This document shows positions 1-63,070 of a stretch of DNA of 63,070 nucleotides, piece after piece. The translations under genes were made by a program, and so were the position numbers. A model generated the notes under the pieces. That model was given only the letters and a program-made list of their open reading frames with translations, had not been told where the DNA came from and did no database searches. The stretch comes from Mycoplasmatota bacterium. Its GTDB lineage: Bacteria > Bacillota_I > Bacilli_A > Acholeplasmatales > Acholeplasmataceae. The first letter of the stretch is position 1, and each line of letters starts with the position of its first letter. The stretch spans positions 1-63,070 of the forward strand of contig JANKMU010000009.1 of assembly GCA_024650045.1 (NCBI GenBank), in the 5' to 3' direction.

Positions 1-1
1 A

Positions 2-21
2 ATGACATCCGAAGATGTCAT
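2..21 (-). terminator. Probable terminator hairpin after dnaJ
   Basis: Perfect 8-bp stem (ATGACATC / GATGTCAT) closed by a UUCG tetraloop when read on the minus strand, 8 bases after the dnaJ stop. The expected U-tract would lie outside the window, so the call rests on the stem, loop and position. Confidence 0.6.
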
Positions 22-28
22 CTTATGC

Positions 29-1150
29 TTAATTATTTTTAAATAGATTTTTAAACTTTTCCCAACTTGAGTCTTTTTCTTTTGATTCTAATTTATCAAG
101 TTGTTCATAAAGTTTTTTCTCTTGTGATGAGATATTCTTAGGTGTTTTAATTCTAACAATAACTTGTTGGTCACCTTTACGTTTAGATCTAACATTTTGA
201 ACACCTTTTTCACGCATGCGAAGTATCGTACCGTGATCAACTCCAGCGGGAATCTTAAGATTTACATCGCCATAAATTGTTGGTATTTCAATGGTTGTTC
301 CTAAAACTGCTTGAATATATGTGATTGGAACTTCAAGAATAATATCATCATTTTGTCTTCTAAAGACTTTATGAGGACGTACTCTAAAGTTTAAGTATAA
401 ATCACCTTGTCCGCCACCTTTGGATCCACCATTACCGTAACCAGCGACTTTGAGCGACATGTTGTTATCTACACCTGCAGGTATATTAACATCAACAGTT
501 TTAGCTGTTTTAACACGTCCACGACCATTACATGTTGAACAACGCTTCGTAATAACTTTCCCTTGTCCACCGCATTTCGGACAAGTTTGTTGTGTACGCA
601 TTGCACCAAACATCGTACGCTGCTCTACATTAATAAACCCATCACCATGACAGCGATCGCAAACTTCAACATCTTTAGAAGATTCCGCACCAATGCCATG
701 ACAAACATGACATTCTTCATCAATTTCAACACTTAATGTTTTTTTAGTGCCTAAAACTGCTTCCATAAAATCAATTGTAATGGTTCGCTCTAAATCGTCA
801 CCACGTTGTGGTCCAGTATAATTTTGTCTTTGTCTACTTCCTCCACCGAAAAATTGGCTAAAGATGTCTCCAAATCCGCCACCACCAAAGTCAAATCCAC
901 CAAAGCCTTGACCACCAGCTCCAAAAGGGTTGCCTTGATGACCATATTGGTCATAAGCAGCTCTTTTTTGTGCATCACTTAGTGCATCATAAGCTTCTTG
1001 AACTTCTTTGAATTTTGTTTCTGCATCTGCTTCTTTGGATACATCTGGATGATATTTTTTAGCAAGTGTCCGATAAGCTTTTTTGATTTCATCATCACTT
1101 GCGTTTTTATTGACCCCTAATACATCATAATAATCTCTTTTATCTGCCAT
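29..1150 (-). CDS. dnaJ: Chaperone protein DnaJ (Hsp40)
   Basis: Cytosolic co-chaperone that delivers unfolded clients to DnaK and stimulates its ATPase. All type I DnaJ parts are visible in 373 residues: J domain (about 5-70) with HPD at 34-36, Gly/Phe-rich linker (about 72-105), four CxxCxGxG zinc motifs (Cys 147/150, 164/167, 190/193, 204/207) and the C-terminal substrate-binding domain. It is the last gene of the hrcA-grpE-dnaK-dnaJ operon, 44 bases after dnaK, with a small hairpin in the gap. Length and order are those usual for low-GC Gram-positives. The identification is secure. Confidence 0.98.
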
Positions 1151-1171
1151 AACATCAACTCCATAGTTTAA

Positions 1172-1191
1172 AGTAGGACAAAAGTCCTACT
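1172..1191 (-). other. Hairpin in the dnaK-dnaJ gap
   Basis: Perfect 8-bp stem AGTAGGAC / GTCCTACT with a 4-base loop, between the dnaK stop and the dnaJ start. It is followed on the minus strand only by TTTAAAC, so it is a poor terminator. A partial terminator, an RNase processing site or an mRNA stabiliser that sets the dnaK:dnaJ ratio would fit. Confidence 0.55.
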
Positions 1192-1194
1192 CTA

Positions 1195-3604
<2,410 letters not shown>

Positions 3605-3616
3605 CTGTATCACCCT

Positions 3617-4630
3617 TTACTTTTTATATAGTTTGCCTAAATTACTCGCGATGTACTCAACTAAAGGTATGACCTTGCTATATTCCATTCGCGTCGGTCC
3701 CAGGACCGCTATTGTTCCATGTTCATGATCACTTATTCGATACGGCACGGATATAACTGTGCAATTCTCCATAGGAATAAGTTGTAAATCACTGCCAAAC
3801 CTGATACTTAATCCATCATGATCACCGATAAGTTTGACCAATTCTCTTCGGTCCAACATATCAACAAAATTCTTTACATGCATAACATTATGAAACTCTG
3901 GTTGATCAAATACGTTTGTGACACCTGATAAATAGAAATTTTCTTCTGCGAACTTCGCAAATGCATGAATAAATGAGTTCATCAATTGTGACTGATAATC
4001 TATAAACGATTCAATCTCTTTTTTAGCAAACTCAGCTTGTAATATTTCACTTGCTTCACTAATAATTCGATTTCTTAGTAAATCATCTAATGTCTTAATG
4101 ACTTCTTTAAGTTCACTAATATTAATTTCTTCTGGTATGCTAATGTTTTGATGTTGTACGTGACCTTGATCTGTAACAATTAAAACAACTGCTTCATGTT
4201 CACCAATTGGGATAAAATCAATTTTTTTAATGGTATTTTCGTTACTCGATGGACCAACAGCCATTGCTGTATAATTTGTTAACTGACTCAATAAATGAAT
4301 TGCTTCTTCAACAGCATGTTCTCTTGCAATCTTGTTTTTAGCAAAAACTTCATCAATTAACGGAAATGAGTCCATGACTTGTGAATCTCTTGTAACTAAG
4401 TGTTCAACATAGTAACGATACCCTTTTTCAGATGGGACGCGTCCTGAAGATGTATGTGTCTTTTCAAGATAACCTAATTCTTCAAGTTGTGCCATATCAT
4501 ACCGTAAAGTGGCACTAGAAAAATTCAAATAAGGCATCTGTGTTAGTGATTTTGAACCAACAGGTTGTGCATCTCTCACATATACCTCAATGATTGCTTT
4601 TAGAATTAATTTTTGTCTACTTGTAATCAT
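3617..4630 (-). CDS. hrcA: Heat-inducible transcription repressor HrcA
   Basis: Repressor of class I heat-shock operons; it binds CIRCE sites and depends on GroEL for folding in characterised bacteria. The 337-residue product shows the N-terminal winged-helix region (about 1-80, starting MITSRQKLILKAIIEVYV), the central dimerisation/GAF-like domain and the C-terminal signature around GPTRMEYSKVIPLVEY. It is the first gene of its operon, directly behind a sigma-A-type promoter and two CIRCE-like palindromes at 4644-4717, so autoregulation is very likely. Confidence 0.97.
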   Translation of the reverse strand: MITSRQKLILKAIIEVYVRDAQPVGSKSLTQMPYLNFSSATLRYDMAQLEELGYLEKTHTSSGRVPSEKGYRYYVEHLVTRDSQVMDSFPLIDEVFAKNKIAREHAVEEAIHLLSQLTNYTAMAVGPSSNENTIKKIDFIPIGEHEAVVLIVTDQGHVQHQNISIPEEINISELKEVIKTLDDLLRNRIISEASEILQAEFAKKEIESFIDYQSQLMNSFIHAFAKFAEENFYLSGVTNVFDQPEFHNVMHVKNFVDMLDRRELVKLIGDHDGLSIRFGSDLQLIPMENCTVISVPYRISDHEHGTIAVLGPTRMEYSKVIPLVEYIASNLGKLYKK

Positions 4631-4643
4631 CCATACACCTCAT

Positions 4644-4670
4644 TTAGCACTCATCTTAACTTTGTGCCAG
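4644..4670 (-). promoter_or_regulatory. CIRCE operator, proximal copy (HrcA site)
   Basis: TTAGCACTC (4644-4652), nine-base spacer, TTGTGCCAG (4662-4670). The left half is the exact CIRCE consensus half-site; the right half keeps 5 of 9 positions of GAGTGCTAA. It lies just downstream of the -10 box, so it would be in the transcribed leader of hrcA. Confidence 0.8.
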
Positions 4671-4674
4671 TTTT

Positions 4675-4703
4675 ATTGTATTATAATTATTTGGCACTGT
4701 CAA
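4675..4703 (-). promoter_or_regulatory. Sigma-A promoter of the hrcA-grpE-dnaK-dnaJ operon
   Basis: On the minus strand: TTGACA (4703-4698), 17-base spacer, TACAAT (4680-4675). The -35 box falls inside the distal CIRCE-like palindrome and the -10 box lies next to the proximal one, so repressor binding at either would block polymerase. Confidence 0.85.
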
Positions 4704-4717
4704 GTATTATGTGCTAT
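4691..4717 (-). promoter_or_regulatory. Second, degenerate CIRCE-like operator over the -35 box
   Basis: TTGGCACTG (4691-4699), nine-base spacer, ATGTGCTAT (4709-4717). Spacing and core GCAC/GTGC match CIRCE. The two elements are 47 bases apart start to start. A two-operator arrangement is inferred from sequence only. Confidence 0.6.
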
Positions 4718-4724
4718 TTTATAC

Positions 4725-4753
4725 AAAAAAAATAAAAGACACTTTGTGTCTTT
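4725..4753 (-). terminator. Terminator after the MBL-fold hydrolase gene
   Basis: Stem AAAGACAC / GTGTCTTT (4735-4753) with a 3-base loop, followed on the minus strand by a T-rich run (4734-4725). It overlaps the stop codon of the gene at 4752-5366 and separates it from the heat-shock promoter. Confidence 0.85.
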
Positions 4754-5366
4754 ATTTAGTTGTTTGTTTCGTCCATTTCAAGTAAAAAGGATTATTCTTT
4801 TGTTCATACCGAATCGTTGTCTGCTCATCGTGACCCGGATAAACTTTAGTGTTACTTGGTAAACCACATAAAAATATTGTACTTTTCCTTAATTCTGGTA
4901 ATAATCCAGAATATAAATCATGTCGACCAACACTTTCTTTAAATAACGTATCACCTGTAAACAATTTTTGGTCATATAAGAAACACAAACTCCCCTTTGT
5001 ATGTCCAGGTGTATGAAACACCTCAATATATTGATCTGCAAAAGGAATTTTATCCATATGATCAACATAATTAAGACTTAAATCTTTCCTTTTATATGGA
5101 TGACTTTTTGGTGCATATCCATTATATTTGTCTTCAAAAAGCAAATGAGCATCCTCTTTATGCATATAAATAGGTGCTGTGAATTCACCAATTAAGTCTA
5201 TGTGATCGTGATGTGCATGAGTGATTAATATACCCGATAGTGTTCTTCCAGATAACGCTTGATTGATTTCTTCCATGTCATGTGAGGGATCAATTAAATA
5301 ACATGTATCAAAGCGACATATTAAATATGTATGGGCAAATGTTTCGTTTTCTTTAAATTTAATCAT
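4752..5366 (-). CDS. Metallo-beta-lactamase-fold hydrolase (glyoxalase II-like)
   Basis: Cytosolic metal-dependent hydrolase of 204 residues. The fold's ligands are all visible: HAHHDH at 50-55, His in FHTPGHTKG (118 and 122), the bridging Asp in FTGDTLF (139) and a C-terminal His in VYPGHDE. This short single-domain type (YqgX/YcbL-like) often hydrolyses S-lactoylglutathione or a related bacillithiol/thioester. The true substrate cannot be read from sequence. It has its own terminator and stands alone between rpmG and hrcA. Confidence 0.85.
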   Translation of the reverse strand: MIKFKENETFAHTYLICRFDTCYLIDPSHDMEEINQALSGRTLSGILITHAHHDHIDLIGEFTAPIYMHKEDAHLLFEDKYNGYAPKSHPYKRKDLSLNYVDHMDKIPFADQYIEVFHTPGHTKGSLCFLYDQKLFTGDTLFKESVGRHDLYSGLLPELRKSTIFLCGLPSNTKVYPGHDEQTTIRYEQKNNPFYLKWTKQTTK

Positions 5367-5400
5367 ATTATCTAAGAAAAAAAACTATTCCTAGAATAGC

Positions 5401-5550
5401 TTATTTCTTTTCTCTATGGATTGTATATTTTCTTTCACGTGGGCAGTATTTTTTCATTTCTAAACGCTCTGGTGTCGTTTTCTTATTTTTATTAGTATGA
5501 TAATTTTCTTCGCCACATTCTGTACAAACCAATTTGACTAGGTCTCGCAT
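5401..5550 (-). CDS. rpmG: 50S ribosomal protein L33
   Basis: Small basic large-subunit protein (49 residues). The start at 5550 is fixed by a GGAGGG ribosome-binding site 5 bases before the ATG; the longer frame upstream has no such site. It carries the first zinc pair CTEC (Cys 9 and 12 of the product) but the second pair is reduced to a single Cys in YCPRERKY, so the zinc knuckle looks incomplete. Bacteria often carry several rpmG copies with and without zinc ligands; this one is intermediate. Confidence 0.92.
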
Positions 5551-5647
5551 GATATCCCTCCAAACGTACGGTAACATTATAACAAAACAATCAAACAATA
5601 TCAATCATTTTTCCTTCTTTTGTAAAATTTCATTTGTTGATAGATAA

Positions 5648-5670
5648 AATGGCCACAATACGTGACCATT
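5648..5670 (-). terminator. Probable terminator after the ferredoxin gene
   Basis: Imperfect stem AATGG-C-CAC / GTG-A-CCATT with one internal mismatch and a 5-base loop; followed on the minus strand by a short T run. The plus-strand side carries a longer T6 run, so it may work in both directions. Confidence 0.45.
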
Positions 5671-5699
5671 CATTTTTTAAGAATCATTTTTTAATTTAA

Positions 5700-5867
5700 T
5701 TATACTTCGATAATTGCATCAGTTGGACATACTTCTTGGCATGCTCCACAATCAATACAAATATCTTCATCGATTACATAAATATCGCCTTCTGATATGC
5801 AGTCTACTGGACACTCAGCAACACATGCACCACATGCAATACATACATCAGTAATTCTTCTTGGCAT
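5700..5867 (-). CDS. 2[4Fe-4S] ferredoxin
   Basis: Electron carrier of 55 residues. Two cluster-binding motifs are complete: CIACGACVAECP near the N-terminus and CIDCGACQEVCP near the C-terminus, the clostridial-type arrangement. The ATG at 5867 is preceded by GGAGGA at 8 bases. The gene stands alone, with a weak terminator downstream. It lies directly opposite ispG, an iron-sulfur enzyme that needs a reductant, and ferredoxin could serve it; that link is inference from proximity. Confidence 0.95.
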   Translation of the reverse strand: MPRRITDVCIACGACVAECPVDCISEGDIYVIDEDICIDCGACQEVCPTDAIIEV

Positions 5868-6077
5868 ATTCTAATCCTCCATATCGTTTAATATAATACT
5901 ATTTTATATAATAACACTCATAAAGTAAACCTTATTTTAAAAAAGAATTATTTTTTACATATTTTTATGATTAAAAATCATATATAGGTTTACTAATTCA
6001 ACATTTTAAATATTCGTTTATGTGAATTACTTATCTTTTACCTTGTTTTGTTTTATAATGTTATTAGGTGATAAAAC

Positions 6078-7145
6078 ATGAACAGAGAACAAACAAGACC
6101 AATGAAAGTTGGTCCGTACCAATTTGGCGGAAATAATAAGGTCTATATTCAAAGTATGACAAATACTTATACTAAGGATGTAGATGCAACCGTTAAACAG
6201 ATTAAACAATTAACTGAGGCAGGCTGTGAAATTATCAGAGTCGCAGTATTAGATATGGTAGATGCAAAATCTTTAGGTGAAATTAAAAAGCAAATATCAA
6301 TACCTTTAGTTGCTGATATCCACTTTGATTATCGTTTAGCTCTTGAAGCAATCAACCAAGGTGTTGATAAGATCAGGTTAAACCCGGGAAATATCCCAAA
6401 AACAGAACATGTCAAAGAAGTTGTTGAAGCATGCAAAAAGAAAAATATACCCATTCGAATTGGTGTTAATAGTGGATCATTACCTAATAGAATGGTACCA
6501 ACAGCAGAAAACATGGTTGAAACAGCAAGACACCATGTTGAAATATTAGAATCCATGGATTTTTATGATATCGCCTTATCATTAAAAGCGACTGATATGA
6601 ATCTAATGGTTGAAGCATATCGTTTAGCTGCAAAGACTTTCCCTTATCCACTTCACTTAGGTGTTACTGAAGCTGGAACAGCTTTTAGTGGAGCTATCAA
6701 AAGTGCAATGGGCATTGGTATTCTACTTGCTGAAGGCATCGGAAATACAATTAGAGTTTCATTAACAGATAATCCTATCCTTGAAATACAAGCAGCAAAG
6801 GAAATCCTTAAAAACCTAGGTTTAAAAGATAAAGTACCTAATTTAATTTCATGTCCAACATGTGGACGAATTCAATACGACATGATAGACATTGCAAAAA
6901 AAATTGAAACCTATTTACTTAAAGTTAATAAAACAATTAATGTTGCGATTATGGGTTGTGCAGTCAATGGGCCTGGGGAGGCTTCTCATGCTGACATTGG
7001 AATTGCTGGAGGAAAAGGTGAAGCTTTATTGTTTAGACATGGAAAAGTCATCAAAAAAATAAAGGAATCCGAAGTTTATGATGTTTTAGTTGAAGAAATT
7101 AATAATTTTGATGATTCTAAAAATAATGGAACCGTAGAAGAATAA
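6078..7145 (+). CDS. ispG: 4-Hydroxy-3-methylbut-2-en-1-yl diphosphate synthase (GcpE/IspG)
   Basis: Penultimate enzyme of the MEP isoprenoid pathway; converts MEcPP to HMBPP with a [4Fe-4S] cluster. The 355-residue protein starts with the substrate-binding barrel (VYIQSMTNTYTKDVDATV) and ends with the cluster domain: Cys 259 and 262 in SCPTCGR, Cys 294 in GCAVNGPGE and Glu 301. AGGTGAT lies 7 bases before the ATG. It ends in a strong terminator that overlaps the stop codon. Its presence shows that isoprenoids are made by the MEP route, as in non-reduced Mollicutes relatives. Confidence 0.97.
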   Translation: MNREQTRPMKVGPYQFGGNNKVYIQSMTNTYTKDVDATVKQIKQLTEAGCEIIRVAVLDMVDAKSLGEIKKQISIPLVADIHFDYRLALEAINQGVDKIRLNPGNIPKTEHVKEVVEACKKKNIPIRIGVNSGSLPNRMVPTAENMVETARHHVEILESMDFYDIALSLKATDMNLMVEAYRLAAKTFPYPLHLGVTEAGTAFSGAIKSAMGIGILLAEGIGNTIRVSLTDNPILEIQAAKEILKNLGLKDKVPNLISCPTCGRIQYDMIDIAKKIETYLLKVNKTINVAIMGCAVNGPGEASHADIGIAGGKGEALLFRHGKVIKKIKESEVYDVLVEEINNFDDSKNNGTVEE

Positions 7146-7164
7146 TTCTACAGTTCCTTTTTTT
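7128..7164 (+). terminator. Terminator of ispG
   Basis: Stem GGAAC-C-GTAGAA / TTCTAC-A-GTTCC with a 6-base loop, then T7 (7158-7164). It spans the last codons and stop of ispG and abuts the stop of the converging ABC-F gene. Confidence 0.9.
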
Positions 7165-8704
7165 ATACATCAAATAATGAAATCTCATAATCACAAATAT
7201 CTTCATAAAACTCTTTTTCATGCGATACTAAAATTAAAGTGCCTTCATAATTAATCAGTGCTTCTTTCAACGCTTCTTTTGCATGAATATCTAAATGGTT
7301 TGTTGGTTCATCTAAAATCAAAACATTCCCTTTTTCATGTCTTAATAAAGCAAGTCTAACTTTTGTCTGCTCGCCACCAGATAAAGTATTAATATCTCGA
7401 TTTGCCATATCATAATTAATACCATGATTTCCCAGTAATGACATGACTTCTTTTTTTGTGAAATGTTGGTACTTATGATGAACAATCTGAAATGGAGTTA
7501 AACCATCATCAAATTTACTATCTTGTGCAAAATAGGCAATCTTTGCAGTATCAATCCACTGAAAAGATCCTCCAAGTTTAGGAACAATACCTAAAATTGT
7601 TTTAATAAATGTTGATTTACCAATACCATTTTTTCCTGTTATAACAGCTTTTTCCTGTTTTAGGATATCAATGTTGAGTGGTTCAAGCAAAGGCTCTAGA
7701 TAGCCGATTTCAAGGTTTTCTGTTGATAATACATCTTTACCTGTTGTGGAACTTAATGGAAAATGGAAGCGATATGTCTTGTCGTGCGTTGGAGCAACTA
7801 TTTTTTCAATTTTAGCTAGCATTTTTCTTCTACTTTGTGCACGCTTCGTCGTTTTAGCTCTTGTGATATTCTTTTGAATAAATTCTTCTGTTTTCTGAAT
7901 AAATTTTTGTTGGGAAACAAAAGCTTTTTGTTGTTGATCAATTCGTAGTTCTCTTTCTTTTAAATAAAACTCATAATTACCCTTATATCTTGTGATTGTC
8001 TTATTTTCTAATGAAAAGACTGTATTAGCAATATCTGCTAAAAATTCCTCATGATGTGAAACAACCAAAAAGGCTTTAGGATAATTAATTAAAAATCTTG
8101 TTAACCATTCTATATGCCTTACATCTAGAAAGTTCGTAGGTTCATCTAATAATAAAACATCAGACTCTTCAAGCAGTAGTTTCCCTAAAATAATTTTTGC
8201 ACGCATACCACCTGATAAATGCTTTATAGGTTCTTCTAATAAGTCCATTGTTAAACCAAGACCGTGGATGATATTTCCAATTTTAGATTTGATTGCATAA
8301 AAATCAGATTCAATCAATTGCTCACCTAATGTAGAAGCCCAATTTAAAATACGTTCATGTTCTTTTTCAGGAGTTGTGACAAGACTTTCATATAGCCTTT
8401 CCATTTCTTTTTCTTTTTCGAATAAAGGTAAAAAAGCGTCATATAAATACGTCTTTACTAAAAGATTGGGATTAATCTTAGCATATTGATCAAGATATCC
8501 TATTTTTTTATTTGGAATCCATGAAATTGTTCCCTGATCTGGACTCATGGATTTATCTAATAATTTAAGCAAAGTTGTTTTACCTGTTCCATTTGGACCA
8601 ACCAAAACAGCATGCTCTCCTTCAAATAAACGCATTGATGCTTTTTGATAAAGTTGTTCTCCACTATAACTAAATGTTATGTTTTCTACTTCTAAGATGC
8701 TCAT
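7163..8704 (-). CDS. ABC-F family ATPase
   Basis: Soluble protein (513 residues) with two ABC ATPase domains and no membrane segments: Walker A GPNGTGKT at 36-43 and TGKNGIGKST in the second half, signatures LSGGM and LSGGE, Walker B LLLDEPTNFLD and LILDEPTNHLD. A charged linker of about 80 residues (ERELRIDQQQKAF onward) separates them, the P-site tRNA interaction motif of ABC-F factors. Family members act on the ribosome, either as translation factors or as antibiotic-protection proteins; sequence alone does not tell which. Its start overlaps the thioesterase stop (ATGA). Confidence 0.9.
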   Translation of the reverse strand: MSILEVENITFSYSGEQLYQKASMRLFEGEHAVLVGPNGTGKTTLLKLLDKSMSPDQGTISWIPNKKIGYLDQYAKINPNLLVKTYLYDAFLPLFEKEKEMERLYESLVTTPEKEHERILNWASTLGEQLIESDFYAIKSKIGNIIHGLGLTMDLLEEPIKHLSGGMRAKIILGKLLLEESDVLLLDEPTNFLDVRHIEWLTRFLINYPKAFLVVSHHEEFLADIANTVFSLENKTITRYKGNYEFYLKERELRIDQQQKAFVSQQKFIQKTEEFIQKNITRAKTTKRAQSRRKMLAKIEKIVAPTHDKTYRFHFPLSSTTGKDVLSTENLEIGYLEPLLEPLNIDILKQEKAVITGKNGIGKSTFIKTILGIVPKLGGSFQWIDTAKIAYFAQDSKFDDGLTPFQIVHHKYQHFTKKEVMSLLGNHGINYDMANRDINTLSGGEQTKVRLALLRHEKGNVLILDEPTNHLDIHAKEALKEALINYEGTLILVSHEKEFYEDICDYEISLFDV

Positions 8705-9213
8705 TGTGGTAATTCGAAACTAAGTGGTGATTCTTCATCCTCCACATAGATCCATTGCTCCTCTACAAATTTTTCTCCGTTAACTATTGAGTCAACAGAC
8801 TGTTTAAAATATTTTGCTGTACATGTAGCAAGTATTTGATTATTTTGATCACATAAATATCCTTCGCCTTCAAACATGCGACTTCTGATGTTTGTTATAT
8901 GACCAACTACTTTTAAATCTTGATCCAAAGGTACTGGTTTAAGAAATCTTATGTTCATATCTGCAGTTACACCCCATGTATTTTCATCATCCATTAAAAT
9001 TGCACGACCAATTGTTTCATCAAGCAAAGCAGAAACAATCCCTCCATGCATTCTTTGTGGATAACTTTGATGTATCTCATGTCCTTTAAATATTGCCAGT
9101 AATCGCTTATTTTCTAGTTCATAAAAAACTGTATGAAGTCCAGCATTATTAGCTAAGCCACATACAAAACACATATGAGAATTATTTTGTTTTCTTATTA
9201 CTTTATAAATCAT
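8701..9213 (-). CDS. PaaI-type hotdog-fold thioesterase
   Basis: Predicted acyl-CoA thioesterase of 170 residues. The signature helix HGGIVSALLDETIGRAI around residues 55-72 and the downstream strand MNIRFLKPVP match the PaaI/YigI hotdog group. An extra N-terminal segment with CFVCG near residue 16 is common in this subgroup. Its TGA stop overlaps the ABC-F start, which is good evidence that TGA is a stop codon here. A GGAG lies 11 bases upstream of the ATG. Substrate unknown. Confidence 0.8.
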   Translation of the reverse strand: MIYKVIRKQNNSHMCFVCGLANNAGLHTVFYELENKRLLAIFKGHEIHQSYPQRMHGGIVSALLDETIGRAILMDDENTWGVTADMNIRFLKPVPLDQDLKVVGHITNIRSRMFEGEGYLCDQNNQILATCTAKYFKQSVDSIVNGEKFVEEQWIYVEDEESPLSFELPQ

Positions 9214-9304
9214 ATGAAATTAAGCTCCAATATATATGTATAGTGTAAATTTATTCGTTTTAATACTTGTTAATCAAGTCTTAATTGTTAAATTGAATAT
9301 GCTT

Positions 9305-9769
9305 TTATAATATACCTTCATCAAGTACTTTCTCAAGTTCAAAATGTCTAATTAAATACATGTCATAAAAACTTTTATTGTATTTAACAAATTCCATTTC
9401 ATTTTCGTTAATATATCTTTTGATTGTAGTTGTGGTTGGGAATATAATTATAATTTTTGTCATTTTACTTGCAAGAAATACTGATTGATCAATCAATCTT
9501 GATTTCGTGACATCTTTAATTTCCCAAACAGTTCTACTATTAACAGTTAATTCACTGTTTAATGGAACATAGAAAAACAGAACCAAATAAGTATGGTTTT
9601 TCGTTTTTAGAAACCACTTATTACCTTCATGGAACAATTCGCCATAAGATCCTAATTGGTGTCTAACCTTCGCTTTTACATCTTCAGTTGTTTTTTTGTG
9701 GTGTAATAAAATAATAATATAAATAATAACTACTACTGCTAAAGCACCACCTAAAATTTCAAAAAACAT
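9305..9769 (-). CDS. Hypothetical single-pass membrane protein
   Basis: Protein of 154 residues that I do not recognise. Residues about 5-23 (EILGGALAVVVIIYIIILL) form one membrane helix, followed by a basic stretch and a soluble cytoplasmic domain of mixed strand/helix. The ATG follows the NUDIX stop directly, so the two genes are co-transcribed and probably coupled. The domain has the look of a nuclease-related or restriction-like beta fold but no catalytic motif is clear. Confidence 0.6.
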   Translation of the reverse strand: MFFEILGGALAVVVIIYIIILLHHKKTTEDVKAKVRHQLGSYGELFHEGNKWFLKTKNHTYLVLFFYVPLNSELTVNSRTVWEIKDVTKSRLIDQSVFLASKMTKIIIIFPTTTTIKRYINENEMEFVKYNKSFYDMYLIRHFELEKVLDEGIL

Positions 9770-10249
9770 TTAAATCATCCGTTCTTTGGTTACTGATATT
9801 AAAATACGTTCATTAAATGTGCAATGATAATGGTATCGAGCTTTATCCTGTATAACTGTCGGTAGAAAATAAGGAATGTTATGTGCAACACCATAGTTTT
9901 GAATATCACTTAACCAATCGATTTTTTTCCAATCAAGTATGCCTTCAGAAATAACTTTTGGTGTTGAGTAGATAAAATCATCAGCAACTTCAATCAAATA
10001 AATATGTAAACCTTGACCTAACGCATCAAATGAATTCCATGTAAGTATACCTTTATCTTGGAATTGATTTGGCAATAAATCGATTTGTGTCTCTTCTTTG
10101 ATCTCTCTTTGTATACAACTTATGATAGATTCATGATCATCTACTTTGCCACCAAGACCATTCCAGCATCCCTTCCAGGGATTTTTTTCTCTATTGACCA
10201 TTAAGACTTCATCTTTTCTTTTAATAAAACCTAACGTGTATTTATACAT
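9770..10249 (-). CDS. NUDIX hydrolase (MutT/YtkD-like, 8-oxo-(d)GTP type)
   Basis: Hydrolyses a nucleoside diphosphate linked to X; likely a housecleaning enzyme for oxidised nucleotides. The Nudix box is intact at residues 34-56: Gly34, Glu40, Arg48-Glu49, Glu52-Glu53. The opening YTLGFIKRKDEVLMVNR and the tryptophan-rich WKGCWNGLGG resemble the 8-oxo-dGTP diphosphatase group. An extended -10 box lies about 35 bases upstream. First gene of a two-gene unit with the membrane protein at 9305. Confidence 0.88.
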   Translation of the reverse strand: MYKYTLGFIKRKDEVLMVNREKNPWKGCWNGLGGKVDDHESIISCIQREIKEETQIDLLPNQFQDKGILTWNSFDALGQGLHIYLIEVADDFIYSTPKVISEGILDWKKIDWLSDIQNYGVAHNIPYFLPTVIQDKARYHYHCTFNERILISVTKERMI

Positions 10250-10280
10250 GATTTACCTTCTTCTTAATGAACTACTATAA

Positions 10281-10289
10281 ATTATAACA
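10281..10289 (-). promoter_or_regulatory. Extended -10 promoter of the NUDIX unit
   Basis: Minus strand TGTTATAAT (10289-10281), about 30 bases before the NUDIX start. No good -35 box is visible, which fits an extended -10 promoter. Confidence 0.4.
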
Positions 10290-10432
10290 CGACCATCTAT
10301 ATTTTTGGACATTAAAATAAAATCTCAACACTTATTTAATAAGTTTATTTTAACCTTATACTAACAGAACCAAAGGTTATTGTTATATATAACAAAGGTC
10401 ATATTTGTTTTACCTGTTTTTCGTTTTAATGC

Positions 10433-10460
10433 TTGCAATTTATAAATGATATGCTATAAT
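10433..10460 (+). promoter_or_regulatory. Promoter of tRNA-Lys
   Basis: TTGCAA (10433-10438), 16-base spacer, TATAAT (10455-10460); the mature tRNA starts 21 bases further on. Confidence 0.8.
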
Positions 10461-10481
10461 TATCATTGCATGAAGATTTAT

Positions 10482-10557
10482 GCCTCCTTAGCTCAGTTGG
10501 TAGAGCAAATGACTCTTAATCATTGGGTCGTAGGTTCGAGCCCTACAGGGGGTACCA
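10482..10557 (+). tRNA. tRNA-Lys (anticodon CUU)
   Basis: Cloverleaf is complete in 76 bases: acceptor stem GCCTCCT / AGGGGGT (one G-T pair at the end), D arm AGCTCAGTTGGTAGAGC, anticodon loop CTCTTAA giving CUU for AAG codons, T arm with GTTCGAG, and an encoded CCA end. It is transcribed alone from its own promoter and ends at a terminator 10 bases later. Confidence 0.97.
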
Positions 10558-10567
10558 TGTAGATATC

Positions 10568-10598
10568 AAAACCACTCATTATTTCGAGTGGTTTTTTT
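10568..10598 (+). terminator. Terminator of tRNA-Lys (probably bidirectional)
   Basis: Stem AAACCACTC / GAGTGGTTT, loop of 8 bases, T7 tail. The A-rich left flank lets it also serve the converging gene at 10621. Confidence 0.9.
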
Positions 10599-10620
10599 GT
10601 TATTTATATGAATTTTTCAA

Positions 10621-11376
10621 TTATTTTGCTTTTTCTAAGCAGGCAAAAATCGGATAGTGGTCTGATAAAAAATCGTTTTTTCCCGCATGATGTCCAATGA
10701 CAAATGCTTTGAGGACAAAGTGTTTAGAAAATAATATATAATCGATTGGATACCCTTCTACTTCGTCTGTAAAGCCGTGGAAAGTTAAACCAACATGCTC
10801 TCTAACATCATAGACCCAATCTAGTTTTTTGTTTAAATAATTCATTGTTTTAGAGTCAGGTATTTGATTAAAGTCACCAGTAACGATAATTGCAGACTCA
10901 TGTTCTTTTTCAACTTTTTTCAATTCTTTATAAAAGTATTTGGCTTGTTTGTAGCCTACCTTGTCATTTGCATAATCAAAATGAGTGTTGAAAAAAGTTA
11001 AAGTATCCCCATCTTTGTCTTCGACGACAACATAAGTTGCGATTCGTGGAAAATGTGATCCTTCAATTACCGATGGTGTATGAGGTGTTCTCGTTAACCA
11101 GTATGTATTGGAATCTATAACTTTGAATAATTTCTTTTTAATGAATATGGGGTTTAATTCATTATTTTCAGATCTAGGAGTTCCAAATGATTCATAGTCA
11201 GATAACTCGTCGACCAAAAATCGTTGCATATTAGGGTTAACTTCTTGAAAACCAACAACATCGAACTTATTTTTATTAATAAAATTTACGACTTTCTGCT
11301 TACGATGTTCCCAAGCATTATTCCCATCACTTTCGACATCTATTCGTATATTGAAACTACAAATATTTAACTTCAT
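10621..11376 (-). CDS. Endonuclease/exonuclease/phosphatase-family protein
   Basis: Predicted metal-dependent phosphodiesterase or nuclease of 251 residues, with no signal peptide. Fold motifs appear in order: CSFNIRI at the start, VVGFQEVN (metal Glu), TFFNTHFDY, VTGDFNQIP and a terminal SDHYP. These are the DNase I/Mg-dependent EEP motifs. I start at the ATG at 11376 because AAGGAG lies 9 bases upstream; a TTG nine bases earlier would be the longer option. Substrate (DNA, phosphoinositide-like or other phosphodiester) cannot be told. Confidence 0.85.
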   Translation of the reverse strand: MKLNICSFNIRIDVESDGNNAWEHRKQKVVNFINKNKFDVVGFQEVNPNMQRFLVDELSDYESFGTPRSENNELNPIFIKKKLFKVIDSNTYWLTRTPHTPSVIEGSHFPRIATYVVVEDKDGDTLTFFNTHFDYANDKVGYKQAKYFYKELKKVEKEHESAIIVTGDFNQIPDSKTMNYLNKKLDWVYDVREHVGLTFHGFTDEVEGYPIDYILFSKHFVLKAFVIGHHAGKNDFLSDHYPIFACLEKAK

Positions 11377-11466
11377 AAAAATCAACTCCTTTTTTACATT
11401 ATAACATTAAAAATTATCATTTTTAATAAACAATGCTAAAATAAATATATGTAAAGGAAGTGTATT

Positions 11467-12120
11467 ATGCCAAAACTTTTTATTGCTGGAGACTCAACAG
11501 CTGCAACCAAATTACATAAAAAAAGACCTGAAACTGGATGGGGTGAACACTTAAGTTCATTTATCACTCCAAATCTTGAAGTTAGAAATTTCGCTCAAAA
11601 TGGAAGATCAACAAAATCATTTATAGATGATGGTTTACTTGATCATATAGAACGTGAAATTGGTGAGTTTGATTATTTGTTAATTCAGTTTGGGCATAAT
11701 GATGAAAAAATAGAAGATCAATCAAGATATACAAATCCGAATACAACATACAAAGAAAATTTATTAAAGTTTGTTTTAGTCGCTAGGAAAAATCAAGCGA
11801 TACCCATTTTAGTTACACCAATTAGTAGAAGACGATTTATTGATAAACAAACTATTGATCCACTTGCAGTTGGACATTACCCAAAAGCAATGCAAGAGTT
11901 TGCAAGAGATCAAAAAATTGAACTCATTGATATGTTTTCTATAACTCAAAAACTGTATGAAGATTTAGGTGCTGAACAATCCAAAAAATTGTTTTTGCAT
12001 TTAGAGCCAAACGAACACGAAAACTACCCAGAAGGTATAAAGGATGATACCCATTTAAGCCCTTATGGGGCTAAAATAATCGCTTCAATAATTGCTGTTG
12101 AACTTAAAAAAATAATATAA
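11467..12120 (+). CDS. SGNH/GDSL hydrolase, rhamnogalacturonan-acetylesterase-like (CE12-like)
   Basis: Serine esterase of 217 residues, with no signal peptide, so cytosolic. Block I is GDSTAA (Ser10), the Gly block lies in the FAQNGRSTKSF region, block III is GHNDE near residue 77 and block V is DDTHLSPYGA near the C-terminus, giving the Ser-Asp-His triad. The GDSTAA / DDTHLS pairing is typical of the rhamnogalacturonan acetylesterase group, which removes acetyl groups from imported sugars. AAGGAAG ribosome site 7 bases upstream; own terminator downstream. Confidence 0.85.
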   Translation: MPKLFIAGDSTAATKLHKKRPETGWGEHLSSFITPNLEVRNFAQNGRSTKSFIDDGLLDHIEREIGEFDYLLIQFGHNDEKIEDQSRYTNPNTTYKENLLKFVLVARKNQAIPILVTPISRRRFIDKQTIDPLAVGHYPKAMQEFARDQKIELIDMFSITQKLYEDLGAEQSKKLFLHLEPNEHENYPEGIKDDTHLSPYGAKIIASIIAVELKKII

Positions 12121-12123
12121 TAA

Positions 12124-12157
12124 AAGGCCAGTTCATTTGAACTGACCTTGTTTTTTT
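12124..12157 (+). terminator. Terminator of the SGNH hydrolase gene
   Basis: Stem AAGG-C-CAGTTC / GAACTG-A-CCTT around a short loop, followed by T7. Confidence 0.85.
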
Positions 12158-12172
12158 GACTAATTATTTTTG

Positions 12173-12490
12173 TTACATTGTTGCTCTTATTTTTAGTTCC
12201 TCTTGCATATAGATTGCTACAAAATATACATCCGCATCTGGCATTTCAGATGGCATTTCACCACTCCATCCAACAAATACATATCCTAATCTTTCTGGAA
12301 CCTCAGGTAATACGTAATCGGTTAGATCAGAACCTTGTGCAAAGTGTGCTTTTTCAATAATGTTTCCATCATAGTCTTCAAAAACGAGGACATGAATGTT
12401 TACACTTGTCGCTTGCGTTTCAGTAACTTGAAGTGTATATACAGAAGCTGCCAATAAAATTGTAAGTGTCATGATTAATAATTTCATCAT
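12173..12490 (-). CDS. Small exported protein with one InlB B-repeat-like domain
   Basis: Protein of 105 residues: N-terminal signal peptide (about 1-27, hydrophobic LLIMTLTILLAASVYTL) and then a single beta-grasp repeat of the Listeria-Bacteroides (InlB_B/Flg_new) type, seen in the pattern FEDYDGNIIEKAHFAQGSDL followed by LGYVFVGWSG and YFVAIY. Such repeats occur on cell surfaces, often as spacers or adhesion modules, and a single copy alone is unusual. GGAG lies 5 bases before the first of two adjacent ATGs, either of which could be used. There is no lipobox. Confidence 0.7.
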   Translation of the reverse strand: MMKLLIMTLTILLAASVYTLQVTETQATSVNIHVLVFEDYDGNIIEKAHFAQGSDLTDYVLPEVPERLGYVFVGWSGEMPSEMPDADVYFVAIYMQEELKIRATM

Positions 12491-12571
12491 TTCATCTCCA
12501 TTTTATTGCCTTTACGCTGTTAGTATATCTTTTTTGTATTACTTAAAAGTGATGAAATTATTAATTATTTC

Positions 12572-13057
12572 TTAATTCGACATTCTAAGAATCAATTGAT
12601 GCAAATGACCTTTAATTTTAACTAGATTTTGAGCAGACTCAAACTCATTTATTATTTCTAAATCTTCAATATCGATATTCAGATTGCTAGCAAACAATTC
12701 TGATGAACGTATGTTTTTATGGATTTTAAATAAGTACTTCTCTTCAATATGTATACAATGAAATCCACTTTGCTCAGTTTGACAAATCGCATATGTTTTC
12801 AAATACGATTTCCCATGAGACATTTTAAATCTCATAACTGTATCAAATGGTTCATTCAATTTCAAAACAGAAAAATATGACAGCTTTCTATAATCATATC
12901 GATGAATAAATTCTTCGATATCATTTTTATGCAGTGTCATTTGGGTAAGTGATAATTCAGATTTTTCTTTAAACCTTTTAGAAAGGTATAATGTCATTTC
13001 TTTTGATCGGTTGTTATACTTCATGTAAAATGCCCAAGGCAATGAATATGCGTCCAT
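12572..13057 (-). CDS. Hypothetical protein
   Basis: Protein of 161 residues that I do not recognise. No signal peptide, membrane helix or metal motif is visible; it looks like a soluble alpha/beta protein with alternating charged strands. The start at 13057 (MDAYSLPWAF) is set by GGGAGGG 6 bases before the ATG; the longer frame starting with TTG contains this site within its codons and is less likely. Single gene, downstream of the response regulator but separated from it by a terminator. Confidence 0.55.
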   Translation of the reverse strand: MDAYSLPWAFYMKYNNRSKEMTLYLSKRFKEKSELSLTQMTLHKNDIEEFIHRYDYRKLSYFSVLKLNEPFDTVMRFKMSHGKSYLKTYAICQTEQSGFHCIHIEEKYLFKIHKNIRSSELFASNLNIDIEDLEIINEFESAQNLVKIKGHLHQLILRMSN

Positions 13058-13140
13058 TAATACCCTCCCTTTCAACTACACTCAAATTATAACATTTAAT
13101 ACTTTCCAAAAAGTTACATAGATATTAAGTTTTGATTAAG

Positions 13141-13163
13141 AAAAAAAAGGGAATTTTCCCTTT
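13141..13163 (-). terminator. Terminator of the response-regulator gene
   Basis: Stem AAAGGGAA / TTCCCTTT with a 2-base loop, followed on the minus strand by T8; lies just after the stop at 13168. Confidence 0.85.
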
Positions 13164-13167
13164 CTAA

Positions 13168-13863
13168 TTAATCTTTGAATTCACCTAGTTTATATCCAAA
13201 TCCCCACATTGTTATAATGATTTTAGGATTTGATGGATCATCTTCTATTTTTTCTCTTAATCGCCTTACATGAACGTTAATGACGTTATCATTATAATAA
13301 TATTCCTCTCCCCAAACACTTCTATACATTTGCTGTTTCGAGAATGTTTGCTCTGGATGTGTCACTAATAATTTTAGGATTTCATACTCTTTTAGAGTTA
13401 AGTCAACTAGTTTACCATTCTTCTTAACTTCATAATTGTTAAAGTTGATTTCAAGATTAGAAATCATATATTTCTCTTTGATTTCAGTATCTTTTGTTTT
13501 ATTAGAACGTCTTAAAACTGCTTTAACTCTTGCTACCAATTCAAGCATAGAAAATGGTTTTGACAAATAATCATCTGCTCCTAAACCCAAATTAATTGCT
13601 TTTTCTACATCAGTATCTTTGGTAGAAATAATGATAACAGGAACATCACCTTTTGATCTTATAAACCTAAGCACTTCTTCTCCACTTTTTATTGGTAACA
13701 TCAAGTCTAAAAGAACTGCATCATATTTGACAGTATTGAAGTTATTGATTGCATCTTCGCCATTAAAAACAGCTTTGACATCGAAATTTTCTTCTTTTAG
13801 TTTCGTCTCAATACTTCTACTGATTAAAACATTATCTTCAACTAATAAAATTTTTTGGCCCAT
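13168..13863 (-). CDS. OmpR/PhoB-family response regulator (orphan)
   Basis: DNA-binding two-component regulator of 231 residues. Receiver domain 1-120: acidic pocket Glu9/Asp10, phospho-acceptor Asp53 in LLDLMLP, Ser/Thr at 80-81 and Lys102 in SKPFSMLEL. C-terminal winged helix (about 130-228) with LTLKEYEILKLL and NVINVHVRRLREKI. No histidine kinase gene lies nearby, so the partner must be elsewhere. It has an extended -10 promoter at 13942 and a separate putative small RNA upstream on the same strand. Confidence 0.93.
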   Translation of the reverse strand: MGQKILLVEDNVLISRSIETKLKEENFDVKAVFNGEDAINNFNTVKYDAVLLDLMLPIKSGEEVLRFIRSKGDVPVIIISTKDTDVEKAINLGLGADDYLSKPFSMLELVARVKAVLRRSNKTKDTEIKEKYMISNLEINFNNYEVKKNGKLVDLTLKEYEILKLLVTHPEQTFSKQQMYRSVWGEEYYYNDNVINVHVRRLREKIEDDPSNPKIIITMWGFGYKLGEFKD

Positions 13864-13941
13864 TGCTAAATTTAATCCTAATTTTTAATCAATTAGGACA
13901 ACTCCTTTCATGTAGAACTCAAAGTATGTCTTGTTTACTTC

Positions 13942-13950
13942 ATTATACCA
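13942..13950 (-). promoter_or_regulatory. Extended -10 promoter of the response regulator
   Basis: Minus strand TGGTATAAT (13950-13942) with only a weak -35 (TCTTTA at 17 bases). It lies downstream of the small-RNA terminator, so the regulator has its own start site and a leader of about 75 bases. Confidence 0.55.
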
Positions 13951-13984
13951 CAGGTGTTTATCAATAAAGAAATAGAAAAAAGAC

Positions 13985-14036
13985 AAAAAAAGCGCTCTGG
14001 CGACACGGGGGGGAATGTCGTCACCAGAGCTTTCCA
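13985..14036 (-). ncRNA. Putative small RNA with a C7 loop
   Basis: About 50 bases, in the only long gene-free stretch of the window (13864-14198). Minus strand: CCUCUGG at the 5' end, then a stem GCUCUGG / CCAGAGC (14030-14024 with 14000-13994), a 3-base bulge, stem CGACA / UGUCG, and a 10-base loop holding seven consecutive C (14013-14007). A U7 tract (13991-13985) follows. A TATAAT box lies 6 bases upstream of the likely start. The GH16 gene before it has its own terminator and the regulator after it its own promoter. C-rich loops are known seed regions that pair with Shine-Dalgarno sequences. It could instead be a plain terminator of an unseen transcript. Confidence 0.55.
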
Positions 14037-14041
14037 GAGGT

Positions 14042-14047
14042 ATTATA
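14042..14047 (-). promoter_or_regulatory. -10 box of the putative small RNA
   Basis: Minus strand TATAAT (14047-14042). The -35 region at 16-18 bases is T-rich only (CTTTTT); a TTGACA lies 29 bases upstream, too far for normal spacing. Confidence 0.45.
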
Positions 14048-14162
14048 ATCCATGAAATCCTACGAAAAAGATAAGATGTCAATCCTGATTATACTACACA
14101 TCTGGTACTTCTATTATACATCTTCTCTATGCTTATTTTCAAATTACGCATTATTTACATAT

Positions 14163-14189
14163 AAAAAAGGATATGCATATTACATATCC
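14163..14189 (-). terminator. Terminator at the end of the glucan-uptake operon
   Basis: Stem GGATATG / CATATCC with a 7-base loop, followed on the minus strand by T6; lies 10 bases after the GH16 stop. Confidence 0.85.
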
Positions 14190-14198
14190 CTTTGTATC

Positions 14199-15356
14199 TT
14201 AGCCTAAATAAGTAAATAACAAAACATCACTAAGTTCAGATGTTCTTCCAACAAAGTCAACTGCTTGAATTTGTACTTGGTAGGTTTGATCAACATTTAA
14301 ACCTGAAAAAGTAATTTGATTCAAACTTGCATAACGATGGAATGATCCATCCAAATATACTGCGTACTCTTCAACGCCATAATCATCCGATGATTTTTTC
14401 CAAAAAATAGTGTTTTTGAGTTGAGCTAACTCAAGATCTTCTGGAGTCGTAGGTGCTTCTGTGTCTACTACAGCGTAATCTTGCTTATATACTCTAACAT
14501 GTTCTATTTCAAAAGTTGCTGGAAAGATCGTATCATCAACACCTTGGACACCACCCCAATTACCACCTATCGCCAAGTTTAAAATTAAATAGAATGGCTC
14601 GTCAAATGGAAATGCTTCATGATAAGGTGCATCTTGCGTGAATGCAGCTACATAGTTAAATTCTGCAAATTTTTCACCATTATGGAAACTTTGAATTTTT
14701 CCAGGTGACCAAATCATTTCATATTCATGAAATTCCGTATCCAGGTTTTCAACTACTTTAGAAAATCCAATTTGTGTTCCCAAATTATGGTTAAATCTTT
14801 TCGTATGAATCGTAGAATGAATTCTAGTTGGATCATATCCAACATATTCCATAATATCAATTTCACCACTATTTGGCCATCCACCATAACTATTCATTAG
14901 TGGCATCATCCAGATTGCTGGCCAAGTTCCTCGACCCGTAGGCATTTTTGCACTCACTACAATTCTAACATATTCAAAAGTGCCTTTATACTTAGTTGTC
15001 ATTCTAGCAGATGTATATTGTCTTCCTCCAAATGGTTCTCTATTAGCAGTAATAACTAAATTACCATCTTCAATTGATGCATTTTCTTTACGATAGTATT
15101 GAAGTTCATTATTTCCTCCACCACCGCCATCAATTTCAAAATTCCATTTGTCTTCATCAATCTCTGGACCTTCAAACTCATCAGCCCATATACATACCCA
15201 ACCACCCTCAAGTGTTGGAACATCGCAATCATCTACAGCTGTTAATGGTTCAAGTCCATTTGGAACCGAAGGGGTTGGTTCATCTGTCTCTATTGGAGTT
15301 GTATCACACCCCACTAATATAAACAATAATAATATTAATATAATAATCTTTTTCAT
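14199..15356 (-). CDS. GH16 endo-beta-glucanase lipoprotein (laminarinase-like) with C-terminal FnIII domain
   Basis: Surface enzyme that would cut beta-1,3-glucan chains. The 385-residue product has a lipoprotein signal with lipobox LVGC (Cys17), an acidic linker, a GH16 domain (about 50-296) with the catalytic motif GEIDIMEYVG (Glu165, Asp167, Glu170; the extra Met makes it the laminarinase rather than lichenase form), and a fibronectin III-like domain (about 300-385). It is the last gene of the long minus-strand locus, 9 bases after the permease at 15366, and supplies oligosaccharides to the neighbouring transporters. A signal-less GH16 paralog lies at 34840. Confidence 0.92.
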   Translation of the reverse strand: MKKIIILILLLFILVGCDTTPIETDEPTPSVPNGLEPLTAVDDCDVPTLEGGWVCIWADEFEGPEIDEDKWNFEIDGGGGGNNELQYYRKENASIEDGNLVITANREPFGGRQYTSARMTTKYKGTFEYVRIVVSAKMPTGRGTWPAIWMMPLMNSYGGWPNSGEIDIMEYVGYDPTRIHSTIHTKRFNHNLGTQIGFSKVVENLDTEFHEYEMIWSPGKIQSFHNGEKFAEFNYVAAFTQDAPYHEAFPFDEPFYLILNLAIGGNWGGVQGVDDTIFPATFEIEHVRVYKQDYAVVDTEAPTTPEDLELAQLKNTIFWKKSSDDYGVEEYAVYLDGSFHRYASLNQITFSGLNVDQTYQVQIQAVDFVGRTSELSDVLLFTYLG

Positions 15357-15365
15357 AATTCCTCC

Positions 15366-16298
15366 TTATTCACCAGTAATACCGGTTCGATCGATACTCT
15401 CAACAAAGTATCTTTGTGCAATAAAATATAAGACGAGCAACGGTAATATGGTTAACATGTTCCCAGCTAATGAAATGGCTTCATTTAGTTCAGAACCAGG
15501 ACTTCCCGGAGGAAATAAAAGTTCATAACTCGATCTGAATCCTTGCAGTCTCAGTGGAAGTGTTGCTTGTCCACCAACATACAATGCTGTAATAAATGTT
15601 TCATTCCAATACCAAACAAAACTAAATAAGAAAACAATGATAAATGATGGGATGGCAAGTGGAATAGCTATTTTTAAGAAAATCCTAGACTGTGATGCTC
15701 CATCAATCTCAGCTGATTCCATTAACACACCTGGAATCGTTCTGAAGAACTGATAAAATATCAAGATATAAATAGCTGCATTGATTCCTTGACCAAATAT
15801 AGCTGGTAGAATCATTGAATTTTGTGTGCTCATTAATCCTAAATTTCTATAAATCAACATATTTGCTGCCATAGTTACTTGCGATGGCAAGATGAATGTT
15901 GCAAGCATTAAAACAAACATTAGTTTCTTTAATGGAAAATTAAACTTCGCAAACCCATAACCGATAATCGCAGAAGATATGGTCACTGATAAACTAACTT
16001 TTAATACGTAAGCCGATGTTGACCAAACTGCAGCTGGTAGTTGTAAGACCTCAATAGCTCTACTATAGTTAGAGTATTGCAAAACAGTTGGAATCCATTT
16101 CACACCAGGGTTAATTAAGTCATCAACAGTCATGAAACTATTAACAAACATAAATAATACAGGATATAGGTAAATATAGCTAAAACTAATTAATAATGTA
16201 TAAATAACGATTTTATAAATGAGTCCATCCACGAAATTCATACCGAACATGATTTTTCTTAATTTAATTTTAAAATGTTTCATATCAAATTTTTTCAT
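15366..16298 (-). CDS. Carbohydrate ABC transporter permease, MalG type (pair 1)
   Basis: Inner-membrane subunit of a sugar importer, 310 residues with about six membrane helices. The EAA loop that docks on the ATPase reads ESAEIDGASQSRIFLKIAIP. It follows the MalF-type partner at 16302 by 3 bases. With that partner it forms the first of two complete permease pairs in the same locus. Likely cargo is a beta-glucan oligosaccharide, inferred from neighbours. Confidence 0.92.
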   Translation of the reverse strand: MKKFDMKHFKIKLRKIMFGMNFVDGLIYKIVIYTLLISFSYIYLYPVLFMFVNSFMTVDDLINPGVKWIPTVLQYSNYSRAIEVLQLPAAVWSTSAYVLKVSLSVTISSAIIGYGFAKFNFPLKKLMFVLMLATFILPSQVTMAANMLIYRNLGLMSTQNSMILPAIFGQGINAAIYILIFYQFFRTIPGVLMESAEIDGASQSRIFLKIAIPLAIPSFIIVFLFSFVWYWNETFITALYVGGQATLPLRLQGFRSSYELLFPPGSPGSELNEAISLAGNMLTILPLLVLYFIAQRYFVESIDRTGITGE

Positions 16299-16301
16299 GG
16301 C

Positions 16302-17375
16302 TTATTTCTCCCTTCTGCGAGCGGAAAGAACGCCAACGAAAATGCTCATAATGATAACCATCAGCAAGAAATATATCCAAGCGATTGCTGCAGCATAACC
16401 ATAACCATTTAAAAATGAGTTTGTTGGTGTACCACCTATCATATGATTCCTTGCAATAGCAAGTATACCATCTGGTTCAACGAAAAGCGACATAGATACA
16501 ACAATATAAATAATGCTGACACTAATCAAAGGGCTTATTGATGGTAGTGTAATTTTCCAAAAACGATCCCATGGTGATGCTCCATCAATCGCTGCTGCTT
16601 CATAAATTGAAGTATCAATTTTTTGAAGACCCGCAAGAAAGATTAATATTGGAATACCTGCATACCATAATATCAATAACATCGATGTCAATAAAGCCTC
16701 TAATGGATTAGCAATCCATGATCCTAAATTTTCTGAAATATAATTAAGAACTGCGCTATCTTGCAAAGCGGGTAATGATGTAGCATCTTGGTTAGCGAGT
16801 TCATTAATAACGGGTCCTGTCGCGATAACGACAGGAAGAAAGAAAATAGTTCTCCAGAAGCCTTTCAGCTTGATGGGGTTATTAATCAATACCGCAATCA
16901 TAATCGAAAATACGACAACAAGCGGTACAGAAATAATCATTTTTCCTACATAAGTTCCAAAAAGCGGTAACAATGTTTGACTTCTGAAAATATTTAAATA
17001 ATTTGCAAAGCCAACATATGTCATTGTAATGCCTTGTTCTAAATTGAAATAAGCTTCATGAAGACTCAAATAAAACGAGTAAAACATTGGGTAAAGGGTA
17101 AATATTAAAAACCCAATAATCCATAATAAAACAAATAATAAACCATAAAAACCTTCTCTTTTTCTTCGTGTAATTTTAATATTTATAAATGAAAAGAGTA
17201 TGAGTTTTAATCCTTTTTTCCTAATCACAAAATTATGTGATAAAGCATACATAATTTTATCTATAATAGGAGTTACTTTAACCAAATAAAAATCTGATAT
17301 CTTTGTCCAATAAATAGATACTTTTTTAACTATATTTGCAAAAAATTCGTTGATAGTTCCTAAGAATTTCTTCAT
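16302..17375 (-). CDS. Carbohydrate ABC transporter permease, MalF type (pair 1)
   Basis: Sugar-importer permease of 357 residues. It has an unusually long cytoplasmic N-terminus (about 75 residues, basic, possibly amphipathic) before six membrane helices; the EAA motif is EAAAIDGASPWDRFWKITLP. Its ATG overlaps the TGA of the DUF5696-like gene, so translation is probably coupled. Partner of the MalG-type subunit at 15366. Confidence 0.92.
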   Translation of the reverse strand: MKKFLGTINEFFANIVKKVSIYWTKISDFYLVKVTPIIDKIMYALSHNFVIRKKGLKLILFSFINIKITRRKREGFYGLLFVLLWIIGFLIFTLYPMFYSFYLSLHEAYFNLEQGITMTYVGFANYLNIFRSQTLLPLFGTYVGKMIISVPLVVVFSIMIAVLINNPIKLKGFWRTIFFLPVVIATGPVINELANQDATSLPALQDSAVLNYISENLGSWIANPLEALLTSMLLILWYAGIPILIFLAGLQKIDTSIYEAAAIDGASPWDRFWKITLPSISPLISVSIIYIVVSMSLFVEPDGILAIARNHMIGGTPTNSFLNGYGYAAAIAWIYFLLMVIIMSIFVGVLSARRREK

Positions 17376-19753
17376 GGCAATATCACCTCATAACTTCTTG
17401 CAGCAATCGTTAATGCATCTACATTTCTTGATGTATAGTTATAATTAACATAAATTGAAACTTGATTCGAGTAACTAACCTTCACAAGTCCTGTTTCAAT
17501 TACTTCACGATCTATAACATATGCATCAGTAACATATTTAAGTGCATCATTAACATAATGATATGCAGTTACTATTTCTTCTTCATAATCAGACAATGTC
17601 GTTGTATAGAAAATATTCGAAGCTGTATAGCGCATTTCATAAGTGTTTTCATGGGTGAGCATGTAACTTGGATTGATCGCAAAATCCACCATCGTCAAGA
17701 AACGATCCTCAGCTAAAGCATTAAAGTTTAAATTAGGTGTGTAATAAGAAATGCTACCTTTTAAAATAATAGGAATCAATGGAACAAGATCTGTATAATA
17801 ATCATATTGACTATTTGTTATTGCCATATTCGAATAACCATCTATATATTGATACATATAAACATTAGAATTTGACAAAACAAGTTGATCATATAAAGAT
17901 GCAATCTCTTGATAATATTCTAAACCGTAACTTCTACCATAATTTCCTTGATCATAATAACTAAACAAAGTAGAACCCAGTTGATGCATCGATAATCCTG
18001 AAACACCTAAGTCATTAAAGAAATTAATATCACTTTTAGCCATAGAAAGACTTTGTTCTGGATATAGGTGATAAACTTCAGTAACTTGACCATTAAGGTT
18101 TCTTCTATTACGTACGATTTTTAATCGATCTAATGATCTAGCAACATCTCTATTATAAATAACACGTCTAGATAATTCTGAAGAAACAATATAATCATTG
18201 GTCAAGTATATAGTATTCCCATCTTCAATGACATGTTCTGATAGATTTTCAATACCCCTTTTATCCCAACTATTGGTTCTATATGGATTTCGATTAATAA
18301 AACCATCTCGACTCCAACCCATCAATGTTAATTGTTGGTTATGAATTCCTTCAGATTTAAAATACTCATATGCATTTAAAACTTGTGAAGCAGTTGTCAT
18401 CGTGACACGTGTTGAACCAATAAATGAAGGTTCATGATCAGACATTAAATAATCTAGTTGAATAGGAATATTACCCTCTACAACTTTTTCTCTTTGAGTT
18501 AAAACACCTTCAGCAATCAAATGATCTCTATATCCTTTTGCAATACCAACATACGATGCTTCATCATCAGATAAAAACTGATATGACAATCTTAAGTCTT
18601 GTGTTGTCATTTCATCAGAAATGGTTTCATTTCCTTCTCCAGCTTTGTTAATGATATATCTATAAATATGTCTAACATTGTATCTTGTTCCAATGCGGTG
18701 ATATCTGGTGTTATCACCCCAGAAATTTGCCAATAATTGAGCATTTTCAGAACCTTCAAGAACATTAACGAAATATCCATTTGCTCCTGTTTCATGGACA
18801 ATACCAAAAACTGGAACTGTTAAGTTAGGTATGGTCATCGTTCCATAACCTATATCAGTACCATAAAAACGTGCTTGAAAATATGTATTATGTCTAGCGT
18901 TTGTTCTAACTAAAGCACCAACGCCATCAGGTATAACAATGTATCCGGGAAAATCATCTTCTCTTGCTGCACCAAAGTATGGAAATACTTGGATGCCTAG
19001 TAAACGGTAAATATCTCCTGATTCTTCGATTTGCTCTACAGGAATATAAACTTCTAATGAACCTTGATTCAAGCTAATGACTACATCAAAATTGAAATCT
19101 AAATATTTGACATCAACGTTTACAGTAAATGAGCTTCCAGTTTGATTTGTAATTGCATTTGTAACCCGACGATAATTATAACTTCCTGCTTCCAAATAAT
19201 ACGGTCTTAAATGATCTGGTTCGTCTTCTGTTACTGCACCATTATTAGCATAACTAACATCTGCCAATGAATATATAGATTCTGTTTGAATCGTTGCAGA
19301 TGATATGTTGAGTGCCCTAACATATTCAATCCAGAGTCCAGAGTTCATTAAATTACGGTTACGAGTATTATCTTCTCTTGTTCCAGATGCTCCTTGAAAC
19401 TCTGGTCTAGATGACCAAAAATAGTTTGTTACTTTATTATATACAATCATTGAAAATGAATCTAATTCAAAATACACCGAAAGTTCAGTAGTATCAAACA
19501 TTAATTCAAATCCTAAAGAATCTAATTCTTCAAGTGTATATACTAAAGTGAAATTGTCGTGGTAATTATCTAGAACCTGTGCATCCTCTACCTCTTTTTG
19601 AGTATATCTAGAACTTTCTAAAAGCATTTGATTTATGTATGGATAATTTTCTTCTACATCAATTTCATTACTTATATCCAAGTAACCACTACTACCATAA
19701 ACGATACCAGCAGTTATCATTGAAAATAATAATATGACAATGACATATTTCAT
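17372..19753 (-). CDS. Large exported DUF5696-like protein
   Basis: Protein of about 793 residues with one N-terminal signal or anchor helix (YVIVILLFSMITAGIVY) and otherwise a soluble extracytoplasmic body. The stretch GYIVIPDGVGALVR near residue 290 and overall length match proteins I know as DUF5696, found beside sugar ABC transporters in Firmicutes; no function is established for them. The C-terminal half has the strand/helix rhythm of a glycosidase-like TIM barrel, but I see no certain catalytic pair. The frame could begin at GTG 19765; I prefer ATG 19753, which places the signal helix at the N-terminus. It overlaps the next permease and lies against the NHL-Yip1 gene. Confidence 0.7.
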   Translation of the reverse strand: MKYVIVILLFSMITAGIVYGSSGYLDISNEIDVEENYPYINQMLLESSRYTQKEVEDAQVLDNYHDNFTLVYTLEELDSLGFELMFDTTELSVYFELDSFSMIVYNKVTNYFWSSRPEFQGASGTREDNTRNRNLMNSGLWIEYVRALNISSATIQTESIYSLADVSYANNGAVTEDEPDHLRPYYLEAGSYNYRRVTNAITNQTGSSFTVNVDVKYLDFNFDVVISLNQGSLEVYIPVEQIEESGDIYRLLGIQVFPYFGAAREDDFPGYIVIPDGVGALVRTNARHNTYFQARFYGTDIGYGTMTIPNLTVPVFGIVHETGANGYFVNVLEGSENAQLLANFWGDNTRYHRIGTRYNVRHIYRYIINKAGEGNETISDEMTTQDLRLSYQFLSDDEASYVGIAKGYRDHLIAEGVLTQREKVVEGNIPIQLDYLMSDHEPSFIGSTRVTMTTASQVLNAYEYFKSEGIHNQQLTLMGWSRDGFINRNPYRTNSWDKRGIENLSEHVIEDGNTIYLTNDYIVSSELSRRVIYNRDVARSLDRLKIVRNRRNLNGQVTEVYHLYPEQSLSMAKSDINFFNDLGVSGLSMHQLGSTLFSYYDQGNYGRSYGLEYYQEIASLYDQLVLSNSNVYMYQYIDGYSNMAITNSQYDYYTDLVPLIPIILKGSISYYTPNLNFNALAEDRFLTMVDFAINPSYMLTHENTYEMRYTASNIFYTTTLSDYEEEIVTAYHYVNDALKYVTDAYVIDREVIETGLVKVSYSNQVSIYVNYNYTSRNVDALTIAARSYEVILP

Positions 19754-19757
19754 TAAT

Positions 19758-21791
19758 TTAACCACGGATCATCAACTCCCTTATGATATCTGTAATGAGT
19801 ACCCAAACTTCATTTAATAATAAGTACACAATGAAAAGTACAGCTAGAATCATTAATGCTGTAAAGATACTAATCAATATATTGCCAATAGTTGGTTTCA
19901 TGTCATAGAAATGAATTTCTTTAACCATAATAACCATGTAAATAACAGTAATTGCTACTGCTATGAAAAGCAATGTTGAATAAATAAAAGCTTCATTGTA
20001 TGTTAAACCTTTTGAAACAATTGTCAATATCGGAAATGCAATAATCATTGGAAGTAAGGTAGATGCTGATGCTTGATAGACATCGCTCAACTTACCTTCA
20101 CCATCTCTAATACTACATACAAGATAATTTGCAACTACCCATAAGAAAAACGGTAAGAATATAGTTGTCAGTTGTTGAAACATATTAATCTCAGCAGGTA
20201 TATGATTATTAAATAAGAAACTTGTTTCAAATATCCAGTAAATATAAGTTACAAAAAACAATAATAAATATATGGTTGCTGATAAATTAGAAGTTTTAGC
20301 CTCTCTTTTAATGCCATAATAACCATCACCTGGATGTTTAAAAATATAGAATGGGAACACAAGTTCATTATATAACTTAAACTGTGATAAGTATGTTTTC
20401 ACTTTCTTAATTGGCTTTTTAACGAAATCCATAAAATGAACAACATTATTAACAATAAATAACAAAATAAAACCTAATAAGAATCCAACAATAACTTCTC
20501 CACTATTTAGTAAAACAGTATTTCTAACTTCCCAAAATGCATTGGAGTAGCCTGTTGTATCTCGTGCCACCTCATAATATATCATCGCACTTTCGTAATC
20601 CATATTAGAGAAATGTGCATCACCAATACCCTTGTTTGCAAGATCAAATAAATTATTCATTTTAAGTACTTCTTGCCATGGTTCCAGTGATTCTAAATAT
20701 TTACCATCTTGATATAGATCGATTGCATAATGGACAAGATTAGCAAACTCTGTTGGAATAAACACTTGTAGTGAATTTGATGTTTGGTCAATAGCATAAA
20801 TATTACTTTTTGAATCTACAGCAATACCAGCTGCTGTTTTAAATAACCCTTTTTGGTTATTTGTATCTGGACCACTAAAAGCAAATAATACTGATCCTTC
20901 GGGACCATATTCAATAATGTATCCATCTGAACTAATCGTAAAGATTGTATTAAATGGACCAACAAACATATCTTCAGTGTTTTCAAGTCCCCAAACTGAT
21001 CGATTATAAACGAAGTTTGCAATATTAAGCTTTAAATAACCCATATCGCCTTTAGTCGTTGTCAAAATTAAGCCATCACGATCGATTGCAATATTATAAA
21101 CAGGTTTAGGAATCATTTGAAACCATTGTCTTCTTTGTTGTTCATCAAATAAAATTGATTTTAAAACATTATCCCATGTATTTGGAATCTGGTTTCCACC
21201 GAAAAATCCAAAAAAGCTTCCGTTGTTCTCGTATTCTGCTAAACCATTAATATTACCTGCTAACAAGATGTATACATTATTGCCACGATCTGTAATAATT
21301 TTAGTTGGATCAAAAGCATCGGTATCTTGAAAAAATGGTGTATTTATTGGTCTACTATATATCGTTCCTAATGTATAGGAGTCTGTATCTTGATCATATA
21401 AGAACTGATACGCTTCTTTATTGCCAAAATCAGCAACATAAAGATTGCCATCAAATCCAACATGAACTCCTGATGGTTGATTTAAGATGCCTTCTCCGAT
21501 TGTCGTAACTATATCGGTTTGCAAGCTGTATTTAACAACTCTTGAATTTCCATAATCTGCAATATAAATGTTGTCATTTCGATCAATGGTTAAGTCTCTT
21601 GGCCCATTTAAGGTCAAACCACCAAGGTTATCTTGAATAGATAATGGTAAATAAGCATCTTGAGTTGGTACAAGTCTGCCAGTAGAACTACTATACGTAA
21701 ATGTTGTGTAAGGTAAACCATTGGCATTGACTGTTAGGGATGGAATCAATACCGCAAGTAAAACTAATAATAATATAATATACTTTTTCAT
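19758..21791 (-). CDS. NHL-repeat / TPR / Yip1-domain membrane protein
   Basis: Modular protein of 677 residues. Signal peptide (1-24), then an NHL-type beta-propeller (about 45-350) with repeats such as GPRDLTIDRNDNIYIADYGN and GVHVGFDGNLYVADFGN, then two TPR-like helical repeats (about 355-415), a membrane helix near 430-450, and a C-terminal Yip1-type multi-pass domain (about 485-670, opening IFKHPGDGYYGIKRE). The propeller and TPR would face outside and the Yip1 part sits in the membrane. It shares one base (TAATG) with the permease upstream. Role unknown; a scaffold or sensor for the flanking transporters is my inference. Confidence 0.8.
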   Translation of the reverse strand: MKKYIILLLVLLAVLIPSLTVNANGLPYTTFTYSSSTGRLVPTQDAYLPLSIQDNLGGLTLNGPRDLTIDRNDNIYIADYGNSRVVKYSLQTDIVTTIGEGILNQPSGVHVGFDGNLYVADFGNKEAYQFLYDQDTDSYTLGTIYSRPINTPFFQDTDAFDPTKIITDRGNNVYILLAGNINGLAEYENNGSFFGFFGGNQIPNTWDNVLKSILFDEQQRRQWFQMIPKPVYNIAIDRDGLILTTTKGDMGYLKLNIANFVYNRSVWGLENTEDMFVGPFNTIFTISSDGYIIEYGPEGSVLFAFSGPDTNNQKGLFKTAAGIAVDSKSNIYAIDQTSNSLQVFIPTEFANLVHYAIDLYQDGKYLESLEPWQEVLKMNNLFDLANKGIGDAHFSNMDYESAMIYYEVARDTTGYSNAFWEVRNTVLLNSGEVIVGFLLGFILLFIVNNVVHFMDFVKKPIKKVKTYLSQFKLYNELVFPFYIFKHPGDGYYGIKREAKTSNLSATIYLLLFFVTYIYWIFETSFLFNNHIPAEINMFQQLTTIFLPFFLWVVANYLVCSIRDGEGKLSDVYQASASTLLPMIIAFPILTIVSKGLTYNEAFIYSTLLFIAVAITVIYMVIMVKEIHFYDMKPTIGNILISIFTALMILAVLFIVYLLLNEVWVLITDIIRELMIRG

Positions 21792-22672
21792 TATTTAATC
21801 CCCGAATGTGCCATCGTATTCATGACTTTACTTTGTAGTGTGATAAAGAGCACAAGATTTGGTATAAACATGATTAACCCAGCAGCTGCAGCCATCCCTT
21901 GACCAGCAACTGTATTTCCTTGCATAGAAGTTAACGTGTTCATATAAAATGCTAGTGTTCGTTTACTTTCATCGTTAATATATAAAACCGAAGTTGATAA
22001 ATCATTCCAAATTGCTTGAAATGCTAGAATACCAACGGTTGCAATTGCAGGTGCTATGACTGGAAAAACAATTTTTAGGAAAATTTGCATCTCAGATGCA
22101 CCATCAATTTTAGCAGATTCAATCAACTCATTAGGTGTTTGATCGATAAATTGTTTAATTAAAAACATTGCAACAGGCATAACAATTATTGGTAATATAT
22201 GCGCAGCATATGTATCAATTAATCCTGATTGAGCAATAATTAAATATCTTGGAATTTGGACTGCTATAGGAACAAACATCAAAGCAAGTGTGTTTAGTTC
22301 AAATAAGAATTTTTTACCTCTAAATTTTAATTTCGATAAAGCATATGCTGAAAAAGCAGTGATGAAAATCGCTAAGAAAACACCAACCACGGTAACAATT
22401 AGACTATTAACAACATATCTAGAGAATGGTACACCAGATGCTGATGTAACACGTGCTAATTCTAAAAAGTTATCCAATGTAGGTTTTCTAACGAAAAATC
22501 TTGGTGGATACGCAAAAAGCTCACTTTGTGGCTTAAATGCATGATTCACAATAAATGCTATTGGTAATAACATAAGTGTAGAAAACGGAATTAAGAACGC
22601 AAAGAATGGTATTTGACTCTTGTGAAAGCGTGTAGGGTTAATTTTAGTCCCTTGAAAATTATTTTTTCCCAT
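21791..22672 (-). CDS. Carbohydrate ABC transporter permease, MalG type (pair 2)
   Basis: Sugar-importer permease of 293 residues with six predicted helices and the EAA loop ESAKIDGASEMQIFLKIVFP. It follows the MalF-type partner (22679) by 6 bases and shares one base with the NHL-Yip1 gene. This is the second full permease pair, most likely working with the giant solute-binding protein at 23556. Confidence 0.92.
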   Translation of the reverse strand: MGKNNFQGTKINPTRFHKSQIPFFAFLIPFSTLMLLPIAFIVNHAFKPQSELFAYPPRFFVRKPTLDNFLELARVTSASGVPFSRYVVNSLIVTVVGVFLAIFITAFSAYALSKLKFRGKKFLFELNTLALMFVPIAVQIPRYLIIAQSGLIDTYAAHILPIIVMPVAMFLIKQFIDQTPNELIESAKIDGASEMQIFLKIVFPVIAPAIATVGILAFQAIWNDLSTSVLYINDESKRTLAFYMNTLTSMQGNTVAGQGMAAAAGLIMFIPNLVLFITLQSKVMNTMAHSGIK

Positions 22673-22678
22673 AGTTCA

Positions 22679-23563
22679 TCAGTCCCTTTCCCCAAGAATT
22701 CGCCATGTTACTTTGGAAATGAAGTAAACCATGAGTAATAAAACAACGCTCACTGCTGCTGCGTAACCCATCATATATCGGATAAACCCAAAGTCTTCGA
22801 TATGATTAACGATCAACTGTCCAGCATACTGTGGTGTTGGATTGGTACCAGATAAGGCTACACCAATCCCACCAGCTTGGAAAGTTGTCACAACAGCCAT
22901 AACGGCTCCAAATAACATTTGCGGTTTCATAGAAGGTATAGTGATGTAGAAAATTTCTTGGGCACGATTACGAATACCATCCATATAAGCTGCTTCATAT
23001 AACGTTTGATCAATATTTAATACCCCAGCAAGCATGGCTAAAAACCCAACACCCATACTGCTCCATAAAGAAACAATAATCATGATGGTCATTAAATACT
23101 GTGGTGATTGTAAAAACTGAATTGGTTCTAAAATAACTCCCCAATTTAATAATAAACTATTTAAATATCCTTGCGAATCATCGGAAAAGATAATTCGCCA
23201 CATGGCTGCCAAAGCAACCCCCATAGTTAATGAGGGTGAATAAAGGATAATTGCAAATATTGTTCTTGACCTTGCAGGAATTTGTGATAAAACCCAAGCA
23301 AGCATAAATGATAATAAATAACCAACTGGTCCAACTAATAATGCAAATTTTAAAGTATTTGATAATACAAATTGCATAAATACAGAATCCATGGTTATTA
23401 ATTCAATATAATTCGTTATACCAATAAATTCTGGAGCCTGAATCGCATTAAAATATGTAAACGATAAAAATACTGCTGCTAAAACAGGTATAACAACGAA
23501 AAAGAAGAATAGTGTCCAATACGGGACAATAAACCATGCGGGGTGATTCATTTTACTAGTCAT
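22679..23563 (-). CDS. Carbohydrate ABC transporter permease, MalF type (pair 2)
   Basis: Sugar-importer permease of 294 residues, six predicted helices, EAA loop [21 protein letters not shown]. Its start overlaps the 3' end of the giant solute-binding protein gene by 8 bases, which ties it to that protein. Compared with the pair 1 MalF subunit it lacks the long N-terminal extension. Confidence 0.92.
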
Positions 23564-26500
23564 GATCCACCTCCGTCAACCAATAATCAATATTATAAAT
23601 ACTAGGAACAATATACTCCTTAATGATTTCACCTTTATAAGTATAACCAAATTCAGCCATTTTATATAAAATCTCTCGATTTGATATACGTACAGCTTCA
23701 TCTAAAGCCTGTCTAGGGTTCACACCATTAAAGACAATCTTTGTCCATGCATTACTTATTTCTCTTTCAACCATATAAGCGCCAGGAATTCTTGAAGCTT
23801 CAATGCCATATTCCCAAGCTTCTAATACAATATCCTTATATTCTTGAGGCATAGAAAGTGTTTTAAACGCATCAACGTTTGCAGTATTCCAAAAATATGC
23901 TTGACCATATGTACTTTGTACTAAAAATGCAAATTCACTTTGAATATCCGTAGACATCCACCATTTAAGGAAATCCCAAGATTCTTCAGGATACTTAGTT
24001 TGGCCCATAATCATTGATGCTTGAGCACCCACTGCAGAATATCTAACAATTTCATCTAACTCTTCATTATAAATACCAGGGTGAAGATCCATTCCCCATA
24101 AACCATCTAGTTCTACTGCAGCTGTTTCTAATAAGATATATGTCGATAGGTCAGAAATACCAATAGGCAACATGCCATATCTAAAATGGTTATAAAATGA
24201 TCCAACAAATTTAGGAACATTGTATAACGTGAAAAGCTCTGACATTAATTTAATGCCCTCAAGTGTCTGTTCACTATTGATAGCAGTTTGCATACCGTCA
24301 GGTGAATATAAATCTCCACCATTTTGATAAATAAATGGTAATGTCGCAACAAACGGTTTGAGACCACTAAATTGTGCTAATGGAACGAAATAATTCATAC
24401 CATAACTTTGCAAAAGCGGCAATATTTCTATAATTTCATCCCATGTTTGTGGAATTTGTGTAACACCAATACTTTCTAAAATATCTTTACGATAATAAGT
24501 CACCCAAAAGTTTTGTGTTTCAGGTAATGCATATACCCCTTCTTCAAAAACATAAGGAATCATAGCGCCTTTAGTAAAGTGAGTAACAAGTTCTTCATAG
24601 CCACTAAACTGACGTAAATCATATGCTGAATTACGTACAGCAAAATCATAGGGAATCCAATGATTGACACCAACAGCAAGATCTGGAGCTTGTCCGCTTG
24701 CATTGGCTAAAACAAGTTTATTTTGATCAGGCATTTGTGATAATGTGACCTTCATTGGGCCATTATATTTTTGATCAATTAATATTTGCATAATTTCAAT
24801 GTATTGTCTTGGGTGATTGACCCAAACAGTTAATTCATCATCTCTTCTTTTTGAAGCTGAATATGGATTATTTACAAATGACAATACTAATCTTTTTGTA
24901 CCTTCCCAAAATCTAACAGGTAGGCTTGCATAAGGTTTAGGAATTTCAATATCACCGTGAAAAATACTTCTTTCTAGTTCAAGATTAGATCTCATTAAAT
25001 TTTGCATCATATTTCCTAAAATTTGATTGACTGAGGAATCTCCGTCAGAAAACTGAACCATAAGGCTCGGTAGTTTATTAACATCATTTCCTATATTTCT
25101 TAGTCTTGTAGCAGCAACATTTAAATTACCAATTTCAGAAGGTTCACTAACATCGCTTAATTGTAATAATCGATCATAGAGCTCATCTAGTAAATCTGCC
25201 CATGTAAGAATATCTGATGATGCATTAGGGAAATATGCTTCAATATCCCAATCTCTATAACGGTCTGTACCACCACTTGTATAACGCTTAACGTTCAGTG
25301 ATAACCGTTGAATTTGACTCATTACATATTGTATAGTTTCAATCGTTTGTCGGTAAGGATAATTAACGGCTTCTAATGTTAATGTATTTTTACCAGCATT
25401 TAAATAAACTTTTATATTTTCATTGTTTTCATCTTTTAACGTTCTATTAACAAATGATGTTGTGTATGGAAAAGCATAGCTTTCCAATTCGCGATATGGA
25501 ATTTCATCATTAATCTTAATCTTTCTAAATACAGGCATATCTTTAATCATGTATTGACGATATTTAAATGTTAAATAATAGTATCCTTCGGTTTCTACAT
25601 CAATTTCATATGTCACGGCTTGTCCACTATTTTGCCACGAATCACCAAAAATAACATTTAATCTTAAAAACTGAGTGTTGTAATAAAGATTTGATGCATC
25701 TTGTTCAGGTCTCAAACGAATTGATGGATCATTTCTATAATAAAACTCACGAGCTGATCTTGTAATTTTGTCATCAATAACATCTGATACTCCATGTGTT
25801 TCTAAGTACTCAGCATATGTAGGAATATTATCTTCAATGACATAATATGCTTGCCCGATTAATAATTGAGCATTAACGTAATTAATTTCAACGGTGTCAT
25901 TTTCATGTAACTCAAATGCAAATAATCCTGGATGCATACCTCTATAATCATTTATTTTATGAGTTCTCCAAAAATGTAACTTCTCAGAGCTAGGTTGAAT
26001 TTCATTTTCATATCGATCTAATGAAAATTCAGTGGTTGTTAATTGCCATCTAGATGGTAATACTAATGTTTGACTTTCATAAAAAGAACTTTCACCATTT
26101 ATTGTAATACTGATTTGTGCATTATTAATACTATTTTCTATCTCATAATAATCAATTGCTAAATAATATAATCCGCTTGTTGAACTTGTGTTTGTGAATG
26201 TTACAGGATGATTTGAATCTAACAAGAACACGTCTTGATCAACACTGGTTATCGTTTCATACTGTGCAACAATATCGCCATAATCTGGATGGTTTTTACC
26301 AATGACTTGACCATTCATATCACCTGTTAATATCGTTTTTTCTTCATCAGTTTCGATTAAATTAGCATCTTCATAATCTTGTTTTACAGCTGTATAAAGT
26401 TTTGTGTTAAACGCTTCTGATAAATATGTATTATCATATCCATACATTAAATCTGATGCATCAAAATAGGTGTCAATCGATGATTTCTTAAAAAAAGAAA

Positions 26501-26624
26501 GACTGATAAGTAAGACAAAAAGTGTCGCCAAAACCACAAAAGTAATTCTTTTTGGTGACATATGTGTGAAATATGATTTAATTGCATTCATTCCTTTTTT
26601 AAAAAATTCGATTATCTTCTTCAT
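23556..26624 (-). CDS. Giant membrane-anchored protein with C-terminal extracellular solute-binding domain
   Basis: Protein of 1022 residues. A single uncleaved-looking helix (about 27-46) anchors it; there is no lipobox. Residues about 50-590 form a large extracytoplasmic region with jelly-roll-like, beta-rich segments (two stretches around ATYLYYNTQF-type aromatic strands) that look carbohydrate-binding, and residues about 595-1000 form a complete family 1 (MalE-like) solute-binding domain with motifs such as [25 protein letters not shown] and [10 protein letters not shown]. Ordinary binding proteins are about 400-480 residues, so this is more than twice the usual length. First gene of the second transport block, overlapping its permease. 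Confidence 0.8.
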
Positions 26625-26650
26625 GTTTCCTCCAATTTAACATGGATACA

Positions 26651-26673
26651 AGAGGGGAAAGATTTTCCCCTCT
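26651..26673 (-). other. Stable hairpin after the solute-binding lipoprotein gene
   Basis: Perfect 10-bp stem AGAGGGGAAA / TTTCCCCTCT with a 3-base loop and no U-tract on either strand. Position between a binding-protein gene and the next operon gene is where mRNA-stabilising or processing hairpins often raise binding-protein output. Confidence 0.6.
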
Positions 26674-26695
26674 CAACCATATTATAACTTAAATT

Positions 26696-28150
26696 TTATT
26701 CATCGCTGCCAAGATTTTCTAATTCATCTTGTACAAATTGATTTGCAGCATTTTGCCATTGAACAGCATAAGATCCAACAGCAGTAGGTCCTGCTTCAAC
26801 TAAGTTGTCCCAGTTATACTCATTTTCAGGATTATAAACCCAATCCCAGAATAAGTTGTATCCAGGTAGCCATTTATCAAGATCTGGTTTTGAATATTCA
26901 ATACGGTTTAATGTGTAATCAATACCTTCGATACCATCAACCAAATCATACACTCTATCCCAAACACCAGGATAATCAGCAACAGGGAATCTATCTAGAT
27001 ATCTTGGAATTTCACCTTCAGCTAATGCAGCTGCACGATCTGTTTCTAGCATATCTAATCTAGCTTCCCATCCATCTTTACCAAATGTCATCCATTTAGC
27101 TAACAAGAATGCTTCAGCTGGATGTTCAGTTTGTGATGAAACCATTTGATAATCCAATATTGTAGGAGGGAATAATCCTTCACTACCACTCGGATATGGC
27201 CAGAAACCAATATTAATGTCGCGACTTGCAGCATCGTTAAATACCCAAAACTGCCATGAACCTTCAATATCCATTGCACCATAACCAGCATTAATTAAAT
27301 ATTGTTGCAATACTGGATTATTGTCATAAACTTCTGGAGTAAATCTTGTTGTAGTTCCATCAGTTAATTGGTGAAGTGCAACCTTTTCTTGCATTGCATA
27401 AATCCACTCATCTGATGTGTAATTAAATTGTGTTCCATCCCATGTATCATATTGAACATCTGCATCATTCATCATTGGCCAAACTTGTTGGAAATCAGGT
27501 GATCCGTACCAAGTATCTAAACCAACAACAAGATTTTCAGTATTCTCAAGATCAAAGTTTTTGATTGCTTTTGCAATATTAACAAACTCTTCATGTGTCC
27601 AATCTTTAACAGGATAACCATCGTTATCAATTCTATATTGTCCTTCTACTGTGTTTAAATTAGCAGATTCAAATATATCAAGATTAATCATAATCCCTTT
27701 TAAGAATTGGAAAGAAGGAACAGCATAACGTTTACCATTATATACACCTGTAAATGCTATATTTTCATAAACAAATGGTGTATCAGGATCTTCATCCCAT
27801 AATGATGCAACGTCAAGTGCTAAACCATTATTAATACCAACAGGTACATTATCAATTGCAAACACATCTGGTAATAAACCAGCTTGTGCGGCAGTAATCA
27901 AGTTACCTGTAAATGTTGCACCACTACCAGAAATATCTGAACGTAATGTAACACGAATATTAGGATATTTAACCATAAATGCATCAATGAGGCGTTTGTT
28001 AAACTCTTGATCACCCCAATCAGCATAAGTTAATTCAATTGTTCCTGTTGGGTCTGTCGTACCATTTCCTGGATCAGTTGGAGTACCTTTGCAGGCAGCC
28101 AAACCAAAGCCTAAGAATAATACCATAAATAAAACAAATAATTTTTTCAT
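26696..28150 (-). CDS. Sugar ABC transporter solute-binding lipoprotein
   Basis: Family 1 extracellular binding protein of 484 residues with lipobox LAAC (Cys20), a Gly/Thr/Pro-rich tether and the MalE-like opening IELTYADWGDQEFNKRLIDAF. Many surface tryptophans and tyrosines suit an oligosaccharide ligand. AGGAGG precedes the ATG. It follows the modular lipoprotein gene by 12 bases. With two permease pairs downstream, it may serve pair 1, leaving the giant protein for pair 2; this assignment is inference. Confidence 0.92.
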   Translation of the reverse strand: MKKLFVLFMVLFLGFGLAACKGTPTDPGNGTTDPTGTIELTYADWGDQEFNKRLIDAFMVKYPNIRVTLRSDISGSGATFTGNLITAAQAGLLPDVFAIDNVPVGINNGLALDVASLWDEDPDTPFVYENIAFTGVYNGKRYAVPSFQFLKGIMINLDIFESANLNTVEGQYRIDNDGYPVKDWTHEEFVNIAKAIKNFDLENTENLVVGLDTWYGSPDFQQVWPMMNDADVQYDTWDGTQFNYTSDEWIYAMQEKVALHQLTDGTTTRFTPEVYDNNPVLQQYLINAGYGAMDIEGSWQFWVFNDAASRDINIGFWPYPSGSEGLFPPTILDYQMVSSQTEHPAEAFLLAKWMTFGKDGWEARLDMLETDRAAALAEGEIPRYLDRFPVADYPGVWDRVYDLVDGIEGIDYTLNRIEYSKPDLDKWLPGYNLFWDWVYNPENEYNWDNLVEAGPTAVGSYAVQWQNAANQFVQDELENLGSDE

Positions 28151-28162
28151 TAGAACCTCCTA

Positions 28163-30658
28163 TTAGTTAAGGTTTTGATAGATAAATATTTCGTGTAAAG
28201 TGAATACTCCTGGAAGTGATGTGAAACCATCACCAAGTGTACCAAAATCTAACTCAATCTTAATGTTAGTTAATGGATTTGCAACTGTGAAATTTAACAC
28301 AACATAAACCATTTCATCTTCAACAGTAACAAACTCATCATGGAAAATTGAAGCATAACCAGAATCTGGTAATACGATGTTAACTCTTAAGTCTCTAACA
28401 ACATCTGCTGTTAATCTTAAGACGATTGCATATTCACCAGGAAGCATTTCTTCAACCATGTAATAGTAGTGAGGTGTCCAAGCATCTCCACCAAGTGTAA
28501 GTACTGTAATTTCAGCACCATCTACAGTCCAAACCATTTCGCCTGTAGCAGATCCAGAATTGTCATAAATATGTCCACCAACAACTGTTTCTGCGTTGCC
28601 ATTAACAATCAATTCAGGAGCTTCAGCTACTTTTTCTTTAAGTGAAATATTATCAAGTGTTACAGTACCAGCAGCAAAGTTTGTAGTTGATCCCATTTCA
28701 AAACTTACAGTTAAACCATCAACGTTATCAGCACCGGTAGTAAACTCAATTGTATAAGATACCATATCAGTTGTTAACATATAATCTAGTTCTTCAACAT
28801 GGAATACCCAAACGCCTGGTTTGAATATTTTAACATTAATATCTCTAGCAACACTTGCCATAGCATCAAACTTAAACTCATATGTTTTGCTAGCTTCTAA
28901 GTCAAGATATTGGTTAAACTGAGTAGTCCATCCAGCTTCACCAGGTAAATCTGTAGTGATTGCAAAATTGCCACCTGACATATCTAATGTAGATGTAATA
29001 CCATCAGCATGCCATAATTCGAATCCAACAGCTGAGAAATCAGTATTCATAATATATTCTGGAAGTTCTGCTTCTTGAATAGCAACATCATCAAATGTTA
29101 CGATACCTTCAGCAAATCCAGTCATGTTACCCATTTCAAAGACTAACTTAACCAAATGAGTAGGTTCAGTTACTGTAAATAAAACTTCATATTCAGCAAA
29201 ATCAGTTGTTAATTGAATGCTATCTTGACGCATATATGTAATATACCAAGGAGCAGCATCTAAACCGATACCTGCAGTTACATTAATTGTACGTGCAACA
29301 GATGCTTTAGCTGTAAACATTAGTCTATAAGTAGCACCTTCAACAAGTTCAAATTGATTTTCTTGAACTAATTGAACAGAATATGGATTTGGTCCAGTTC
29401 CAGAAATATCAACAGTGTAAACACCTTCTGTTGTGTCGATATCAGCAACAACTGTATAATTTTCTGACCATACATACCATTCTGGAGTCGTTTCATCTAA
29501 TGCATTATCAAAACTTGGATTTACTACTAAGTTAGTGTCACTAAATAACATAGTTACTACATTAACAGTTGCAACAAATTCAGTTTCATTGTCTAGTGAA
29601 TCTTTAACATAATATGTAACAGTGAAAGTAGCTTCTTCTGATGTATCAATAGCAGTAACAACTTCGTCTAAACTATTCTTGATTGTAATAACGATTTCGT
29701 CTGTTACATCGCCATCAGTTAAGTCATAAGCAGTAACGCCAGCAGCTGGATCATAAACAGATCCTAAAGTTACATTTACTGTTTCTTGAACACCACTTAA
29801 TACTGGTCCAGCAACATCAACATCTGGTGTTGATTCTTCAATAACGATATCATCAAACCATAATGTAGCATCAACTGCTACACCACCAACAGTACCTAAT
29901 TCAAATAAGATACCACCACGTTTGTTATCTAGTGTGTGAGTGAATTTGTAAGAATAAGTAGCCCATTCAGTTGTGATAAGTCTTTGTTCTGATTGGTTTG
30001 GTTTGAAATCTGTAAACCATGGATCAGTTGTTAATAACTCACCAACTTGTAGGTTGATTGTCTTATTCACACTTGATTTAGCTTTAAATGAAATTTGGTA
30101 AGTTGTGTCTTCTTCAAATGGTACATTCATTTGTCCAAATCTTGGAGTCCACATGTTTGATCCCGCAACAACTTCAACTTTTAATGTGCCATCTTCTGCT
30201 GTAATTGTCATTTCTGCGCCATCAGCTATATAGTTAACATTAGGGTCAACCCATCCTGCTGTGCCATCTTCAAAGTCAGGGTTAACTAAATATTCTCCTT
30301 CACCAGCTGTAGGTGATTTAACTTCGATATATCTCCAACTTTGTTGTTTAACGGTACCAACTTCAACTTCATAACGAATTGCGTGATTACCCGTTTGAGA
30401 TGTATCTAACATATGACTTGCTGAAATAGTTGATGTTGATGTATAAGTAATTTGGTCTGTGTAGTCAACACCATCATTTCCCAATGCAGTAATACCTGTT
30501 AAAACATTGAATTCTTCTTGGAACTCAAGTGTTTCATCAGTAATACCACTAAATGTAATTGCTGTTAATTCTGGTTCAGGTGTTGGATCATCTTTACATG
30601 ATACCAAGAACACTGCAAACAACAATACGAGTGTTACAAGTAAAAATCTTTTTTTCAT
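28163..30658 (-). CDS. Modular surface lipoprotein: Ig-like and carbohydrate-binding modules
   Basis: Lipoprotein of 831 residues, lipobox LVSC (Cys21), with no catalytic domain. Order: Ig-like domain (about 34-115), jelly-roll carbohydrate-binding module (about 121-275), a DUF5011-type Ig domain (about 283-367, opening VAGPVLSGVQETVNVTLGS), then three further jelly-roll modules (about 373-530, 534-685, 690-830). The modules share the pattern of a leading N-P-x-F or N-G-x segment, a WT/GW strand and a closing FDD/LDN strand, like CBM4/9-type folds. It would hold polysaccharide at the cell surface. Sits between the phosphorylase and binding-protein genes with 1- and 12-base gaps. Confidence 0.85.
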   Translation of the reverse strand: MKKRFLLVTLVLLFAVFLVSCKDDPTPEPELTAITFSGITDETLEFQEEFNVLTGITALGNDGVDYTDQITYTSTSTISASHMLDTSQTGNHAIRYEVEVGTVKQQSWRYIEVKSPTAGEGEYLVNPDFEDGTAGWVDPNVNYIADGAEMTITAEDGTLKVEVVAGSNMWTPRFGQMNVPFEEDTTYQISFKAKSSVNKTINLQVGELLTTDPWFTDFKPNQSEQRLITTEWATYSYKFTHTLDNKRGGILFELGTVGGVAVDATLWFDDIVIEESTPDVDVAGPVLSGVQETVNVTLGSVYDPAAGVTAYDLTDGDVTDEIVITIKNSLDEVVTAIDTSEEATFTVTYYVKDSLDNETEFVATVNVVTMLFSDTNLVVNPSFDNALDETTPEWYVWSENYTVVADIDTTEGVYTVDISGTGPNPYSVQLVQENQFELVEGATYRLMFTAKASVARTINVTAGIGLDAAPWYITYMRQDSIQLTTDFAEYEVLFTVTEPTHLVKLVFEMGNMTGFAEGIVTFDDVAIQEAELPEYIMNTDFSAVGFELWHADGITSTLDMSGGNFAITTDLPGEAGWTTQFNQYLDLEASKTYEFKFDAMASVARDINVKIFKPGVWVFHVEELDYMLTTDMVSYTIEFTTGADNVDGLTVSFEMGSTTNFAAGTVTLDNISLKEKVAEAPELIVNGNAETVVGGHIYDNSGSATGEMVWTVDGAEITVLTLGGDAWTPHYYYMVEEMLPGEYAIVLRLTADVVRDLRVNIVLPDSGYASIFHDEFVTVEDEMVYVVLNFTVANPLTNIKIELDFGTLGDGFTSLPGVFTLHEIFIYQNLN

Positions 30659-33600
30659 TTATTTTCCTCCTCTAATATAGACATTTATTTTAAAGACATT
30701 ACCTTCTCGAATGTCTTTTGTCCACTTTCCAATAACTTTACTACCTTGAACTTCACAAACCTCGTTATTTTTGTGAAGTGTCATTTTCTCTACATATGCT
30801 TTTGAATCATATGTATCGATTTGATCGAGCAAATGATAGGTAATCGTTGTCTTGTTGAACAATCTAACTTCGATTTTACCTTCCTCAAAGAATGTTTTTG
30901 GAAGTTTTGGTGAAAGTGTGAAACACAATGCGCCATTCTCTAATGTGAATAATTGTTTTCCAAAAAACATATAGCGCCACATTGATAAAACTTCCGCTGT
31001 AGAACCAGTAAGTCTAGAGACAAATCCTTGTCCATGTTTTTTTGGATCCGGATTAGAAGAAGTTGCTAAGAATGATGAATTTTCAATGGGTGATCTTCCA
31101 TAAACCTTTGGATCCATAAAACATGTGTAATTGGTCTTGATTTCTTCAAAAAACTCTTCATACAAACCAGACTTAAGTAAACCAAGTAAATATTTATAGG
31201 TCATATGTAAGAAATTTGATTCTCTTTCAAGCCATCCTTGTGTAAATGCCCTAATACGTCCAATTTCATGATCATAATCTTCTAGTGAGACACTGGTTTG
31301 ATAAAATTTAAGCTTTCGATCATATAAACCGGTTTGTTTAACGTTTTTATAAATCTGTTTTGCTTCTTCTTTACTAGATAAAGACTTTAAATATCTTGCT
31401 GGCGCTTCTAAGAAGATAGGAAGTGGCTTCATTTCAAATGCTTTAACATTTACAACTGGCAACCCATATTCTCCTATAACTGGTTGATTATTTTCATCTA
31501 GTATCTGTTGGTAGTCTGTCGCTTCATATGTAATATATGTTGGATAGACTTTATCAATCTCTTTTGCTTTTTCGAGTGCCTTATCTAAATCTTTATCTAT
31601 TTTTTCTAAAGTTTTTTGATAATGATTTGCTTGATTAACACTGATTTCTTGTTCGTCTAATAAATTGTTTCTATAAGTTTCCAGATGAGTCATTCTAAGA
31701 TTCCATAAATCGAATGGTTCTGATGCATCTAAATGCTCGTAAGCTTTAGCAAGTTTTTCAGTCGATTTTAATAATAAGACTTCTTTATCTGGATGTTTTT
31801 TCAATATATCAAGTAGGAATTGAACCAATTTTTTAAGTTCAATGGTTTCTGATACACCTGATCCAAACAATCCAGGAACCCCGTTCATTGCATCATTCCA
31901 TCCTGGTTTATTGCCCTCGTATGATAGACCGATTCCAAATGGATCTAAATGTCCATATTTATTTAGTATAAGTGTTAGTAACTTACCAAACAAATTAACC
32001 TTGACTTGACCATTCTTGTTTTTCATCCAAGTTGATTTTTGATCATGAAAATGTTTAATTGCACCATATTGTCTTACTTTTTTATCTTTAGTAAGTACAT
32101 ACTTTTGATTTCTTGGTAAAACCATAACTGGCGATACAAAGAATGGATATGTTTTTTCAAACATCAAAGTGCTTAAATCATCAGGATATATAGATAAGTA
32201 TGAGTCCAATAAATCATAGATATAAGTGAAATGATCTTCCCAATATCCTTCTCCAAATGATGCTTTTATCACAACATGGCTTTCTAAAAGTATACCTTTT
32301 AGATAGGTATCAACATCGAGATCACTTTCAAACAGTTTAGTTGCTATCGCACCTGGAGTAAACTCTTCTTTTAACAATTGGTGGAGAACTTTTGGTTGTT
32401 TTTCTATATCTCCCTCAAATGTGAATTTCACACCTTCAATGGATAATGGATTATATCCATCAGCTTGTATTAATGATGCAAATTGATAAATATTAGAGTC
32501 TTTTAACTCTGGATAAAAGAATAAATCATTTCTTCTGTTTTGCAAAACATCTCTGAAGTTACCATTACCTTGAGAATAGAACGCTGGTTCTAGACTAAAG
32601 AAATTATAATCTCTTTCTAAATCTCCATGTTTTCTTGAATAAATATGATAACCAACATTTCCATCCAATGTTTCAAAGATTAATGGAGTCCCACCTCTAA
32701 GCACATTGTCTAGATAACATTGTTTATAATAAGCGTCTAACATAGGATATGCTGTTTTGGTTTCAACAGCATTCATTAATGCATCATGGATGACTTTGTT
32801 TTCTGTTTCTTTAGCCAATAAATAGTCTAGATCCATCTTTAAACTTAATTCATCTAATTTATCTTTATTTGATGCATATCCAATCACACTTGCAAATGAC
32901 TCTTTTGATAAGTTTTTGAAATGAAATCCACTCATTGCACATGGAACTTGATTGACATGTGCTTGTTGAATTTCGGATAAATCATTAATAGATTGATTAA
33001 TAAACTGATATGGTGTTTCAAGCGAAGTATCCTCATCAAATATAAGTTTGTAATCACTAATATATAAAGGTTTAGTGTTTGCTGATGTGAAGTAAAAATT
33101 TCCATCAACAACTAAATTCACTTCAGCTGAGTCATCTGTTGATGCTCTCAATTTATAGAAGACGTAATTTGGTTCATTAATACTTGACATCCAGCTTTGA
33201 AGCAAATTAGATATTGCTTTATATCCGCCATAATCGATGCCTGAAGGAAGTATTTGTGCTAATCCATCAACTACTTCAACATCAATTTTCTTATCTTCTA
33301 AATTTGTTATCTCAACTTTACGAACTAAAGCAGAAATATTTTCATTAGGTAGTGTGAAATATGTAACTTTGACTTTGATTCCAATTTCTAAATTTTCTTC
33401 TTCAATGGAAACACTGTCTTGTCTAATGATCATTTTTTGATTTTGATTTTGTTCTTTGAAAAACTCAAAAACTTTACCTTCAATTTTTACAAAAGTTCTA
33501 AACCCTGTTCTTGAAACATAATGGTATGCACTATTAGCAGGAAAAAATTCCATAATAGCGCCATTTTTATCTCTAACACCAAATGATGATATTAATTGAC

Positions 33601-33727
33601 CTCTATTAACGTAAAATGCCCATAATGGAATACCCATTTTACCTGCAATCCCGCTTAAAAAACTCGAGAAAGGTTTTTGCTTTTGATAATTTTCAATTGT
33701 GTAGCCAACCATACTTGATTTGCTCAT
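30659..33727 (-). CDS. Beta-oligoglucan phosphorylase, GH161/GH149-like (clan of GH94)
   Basis: Cytosolic enzyme (1022 residues, no signal peptide) that would release glucose 1-phosphate from an oligoglucan with inorganic phosphate. The N-terminal super-beta-sandwich and the (alpha/alpha)6 barrel are recognisable; the barrel carries GWNDAMNGVPG, equivalent to the GH94 catalytic-acid motif, placing the acid at Asp612, and a GNGNFRDVLQNRR stretch typical of the long oligoglucan phosphorylases. GH94 sophorooligosaccharide phosphorylases are similar in length, so beta-1,2 specificity is not excluded, but the GH16 and GH30 neighbours favour beta-1,3. First gene after the LacI-type operators at 33741 and 33787. 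Confidence 0.75.
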   Translation of the reverse strand: MSKSSMVGYTIENYQKQKPFSSFLSGIAGKMGIPLWAFYVNRGQLISSFGVRDKNGAIMEFFPANSAYHYVSRTGFRTFVKIEGKVFEFFKEQNQNQKMIIRQDSVSIEEENLEIGIKVKVTYFTLPNENISALVRKVEITNLEDKKIDVEVVDGLAQILPSGIDYGGYKAISNLLQSWMSSINEPNYVFYKLRASTDDSAEVNLVVDGNFYFTSANTKPLYISDYKLIFDEDTSLETPYQFINQSINDLSEIQQAHVNQVPCAMSGFHFKNLSKESFASVIGYASNKDKLDELSLKMDLDYLLAKETENKVIHDALMNAVETKTAYPMLDAYYKQCYLDNVLRGGTPLIFETLDGNVGYHIYSRKHGDLERDYNFFSLEPAFYSQGNGNFRDVLQNRRNDLFFYPELKDSNIYQFASLIQADGYNPLSIEGVKFTFEGDIEKQPKVLHQLLKEEFTPGAIATKLFESDLDVDTYLKGILLESHVVIKASFGEGYWEDHFTYIYDLLDSYLSIYPDDLSTLMFEKTYPFFVSPVMVLPRNQKYVLTKDKKVRQYGAIKHFHDQKSTWMKNKNGQVKVNLFGKLLTLILNKYGHLDPFGIGLSYEGNKPGWNDAMNGVPGLFGSGVSETIELKKLVQFLLDILKKHPDKEVLLLKSTEKLAKAYEHLDASEPFDLWNLRMTHLETYRNNLLDEQEISVNQANHYQKTLEKIDKDLDKALEKAKEIDKVYPTYITYEATDYQQILDENNQPVIGEYGLPVVNVKAFEMKPLPIFLEAPARYLKSLSSKEEAKQIYKNVKQTGLYDRKLKFYQTSVSLEDYDHEIGRIRAFTQGWLERESNFLHMTYKYLLGLLKSGLYEEFFEEIKTNYTCFMDPKVYGRSPIENSSFLATSSNPDPKKHGQGFVSRLTGSTAEVLSMWRYMFFGKQLFTLENGALCFTLSPKLPKTFFEEGKIEVRLFNKTTITYHLLDQIDTYDSKAYVEKMTLHKNNEVCEVQGSKVIGKWTKDIREGNVFKINVYIRGGK

Positions 33728-33740
33728 AATATCCTCCGAG

Positions 33741-33752
33741 GAAATCGGTTTC
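33741..33752. promoter_or_regulatory. LacI-type operator, leader copy
   Basis: GAAATCGGTTTC, palindromic about its central CG. It lies between the transcription start and the ribosome-binding site of the phosphorylase gene, 46 bases from the second copy at 33787. Confidence 0.75.
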
Positions 33753-33771
33753 TTAAAATTGATATATAAAT

Positions 33772-33800
33772 ATCATATCACAATGTGGAACCGTTTTCAA
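33772..33800 (-). promoter_or_regulatory. Promoter of the phosphorylase-to-transport operon
   Basis: Minus strand TTGAAA (33800-33795), 17-base spacer, TATGAT (33777-33772). The -35 box overlaps the operator at 33787-33798. Confidence 0.75.
33787..33798. promoter_or_regulatory. LacI-type operator over the -35 box
   Basis: GGAACCGTTTTC, one base off the GAAACCGTTTTC seen at 44573 and 44664. It covers most of the -35 hexamer and the spacer edge of this promoter, so binding would exclude polymerase. Confidence 0.7.
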
Positions 33801-33814
33801 ATAATGTATATTTC

Positions 33815-34837
33815 TTATGCTTTAGTCGATTCTCTTTTAATGAGTTCAACCGGTAATTTCACAACTTCTTGAACATGGTGATCAGGATTTTCCATTAACT
33901 GAATCAATAATTTAGCTGCTGTCTCACCTAATAGTTTTCGATCTTGTGCGATTGTAGTCAAAGATGGGGTAAAGTGTTTTGCAAACGCAATATCATCAAA
34001 ACCTATAACTTGTATATCTTTTGGAACATTAAAATGAAGTTCCTTTAGTCCCTTAAGTACCCCTAAAGCAATATCATCACTGGCTACCAAAATGACTTCT
34101 GGCTGGACTTTGACTTGTCCCATAAGTTGATGAATAGCTTTATACCCGCTTGTAAAACCAAAGCTCTCAGCATATACGATATAGTCCTCATATGTTGTCA
34201 AGGATAATTTGGACATGTAATGATGATAAGCAATCAATCTTTCGTTGAAAGCTTTGGAAGAAAGCGGACCTGAAATAACTGCTACTCTTTGTTTCTTTAA
34301 TTCTTCTTTGATATATTCCAAAGTGATTCTAATCCCTTGATCATTATCACTAATGACTGTGTGTAATCCTGGTAGTAGCATATCCGTTGAGACACATGGT
34401 ATGCCACTTTTCACTAATTCATATAAACCCTGATCGCTATAATTACCAACTACGATATAAACACCATCTACTCTTTTATTCATACACCATTCATAATATG
34501 AAAGTTCGTGTTGTCCTAATTTTTTAACAATGAAAGATAATTCATATCCTTCTTTCTCTAAATACGTTTTAAAATGTTGAAGAATACTAGAGAAGAATGA
34601 ATGCTCTAGTCCAACATCAGACTCTTCAGTAAACACAACACCAACTGTGTATGTTTTTTTTGATTTAAGCATCCGTGCACTTGAAGCAGGAACATATCCT
34701 ACTTCTTTAATATATGCTAAAACTCTTTCTCGAGTTGATTCACTGACATTACCTGTGTGATTCAAAACTTTTGAAATCGTTCCTGGTGCTAAATTAAGTT
34801 CTTTTGCAATTGTGTATATCGTTCTTTTTTTAGTCAA
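33815..34837 (-). CDS. LacI-family transcriptional regulator (beta-glucan locus)
   Basis: Repressor-type protein of 340 residues: N-terminal helix-turn-helix (TIYTIAKELNLAPGTISKVL, 7-26) with hinge helix, and a periplasmic-binding-protein-like sensor domain (about 60-335). It starts with TTG, two bases after the GH16 stop; GAGTG lies 8 bases upstream and no ATG is available nearby. Close paralog of the regulator at 43433 (both begin with the same HTH pattern and share the WC-NK-VDG and FEH/LEHSFFS-type motifs). Likely ligand is a glucan-derived sugar; likely targets are the operators at 33741-33798, 38482 and 38549. Confidence 0.9.
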   Translation of the reverse strand: MTKKRTIYTIAKELNLAPGTISKVLNHTGNVSESTRERVLAYIKEVGYVPASSARMLKSKKTYTVGVVFTEESDVGLEHSFFSSILQHFKTYLEKEGYELSFIVKKLGQHELSYYEWCMNKRVDGVYIVVGNYSDQGLYELVKSGIPCVSTDMLLPGLHTVISDNDQGIRITLEYIKEELKKQRVAVISGPLSSKAFNERLIAYHHYMSKLSLTTYEDYIVYAESFGFTSGYKAIHQLMGQVKVQPEVILVASDDIALGVLKGLKELHFNVPKDIQVIGFDDIAFAKHFTPSLTTIAQDRKLLGETAAKLLIQLMENPDHHVQEVVKLPVELIKRESTKA

Positions 34838-34839
34838 GG

Positions 34840-35562
34840 TTATTCACTCTTTTCGTATACTTTTACATATTTAATCTGCAATGATACTGGAAATATTGAA
34901 TCATCAATAGCTCCACCCCAATTGCCACCAATAGCTAAATTAAGTATCAAATAAAACTTTTGATCAAATGGCCATTGCTCTACAGTTGCGTTTTGTTGTT
35001 TTGTAAATGTTATATATTTAACTTGATCAATATAAAATGTAATACTATCTTCAGACCAATCAATTGCATATTCATGAAATCCTTTAAAAATATCTTCATG
35101 ATAAGCGATAAATGTTGGATGATTGTTTAAGCGATGATTATAAGCCTTAGAATGGAGAGAGAAATGAATATGTTTAGGGTCTTTACCCACGTGTTCCATT
35201 AAGTCGATTTCTCCACATAATGGCCATCCTGATTCCTTTTTATTTTCACCTAAAAACCATATTGCTGGCCAAGTTCCTTTGCCTTCAGGAATTTTTGCCA
35301 TTATTTCAACTCGTCCGTACTGAATTGATTTTTTTCCAAATGTTGTTAATTTTGCTGAAGTATATTCACAATGCTCATGTTTTTCTTTATGAGCAACAAT
35401 ATTCAAAACACCATCTTTAATAAATAGATTTTTTGAATGATTGACATAAAACTGGTCTTCATTGTTACCAAAACCTGTGCCACCAACTTCAATATTCCAT
35501 ATTTTTTCATCGGGTTTTCTATCTTTAGAAAATTGATCTTCCCATAATAATTTATACTTCAC
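34840..35562 (-). CDS. Cytosolic GH16 endo-beta-glucanase
   Basis: GH16 enzyme of 240 residues without a signal peptide or lipobox; the protein begins directly with the catalytic domain (YKLLWEDQF). Catalytic motif GEIDLMEHVG gives Glu118, Asp120, Glu123, the laminarinase form. It overlaps the cupin gene by 11 bases and precedes the LacI gene by 2. GH16 glucanases are normally exported, so a cytosolic one, next to two phosphorylases, suggests that fairly long oligoglucans are imported and cut inside. Paralog of the lipoprotein at 14199. Confidence 0.92.
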   Translation of the reverse strand: MKYKLLWEDQFSKDRKPDEKIWNIEVGGTGFGNNEDQFYVNHSKNLFIKDGVLNIVAHKEKHEHCEYTSAKLTTFGKKSIQYGRVEIMAKIPEGKGTWPAIWFLGENKKESGWPLCGEIDLMEHVGKDPKHIHFSLHSKAYNHRLNNHPTFIAYHEDIFKGFHEYAIDWSEDSITFYIDQVKYITFTKQQNATVEQWPFDQKFYLILNLAIGGNWGGAIDDSIFPVSLQIKYVKVYEKSE

Positions 35563-35974
35563 GACACATCTCCTTAAATTTATTCATCAGTAATTTTCTA
35601 TCTGCTTCATCTAGATAAATTCTAGGCGAATTGTCATAACATGTATTTTCTTCTTCTACAATCAGCAATTTAGCTTCTTTAGTAAGAGTATGTGCATGAT
35701 AAACACCTTTTGGAATTCGATAAACTTTGTTAGGCTTTAAAGAAATACATGAGATGTTTTTAATTTCTTGATTTTCTTCTTCAATAAAAAACATGTAACA
35801 TTTACCACTCAATAATACAAAGACTTCATCAGTCAATGTGTGAGCTTCAAAATAATTAATATGCTCAACTTCAAGTTCTTCAATATAATTGAGGATTGCT
35901 ACTCTCCAATCTTGATGATGAAATAATTTTTCATAACCAACACCTTCAAACTCGTATATATCATAAAATTTCAT
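35552..35974 (-). CDS. Cupin-domain protein
   Basis: Single-domain cupin of 140 residues. The two motifs are visible: HTLTDEVFVLLSGKCYMFF with metal-type His/Glu, and IPKGVYHAHTL with a second His. Small cupins of this kind in sugar operons can be sugar isomerases, sugar-binding regulators or lectin-like; the sequence does not say which. It overlaps GH94 by 14 bases and GH16 by 11, so it is a true member of the operon. Confidence 0.8.
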   Translation of the reverse strand: MKFYDIYEFEGVGYEKLFHHQDWRVAILNYIEELEVEHINYFEAHTLTDEVFVLLSGKCYMFFIEEENQEIKNISCISLKPNKVYRIPKGVYHAHTLTKEAKLLIVEEENTCYDNSPRIYLDEADRKLLMNKFKEMCREV

Positions 35975-38468
35975 CTAAATGCACCTCAATATCATCATCT
36001 ATTTCTCTTATATTATTATCAATTTCTTTTCCATTAACCAGTATTTTTGATATTTTATAAAATCCGAAATCCAAGTTTTTTGGGTTATGATATATTACTT
36101 TTCTCAACTTATTGAATAAATAAGTCGTTATAATAGCTCTACCATTAATAAAATCTTCTGACTTCAATTTAGGCTTAAGTGTTAATACACCTAAATCAAA
36201 TTGAACACCAAAGACTTCAGTTCTTAATAACTTTAACATCCAACTTGCTGATCCAGTTAAATATGGATACATGCCTATGCCACGATCATTAAAATACTCT
36301 GGAATGCCATGTAACACCTTACTTCTAGGATTTTGTGCTTGTTTTAACAATGTTATGATTGCTTCATGTCCATATGACACTAAATCATATTGATATAAAC
36401 CATAAGCATACATAACAGCCATATGAGCAAAGACAGCTCCATTTTCTTTATGACCATATGCGAATCCATAAGCTCTACCCATATTAGTCATAAGCTTTTG
36501 GTAATTTGTGTTGAGTTTATATCCACCAATTGATTGATCAAAAAGCATATTTCTAACGGTACTTCCAACTAACCCAGCTTGATTGCTTGTTGCGGTTTTT
36601 GAGAGTAATGCCATCGTTTGTCCTGTTAAGGCAATCGTTTCCTTATGATCAGGGTTTTTTCCATCATTATCAAAATAACTTTGGAATCTATCTTGATTGA
36701 AAGCATCTTGATGTAATTTCTTGATTCTTTCTTCTGCTAAATCTAATAAGATATTTGATAAATCTTGACTAGAGATATTTATTATTTCACCAGAAAATTG
36801 AGCAACACTATCAAAATAATGAATCAAGTCAGGTGTTAAGGTTAACAAACCTTTTAACTCTTTAAAAACTTGTATTTCCTTAACATTTAGTTTTTGAACA
36901 AGTTTCGCTAATTCACGAAGGTTATTTGCATACATATGAGTAAATGCAATCGTCTCACCATGTTGATGCGCCATATCAAGCCCATCATTCCAATCAGCAT
37001 CTTCTAATTTTACAAATCCGTGTTTCCCGACGTTGTGGTGCCCCACAAGATTTTGTAGTAATAGATGCTCTAAAATGGTTCCCTGATAGACTTCATTTTC
37101 CGCAGTTAACTGCAGATTTTGAGTCGTTTTTTCTCTTGTTTTTTTCGTATAGTGTGTAAATTGATCCATGAAATATGATTGTTTTTTAAGTAAAAAATCT
37201 ATATCTCCAGTTTCATCTAAATACATTTTTGTTGTCAATAATGGCCAAGCACCATGATCGGACCATACTCTAGTAATCAGATTACGATCTGCTTTAAACT
37301 CACCTGGTTGATCACCGATAATCGTTGCATTTGACCCATCAATACGAACACCTTGAAAATTATCGTATAACAAATCAATAACACTATCATCATTCATCAT
37401 AATTAATGATAATAAGTCCTGCCATAAATCTCTCCAACCACGTCCTCCATGACCATAGTCATGGTGTGGCAAAAATGAATTACCAAAATATCTTCTTAGC
37501 ATAGGTTGTAAAACAACCCAGCTTAATTGTTTGCTAGTTTCTAAATCATGGAAATCAAATGATAAACCTTGAACATAAGATTGAAAAAACTCTGATGCTT
37601 GATTTAAACCTTTAGAAAAGGAAGCTTGACTCAAATACTTTTTGTGGTCTTTGAGTGCAGATTCTTTTGATTGATGAATCCCAATAGAAACATATAAGGT
37701 AATACTTTGGAAAGGTAAAATTTTGATTTCATGAAATGCAATAGCTCCAATTGCTTCATAACCATTTACCTTGGTTCCAACAGTTGATAAATTATCTAAA
37801 CCTTTAGGAAAATGGAGTGATCCTCCATTTACAAAATCGTCTAAAACAGGGATATAACCTTTTATTTTCAAATCATTTGATTCAGCAAATACACTATAGA
37901 CTGTATCATTGATTTGATGTCCTCTTTCATCGAAAGATAATGTCGGTTGAACAAAAATACCATGTTCAGCAACTTCTATTTGATTTAAAAGTGATGTTAC
38001 ATGTCTATGATCTCTTAGGTTATCTGCGCTTCTCCCATATATAGGTATAGCAGTCGTTATGTCTATTTGAAATGGTGAGTCAGATTGATTCGTAATTTGA
38101 ATTTCATGTATTTCGATATTTGCATCAACCGGAATATAAGAAGTTGTATCAAGTTTAAAAAGCGAATTCGTTCTAATAACACGTTGATATAATAGATCAG
38201 TTTCGTAAATCAGTTCATCATTTTGTTGAATATTTGTTTGACCATTTAAAAAATATTGTTGGTCATTTATTTTAAAAATAATATTCCTTGAGAATATATT
38301 ATTATATAAATCAACTTCAGTAGTTGGTTGTAACGCATAGTGATGTTGATCAAGTTTAAGATCTCCACCAAAAAATGGTGTGATCGAAGATCTTAGACCA
38401 TTTAAGTTAAAAAGTGGAAAATAATATCCATCGTTAGTTTTAAGTTGTAATGATTTTTTCGTATGCAT
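35961..38468 (-). CDS. GH94 disaccharide phosphorylase, probably laminaribiose phosphorylase
   Basis: Cytosolic enzyme (835 residues) that would phosphorolyse a beta-linked glucose disaccharide to glucose 1-phosphate plus glucose. GH94 marks: N-terminal beta-sandwich, GGRGWRDLWQDLLSL, and the catalytic DADWNDGLD with the general acid at Asp495. A GH94 laminaribiose phosphorylase has been characterised from Acholeplasma laidlawii, and this locus has other beta-1,3-glucan enzymes, so laminaribiose is the best guess; cellobiose cannot be ruled out. First gene of an operon with the cupin, GH16 and LacI genes, with operators at 38482 and 38549. Confidence 0.85.
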   Translation of the reverse strand: MHTKKSLQLKTNDGYYFPLFNLNGLRSSITPFFGGDLKLDQHHYALQPTTEVDLYNNIFSRNIIFKINDQQYFLNGQTNIQQNDELIYETDLLYQRVIRTNSLFKLDTTSYIPVDANIEIHEIQITNQSDSPFQIDITTAIPIYGRSADNLRDHRHVTSLLNQIEVAEHGIFVQPTLSFDERGHQINDTVYSVFAESNDLKIKGYIPVLDDFVNGGSLHFPKGLDNLSTVGTKVNGYEAIGAIAFHEIKILPFQSITLYVSIGIHQSKESALKDHKKYLSQASFSKGLNQASEFFQSYVQGLSFDFHDLETSKQLSWVVLQPMLRRYFGNSFLPHHDYGHGGRGWRDLWQDLLSLIMMNDDSVIDLLYDNFQGVRIDGSNATIIGDQPGEFKADRNLITRVWSDHGAWPLLTTKMYLDETGDIDFLLKKQSYFMDQFTHYTKKTREKTTQNLQLTAENEVYQGTILEHLLLQNLVGHHNVGKHGFVKLEDADWNDGLDMAHQHGETIAFTHMYANNLRELAKLVQKLNVKEIQVFKELKGLLTLTPDLIHYFDSVAQFSGEIINISSQDLSNILLDLAEERIKKLHQDAFNQDRFQSYFDNDGKNPDHKETIALTGQTMALLSKTATSNQAGLVGSTVRNMLFDQSIGGYKLNTNYQKLMTNMGRAYGFAYGHKENGAVFAHMAVMYAYGLYQYDLVSYGHEAIITLLKQAQNPRSKVLHGIPEYFNDRGIGMYPYLTGSASWMLKLLRTEVFGVQFDLGVLTLKPKLKSEDFINGRAIITTYLFNKLRKVIYHNPKNLDFGFYKISKILVNGKEIDNNIREIDDDIEVHLDEIL

Positions 38469-38481
38469 GTGTCACCTCATG

Positions 38482-38493
38482 GAAATCGGTTTC
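38482..38493. promoter_or_regulatory. LacI-type operator at the GH94 transcription start
   Basis: GAAATCGGTTTC (flanked as GGAAATCGGTTTCC), just downstream of the -10 box and 13 bases before the GH94 start codon region. Confidence 0.8.
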
Positions 38494-38501
38494 CTAATAA
38501 T

Positions 38502-38529
38502 ATTATAATCGATTTTTTTATTTTGTAAA
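38502..38529 (-). promoter_or_regulatory. Promoter of the GH94-cupin-GH16-lacI operon
   Basis: Minus strand TTTACA (38529-38524), 16-base spacer, TATAAT (38507-38502); flanked by operators at 38482 (downstream) and 38549 (upstream). Confidence 0.8.
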
Positions 38530-38548
38530 GGGCTTTCATAAAAAAAGT

Positions 38549-38560
38549 GAAATCGGTTTC
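38549..38560. promoter_or_regulatory. Upstream LacI-type operator of the GH94 operon
   Basis: GAAATCGGTTTC, identical to the copy at 38482 and 67 bases from it centre to centre, on the far side of the promoter. This spacing suits a DNA loop. Confidence 0.75.
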
Positions 38561-38562
38561 TT

Positions 38563-38592
38563 AAAAGAAAAGGGTATGACCGCATCATACCC
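38563..38592 (-). terminator. Terminator of the GH30 gene
   Basis: Stem GGGTATGA / TCATACCC with a 5-base loop, followed on the minus strand by TTTTCTTTT. A T5 run on the other side may let it act in both directions. Confidence 0.88.
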
Positions 38593-38604
38593 CGTTTTTC
38601 TAAC

Positions 38605-39912
38605 TTATACAATTATTGTTGAAATGCTACGTGCTTTAATAGTTAGTTCAATATTTTTATTAAATCCTTCAATTTTCGTGTTTATATCTCTATCATTTTG
38701 ATTTTGAATAACAACAACATAACTTCCATCCTCATTTTTAAAAGATACATACATCAACTGATTCGTACCTGAAGATGAAATTTGTACTGCTTTTGGTTTA
38801 ATAAACTTGGAGAAATGTCCAATATAATAATATGATGGCATTTTAATAATTTCTTCGTGGAATATTTTTATCATAACTGGTGCAGAGCACAAATTGTTCA
38901 CGTGATTAGGCCCGCCTGTATCATCTAAAAATAAGTTCCAATCAATATAACCTTCATTATAATTTCGCAAATCGTTTAAGATATTTCTTCCATATCGTTC
39001 ACCAACTTCATACTCACCAAAATGAGGACCACCTTCTTGACATCCTTCGGTAAACATTAAATGCTTGTTTGGATACATTTGATGCACTTTCAAGACATTA
39101 TCAAATTGTTCATTATCGTACCAATGAAAAGCTGTTCCCCAAACATATTGATATGCATCTGGATCTTCTAATACTGCTTTAGCTCTTTCAACCATGATAT
39201 CTCTATTATGATCCCAAATTAATATCCCTTTGTCCTGATATCCCGCTTTTTCTAGCGTAGGACCTAAAACCTTTACGAAATCTCTTTCTTCTTCTCCTGT
39301 ATATATACAAGAATCCCATCTTTGAACAGCAGCTGGTTCATTTTGTATAGAAACCCATGAGATATCAACACCTTTTTGTTCGTATGCTTGAATAAATTTA
39401 ACAAAATAGTCAGACCATGTTTGATAATATTTCTTCAATAACTTCCCACCGCGTATTGGTGACTGATTGTCTTTCATCCAAAATGGTGGTGTCCATGGTG
39501 ATCCTAAAATCTTAATTTTTTGATTTGCATATCTTTCAGCATCTTTGATTGCGTCAATAATCGGTTGATCTCTAGAAATATCAAATGATTCCAATGTATC
39601 ATCATAATCATCAATGTATAAATAGCTTCCCAGACTAAAATCACAACCATGTATAGAAACACGTCCAATCGTATAGCCAAGACCTTCAACTGGATCAAAA
39701 TATAATTGAATCGCTTTTTCTCTATGTTCTTTGCTAATTCTTGATAGATTGTATGCTGATGCCTCAGTGAATGCCCCACCAAATCCAATGATTTCTTGTT
39801 TTAAGTCATTAACATCAATTTGTATCGTTTGCATATCATCTTTTGATTTAAGATTGATGTCAACAATCGTTAATCTTTCACTTGTATCTTTTTTAGTACG
39901 ATAATGTTTCAT
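38605..39912 (-). CDS. GH30 beta-glucosidase/beta-1,6-glucanase-like enzyme
   Basis: Cytosolic retaining glycosidase of 435 residues. GH30 marks: opening GFGGAFTEASAYNL (substrate-site Glu50), acid/base Glu192 in SIQNEPAA and nucleophile Glu289 in FTEGCQE, with a closing beta-sandwich. Family members act on beta-glucosides, glucosylceramide or beta-1,6-glucan; in this locus, removal of beta-1,6 branches from laminarin oligosaccharides would be a sensible role (inference). The start at 39912 is chosen because GAGGTG lies 7 bases upstream; the frame runs 39 bases further without such a site. It is transcribed alone from a promoter at 39934. Confidence 0.88.
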   Translation of the reverse strand: MKHYRTKKDTSERLTIVDINLKSKDDMQTIQIDVNDLKQEIIGFGGAFTEASAYNLSRISKEHREKAIQLYFDPVEGLGYTIGRVSIHGCDFSLGSYLYIDDYDDTLESFDISRDQPIIDAIKDAERYANQKIKILGSPWTPPFWMKDNQSPIRGGKLLKKYYQTWSDYFVKFIQAYEQKGVDISWVSIQNEPAAVQRWDSCIYTGEEERDFVKVLGPTLEKAGYQDKGILIWDHNRDIMVERAKAVLEDPDAYQYVWGTAFHWYDNEQFDNVLKVHQMYPNKHLMFTEGCQEGGPHFGEYEVGERYGRNILNDLRNYNEGYIDWNLFLDDTGGPNHVNNLCSAPVMIKIFHEEIIKMPSYYYIGHFSKFIKPKAVQISSSGTNQLMYVSFKNEDGSYVVVIQNQNDRDINTKIEGFNKNIELTIKARSISTIIV

Positions 39913-39933
39913 AATTTCACCTCTTATAAAATC

Positions 39934-39961
39934 ATTATAAATGAAAATCATAATGATTCAA
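39934..39961 (-). promoter_or_regulatory. Promoter of the GH30 gene
   Basis: Minus strand TTGAAT (39961-39956), 16-base spacer, TATAAT (39939-39934). No GAAANCGNTTTC operator is seen here, unlike the neighbouring glucan operons. Confidence 0.7.
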
Positions 39962-39980
39962 CTGGATAATTTTACTCAAA

Positions 39981-40003
39981 ATAAAAAGAAGCTATTGCTT
40001 CTT
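39981..40003 (-). terminator. Terminator overlapping the stop of the 243-residue membrane protein
   Basis: Stem AAGAAGC / GCTTCTT with a 4-base loop, followed on the minus strand by TTTTTA and more T; it includes the TAG stop at 39992. Confidence 0.75.
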
Positions 40004-40723
40004 TCTTTTTATAATAAAATGAATGGTTGCTCCGATGGATATGTCGAGCACTAAAAATATAGTGATATTTCTAGCTAAAGCAGGTCTTACATATGTGTTT
40101 AAGTCTAGCATTTCTTCCAGTTCATCTGCACTGTAACCTAAATTAAGATTCCCGCCATCTGGGTTATATTCAATATAATCAAATCTAATAGATTCATCAA
40201 AAATAACATTACCATCATAATCTGTTATTGCAATGGACAAATCATAAGATTGTTCAAGCTCATCTACAAAATAGTAAAATCCGAATAACTCAATACCATA
40301 ACTTAATGCACGGTCTTTATAACTTTCTTCTGTGTTGGAATTAAAGATGATATTATTATTTTCTTCATCCGTTATTAAAATTGATGTTAAATCTGATTCG
40401 TCATCAACATCAAGTGCATGATTAACTTCTTGTTGCGGTATATTGAAAATAGCAAATTGATTGATGTATCCCGCTTCAGAAAATGCAATAACATGATATA
40501 CATGAAAACTATATGCTGATGCATCGATTTGATCAAGTTTTTGATATGCAACAGATTGATACTTAATAAAATTTTCTAAATCATTTGTTTCAACAGCCTC
40601 AACCATAATTTCATTGAATAAAGCAAGTGATCGCTTATTTGATTCCTGAGTGATAGTAAAAACATAAATCGTTGTTAAAAAAATGATACTAAATATGATG
40701 TAAAACATATAATATTTTCTCAT
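39992..40723 (-). CDS. Membrane protein with extracytoplasmic acidic domain
   Basis: Protein of 243 residues that I do not recognise. Helices near the N-terminus (about 4-23) and C-terminus (about 217-235, ending in the basic KRKKQ) frame a roughly 190-residue acidic external domain. This is the topology of a sensor input domain with the output domain missing. Its ATG overlaps the TGA of the S51 peptidase gene, so the two are coupled. A link to peptide processing is possible but only inferred. Confidence 0.6.
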   Translation of the reverse strand: MRKYYMFYIIFSIIFLTTIYVFTITQESNKRSLALFNEIMVEAVETNDLENFIKYQSVAYQKLDQIDASAYSFHVYHVIAFSEAGYINQFAIFNIPQQEVNHALDVDDESDLTSILITDEENNNIIFNSNTEESYKDRALSYGIELFGFYYFVDELEQSYDLSIAITDYDGNVIFDESIRFDYIEYNPDGGNLNLGYSADELEEMLDLNTYVRPALARNITIFLVLDISIGATIHFIIKRKKQ

Positions 40724-41412
40724 AATCTCTTCCCTCTACAAATACCTTTTTGATCATATATTTTTCTAGCTGAACCTATACATTTAACTGTTTTTTGATC
40801 CGCAATAATTGCACCATCATCAGGTATAGCATATATGTCATGCTGGTAGGCACGATGTACCTTTCGCATACTAGATTTTTGTTTATTTCTGCGACGATAA
40901 TGTACTTCAACAAAAAACCCAGATAGTAAGTTTAATCCTTCTTCATAACTAAATTTATGATACTCTCCATCTGGCGAGATATGATATTGCTTAAACTGAA
41001 TCATAGAACCTGCTGATGAACCAATAAAAAGTCCATGATGCGATTCTAATGCTTCCTTAATATCAAATTCTTTGATTCTTTTCATCATCAAATCAGGTGC
41101 ACCACCTGGGAAATATATGATATCTGCTTGTTTGATTTTTTTAACAGCAGTATCATGATTATCCTGATAATAGTTTAACCATTCGATTTGATTTTCTGCT
41201 ATTTTAAAAACTGAAAATGTATCTATCATTTTTTCATAATATTCTCCACCTTTTGAATAAAATTCTTGATAGGATTTTTCATTCAAAAATTGGCTTTCAA
41301 AAAATGAAAAAGCAACGACTAATACACGGTCATTTGCTTTAATATATTCTTTAACATGCTTATAGATATTTGGATGGTGAAGAATACCTCTTGATAATAA
41401 AATATTTGCCAT
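40720..41412 (-). CDS. Peptidase S51-family protein (dipeptidase E/cyanophycinase-like)
   Basis: Cytosolic serine hydrolase-type protein of 230 residues. The nucleophile elbow is FIGSSAGSM and an upstream IIYFPGGAPD matches the S51 fold; the later EVHYRRRNK segment and DDGAIIA also fit. Family enzymes cleave Asp-X dipeptides or related isopeptide bonds. It follows the alpha/beta hydrolase by one base and overlaps the membrane protein gene. Confidence 0.82.
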   Translation of the reverse strand: MANILLSRGILHHPNIYKHVKEYIKANDRVLVVAFSFFESQFLNEKSYQEFYSKGGEYYEKMIDTFSVFKIAENQIEWLNYYQDNHDTAVKKIKQADIIYFPGGAPDLMMKRIKEFDIKEALESHHGLFIGSSAGSMIQFKQYHISPDGEYHKFSYEEGLNLLSGFFVEVHYRRRNKQKSSMRKVHRAYQHDIYAIPDDGAIIADQKTVKCIGSARKIYDQKGICRGKRL

Positions 41413-41413
41413 A

Positions 41414-42145
41414 TTATAACCTCTTTAAAAAACTTTTTGCATGTTCAATCCATTCAGAAATATAGCCAAATTGTTTGACAAAATCATCTGGATTCATGTC
41501 TTGAAATGCCACTTCTTTTGTAGCAAGTGAGACACCATGTCTACCTTCTGGATAAAAATGAGATTCAACATGGATGTCATGTTTTTTTAATGCTTCAATA
41601 AAAACTAAACTGTTTTCTATTGGAACAGATGTATCATCATTAGTATGCATAATAAAAACTGGTGCAACATCTTTTGTAACTTGTTTTTCAAGTGAAATTT
41701 CATCTAATCTTCTTCTAGTTATATTTGATCCCAATAAATTATGAATACAACCTTGGTGTGAAATTGCTGGATCAGCTGATATTACTGGATATGCTAAAAT
41801 GGTGCCTTGAATCATTTTAGGATATGAAGTTGCAAGCATTGCTGCTAGATGTCCGCCAGCAGAAAAACCAATTACAAAAATTCTATTGACTCTAGGAATG
41901 TTTTTAAGTATTTTTAATGCAGTTAACCCTTCATCTTTGACTTCAGGATGTATTAGTTTTGATTCTCTATAATAATAAATTGCTGTGTGATAACCGTCTT
42001 CTAAAAAGACTCTAGACACTGGTTCTGCTTCCCTATTTGATGTAAACTCATACCCTCCACCTGGCAAAATTAATACCAAATCTCTGAGTTCAGAATCTTG
42101 TAAGTTCACTTGTAAATAATTCTTTGAAGGTAAATCAAATCTCAT
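41414..42145 (-). CDS. Alpha/beta-hydrolase, acetyl-esterase-like
   Basis: Cytosolic serine esterase of 243 residues. Oxyanion segment LPGGGYEFTS, nucleophile in GFSAGGHLAA, Asp in HTNDDTSVP and His in EGRHGVSLA make a full triad, in the pattern of the BD-FAE/Axe1-type acyl esterases for imported sugars. The start at 42145 has GGTGAT 4 bases upstream; an in-frame ATG 12 bases earlier has no site. A deacetylase for sugars is likely but the substrate is unknown. Confidence 0.82.
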   Translation of the reverse strand: MRFDLPSKNYLQVNLQDSELRDLVLILPGGGYEFTSNREAEPVSRVFLEDGYHTAIYYYRESKLIHPEVKDEGLTALKILKNIPRVNRIFVIGFSAGGHLAAMLATSYPKMIQGTILAYPVISADPAISHQGCIHNLLGSNITRRRLDEISLEKQVTKDVAPVFIMHTNDDTSVPIENSLVFIEALKKHDIHVESHFYPEGRHGVSLATKEVAFQDMNPDDFVKQFGYISEWIEHAKSFLKRL

Positions 42146-42196
42146 ATAGATCACCATCTTGATTATAGCATATTTATTAACATTGAAAATAGTTGT

Positions 42197-42898
42197 TTAA
42201 CCAAATACTGATGTAAATAAATTTTGTCCTAACTCAACTAGATTGATGCCAAACAATCTTAAAAATAAAGCAAATGCAGAATATTTAACTAAACGTCCCG
42301 CTGCAACGCCAATTAAAAATCCTTTTTTATTCAATCTTAATGCACCAGCTGCATAAACAGCTAATGTAAATGGTAACGGTGTAGATGCAAAGAAAAACAT
42401 CCCAATGTTACCGTATTTTCTAAGTTTTTCATTTGATTTTTCAGCTTCTTTTGCTTTCGATTTTTTAACAAAAAGTCTAGTTAGTTGTTTAGTAAATCGA
42501 TATCCAACAAATGCAAATAAAGTATCTGAAAACACTGCGAAAAGAATGACAAAAACTACATAATAATTTGAATATAAATCAACTCTAGAAAAAATTCTAA
42601 TAAGCTCAATATCAAACACGGAAACTGGTAAAATAAGTAATGTTGCAGTTGCAGATAATGTCATCCACCCAACTAAACGTCTAAGAAACGTCATGATTTC
42701 GGGTATCATGCCATCAAAAATTGATGTTGGAAATAAGATAACCATTGCCAACAAAAACAATAAAAATGTAATTAATAAAGGTTTATATAAAGACTCTTCT
42801 TTAATTGTAATATGTTTTTCATGATGTCTACGACTTGAATTCAAATATCTATGTCGATATACTCTTTTTGGATTGTTATTCATTTGTTTTTTATACAT
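42197..42898 (-). CDS. VTT-domain (DedA/YqaA-like) membrane protein
   Basis: Protein of 233 residues with a basic cytoplasmic N-terminus (about 1-38, many Arg/His) and about five membrane helices. The stretch FFASTPLPFTLAVYAAGALRL and then KKGFLIGVAAGRLVKY is the VTT signature with its re-entrant loop. Members of the superfamily help move lipids or lipid carriers across the membrane; this one's cargo is unknown. GGAGG lies 11 bases before the ATG. Confidence 0.8.
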   Translation of the reverse strand: MYKKQMNNNPKRVYRHRYLNSSRRHHEKHITIKEESLYKPLLITFLLFLLAMVILFPTSIFDGMIPEIMTFLRRLVGWMTLSATATLLILPVSVFDIELIRIFSRVDLYSNYYVVFVILFAVFSDTLFAFVGYRFTKQLTRLFVKKSKAKEAEKSNEKLRKYGNIGMFFFASTPLPFTLAVYAAGALRLNKKGFLIGVAAGRLVKYSAFALFLRLFGINLVELGQNLFTSVFG

Positions 42899-43009
42899 CT
42901 ATGTGATTCCTCCGTACATGGTCAGATTACCATAATCATTATACACGAAATAACACTTAACAACAAAGAATTCAAATGAGATTATTTGCTTCATTGGTTT
43001 AAAAGTTAA

Positions 43010-43035
43010 GAAAAGTGTCTACGTTTTGTAGACAC
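43010..43035 (-). terminator. Terminator of the 96-residue protein gene
   Basis: Stem GTGTCTAC / GTAGACAC with a 5-base loop, followed on the minus strand by TTTTCTT; 4 bases after the stop at 43040. Confidence 0.8.
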
Positions 43036-43039
43036 GAAA

Positions 43040-43330
43040 TTATTCTATCAAATATTTTCTAACATAATCAATTGAAAAAAACCACGGCACCAAATAAAAA
43101 CCTTCATCATTAACGTCAGGTGGTGGAGACTCATTAATTGTTATAACCTCAAATACTTGATACAAAATACCAGTATAACGGATACTACCACCATCATCAT
43201 ACTGAGCAGTCTCAATACAAAAAACAGGTTTTTTATTTTGTTGAGTCATAATCATATCAGTTGTTAACATGATTAGCCAAATAAACAATATAGAAGACAA
43301 TATAATTAACCATCTTTTTTTATTACTCAT
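43040..43330 (-). CDS. Small membrane-anchored hypothetical protein
   Basis: Protein of 96 residues: one N-terminal helix (about 7-26) and an external domain of about 65 residues with FCIETAQYDDGGSIRYTG and YQVFEVI. I have seen similar short proteins in Bacillales and Lactobacillales but know no function. Single gene, own terminator. Confidence 0.6.
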   Translation of the reverse strand: MSNKKRWLIILSSILFIWLIMLTTDMIMTQQNKKPVFCIETAQYDDGGSIRYTGILYQVFEVITINESPPPDVNDEGFYLVPWFFSIDYVRKYLIE

Positions 43331-43432
43331 GATTAAACCTCAAAAAGAACTTTATACTATATTTTATCACGATTATAACCATTTTTTTCTTAAGTTGAAA
43401 TTTTTGTTATATAATATTGGCGAGGTGTCAGT

Positions 43433-44446
43433 GTGAAAAAAACAATTATTGACGTTGCTAAAGAATTAAATTTATCTCCTAGCACAATATCAAAAATAGT
43501 GAATAATACAGGACGCATTAGTCCTCAAACACGAGAACGTGTATTAAAATATGTTAAAGAATCCGGATACGTAGCTATGTCTAACGCAAGAAAACTAAGC
43601 TCGAAAAAAAGTTGGACAATCGGTGTTATTTATTCTGATATATCTTTAGTAGGATTTGAGCACCCATTTTTTTCACGCATTTTGCAATCATTCAAAAACT
43701 ATGTTGAATCTATGGGTTATGATATCGTACTTATAGTAAGCAAGCTAGGCAATAATGAACTCACTTATCTTGAGTGGTGTAGAAATAAAAAAGTTGATGG
43801 TATTTTGATTGTTATGGGTAACATTAACAATCCTAATATCATAGAAGTTGTCAATAGTGATTATCCATGTGTATCTACAGATATTGTAATGCCAAATCTA
43901 CACTCTATTATCTCTGATGATGCTCAAGGCATTACTTTAGGTATTGAATTTGCTCAGAGAAAAGGATTAAAAAGAATCTCAGTTGTGTCAGGTCCATTAA
44001 CTGTTAGATCATTTAATACCAGAATTCAAACATTTAGGGAAGAAATGCAAAGAAGAAATATGAAATATGATGAAAAGGATATCCATTTTACAGAAGGTTT
44101 TGCATATGAAGATGGTTATCGAGTTGGTTTGAAAATAGGTAAAAGAAAAAATAACATCCCTGATATTATACTAACTTTTAGTGATGTCTTAGCATTTGGT
44201 ATCATACGTGGTTTAACAGAGTCTGGTTTGAAAGTTCCTGATGATGTTTCCGTCATTGGTTATGATGATATAGATTTCGCCCGTCATTACACTCCAGCTC
44301 TATCTACAATTGCTCAAGATACAGAGGAAATAGGATTACGTGCAGCAAAAGCACTTCTTTTATCTATAGAAGAAAAACAAGAAAAAACACAAAAAATCGC
44401 TTTAGTACCCGTTCGACTTATTGAGCGTGAAACTACTATTAAATAA
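43433..44446 (+). CDS. LacI-family transcriptional regulator, second paralog
   Basis: Regulator of 337 residues: HTH at 5-25 (IIDVAKELNLSPSTISKIVN) and a PBP-like sensor domain. It starts with GTG after GAGGTG. The protein is alike along its whole length to the regulator at 33815, including shared motifs WCRNKKVDG, PCVSTDIV and IGYDDIDFARHYTPALSTIAQD. The operon it precedes has two copies of the same operator type in its leader, so the paralogs may share sites or ligands. Encoded alone, in divergent orientation to the genes on its left. Confidence 0.92.
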   Translation: MKKTIIDVAKELNLSPSTISKIVNNTGRISPQTRERVLKYVKESGYVAMSNARKLSSKKSWTIGVIYSDISLVGFEHPFFSRILQSFKNYVESMGYDIVLIVSKLGNNELTYLEWCRNKKVDGILIVMGNINNPNIIEVVNSDYPCVSTDIVMPNLHSIISDDAQGITLGIEFAQRKGLKRISVVSGPLTVRSFNTRIQTFREEMQRRNMKYDEKDIHFTEGFAYEDGYRVGLKIGKRKNNIPDIILTFSDVLAFGIIRGLTESGLKVPDDVSVIGYDDIDFARHYTPALSTIAQDTEEIGLRAAKALLLSIEEKQEKTQKIALVPVRLIERETTIK

Positions 44447-44461
44447 TTTATTACTTTTTTG

Positions 44462-44490
44462 TTGACAATCATTTTAAAAACCTATATAAT
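44462..44490 (+). promoter_or_regulatory. Consensus sigma-A promoter of the GDPD/CBM operon
   Basis: TTGACA (44462-44467), 17-base spacer, TATAAT (44485-44490): a perfect match to consensus, the strongest promoter in the window. Confidence 0.9.
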
Positions 44491-44572
44491 TGCAATGTAA
44501 ACGCATACAGAATGCGCAGCAAGTGTTTCTGGACAAAAAGACCATAAAACACTTATATTTTGTGAAAGCAAA

Positions 44573-44584
44573 GAAACCGTTTTC
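44573..44584. promoter_or_regulatory. LacI-type operator 1 in the GDPD leader
   Basis: GAAACCGTTTTC, about 76 bases after the expected transcription start. Same core as the sites at 33787 and 44664. Confidence 0.75.
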
Positions 44585-44663
44585 CCAAACCTTAAAAAGA
44601 TCAACAACGAGTAGTACTTATTCAAGGAAATCGTAAATGTTCAAATATTTTTTTATAAGTAAG

Positions 44664-44675
44664 GAAACCGTTTTC
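44664..44675. promoter_or_regulatory. LacI-type operator 2 in the GDPD leader
   Basis: GAAACCGTTTTC, identical to the copy at 44573 and 91 bases from it. It lies just before the ribosome-binding site (AGGAGAGG at 44681). A longer in-frame start at 44637 would put this site inside the coding region, another reason to prefer 44694. Confidence 0.75.
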
Positions 44676-44693
44676 GCACTAGGAGAGGTGTAC

Positions 44694-47474
44694 ATGAAAA
44701 AAAGAATTATAGTAGTTCTATTACTACTGATTAGTTTTATGGTGTTTGGTAGTTTAGACAATAGTCAAACAATCCAAGCACAGACGCAAGATGAACGTAT
44801 TATAACAAGTACAAGCACACATTTATTAACAAATATCAATGAACCTATTGATACTTCTGTTATACGTGTTCGAGGTGCTTTTGGAGAAATTTACCTTAAC
44901 CAAGCTACGCTAACAAGCACAAGTGATGCAGTAACGATTACTGCAAATTCGATTACCGTGTCTGAAAAAGGTATATTTCCTATATCGTTTCAATATCCCG
45001 GAACAACGATGACATTACATTTGATTAGTAAATTGTCATCAGAAACAGAATATGTTATATACGAAGAAGACTTTTCAAATTATGCAAATGGAGCAATCCC
45101 TGCTTCATTAACATTATTAAATAACGTCGGACAACCTGGAGGATCTGCTGCAATCGATGGAAATCGCTTATTACTTTCTCCATCTACAATTGTATTGTTT
45201 CCAACGTACCTACAAGGTTTTAGTAATTATATTATTGAAACTGACATGCGTATGACAAGTGCAGCCAATGCATCAAGATGGACTTCAGTTATGTTTAGAT
45301 ACCAAACTGAAAACTATTATCAAATGGCAATAAGACAAGATACTACCCTTCCTAACGGAGTAGAATTTGCTAAAAGAGTTGAAGGTAGTTGGAATGTTGC
45401 TGGCACTGGTTCTTATACTGAAGCGCTAGGTCCAGGAACGTTTTATAATTTAAAAATTGATGTTAATGGAACAACAGTAAAGGAATATATAAATGACACT
45501 GAAATTATCAATTATGATGCAGCTTTCGAGTTTACTCACGGTAGAATTGGTGTTCAAGCAGATAATGTAAATGTTTATTATGACAATATAAAAATAACAT
45601 TACCCGAAGATTATATAGAAGTTGATCAGTACCAATTCCAACAAGTAGTTGATGTTTATAAACCTACAACAGGTATTGTAGCGCCAGCAACAACAGTTGT
45701 TTGGTTTGATGAAATGTCTCAAATTGATGACTTTAGTGCAGAGATAAGACCAGCAACTTCAATATTTAGAATAAACGATGATTTAGATGTTGTTGATGCA
45801 TCTGGTAATGTACTACTTCCTTTATATGATGCATTACTTGCAGTTGATGGGAAAGTTATTCCAGCATTTTATACAAACAATGCAACAACCGCAGCTACAC
45901 TAGGCTCAACATTAAGAAACTATCGAATCTTTGATGCGTTCATCGTATCAGATGAAGGTGATGTCATTTTAGCTGCTAGAGAGACACACAGTTTATTACG
46001 TGGTGTTATGAATTATCCAATGACTGAGGTTGAATCTTTATCCAAAGAAGATTTAATTGAAGTAAGAAAAACAACAAATGCTGCTCAAGCAGTTGCATCT
46101 ATTATTCCAGTTCAGTTACTTAATCAGGAACTTGTCCATTATATGCAACAAAGAGCTATGACTGTATGGACAGCTGCTAATAATGATGATGTTAGTCAAT
46201 ATAAAGCAATTTTAAGTGGTGTAAATGGCATTATTACTCAAGATTTTGAATCACTATTTGAAAAATATGCAACTTTTGGTCCTAATACACATGTAAGAAG
46301 ACCATTAATGATTGCTCATCGTGGTTTATATGCTGGGGGCTTAAGTTCAGCACCAGAAAATACAATTGAAGCAGCTCAAGAAGCCTACTCAAAAGGTGCA
46401 GATATTATTGAGATTGATGTGTATCTTTCACTTGATCAAGAAGTTATTGTCATACATGATGCAACAACAGCTAGAACTGCTCCAGAATATGACAGTTTAA
46501 CAATTGCACAATCAACTTTAGCACAAATTAAGTCTGTAAACTTAGCTGATCCAAATGGTGGTCGTGAAAACCTTAAGATTCCTACACTTCGTGAATTCAT
46601 GACTGCATTTAAAGATGAAGATGTTGTATTATTTATCGAAATAAAACCAACATCAGATTTACTAGTATTAAGAGTTGCTGAATTAATCGAAGAACTTGAA
46701 ATGTATGACCAATCAGCAATTATAGCATTCTCAACAACAAATATACAATCCATGAATGTATATATGCCAGAGTTGTCAAATGGACATTTAACAGGTGCAG
46801 TATTAAACGCACAAAATTTAAACACTTCATTGACTAACATGTTTTCTACAAATGTGCCTATTAACTCAACATTAAATCCTAACTTTGGTGCATTAACTAA
46901 AAATTTCGTTGAAGCAATCGTTCATAGAGGTATCACGGTATGGCCATGGACACTCAACGAATATAATATTATCGTTCAATATTACAACTATGGTGTTTCC
47001 GGTATAACGACTGACCACTTAGGATATATACAAGATACATTTAATCGTATTGTCTTTGAGACCTACTACCATTTATCATTATTAGAGGATGCAACAAACA
47101 TTCAAATCGAGGCAGCTATCGAGACACCTGCAGGCTTGAGTTATCCTTATATGCCTGAAATGACAGTGATTGATGATGGTGGAACAGGTATTGTAATTGA
47201 CCTTAACGGAAATGTTACACAAGTTAATGATATAGGTACAGCATATACATTCACTAAGTTTACCAGTACAATGCCGAATGGTACAAGTTTTACAATTACT
47301 GGTGATTTAGTAACTATTGACATTGTTTCAGAATTACCACCAGAACCAATTGATGAGCCAGATGCAAACAACACAGCTATAATCATAGTTTCTATCATTG
47401 GTGGTTCTGCTGCAGTTGGAGTCGGAGGATTCTTCGGCATTCGTTACTTATTAAAATTAAGAAAAATATCATAA
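44694..47474 (+). CDS. Surface glycerophosphodiester phosphodiesterase-domain protein with C-terminal anchor
   Basis: Exported protein of 926 residues: signal peptide (about 1-28), a beta-rich domain with a LamG/concanavalin-like look (about 125-300), a region resembling a second, degenerate TIM barrel (about 310-520), then a GDPD domain starting MIAHRGLYAGG and containing ENTIEAAQ, DIIEIDVYLS and VIVIHDATT (His, Glu, Asp metal site), and a C-terminal membrane helix (about 895-918) ending in KLRKIS. GDPDs hydrolyse glycerophosphodiesters such as glycerophosphocholine or teichoic acid-like polymers. A cytosolic GDPD lies at 52325. GGAGAGG lies 5 bases before the chosen ATG. Confidence 0.82.
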   Translation: MKKRIIVVLLLLISFMVFGSLDNSQTIQAQTQDERIITSTSTHLLTNINEPIDTSVIRVRGAFGEIYLNQATLTSTSDAVTITANSITVSEKGIFPISFQYPGTTMTLHLISKLSSETEYVIYEEDFSNYANGAIPASLTLLNNVGQPGGSAAIDGNRLLLSPSTIVLFPTYLQGFSNYIIETDMRMTSAANASRWTSVMFRYQTENYYQMAIRQDTTLPNGVEFAKRVEGSWNVAGTGSYTEALGPGTFYNLKIDVNGTTVKEYINDTEIINYDAAFEFTHGRIGVQADNVNVYYDNIKITLPEDYIEVDQYQFQQVVDVYKPTTGIVAPATTVVWFDEMSQIDDFSAEIRPATSIFRINDDLDVVDASGNVLLPLYDALLAVDGKVIPAFYTNNATTAATLGSTLRNYRIFDAFIVSDEGDVILAARETHSLLRGVMNYPMTEVESLSKEDLIEVRKTTNAAQAVASIIPVQLLNQELVHYMQQRAMTVWTAANNDDVSQYKAILSGVNGIITQDFESLFEKYATFGPNTHVRRPLMIAHRGLYAGGLSSAPENTIEAAQEAYSKGADIIEIDVYLSLDQEVIVIHDATTARTAPEYDSLTIAQSTLAQIKSVNLADPNGGRENLKIPTLREFMTAFKDEDVVLFIEIKPTSDLLVLRVAELIEELEMYDQSAIIAFSTTNIQSMNVYMPELSNGHLTGAVLNAQNLNTSLTNMFSTNVPINSTLNPNFGALTKNFVEAIVHRGITVWPWTLNEYNIIVQYYNYGVSGITTDHLGYIQDTFNRIVFETYYHLSLLEDATNIQIEAAIETPAGLSYPYMPEMTVIDDGGTGIVIDLNGNVTQVNDIGTAYTFTKFTSTMPNGTSFTITGDLVTIDIVSELPPEPIDEPDANNTAIIIVSIIGGSAAVGVGGFFGIRYLLKLRKIS

Positions 47475-47522
47475 GATTTGATCGCGTCAAAGTCGCGTCA
47501 AAATATAAAACGGAGGTTACTT

Positions 47523-50500
47523 ATGAAAAAAGTGTTTTATACAATATTCATTCTCTTTATGGCAATTGCTTTAGTTGCATGTAAGGGTGATGATCCTACT
47601 GTGGAACCAACACCAACAGTAGAACCAACACCAACTCCAGAAGATACTTTAGCACCATTATTATTTGGTATCGCTGATGTAGTTGTTGATGTCGGTGGAG
47701 AATTTGATCCACTAGAAGGTATTACAGCAACAGATAATGTTGATGGAAACTTGACATCTCAAATTAATGTTAGTGGAGAATATGATTTAGATGTAGCAGG
47801 TGTTTATACACTAACATATACTGTTACAGATGCTGCTGGTAATGTTACAACAGATACTAGACAGTTAATCGTAAGAGTTGCACCTACGAGCGAATTATTC
47901 GTTACTAACGGTGATTTCACTGAGCCACTAGATGGTACTTGGACACACTGGGCTGGTGAAGGTGGAGCTTCTACCGTTGAAATCGTTGATGGTGTTTTAG
48001 AATATAACATTACAGCAAACGGTGGACAATGGTGGAGTTCACAATTTTCACAACCAAACTTAGTCGTACCACAAGGTAAAGCATTTAAGTTCCAATTCGA
48101 TGCAAAAGCAGATGAACCAAGAGCAATCGTAACTAAATTAGAAAATGCACAATATGTTGGATACTTTGATGAAGCACACATGTTAACGACTGAATGGGTA
48201 ACATACGAAATAGAATTTTTCGTAACTGCAGAAACAATCACTAATGGTAAATTAATCTTTGGTGGTGGTACTACTGCTGGTTATCTAGTTGGTGGAGATG
48301 CTTTAACAAAAGTTTATCTTGATAACGTTGAATTCATTGAACTTGAACCAAGTGAAGATGATGAAGCTCCAGTTATTTCTGGTGCATCTGATAAGATCAT
48401 TGATCAAAACGAAGTATTCAATCCACTTCAAGGTATCACAGTATCTGATAATATGGATACAGAATTAACTGTTGATGATATCGTTATTACTGGTACTGTT
48501 GACTCTGCTACACCTGGTGATTATGTATTAACTTATACATTAGAAGATGCATCAGGTAATGAAGTTGTTGTTACACGTACAATTACTGTTGCTGATGGAC
48601 TAGCTCCTTCAACATGGTTAGTAGTTAATGGCGATTTCGAAGAAGAACAATTAACACCACTTCCACAACCTGCAGAAACTGGTTGGGGATGGCATGGTGC
48701 AGCATCATTTACAGCACAAATTAAAGATGGCATGGCAATTCTTGACATCGCTACTCTTGGAACAGTTGTTCATGGTGTACAATTCTATCAACAAAATAGA
48801 GTTATTGAACAAGGTAGAATTTACAAAGTAACATTTGATGCAAAAGCTGATATTGCACGTCCGATTATGGTCGCATTAGAACAAGGAACAACAAGAAGAT
48901 TTGACCAAATCGTAGATATCACAACTGATTGGGTAACATATGAAGTTATTATTGATCATATCCTTCCTGGATATACAAATGGTAAATTCGCATTCTTTAT
49001 GGGTCTTGTTGGTTCTAATTCCGTTCCAACGACTGTATATTTAGACAATGTAACTGTTGAAAGAATAGCAGAAATCGTTGATACTAAAGCTCCTGAATTA
49101 CGTGGAGTTGAAGATTATTTCATCCGTAAAGGTATTAATTTTGATCCACTTCTTGGCGTTACTTTATTTGATGCAGTTGATAAAGATGTAACTGTTGAAG
49201 ATATCGTTGTTGATTCTAACCTAGATGTAGATGTTGTTGGTGAATATACAATAACATACACAGTCACTGATGCATCAGCAAATGAAGCAGTATATACACG
49301 TGCAATTCATGTTGTAGAAGCTGTTGATATGCCAGAAAATGGATTTACACTTGTTAATGGTGATTTTGAAGTTGACCAAGCTACTCCATATGCTCAACCT
49401 GCTGTTGATGGTTGGGGATGGCATGGTGGTGGTACATTTACTGTAGAAATCGCTAATGGTATTATGACACAAGTTATTACTAACGTTGGTACTGTACCTC
49501 ATGGTACACAATTCTATCAACAAAATAGAACTATCGATACGAGAGCAACTTACTTATTAACATTCGATGCGAAAGTTGATCTTGCTAGATCAATTCGTTT
49601 ATCACTTGAAGCTGGTACAGCTGTCAATTGGTTTGAAATCGTTGATATTACAACAGATTGGGTAACATATCAAGCTTATATCACTATTCCTGGTGGTGGA
49701 TTTACTAATGGTAAATTTGCATTCTTCGCAGGTTTAGTTGAACCAGATTCACCTGCAACTACATTCTACTTAGATAATGTTTCTATCGAACTTGTTGGTT
49801 ACTTAGTTGATGTAGATGCTCCAATGATCTTTGGTGTAGATGAAGCTGAAACTGTTGAAGGGCTAGATTTTGATCCTCTTCTTGGTGTAACAGTATTTGA
49901 TGTTGTAGACAAAGGTTTAACCCCTGATGATATCGTAATTATAGGAACAGTTGATACAAACACTCCTGGTGACTATGAATTAACTTATACATTAACTGAT
50001 AAATCGGGTAATGTTACATCAATCGTAAGACATATCGTTGTTAGCGCTTCTGATGGAAGCATTCCTACAACATTTGTATTAATTAATAATGAATTCGACA
50101 CAGACCAAACTGCTCCTGCTGCTGCAGGTGAAGGTTGGGGATGGCACGGTAATGGTCAATTTAATGTAAACATCGAAAATGGTGTTGCACAAATTGATGT
50201 GTTTGAAACATGGAATCAATTCTATGGAGTACAATTTTATATCCTAAACCGTACAGTTACTCAAGGTCACACTTATAGAATTACATTTAGAGCAAAAGCT
50301 GATGATCCAAGACCTATTCAATTAAATCTTGAACCTACTGGTTCTGGCTTTGTAGCATTCTTCGATTTAGAAACAGAATATAATGAATATGTTTATGAAT
50401 ATAAAAATGAAGCTGCAACATTTGCAAACGGTAAGTTCTCATTCTTCATTGGTAACATTCATAGTTTCTCTACACCAACTACTGTTTATTTTGATTATGT

Positions 50501-51569
50501 GAATGTAGAAAGAATTATGGAAAAATCTGCTGATATTGTAGCTCCTCAAATATGGGGTGCATTAGATACAGTTTGGCTACAAGGTGAAGCATTTGATCCA
50601 ATGTTAGGTTTACGTGTTTATGATCATGTTGATAAGACATTAACAGCTGATGATATTGCATATACAGGCACTGTAAATGTTGATGTTCCTGGAGACTATG
50701 ATCTTGTTTATACACTTGAAGATGCTTCAGGTAATGTTTTAACTCATACAAGAGTTGTTACTGTTGTTGAAGCTGCTAACTTGGCAGAACAACGTATTAA
50801 CTTTATTGATGGTGATTTTGCAACCGAGGCACCGATTACAACTTCTGATGGAAACTTAGGTTGGACTTTAAAGACATCAGGTACTGGTGCATTTAATCCT
50901 CATACATTTGTAGATGGAGCAATTGCTATTGAAGTAACTAGTGTTGGTACAGTTCCACATGGTATTCAATTCTTCCAAAGAAATGGCTTTAAACTAGAGG
51001 CACACACAACTTATTCAATTACATTTAAAGCAAAAGCTGATTTAGTTAGAGACATTAATGTCATTATGGAAAACCCATCTGAAAACTTTAGAAATCTTTC
51101 ATTAAATACTATAGAACTAGGAACAGATTGGGCAACTTATGAATTTGTTCTACATAATGGTTACGTAACAACTGCAGATGCTAAGATTGGTTTCTTCTTA
51201 GGACTAATTGATGCTGCAGCTCCTGAAAGAAGTGCTTTAACAACAATTTATTTCGATGATGTTGAAGTTAATCTTATTGGTTATGCTGTAGATGAAACTG
51301 CACCTATGGTATGGGCAGCTGATGCTGAAGTTGAACAAAACACAGTATTTAATCCTTTAACTGGAATTAAATATGGTGACTTTGCAAAAGCTCCTGAACT
51401 AGTTATTACAAGTACAACAGTTGGTTTAGTTACTGAAACTGAAGGCGTTTATACAATTGACACTTCTACTGTTGGCAATTATATCTTAACTTATACAGTA
51501 ACAGATCATTATGGAAATGTAACTGTCTTCGATAGAGCATTAAATGTCGTAGAACCAGTTATTGAATAG
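47523..51569 (+). CDS. Giant modular lipoprotein: six Ig-like and five carbohydrate-binding modules
   Basis: Lipoprotein of 1348 residues, lipobox LVAC (Cys20), short Pro/Thr/Glu linker, then alternating DUF5011-type Ig-like domains (starting near 41, 280, 520, 763, 1004, 1257) and jelly-roll carbohydrate-binding modules (about 127-278, 366-517, 608-760, 848-1002, 1090-1255). Modules 2 to 4 share GWGWHG followed by QFYQQNR or a variant. Period about 240 residues, so the DNA is an internal tandem repeat. No enzyme domain, so it is a substrate-capture protein. It shares this architecture with the 831-residue lipoprotein at 28163. I start at the ATG 47523 with GGAGG 6 bases before it. Confidence 0.88.
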   Translation: MKKVFYTIFILFMAIALVACKGDDPTVEPTPTVEPTPTPEDTLAPLLFGIADVVVDVGGEFDPLEGITATDNVDGNLTSQINVSGEYDLDVAGVYTLTYTVTDAAGNVTTDTRQLIVRVAPTSELFVTNGDFTEPLDGTWTHWAGEGGASTVEIVDGVLEYNITANGGQWWSSQFSQPNLVVPQGKAFKFQFDAKADEPRAIVTKLENAQYVGYFDEAHMLTTEWVTYEIEFFVTAETITNGKLIFGGGTTAGYLVGGDALTKVYLDNVEFIELEPSEDDEAPVISGASDKIIDQNEVFNPLQGITVSDNMDTELTVDDIVITGTVDSATPGDYVLTYTLEDASGNEVVVTRTITVADGLAPSTWLVVNGDFEEEQLTPLPQPAETGWGWHGAASFTAQIKDGMAILDIATLGTVVHGVQFYQQNRVIEQGRIYKVTFDAKADIARPIMVALEQGTTRRFDQIVDITTDWVTYEVIIDHILPGYTNGKFAFFMGLVGSNSVPTTVYLDNVTVERIAEIVDTKAPELRGVEDYFIRKGINFDPLLGVTLFDAVDKDVTVEDIVVDSNLDVDVVGEYTITYTVTDASANEAVYTRAIHVVEAVDMPENGFTLVNGDFEVDQATPYAQPAVDGWGWHGGGTFTVEIANGIMTQVITNVGTVPHGTQFYQQNRTIDTRATYLLTFDAKVDLARSIRLSLEAGTAVNWFEIVDITTDWVTYQAYITIPGGGFTNGKFAFFAGLVEPDSPATTFYLDNVSIELVGYLVDVDAPMIFGVDEAETVEGLDFDPLLGVTVFDVVDKGLTPDDIVIIGTVDTNTPGDYELTYTLTDKSGNVTSIVRHIVVSASDGSIPTTFVLINNEFDTDQTAPAAAGEGWGWHGNGQFNVNIENGVAQIDVFETWNQFYGVQFYILNRTVTQGHTYRITFRAKADDPRPIQLNLEPTGSGFVAFFDLETEYNEYVYEYKNEAATFANGKFSFFIGNIHSFSTPTTVYFDYVNVERIMEKSADIVAPQIWGALDTVWLQGEAFDPMLGLRVYDHVDKTLTADDIAYTGTVNVDVPGDYDLVYTLEDASGNVLTHTRVVTVVEAANLAEQRINFIDGDFATEAPITTSDGNLGWTLKTSGTGAFNPHTFVDGAIAIEVTSVGTVPHGIQFFQRNGFKLEAHTTYSITFKAKADLVRDINVIMENPSENFRNLSLNTIELGTDWATYEFVLHNGYVTTADAKIGFFLGLIDAAAPERSALTTIYFDDVEVNLIGYAVDETAPMVWAADAEVEQNTVFNPLTGIKYGDFAKAPELVITSTTVGLVTETEGVYTIDTSTVGNYILTYTVTDHYGNVTVFDRALNVVEPVIE
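47640..51300 (+). repeat. In-gene tandem modules (Ig-CBM units, about 725 bp)
   Basis: Five consecutive Ig-like plus CBM units inside the giant lipoprotein gene. At DNA level the string GGTTGGGGATGGCA recurs near 48683, 49412 and 50134, and each unit starts with an aspartate/APxxxG opening. Divergence between units is large enough to show the duplication is old. Confidence 0.8.
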
Positions 51570-51580
51570 TACCTCCTCCC

Positions 51581-51600
51581 ATTACGAAGGCGTTCGTAAT
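51581..51600 (+). other. Hairpin after the giant lipoprotein gene
   Basis: Stem ATTACGAA / TTCGTAAT with a 4-base loop, no U-tract; 12 bases after the stop, before the real terminator. Confidence 0.5.
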
Positions 51601-51617
51601 TAGAGTATATAGAAAAG

Positions 51618-51648
51618 AAGAATGGTTCGTTTCGGACCATTCTTTTTA
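51618..51648 (+). terminator. Terminator of the GDPD/CBM operon
   Basis: Stem AAGAATGGT / ACCATTCTT with a 9-base loop and T5. Confidence 0.88.
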
Positions 51649-51654
51649 TTTCGC

Positions 51655-51688
51655 AAATAAAAAACCTTATCATCTTTTGTGATGTAAG
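51655..51688 (-). terminator. Terminator of the dNK operon
   Basis: Imperfect stem CCTTACATC / GATGATAAGG around a 6-base loop, followed on the minus strand by T6; faces the converging operon's terminator. Confidence 0.8.
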
Positions 51689-51700
51689 GCATTATTAATT

Positions 51701-52309
51701 TTATTTGTTTTTAATTTTCAAAACTGCTGCCAATGATTCTTCAAAAACTTGGTCTTCTGTTTTACCACTTGTTCTAACAACTACATAAGGAATATCATAT
51801 ACAGAACATTGTGAAGCAATCTTTGTTGTATAGTCTTTTAGTAGGCTTGAAAAATATTTTTTGTTTTTATCAAAATTATCTATTTCTTGTTGTCGTCCTT
51901 GATTCATAACTCTATCTTCAAAGTTATCCCAATCAACATCAAGAATGATGTAAATATCTGGTTTAGTGATTTGATTCATATAGGCATGAAATACGCCATT
52001 ATACATGTTCATAATCGTGGGCATGTTTTTTAAGTTGTGTTGTGCAAACAACCAATGCTCAACTAAATCTCTATCAACAATAAAATTGTTATTATATTTT
52101 TGTTGATTTAACCAGTGATTGTGGATGAAATATATTTGTAACAACATTTCAACATTTTCTTTTTGTTCATATAGCCATTTTAATAATGTGTTGAACACCT
52201 CATCATCTTTTTCAAACTCTTCCATAACTGGAAGATTAAGTGCATCTCCTAATCTTTTTACTAATGTTGACTTCCCAGAAGCAATCATACCACCTACAGA
52301 TACTTTCAT
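51701..52309 (-). CDS. Deoxynucleoside kinase
   Basis: Salvage enzyme that phosphorylates deoxynucleosides with ATP; 202 residues. P-loop GGMIASGKST (6-15), VDRDLVEHWLF with the DRx base-recognition arginine, and a lid-type Arg-rich segment near NQGRQQEI. It belongs to the dCK/dGK-like family common in Mollicutes and Firmicutes. Last gene of a three-gene unit (gap 15 bases) with GDPD and an Old Yellow Enzyme homolog. Confidence 0.9.
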   Translation of the reverse strand: MKVSVGGMIASGKSTLVKRLGDALNLPVMEEFEKDDEVFNTLLKWLYEQKENVEMLLQIYFIHNHWLNQQKYNNNFIVDRDLVEHWLFAQHNLKNMPTIMNMYNGVFHAYMNQITKPDIYIILDVDWDNFEDRVMNQGRQQEIDNFDKNKKYFSSLLKDYTTKIASQCSVYDIPYVVVRTSGKTEDQVFEESLAAVLKIKNK

Positions 52310-52324
52310 ATGTTCTCCTCTTTC

Positions 52325-53008
52325 TTATAATTTATCAGTTGTTATATAGTCTATTCCAAGCTCTTCAAATTGTTTTGCTTGTTTTTTATCGTTTACTGTA
52401 AAAACTGCAACTTCAAATCCTTCTTTTTTTAATCTTTTAATAAGATTAGGATTCACTGATTCTTTATTGATACCAATATCAATTTGATTTGCTCTACAGT
52501 CGTAGATCATCTCATTTGTCAAGCTTGAAGTTAAGTACTGTAACCGTCTATTCGTTAATGCCCTAAGATACTTCAAATAATTAATGTTAAACGAAATAAC
52601 AATAATTTCTAAAGATGGATAGTCATCAAAAATAGAAATCAAATCAGATAATTGAGTCAAATCGTGAACTTGCTTAATCTCAACGATAGCTGCTTTATTA
52701 TGTTTTGAACATAGATCTAAAAATTCAGATAATTGTGGAATTTGCAAATTAGGATATGATTTTATTTTTTTTCCTGCCTTAATCGTGAAGGATTTTATTT
52801 CTTCAAGTGTCAAATCCATAATTTTTGATGAATCTTTGCACATATACTTTAAATCATCATTATGTATAACTACAAAATGGTTATCCTTTGTTGAGTAAAC
52901 GTCACATTCTATTCCAAAATAATGCTCTTTTTCAGCAGCAAGTACAAACGATGGGATCGTATTTTCTGGAGCTTGTGTCGGTTGACCTCTGTGTGCAATA
53001 TATTTCAT
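52325..53008 (-). CDS. Glycerophosphodiester phosphodiesterase, cytosolic
   Basis: GDPD of 227 residues without signal peptide: IAHRGQ with ENTIPSF at the start, IECDVYSTKDN and VVIHNDDL, the metal and catalytic residues (two His, Glu, Asp). It releases glycerol 3-phosphate from glycerophosphodiesters. Middle gene of the unit with the OYE at 53021 and the kinase at 51701. The exported form at 44694 may work on a similar polymer outside. Confidence 0.92.
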   Translation of the reverse strand: MKYIAHRGQPTQAPENTIPSFVLAAEKEHYFGIECDVYSTKDNHFVVIHNDDLKYMCKDSSKIMDLTLEEIKSFTIKAGKKIKSYPNLQIPQLSEFLDLCSKHNKAAIVEIKQVHDLTQLSDLISIFDDYPSLEIIVISFNINYLKYLRALTNRRLQYLTSSLTNEMIYDCRANQIDIGINKESVNPNLIKRLKKEGFEVAVFTVNDKKQAKQFEELGIDYITTDKL

Positions 53009-53020
53009 ACTTCACCTATT

Positions 53021-54019
53021 TTACTTTTTTCCCCTTTTATATTGTTCCGGAAAATCAATATCAACACCTAAATCACTTGCATGATTTAACATTAAATAAG
53101 GTTCTCTTAATAAAATTCTACCAAAATAAACAAAATCACAACGGTTTGAACCAATTGCATGGTCAGCTAACATTAAGTCTGTAATTAATCCACCACCCAT
53201 AACAGGAAGTTTGGTTTCTCTTTTAACAATTTTCGCTAGATCTAACTGATATCCTGGATATGCATTAATCTTAACTTGAATATTCCCGCCTGAACTTACA
53301 TCTACCATATCAATACCTAAATGTTTAACACTATTAATCGCTTCAGAAATAGATTTTGGTGTTACTCCACCTTCAACATATTCGTATGCAGATACTCTAA
53401 TTGCTAGAACTTTTTCTTTTGGCCAAACTGACATAATGGCTTCAACGACTTCTTTTAAAAATAATGTTCCATCTTTATATTCATCAGTTCTTTGATTTGA
53501 TAATGGAGATAAAAACTCAAAAATCAAATATCCATGAGCTCCATGAATCTCTAATAGGTCGTATCCAGCTTCATCAGCTCTTCTGGCTGCTTGTTTAAAT
53601 GATTCAACTACGTCTTTAATATCTTTTTTAGTCATTTCTTTAGGTGCTTTATAATCACCACCATAGTTGATTGCTGATGGTGCAATCGGATTGTCTGTCT
53701 TTGATTTTCTTCCTGCATGATTAATTTGGATTCCAGCCACTGCACCATGCTGATGAATTACATCAACAATTCTCTTGAGTCCTGGAATGTGACTATCATC
53801 CCAAATTCCTAAATCATGAATAGAAATTCTTCCATCTGGTAGTACAGCAGTTGCTTCTTGGATAATCAATCCAACACCACCGAGTGCTCTTGACCCATAA
53901 TGAACTAGATGAAAATCATTAGCGTAACCTTGCTCATCAGCACTATACATACACATTGGTGGCATAACTGCGCGATTTTTTAAAATAATATTTTTAATTT
54001 TATATGATTCATATAACAT
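53021..54019 (-). CDS. NADH:flavin oxidoreductase, Old Yellow Enzyme family (NamA/YqjM-like)
   Basis: FMN-dependent ene-reductase, 332 residues. Opening IKNIILKNRAVMPPMCMYSA, substrate-site QINHAGRK, the barrel strand HGAHGYL and closing GNRCDFVYFGRILLREP-type FMN site fit the short YqjM group without an iron-sulfur domain. Substrate is usually an unsaturated carbonyl compound. First gene of the unit. Confidence 0.9.
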   Translation of the reverse strand: MLYESYKIKNIILKNRAVMPPMCMYSADEQGYANDFHLVHYGSRALGGVGLIIQEATAVLPDGRISIHDLGIWDDSHIPGLKRIVDVIHQHGAVAGIQINHAGRKSKTDNPIAPSAINYGGDYKAPKEMTKKDIKDVVESFKQAARRADEAGYDLLEIHGAHGYLIFEFLSPLSNQRTDEYKDGTLFLKEVVEAIMSVWPKEKVLAIRVSAYEYVEGGVTPKSISEAINSVKHLGIDMVDVSSGGNIQVKINAYPGYQLDLAKIVKRETKLPVMGGGLITDLMLADHAIGSNRCDFVYFGRILLREPYLMLNHASDLGVDIDFPEQYKRGKK

Positions 54020-54126
54020 GAAAAATCCTCCTTGTTTTGGACTTTCTATACCTTACATTGTAACATGAAATAAGCTGTAATTAAATAGTTTATTTAATTA
54101 TATATAGATTAATTTGTTATTGCAGA

Positions 54127-54149
54127 AGAAAAACCTATCCAAGATAGGT
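54127..54149 (-). terminator. Terminator after the DUF805 gene
   Basis: Stem ACCTATC / GATAGGT with a 3-base loop, T4 and further T-rich bases on the minus strand. The region 54020-54257 holds nothing else recognisable. Confidence 0.75.
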
Positions 54150-54257
54150 ATTCGCTTTATGTATATGTTTTTAGTTTTTACAAATTCATTATTACATTGA
54201 TTCAAAAAAGATGAATAGATCCATTTTTAAACACTATTTTTAACGATCATAATAAGC

Positions 54258-54647
54258 TTAATCAATATTGCTACTATTAGAAAATAAAAGAACTGTTAAT
54301 GCAATCCAACCAGCAAATGGTATCAATAATAACCATAGATTTGCCCCACTTCTACCAGCATCCCTCAATCTTCTTCTCATTAAAGATATTGTAGGAACAT
54401 AAGAAAAGATAAAATATACAACAAAAATAGAAGATCCAATGATGCCATACTCAGTGATTCCGATTGTCATCTCAATATGGCTAAACGTTATTAAAATGGC
54501 GAATATAACAAAATGTACAAACATTGCCCAAATAAATTCAGTTTTGTTAGATTTGTTTTCAAAATCGAAACTTTTACTCCACATCAATTGGTAAAGTGAA
54601 AAAGGATGATCACCACTCACTTCATGTTTCCTAATGTCTTGCTCCAT
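54258..54647 (-). CDS. DUF805 membrane protein
   Basis: Protein of 129 residues with three or four membrane helices (about 40-58, 66-87, 105-125) and the DUF805 signature of LMRRRLRDAGRSGANLW between the helices. The DUF805 family is widespread in Firmicutes and mycobacteriophages; no function is known. Single gene with its own terminator. Confidence 0.85.
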   Translation of the reverse strand: MEQDIRKHEVSGDHPFSLYQLMWSKSFDFENKSNKTEFIWAMFVHFVIFAILITFSHIEMTIGITEYGIIGSSIFVVYFIFSYVPTISLMRRRLRDAGRSGANLWLLLIPFAGWIALTVLLFSNSSNID

Positions 54648-54723
54648 AATAACCCCCGTGATTTAGTTTTAATTCTATTGTATTTATTTTAACATTTTAT
54701 GTGTAGATTACCAAATATATATA

Positions 54724-54744
54724 TAAAACATTGAATTCTCAATG
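54724..54744 (-). terminator. Possible terminator of the 118-residue protein gene
   Basis: Stem CATTGA / TCAATG with a 4-base loop, then TTTTAT on the minus strand; it includes the stop codon at 54739. Confidence 0.45.
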
Positions 54745-55095
54745 ATCCAATGTCTTCTTTTTATCTTTTTCAACAAGTTCTTTCCACTTATCTTTTAATT
54801 TGATTTGATTTCTTTTATCCATAAGAATAAATCTTTGTATAAACATCCCTGTAATGATAATAAGTGGTACTACTGGTGTTCCTGGACCAAACCAAAATAA
54901 CATCACAGTACTTCCGATTGCAATTAACCAAGCATTACCGGATGCTATGCCTAAGAGAAAAAATAATAAAGCCCATCCATGATAAATCATGTATGCAACA
55001 AACAATGAAATATAACCTCTAACTGAATTCATACTGCGTATGATTTCCCAAATCATTATCCAAAATCGTTTCCAAAATAATATAAATCTCTTCAT
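54739..55095 (-). CDS. Hypothetical membrane protein
   Basis: Protein of 118 residues with two or three membrane helices (about 27-45, 47-63, 66-86) and a basic, lysine-rich C-terminal tail. An arginine-rich FWKRFWIMIWEIIRSMNSVRG start looks amphipathic. I recognise no family. Confidence 0.6.
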   Translation of the reverse strand: MKRFILFWKRFWIMIWEIIRSMNSVRGYISLFVAYMIYHGWALLFFLLGIASGNAWLIAIGSTVMLFWFGPGTPVVPLIIITGMFIQRFILMDKRNQIKLKDKWKELVEKDKKKTLDH

Positions 55096-55101
55096 GTTTA
55101 T

Positions 55102-55124
55102 AAAAAAAGAAACACAACTGTGTT
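55102..55124 (-). terminator. Terminator overlapping the stop of the 65-residue protein gene
   Basis: Short stem AACACA / TGTGTT with a 2-base loop, T7 on the minus strand. Confidence 0.55.
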
Positions 55125-55320
55125 ACTTTTTATGCACCTCTGGTTTTAGTTTACCCTGCTCAATAGCTTCAGGATAAGGATATGCGTCTTCTCTCATTCT
55201 CTTGTAGAGAACATAAATCAAACCACGCTCTTTGTCGATACGTGTAATAACGCCGTGTCCTTTTTCACCTTCAACTTTAACTTTTTCACCAATTAGATAT
55301 GTTTCATTGCTCCAAGCCAT
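55123..55320 (-). CDS. Small SH3-like hypothetical protein
   Basis: Cytosolic protein of 65 residues. The pattern GEKVKVEGEKGHGVITRIDKE followed by YVLYKR resembles a small beta-barrel (SH3/KOW/CarD-like) nucleic-acid or protein interaction module. I start at ATG 55320 because GAGGTG precedes it by 6 bases; the GTG start 9 bases further would include that site. Function unknown. Confidence 0.6.
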   Translation of the reverse strand: MAWSNETYLIGEKVKVEGEKGHGVITRIDKERGLIYVLYKRMREDAYPYPEAIEQGKLKPEVHKK

Positions 55321-55368
55321 GCTATTCACCTCATCAAAAATATTATACCATATGAAAGCATAAATGCG

Positions 55369-56433
55369 TTAGCTTTTTGGTCTATAGTTTCTTAATATAG
55401 ATCCAATCAAATAAACTCTAGAATCGTCATTAGAATGTTTAAGAAATCTTAGTAATTTTGCTGCATCTTTAGGTGGATTTAATGAAAGTAATGCAGATAA
55501 ATCACTTTTGTGAAGTGGATGCGTATAATCATGTATGTTTTTCAGTAAGGGTAATCCAATTTTCTCATTTTTTCTCATGAATTTATAAAATGAGCTTAAC
55601 AATCTAGGAATTGGTGTATATAAATCTTGCCCTGTTCTTTTCTCCATATCTAAGGCAATTTCATAAAGTTTTGATGCTTGCAACTTACTCATATAAGTTA
55701 CAATATCTTTCAATTCTTTGTCTTCTTCATCCCAATGTATCAGTTTCTCTAAAAAATCAACTCTCCATAAAAATCGATGGTTTGATTGTTCATCTAATCC
55801 ATATTCACTCATAAAATCTTTTTTTACTTCGTTAAGTTGTTCAATATTCAATGTTTCATATAAAACAAAAACTTTTTCAGGTATATTAGTTTTTGTCTCT
55901 TCATGAGTTAGGTATTCATAAATGTCATTTAAAATGATATCTTTTTCTTGGCGGTATGCATCAATGAGTTCTTTAAATAAAACCTCTTTACTTTTTATTT
56001 CCATATTGTTTTTTTCATAAATATATGTTTGATAAACAAGTTTATCTTTACTTAAATGATCTGTATCTAAAATAGAAAATCCCATACCACCTTCGGGATA
56101 AGTACGATGGGTTGGATGACCAACAATATCATTTCTTATATACTTGAGTTCATGAAGAATCGGATTGGAGTTCACATTAACATGATATTTATATTGTGTT
56201 AACCCAATAGCAAGATCATATAAAGCGTCAATAGCAACAAACAAAGCTTGTAATAAACCAAATACATTAAGTAATACAGCACCTTTTTCCGTCTGTTCTT
56301 CACTTAAATATCGATCAATCATTAATTCAACATGTTCGAGCATTCTAAAAGATGAGTCAGCACGATAACCATGACTGTTTCTCTCATCTTTAACTGAATT
56401 TTCAACATATTGCTTTAGATTGACTAAACTCAT
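55369..56433 (-). CDS. Hypothetical protein with N-terminal HEPN-like RX5H motif
   Basis: Mostly helical protein of 354 residues with no membrane segment. Around residues 93-110 the sequence KYIRNDIVGHPTHR has Arg100-Asn and His106, spacing of the R-x4-6-H motif of HEPN ribonuclease/toxin-like domains, in a helical bundle context. The C-terminal half (200-354) is helical and repeat-like. Its start overlaps the stop of the GGDEF/EAL-like gene by 4 bases, so they are coupled and probably work together. HEPN identity is unproven and the motif also occurs in unrelated helical proteins. Confidence 0.55.
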   Translation of the reverse strand: MSLVNLKQYVENSVKDERNSHGYRADSSFRMLEHVELMIDRYLSEEQTEKGAVLLNVFGLLQALFVAIDALYDLAIGLTQYKYHVNVNSNPILHELKYIRNDIVGHPTHRTYPEGGMGFSILDTDHLSKDKLVYQTYIYEKNNMEIKSKEVLFKELIDAYRQEKDIILNDIYEYLTHEETKTNIPEKVFVLYETLNIEQLNEVKKDFMSEYGLDEQSNHRFLWRVDFLEKLIHWDEEDKELKDIVTYMSKLQASKLYEIALDMEKRTGQDLYTPIPRLLSSFYKFMRKNEKIGLPLLKNIHDYTHPLHKSDLSALLSLNPPKDAAKLLRFLKHSNDDSRVYLIGSILRNYRPKS

Positions 56434-59417
56434 AAAGACTCCTTAATTTTTTTGATTAACGTTGGAGCTGGCAATTGTTTGTAAATTTGACCCTCGACAT
56501 ACATAATACCAATTCGCTCTAATGCTTCTTTTTGATCTTTTGTCTTAACACCACGAATCACTAAAGCCATTTGAAATCCTTCTAGTAACTCTTTCATTTT
56601 ATGCAAATAGCTATTCCACTTTAAACTTTCTTTTTTAATATCAATATGAACTGCATGAAATGGATAACTAAGTGCCATTTCTAATGATGTTGTATCTAAG
56701 GATATACCGTGGTCAATTAATTCTTGAATTTGCGTTGCATAATGACTTGCTCTTAAATCCATATCGCACTTCAATCTAATAAACTCAGCTGGAATACCAT
56801 ATTGTTTAAATAAACCTAAAAGATAAGGATTAAAAGTTGGATCCAAAAATGTTTCTTTTGAGATTGGAATTGTTAATTTAATTAATCGCTCTGTGCTCTT
56901 TTCTAACTCAACTAGGAACTCACATACCTTTTTGATATGGAAACGCTCTAAATCGACTAAACGGTTGCGTTTGCGTGAAATTGTAGTCAAGTACTTGCTA
57001 TCAATGGCTAGATTGAACAAAGCAAGTTCACTTTCGTATTGCCAGACTCTATTTTTTTTAATATCAGTTATTTGATTGAAAATTAATCCTAAATTTTTCG
57101 TTTCAATAGCAACATTAAGATGATCAATGACTTGTTGTTCAAAAAGCTCATCTTCATAGTCACGATATACAAAGAAAACATATTGATCTTCCCTATCTCT
57201 TTTAGCGCGTTCTAATGCAATATCAAGATATCTCATTAATTTGTCTTTTTGCTTTTCAACTGTGACAACAGGATATCTTAAAATGCCCATATTTGCAGTA
57301 AATTTTTCGTATTTCAAAATCTTAGATTCATACTGATCAAGATATTTAAAATAGTCTTTAACGATTTTCGTTACACTACGAATATCGTTAAACGGAATGA
57401 CAACAAGCAATTGATTAAAATCACATCGATAAGTTGTACCATCGTTAAAAAACTTTTTCGTGTTTTGTGCAAACTCTTTAAAATACTGTGTTATTTTCTC
57501 ACTACCATAAATGTGCTTTAGATTTTGATCGAGTTCAATAAGCAATAAACTCGCTTTATCTTTCAGCAAATCTTCTAAATCATTAGTTAATGCATAGTCA
57601 TTTGATAACCCGGTTTCAGGGTCAACGGTTGCTTTTTCAATTAAGTCTTTTGTTTGGTTAACTTCTTTTGTTTGATCAAAAAATAAACTCATAACAATAT
57701 TTTCATCTCCTGTTTTCAAACTATATAGTTTTTCCAGGATATCTTTTTCTTGATATCGGTAGAGTATTTCCTGGCTTTCACCTGATTTATTTAAGAGCCT
57801 TTGAATCGTTTCTTTATATTTATGGACATGTTCATATGATACGTCTCTTAAAAACAATTCTAAATGATGATGTTTGTCAACATGGAATAATGACATTGCT
57901 TCATCATTATAAGTTGATCTAGTATCTGTTAATTCTCTATAAGCTATTATCGGTGCGTTTAACGCTTGACTATAATACCTGTTTTGCTTTTTGAGTCTTG
58001 TTAATTTTTTTTCGTCTAAAATATGTGTATATAAAATTGCACTCATTAATTTAAATAAATCATAGTATTTCCCTGGATCTTTTAGATCTTCTTCTAAGTG
58101 AACACATAAAGCACCTTCATCACCCAATGGATAAATATAGACATATAAAATATCATCCTCGTAATCTTTTTGAGTAACTATATTTTTTGTCCAACGGATG
58201 GTTTTAGTATCTTCAATGATTTCATCACCAGAAATAAGTGTTTGATTGACAGCTGTATCTTCAATATAAGTGCTTGCAATGGTTTTATCGTATAATCTTT
58301 CTTTCTTATAATGAAAAAAGTTAGGAGATTCATTTTTTAAATAGATAACATATTCTTTAACTTGAATATGTGCATCAACATGCATGAAAAATACACGAAG
58401 GTAATCTCGCAATAATAATTGATCATCAATTAAATGCGAAAATTGCAATAAATCATGTCCGATTTCTAAATGTTTATATATATTTTCATGGGTTGGTTTT
58501 TTAGATTCAACCTTTTCCACGTAAACAACTTCTTGTTTTTGTTCAGGTTCAATCTTGCTTTTCTTATCTATAACTTTTTGTAAACTTTTTAATTTTCTTT
58601 GATATAAATCTAATGAAGGTTTATTATCCATTTGATGATATAAATTGATAATAATTTCATAGGCTTTTTTCTTTAATTCATCACTTTCAGAATCTATTTG
58701 ATCTTCATATTCTGCTTCTAGTGTTGACGCTTTATGGTAGTCTTGCTTTTTTAAATATGTTTCAAGCAAGCAAATAACAACTTCAGTGTTCTTCTTGTTG
58801 TGTTTTAGCTCTTCAAGGGATTTACTAATGACTTCATCATATCGCTCAAGTAGGTATAAAAGCTTTAATTCCTCGTTAATATACATTGATTTTAAATCAA
58901 AACTATAAAGTTCATAAAGGCTATTTAAAGCCATTTCATACTGATGATCATTTTTATATAATTTGAATAACTCCTGATGACAATATATTTTTGTCGAATC
59001 TGGTATTACATCAGTTAAGACTTTTAGTATGTCTTGAAGATATGGTAACTGCAATGCTTGTTTATATTTGATTTCATCAAGAATTCCTAAATATTGTTTT
59101 AAAACCGGTAATGCTTGTTTTCTAAGTTCGATATATTTTTTTGCTTCATCATATTTTTCAAGATGAATAGCTGCATTAATTAAATGTCTTAATATCTTTT
59201 CAAAATATGGTGTTTCAGCTTGACTTGATATTTCCTTAAATATTTTCTCTCCTTCTTCAAACACCATATCATATAATTCCAGTTCAATAGCAATATCAAA
59301 ATAATGACTAAAAGCCGCTTGATAGTCAGTATGACTAAGCGGTTGTTCTAGAAAGTCTTTGATAATTGAAAGACTATGAGGTTGTTTTGGAAGTTTTAAA
59401 ACATCGCTAAGACGCAT
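56430..59417 (-). CDS. TPR protein with degenerate GGDEF and EAL domains
   Basis: Cytosolic protein of 995 residues. TPR-like repeats fill about 1-280, then a middle GAF/PAS-like region (about 310-590), a GGDEF-fold domain that keeps DPETGLSND (near 597) but has CDFNQ where GGDEF should be (near 666), and an EAL-fold domain (about 760-990) whose signature is YESEL (near 790) with the DDFG catalytic site replaced by DTTSLE. So both c-di-GMP synthesis and hydrolysis residues look lost. It could bind nucleotide or protein as a pseudo-enzyme. Gene neighbours: choline-kinase-like (5 bases upstream) and HEPN-like protein. Confidence 0.75.
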   Translation of the reverse strand: MRLSDVLKLPKQPHSLSIIKDFLEQPLSHTDYQAAFSHYFDIAIELELYDMVFEEGEKIFKEISSQAETPYFEKILRHLINAAIHLEKYDEAKKYIELRKQALPVLKQYLGILDEIKYKQALQLPYLQDILKVLTDVIPDSTKIYCHQELFKLYKNDHQYEMALNSLYELYSFDLKSMYINEELKLLYLLERYDEVISKSLEELKHNKKNTEVVICLLETYLKKQDYHKASTLEAEYEDQIDSESDELKKKAYEIIINLYHQMDNKPSLDLYQRKLKSLQKVIDKKSKIEPEQKQEVVYVEKVESKKPTHENIYKHLEIGHDLLQFSHLIDDQLLLRDYLRVFFMHVDAHIQVKEYVIYLKNESPNFFHYKKERLYDKTIASTYIEDTAVNQTLISGDEIIEDTKTIRWTKNIVTQKDYEDDILYVYIYPLGDEGALCVHLEEDLKDPGKYYDLFKLMSAILYTHILDEKKLTRLKKQNRYYSQALNAPIIAYRELTDTRSTYNDEAMSLFHVDKHHHLELFLRDVSYEHVHKYKETIQRLLNKSGESQEILYRYQEKDILEKLYSLKTGDENIVMSLFFDQTKEVNQTKDLIEKATVDPETGLSNDYALTNDLEDLLKDKASLLLIELDQNLKHIYGSEKITQYFKEFAQNTKKFFNDGTTYRCDFNQLLVVIPFNDIRSVTKIVKDYFKYLDQYESKILKYEKFTANMGILRYPVVTVEKQKDKLMRYLDIALERAKRDREDQYVFFVYRDYEDELFEQQVIDHLNVAIETKNLGLIFNQITDIKKNRVWQYESELALFNLAIDSKYLTTISRKRNRLVDLERFHIKKVCEFLVELEKSTERLIKLTIPISKETFLDPTFNPYLLGLFKQYGIPAEFIRLKCDMDLRASHYATQIQELIDHGISLDTTSLEMALSYPFHAVHIDIKKESLKWNSYLHKMKELLEGFQMALVIRGVKTKDQKEALERIGIMYVEGQIYKQLPAPTLIKKIKESL

Positions 59418-59421
59418 ATCA

Positions 59422-60288
59422 TCATCCTTTGATTTCTTGATATAATTGATTAGCTAAATTCAAATATTTATTTGCAAGCAATTTAAAATCAAAATGAAGG
59501 ACTTGTGATAATCCAATCATTTCTTTTCTTAAAGCTACTTGATGCCATTGAAGTACTTGAAACATTCGATAAAAACGAACTGAATTCTTTTCTTCTAATG
59601 TTGCTGCTCTATTTAAGTATACATCTAAAAGAACTAAAGCATCTTCAAAATTAATATTCCCAAAACTAGCAATGTCATAATAGAACTCATTTAGACCTGC
59701 ATACTCCCAGTCTAACAAATATATTTGATCATTACCAATCACTATGTTTGATCTTTGAGCATCATTATGGCAAAACACTTTAGGTTTATTCTCATGTTTT
59801 TTTTGATATAATGAAATCCATTTTTCCTTTAATTCTTGATATAATGGTGTTCTCATATTCGTATATGATTCATACAAGTCTAGTCTTCTTATCAATCCAT
59901 AGTCTGATGCTGGAGAAATACCAGAGTGATGCAATTTCTTCAGTGTTTTTGCTACATCTTCTAAATAAGGATGATAATCAACCGAAGACAAAACAGTGCC
60001 TTCTACATATTGAGCAGCTTTTTCTCCAGTTTTTACATCAAAATATACAGTCTTGTTGTTTAAATTTAAAGGTTCAATGTTTTTTAAGTTTTGGAATTCG
60101 ATTTCTCGATCAACAAATAAATTGCCATCTTTTCCGATAATACGATAAGTGTAATCTATGTTGTTAATTTGAATATGATATGTTAAGTGGCTCATTCCAC
60201 CCATTAATCTTTTAATAATATTTACTTCATCTTCGCTGACATGAAATGCCTTAGCGGCTTGTGTTTTAATGATTTGCTCATATTCCAC
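59422..60288 (-). CDS. Choline/ethanolamine-kinase-like phosphotransferase (LicA-type)
   Basis: Aminoglycoside-phosphotransferase/choline-kinase-fold protein of 288 residues. The Brenner motif is FCHNDAQRSNIVI and the DFG-like site is LLDWEYAGLNEFYYDIA, the pattern of LicA choline kinases rather than antibiotic kinases. It would phosphorylate choline or a related alcohol, feeding phospholipid or surface decoration. Membership of the cluster from 61308 down to 55369 is clear from tight spacing. Confidence 0.8.
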   Translation of the reverse strand: MEYEQIIKTQAAKAFHVSEDEVNIIKRLMGGMSHLTYHIQINNIDYTYRIIGKDGNLFVDREIEFQNLKNIEPLNLNNKTVYFDVKTGEKAAQYVEGTVLSSVDYHPYLEDVAKTLKKLHHSGISPASDYGLIRRLDLYESYTNMRTPLYQELKEKWISLYQKKHENKPKVFCHNDAQRSNIVIGNDQIYLLDWEYAGLNEFYYDIASFGNINFEDALVLLDVYLNRAATLEEKNSVRFYRMFQVLQWHQVALRKEMIGLSQVLHFDFKLLANKYLNLANQLYQEIKG

Positions 60289-60293
60289 ATGTT

Positions 60294-60734
60294 CTACCTT
60301 GTATAAAAAGTGACCTGTTCATTTTCATAGATGGCATAACTTCTATGGTGATCACCTAATGCCCCTGGATTGATAAATAAAATGTTTTCATCAACCATCA
60401 TATATCTTTCATGTGTATGACCGAAGATACATAAATTAACTTCATGCATTTTTGCTTTTAGCTTAAGTCTTTCTAGACCAAACTTAACATGTTCATGATG
60501 TCCATGTGTAACTAATATACGTATACCATCGATATCTAATAATCTAAAGTAAGGAATATCAACTCCGAAATCATTATTACCTTTCACTGTTATAATATGA
60601 TATTTTTCATATTTTTTTGGATCCATACACATGTCACCAGCATTGATATGATGCGTGACATCTTGGTGTCTTTTTATGATTTCTTTCAACGCTTCTTCAT
60701 TGGAATGAACATCACTCGTGATTAATAATTTCAT
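60294..60734 (-). CDS. Metallophosphoesterase, YfcE/MJ0936-like
   Basis: Small phosphodiesterase of 146 residues: ITSDVHSN, NAGDMCMD, VKGNNDFGVD, VTHGHH and IFGHTHERYM cover the calcineurin-like metal site. Its start overlaps the end of the RdgB gene by 23 bases, so translation is likely coupled. Substrate unknown; family members act on cyclic nucleotides and model phosphodiesters. Confidence 0.88.
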   Translation of the reverse strand: MKLLITSDVHSNEEALKEIIKRHQDVTHHINAGDMCMDPKKYEKYHIITVKGNNDFGVDIPYFRLLDIDGIRILVTHGHHEHVKFGLERLKLKAKMHEVNLCIFGHTHERYMMVDENILFINPGALGDHHRSYAIYENEQVTFYTR

Positions 60735-61308
60735 CGATATCCTCCCTTAATAATCTTAATGCATTTGCTCGATGGGATATTTGATTTTTTATCGTTGATT
60801 CTAGCTCGCCGAATGTCTTTTGATATTGAGGTAAGTAAAAAATTGAATCATAACCAAAACCATTTGATCCTCGCTCACTTTGCGCTAGGTAACCGAACAC
60901 TTTTCCCTCATAACTTTTTACTACACCATTAGGATAACATAAAACAATCATTGAAACGAAATGTGCTTTTCTATTTTCTATATTTTCCATTTCTTTTAAT
61001 ACTTTTAAGTTATTCTCGTGATCTCCACCACTAGAATAGCGTGCTGAATAAATACCTGGTTTACCATCTAAGGCTTCAACAACTAAACCAGAATCGTCTG
61101 ATATAGCAATCATTTGATGTTTTTTAGCAAAATAACACGCCTTTAGTTTAGCATTTTCCAAAAAGGATGTACCATCTTCGATGACATCATCCTTATCATT
61201 CATATCTTTTAATGAAACCAGTTCGATTTGTTCATGATTCAATATATTTTTAAACTCTTTGAGTTTATGCTCATTTTGAGTTGCAACTAATATTTTGGTC
61301 ATTATCAT
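60712..61308 (-). CDS. rdgB: XTP/dITP diphosphatase (RdgB/HAM1)
   Basis: Removes non-canonical purine nucleotides from the pool: (d)ITP/XTP to monophosphate plus diphosphate. Motifs TKILVATQNEHKLKEF, ISDDSGLVVEALDGKPGIYSARYSS and SERGSNGFGYDSIF, then SHRANAL at the C-terminus, are all typical. Several start codons (GTG, ATG, ATG, ATG from 61314 to 61302) lie close together; I use 61308, which has AAGGAT 7 bases upstream. First gene of a five-gene cluster. Confidence 0.93.
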   Translation of the reverse strand: MIMTKILVATQNEHKLKEFKNILNHEQIELVSLKDMNDKDDVIEDGTSFLENAKLKACYFAKKHQMIAISDDSGLVVEALDGKPGIYSARYSSGGDHENNLKVLKEMENIENRKAHFVSMIVLCYPNGVVKSYEGKVFGYLAQSERGSNGFGYDSIFYLPQYQKTFGELESTIKNQISHRANALRLLREDIDEIINHE

Positions 61309-61407
61309 CATCACATCCTTATCTATTTCTATTATATATTATCACATTTTTTAATTTAGGGTATTCTTTTAAACCTAATTACGCTATAATAAAGAAAGGT
61401 GATTAAG

Positions 61408-62547
61408 ATGGCAAAAGAAAACGAAATAATTAAATTTGAAGACCTTTTTAAAGAAGAGATTGTTGAAAGAAAAACAAAGATTAATCCAACTAACAAAAAA
61501 AATTATGGTTATTCCATACTAGTTTATATATTAATCATGTACATTTTTGCAAGTGTACTATTTGTTGTTTTTTCTGAGATTCCAGCGTTCAAAGTAACTT
61601 ATACTGAAGCAGAACTTGTGTTAAATGAAGTTAGTGCTGACTTAGGTGGTCTAGCTTTTCTTGATGACCATTCATTCTCATTATATTCAGACGAATATGC
61701 AAATGAGGTTGTATCTGCAGGTATTTACGAAAATTTCCATGTTGTTGTAAATATTGATAATGAATACTACCAAAGTCTACTCGTTACAAGTGATGAAACA
61801 TTAAGAATTGAGACACTTGAAGGTATGATTCAAAGTAATCAAGTTATTAAACAATGGACACCTGGGGTATTTATTAATATCTATGTTGCTGAGAACCAAG
61901 AGTTGCCAGATAAACTAAGTGCAGATGTTTATACATTATCTGGACCAGTAACACAAATGACAGGATTCTCTATGTCGTTGGTGAATTTCTTAGTTTATGC
62001 AGCTTTACTTCCAATCATTGTTTACTTGATGAAAAATGATTTAATTTATGATTTTAAAGAAGCAAAAGCAATGAAAGGACAATTCATAGTTGCTCTAGTT
62101 ATTGGTTATCTTTATTTGATTTTTGGTAATGTCCTTGCCAGTTACTTATCTAGATTCTTTAGTTCAGTATTTAACTTATCGGCAGTTGAGGCTGTAAACC
62201 AAACAATAATATCTAATGCATTAAGATCAAATGGAGCAGTTCTTATGATTGTTTCTGCTGTAATCTTAGGTCCTATTGTTGAAGAACTTATTTTTAGAAA
62301 AGCAGTTTTTGGTTTAATGAAGAGTGATAAGTGGGCATTGTTTGTTTCAACTTTAGTGTTTGGTTCAATTCATTTGATTGGCGAAAGTTCATTTTCTGCT
62401 GCTTTGGTTAATGGATCTGCATACTTTGTTATGGGATTCGTGTTTGGTTATATATATATTAAAAACAATAAAAATATTTGGGTCCCTATTACAATTCATG
62501 TGATCTCAAATTTAATATCCGTCGTTGCTATAATGTTTTTCTTATAA
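61408..62547 (+). CDS. CPBP-family intramembrane metalloprotease
   Basis: Membrane protein of 379 residues. One helix near 28-50, an external domain (about 60-180) and about seven helices further on. Catalytic motifs EELIFRKAVFGLM, FGSIHL and HVISNLIS are those of the CPBP/Abi family (prenyl-protease fold). Members can mature lipopeptides or bacteriocins or protect against them. The start at 61408 follows AAAGGTGAT by 5 bases; a TATAAT at 61385 may be its -10 box. Its C-terminus lies 113 bases from the insertion-sequence remnant. Confidence 0.85.
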   Translation: MAKENEIIKFEDLFKEEIVERKTKINPTNKKNYGYSILVYILIMYIFASVLFVVFSEIPAFKVTYTEAELVLNEVSADLGGLAFLDDHSFSLYSDEYANEVVSAGIYENFHVVVNIDNEYYQSLLVTSDETLRIETLEGMIQSNQVIKQWTPGVFINIYVAENQELPDKLSADVYTLSGPVTQMTGFSMSLVNFLVYAALLPIIVYLMKNDLIYDFKEAKAMKGQFIVALVIGYLYLIFGNVLASYLSRFFSSVFNLSAVEAVNQTIISNALRSNGAVLMIVSAVILGPIVEELIFRKAVFGLMKSDKWALFVSTLVFGSIHLIGESSFSAALVNGSAYFVMGFVFGYIYIKNNKNIWVPITIHVISNLISVVAIMFFL

Positions 62548-62564
62548 TATTAAAAGGAGATAAA

Positions 62565-62659
62565 CTATACGAAGTCAAGTAGAAATGATGAATAAACAGA
62601 AAAAGACCTAGTTACAGGTCGAAATTGACGATAAGTGAGTCAATTTAGGTAGCTACACC
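62565..62659 (-). other. Structured non-coding end beyond the IS110 transposase gene
   Basis: Reading from the transposase stop: a perfect 8-bp hairpin AAATTGAC / GTCAATTT (62646-62622), one base, hairpin GACCT / AGGTC (62620-62605) and T5. In IS110/IS1111 elements a guide (bridge/seek) RNA is encoded at an element end, so this could be that RNA or just the element's terminator. I cannot fix the element boundary from this window. Confidence 0.4.
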
Positions 62660-63070
62660 CTAGCGACTCAAGTTGTAATCAAATGGAATGTTATTATATT
62701 CAATATAGTAAATCATACGAATCAGTTTACGACAGATATGAGATAAAATGACTTTATGATGTTTACCTTGAGATTTCTTTTTATGATAATAATCATTGAA
62801 TGTAGGGATAAATCTAACCGCTGGTAGTGCATAAGTCCATACAGCATTTCTGAGTAATGAAGAACCATGTTTAACAAGTTTACCGTAATGCTCTTGAGTG
62901 CCAGACTGAATAATTCTCACATCAAATCCAGCAAATGCGATGAGCTTTGCAGGGTTAGAAAAGTTTCTAAAATCACCGACTTCAGCGTAGATGGTTGCTG
63001 CTGTGATGATGCCTAATCCAGGAATGGTCAAAAGCTTGGAATCTGTTTGTTTAAAAAGTGTGATGATTTC
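62660..63070 (-). mobile_element. IS110-family transposase, C-terminal part (cut by the window edge)
   Basis: Open frame running to the window edge, 136 residues visible. TIPGLGIITAATIYAEVGD, LIAFAGFD and the GKLVKHGSSLLRNAVW stretch with its conserved Ser are the Transposase_20 (DEDD-type) C-terminal domain; the N-terminal RuvC-like DEDD domain would lie beyond 63070. Element strand is minus. Whether the copy is intact cannot be judged, but no frameshift is seen in the visible part. Confidence 0.88.

Follow-up and report, generated by a model that had tools for sequence, protein, structure and literature searches.

The window analysed here, a stretch of 63,070 nucleotides, corresponds to contig 41 in a draft genome of 1.89 Mb. 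The host is a wall-less, free-living mollicute of the genus Peloplasma (Acholeplasmataceae). Its closest named relative, Peloplasma aerotolerans M4Ah, is a cultured, free-living mollicute (PMC11122141) and shares 96% identity with it in the response regulator described below. On the minus strand of the window, a predicted small RNA (sRNA) gene lies between a glucanase gene and a response-regulator gene. The genes and control elements of the locus are as follows.

13168..13863, minus strand: orphan response-regulator gene of the OmpR/PhoB type (Response_reg and Trans_reg_C), downstream of the sRNA
13942..13947, minus strand: extended -10 box (TGG-TATAAT) of the response-regulator gene, separate from the sRNA
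13985..14106, minus strand: sRNA gene, long form, ~122 nt (match to covariance model R1 at 14107-13986, E 1.2e-10, with the window sequence itself in the R1 seed)
14113..14142, minus strand: sRNA promoter, with TTGAAA (14142-14137), an 18-nt spacer and TATAAT (14118-14113); start at about 14106
14165..14193, minus strand: terminator of the upstream GH16 glucanase gene, dividing this gene from the sRNA
14199..15356, minus strand: GH16 beta-glucanase lipoprotein gene (Glyco_hydro_16) of the glucan locus, upstream of the sRNA

The domain matches to the response regulator downstream and the GH16 glucanase upstream agree with the siting given in an earlier note on this DNA, beside an orphan response regulator and the glucan locus. 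The response regulator is nearest to YycF (WalR), yet its score of 210.8 bits falls below the cut-off of 340. The minus strand upstream of its start codon (13885-13911) contains an AAAGGAG stretch and a small hairpin, together with a short reading frame (ATG/GTG AAA GGA GTT RTC CTA ATT GAT stop) that is common to the window and P. aerotolerans (L008). Judging from the sequence, the short frame and hairpin could possibly represent a leader peptide or a form of translational control. The glucan transporter locus also encodes a large DUF5696 protein (PF18952, E 8.7e-128; window 17372-19765). Separately, at L053:1501 (G000:C6:6580-6586), the palindrome TACCCCCCCATATGAGGGGTA stands immediately 5' of a gene of the heavy-metal-associated domain type starting MKTVEYKVTGMTC, and by its sequence this palindrome looks like a CsoR-type copper operator.

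Promoter and borders of the predicted transcript

The feature belongs to the minus strand, and folding of the plus strand, which was tried first, was dropped. The sRNA promoter matches the consensus at 11 of 12 positions and is the best promoter-like site in the scanned 16-kb region (9-25 kb). In 17/17 homologues its -10 element, TATAAT, was found at constant spacing, 12-13 nt before the compared stretch ends; the -35 element is less regular across them. The arrangement TTGAAA-18-TATAAT at 14142-14113 places the start near 14106 and gives an RNA of ~122 nt, rather than the 50-base transcript that the earlier note had proposed from a TATAAT at 14047-14042. This latter box exists, but it is located inside the RNA, where it shares bases with the 3' strand of helix P2 in the 5' hairpin. 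Between the window and P. aerotolerans, GATTATA in P2 becomes GATTAAA and its partner TATAATC becomes TTTAATC. Since both strands of P2 change together, the TATAAT at 14047-14042 is part of the structure, and this compensatory change ruled it out as a promoter. A small peptide encoded in the sRNA was also considered and was dropped because no small ORF was common to the 17 homologues compared.

Structure and conservation of the RNA

The RNA is predicted to fold into two hairpins, H1 at the 5' end and H2 at the 3' end, with the following elements.

14034..14105, minus strand: H1, 5' hairpin, with outer helix P1 at 14105-14101/14038-14034
14093-14087/14050-14044, minus strand: H1 helix P2 (coordinates from the sequence)
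14086-14082, minus strand: one-sided bulge of H1
14081-14071/14063-14053, minus strand: H1 helices P3/P4
14070-14064, minus strand: apical loop of H1, CUUUUUC
13994..14030, minus strand: H2, 3' hairpin and intrinsic terminator stem-loop, with loop GACAUUCCCCCCCGU and C7 at 14013-14007
13985..13991, minus strand: U7 tract of the terminator, from the sequence

The hairpin with a C7 loop and a U7 tract, on which the earlier note was centred, is thus present on the minus strand. Its stem exceeds the length that had been described (7 + 5 bp) and consists of 11 uninterrupted pairs, then a bulge and 2 more pairs (-20.8 kcal/mol for 65 nt). The loop contains C5-C7 in 17/17 homologues and UCCC in 13 of them. 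In H1, the outer helix is followed by an internal loop, the second helix by a bulge on the 5' side and the upper helix by the apical loop. The bulge, 3-7 nt long, is kept in 17/17 homologues, and the H1 loop contains CUUU in all 17 and CCUUU in 14.

Close orthologues of the response-regulator gene were found in 16 of 20 genomes of the genus, the window's genome included, and the RNA with a C5-C7 loop lies directly upstream of it at 14 of these 16 Peloplasma loci. The earlier note had named loss of the loop from close relatives as the observation that would speak against the RNA; the loop is kept. An orthologous RNA was also found in three genomes of the sister genus, including Tenericutes bacterium MO-XQ, and these keep the order of GH16-like gene end, RNA and response regulator. 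Two genomes (G013 and G008) retain the response regulator and an H1-like part with a CCCUUU stretch and have a different terminator loop, the C loop being lost. At L021:3260 and L022:3263, ~1.07 kb beyond the response-regulator match in the two genomes without a C loop at the main site, there is another hairpin with a C6-C7 loop and a U tract (TGTAGCATCCCCCCCTTAATTTTGCTACATCTTTTTTT in L021). From its sequence, this hairpin is possibly a third family member or a plain terminator.

The view that a C7 terminator loop exceeds chance expectation is borne out by its conservation. Over the 37-nt hairpin, the window and P. aerotolerans agree at every position (100%), compared with 72% identity in the intergenic sequence upstream, 80% downstream and 89% over the entire RNA. 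The genome has nine distinct runs of C7 or longer, and only two of these, both in this RNA family, are found in terminator loops.

Covariation in relatives, a check that the earlier note had suggested, was examined in two alignments of the 17 homologues. In a plain MAFFT alignment not fitted to structure, both partners have changed with pairing preserved in 9 of the 11 terminator pairs. Across the whole RNA, this procedure aligns the terminator and not H1. Because the H1 sequence is hardly conserved outside its loop, H1 was aligned by hand on each RNA's own fold. In the resulting structural alignment, which is fitted to structure, 99.6% of cells pair and both partners vary in 33 of 35 pairs, compared with 66% and 23.7 for shuffles. 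For the search model, N served as padding in the gaps, and residues falling in columns made up mostly of gaps were omitted. The hand alignment and the padding make the H1 pair counts lean towards structure, and independent support comes from the folding z-scores of H1 against dinucleotide shuffles, which average -4.4 over the 17 homologues (-1.05 in G006 to -7.0). Weak DNA matches at L003-L006 were set aside as short or low-complexity sequence and not the RNA.

The earlier note had also suggested that two copies of CUCUGG pair alternately with a single CCAGAG, giving two folds. Both copies (14039-14034 and 14029-14024) and the CCAGAG (14000-13995) are present, but the two alternative folds did not hold. 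The first CUCUGG copy pairs with the 5' end of the RNA (CCAGA, 14105-14101), and a 7-pair run between the RNA 5' strand and the terminator arm occurs only in the window and P. aerotolerans. Fold switching is therefore not conserved, and this proposal was dropped.

The hairpin shares its strand with the upstream GH16 gene, and it could be asked whether it simply terminates the glucan operon in the usual way and has a C run by chance. This reading is already contradicted, and we consider it highly improbable: a separate terminator at 14193-14165 serves the GH16 gene, and the hairpin persists in several other relatives in which a different gene (a LacI-like reading frame, by eye) precedes the RNA. 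In addition, C7 terminator loops are confined to the two RNAs, and the structure is conserved over the whole 120 nt. Collectively, the conservation, the covariation and the conserved promoter and terminator strongly support what the earlier note had envisaged, a small RNA that lies between operons, is independent of them and exposes a C-rich loop.

A shorter paralogue and the extent of the family

A second copy, an RNA of ~85 nt, was found at C4:52319, with a gene for an ABC-transporter permease on one side and an esterase gene on the other. Its promoter is of the TTGACA-like/TATAAT type (TTGACT/TATAAT at C4:52319); then come a short hairpin whose loop holds ACCUUUU, the linker GCAUGAAUUGG and a terminator with a C7 loop. 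With the short-form model R2, a copy was detected in 18 of 20 Peloplasma genomes, one of them (G006) by a partial match; the match in G014, which falls on the long-form locus, was left out of this count. The 11 aligned copies all have ACCUUU or ACCCUUU in the first loop and C7-C8 in the second, and the loops, along with the terminator stem, are among the most constant parts. The short form is also found in genomes without a detected response regulator.

Each of the two RNAs always precedes its gene, the response-regulator or the esterase gene, in the same orientation, and in most genomes no more than some 20-70 nt separate the end of the paralogue from the start codon of the esterase gene. This arrangement would suit a cis-acting leader in which H1 senses a signal and H2 is a regulated terminator governing read-through into the response-regulator gene or, for the paralogue, the esterase gene. 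However, a TGN-TATAAT or TGC-TATACT box is located 23-37 nt past the sRNA terminator in 17/17 homologues and provides the response-regulator gene with its own conserved -10 box. No conserved antiterminator was found either, the long pairing between the 5' strand and the terminator arm being limited to two genomes, and H1 is nearly without sequence conservation except in its loop, unlike a ligand-binding aptamer. Since the sRNA is served by a promoter and terminator of its own, and a separate promoter serves the gene that follows, we regard the RNA as a free sRNA, and a leader function as quite unlikely.

R1 matched 28 of 160 genomes of the order, all of them Acholeplasmataceae and in 5 genera, a count that takes in seed members and short-form copies. 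Among 395 genomes drawn from the class, matches were likewise found in Acholeplasmataceae only; both searches were run under strict filters, and divergent copies may be missed. Rfam 15 gave no relevant match, for the window at gathering score or for the RNA region and four related loci at E values up to 10, and the same searches gave no match to the 6C RNA model (RF01066). No description of the RNA was found in the open-access literature. The two-loop RNA family is apparently absent from Rfam and, as far as the Rfam models tell, is not related by descent to 6C, LhrC or RoxS/RsaE. At the level of the gene, we are highly confident that this is a real, new and lineage-specific sRNA family.

Proposed action at ribosome-binding sites

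Gene borders, promoter, terminator, structure, loops, paralogue, distribution and the lack of Hfq are established as far as sequence evidence goes; we infer that the sRNA would be transcribed, pair with mRNAs, lower their translation and come under the control of the neighbouring response regulator. The last of these is suggested by linkage, and no operator of the response regulator was identified. We think it fairly probable that the ~122-nt RNA is a free-standing, trans-acting sRNA, one of two paralogues, whose loops pair with Shine-Dalgarno stretches and block ribosomes without Hfq. The (C)CUUU loop of H1 and the C-run loop of H2, both exposed, would be where pairing begins with Shine-Dalgarno stretches rich in purines (AAAGG, GGGG) in several mRNAs. 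Such pairing would cover the ribosome-binding sites and silence the mRNAs, independently of Hfq and much like LhrC of Listeria and RoxS/RsaE of Bacillus/Staphylococcus. Hfq was absent from all 20 Peloplasma genomes searched, in which control proteins were detected, and the RNA resembles LhrC-type sRNAs in this respect.

Possible target sites were counted as GGGGGGAT at ribosome-site distance before ATG. There were 79 such sites compared with 8 in the reversed control in the 20 Peloplasma genomes, and 28 compared with 3 in 25 Acholeplasmataceae genomes without a detected copy of the RNA. The ~10-fold excess in both sets marks a lineage-wide G-run ribosome-binding site, and since the ratio is equal with or without the RNA, these sites reflect a habit of the lineage and are not evidence of targeting. 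The ORFs sampled downstream of G-run sites were diverse and a good part were not clear genes, so no target is claimed. A probe for the 16S 3' end, GGATCACCTCCTTTCT, had no match in the draft genome.

The counts of G-run sites do not discriminate between such pairing and an explanation in which the C-run loop instead binds an RNA-binding protein or sponges a G-rich regulatory RNA. The poor target specificity of a near-homopolymer loop, and the 3-7-nt bulge of H1, a possible binding site kept in 17/17 homologues, fit the latter explanation. However, there is no candidate protein, and the CCUUU of H1 is another patch of pyrimidines whose sequence complements purine-rich ribosome sites, like the C-rich patches of LhrC and RoxS. 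We give the protein or sponge explanation some weight but judge it unlikely. Returning to pairing with ribosome sites, an anti-Shine-Dalgarno role is plausible by analogy with known Gram-positive sRNAs. Rather unlikely is a fuller version, an Hfq-less system of two sRNAs in which the CCUUU loop, copying the core of the ribosome's putative anti-Shine-Dalgarno sequence, and the C run would together repress an entire class of genes with G-run ribosome sites (GGGGGGAU) and link response-regulator signalling to translation.

By analogy, LhrC of Listeria monocytogenes is the closest model and RoxS/RsaE the second. In LhrC4, UCCC is present both in loop A and in the terminator loop, and both loops bind the target close to the start codon; LhrC4 does not need Hfq, and its expression requires the LisRK two-component system (PMC4132741). 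LhrC and the Peloplasma RNA are alike in having several copies per genome, two stem-loops of which the second is the terminator, C-rich motifs in both loops, Hfq-independence and a two-component link. In contrast to LhrC, the Peloplasma RNA belongs to a different lineage, has no Rfam match, and carries a C5-C8 run in its terminator loop and CCUUU in its first loop; its two-component control is only suggested by the gene neighbourhood. The UCCC motif of LhrC is found in 13 of 17 terminator loops but is not the rule in the first loop, where CCUUU occurs in 14 of 17. The C-rich region of RoxS acts on the ribosome-binding site, and RoxS depends on ResDE (PMC4409812). RoxS/RsaE is likewise of Gram-positive lineage, with C-rich single-stranded regions, pairing of RoxS with the ribosome-binding site and a two-component tie, but its loop sequences are different and RoxS has several C-rich regions (CRR1-4), whereas the Peloplasma RNA is without an Rfam match. 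The 6C RNA of Actinobacteria (RF01066; PMC4046766) also has two hairpins, a C-run loop, a length of ~100 nt and a free-standing gene. It differs in having about six C in both loops, whereas the Peloplasma RNA has its C run (C5-C7) in the terminator loop only, the sole exception being G001, with a C run near the first loop that is partly paired. The phyla differ too: 6C is found in Actinomycetales, and matches to the Peloplasma RNA in Acholeplasmataceae only. By its mode of action, the sRNA is most likely a C-rich-loop anti-Shine-Dalgarno regulator, a known kind.

The regulatory RNAs of free-living Mollicutes are little known, and Hfq is missing from Peloplasma genomes. The present analysis adds a lineage-specific family of RNAs that is well supported, has a defined structure and two conserved loops, and includes a paralogue. 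As P. aerotolerans is in culture, its transcripts and targets are directly testable. If the loop mechanism holds, C-rich anti-Shine-Dalgarno regulation would extend to a branch of the Mollicutes.
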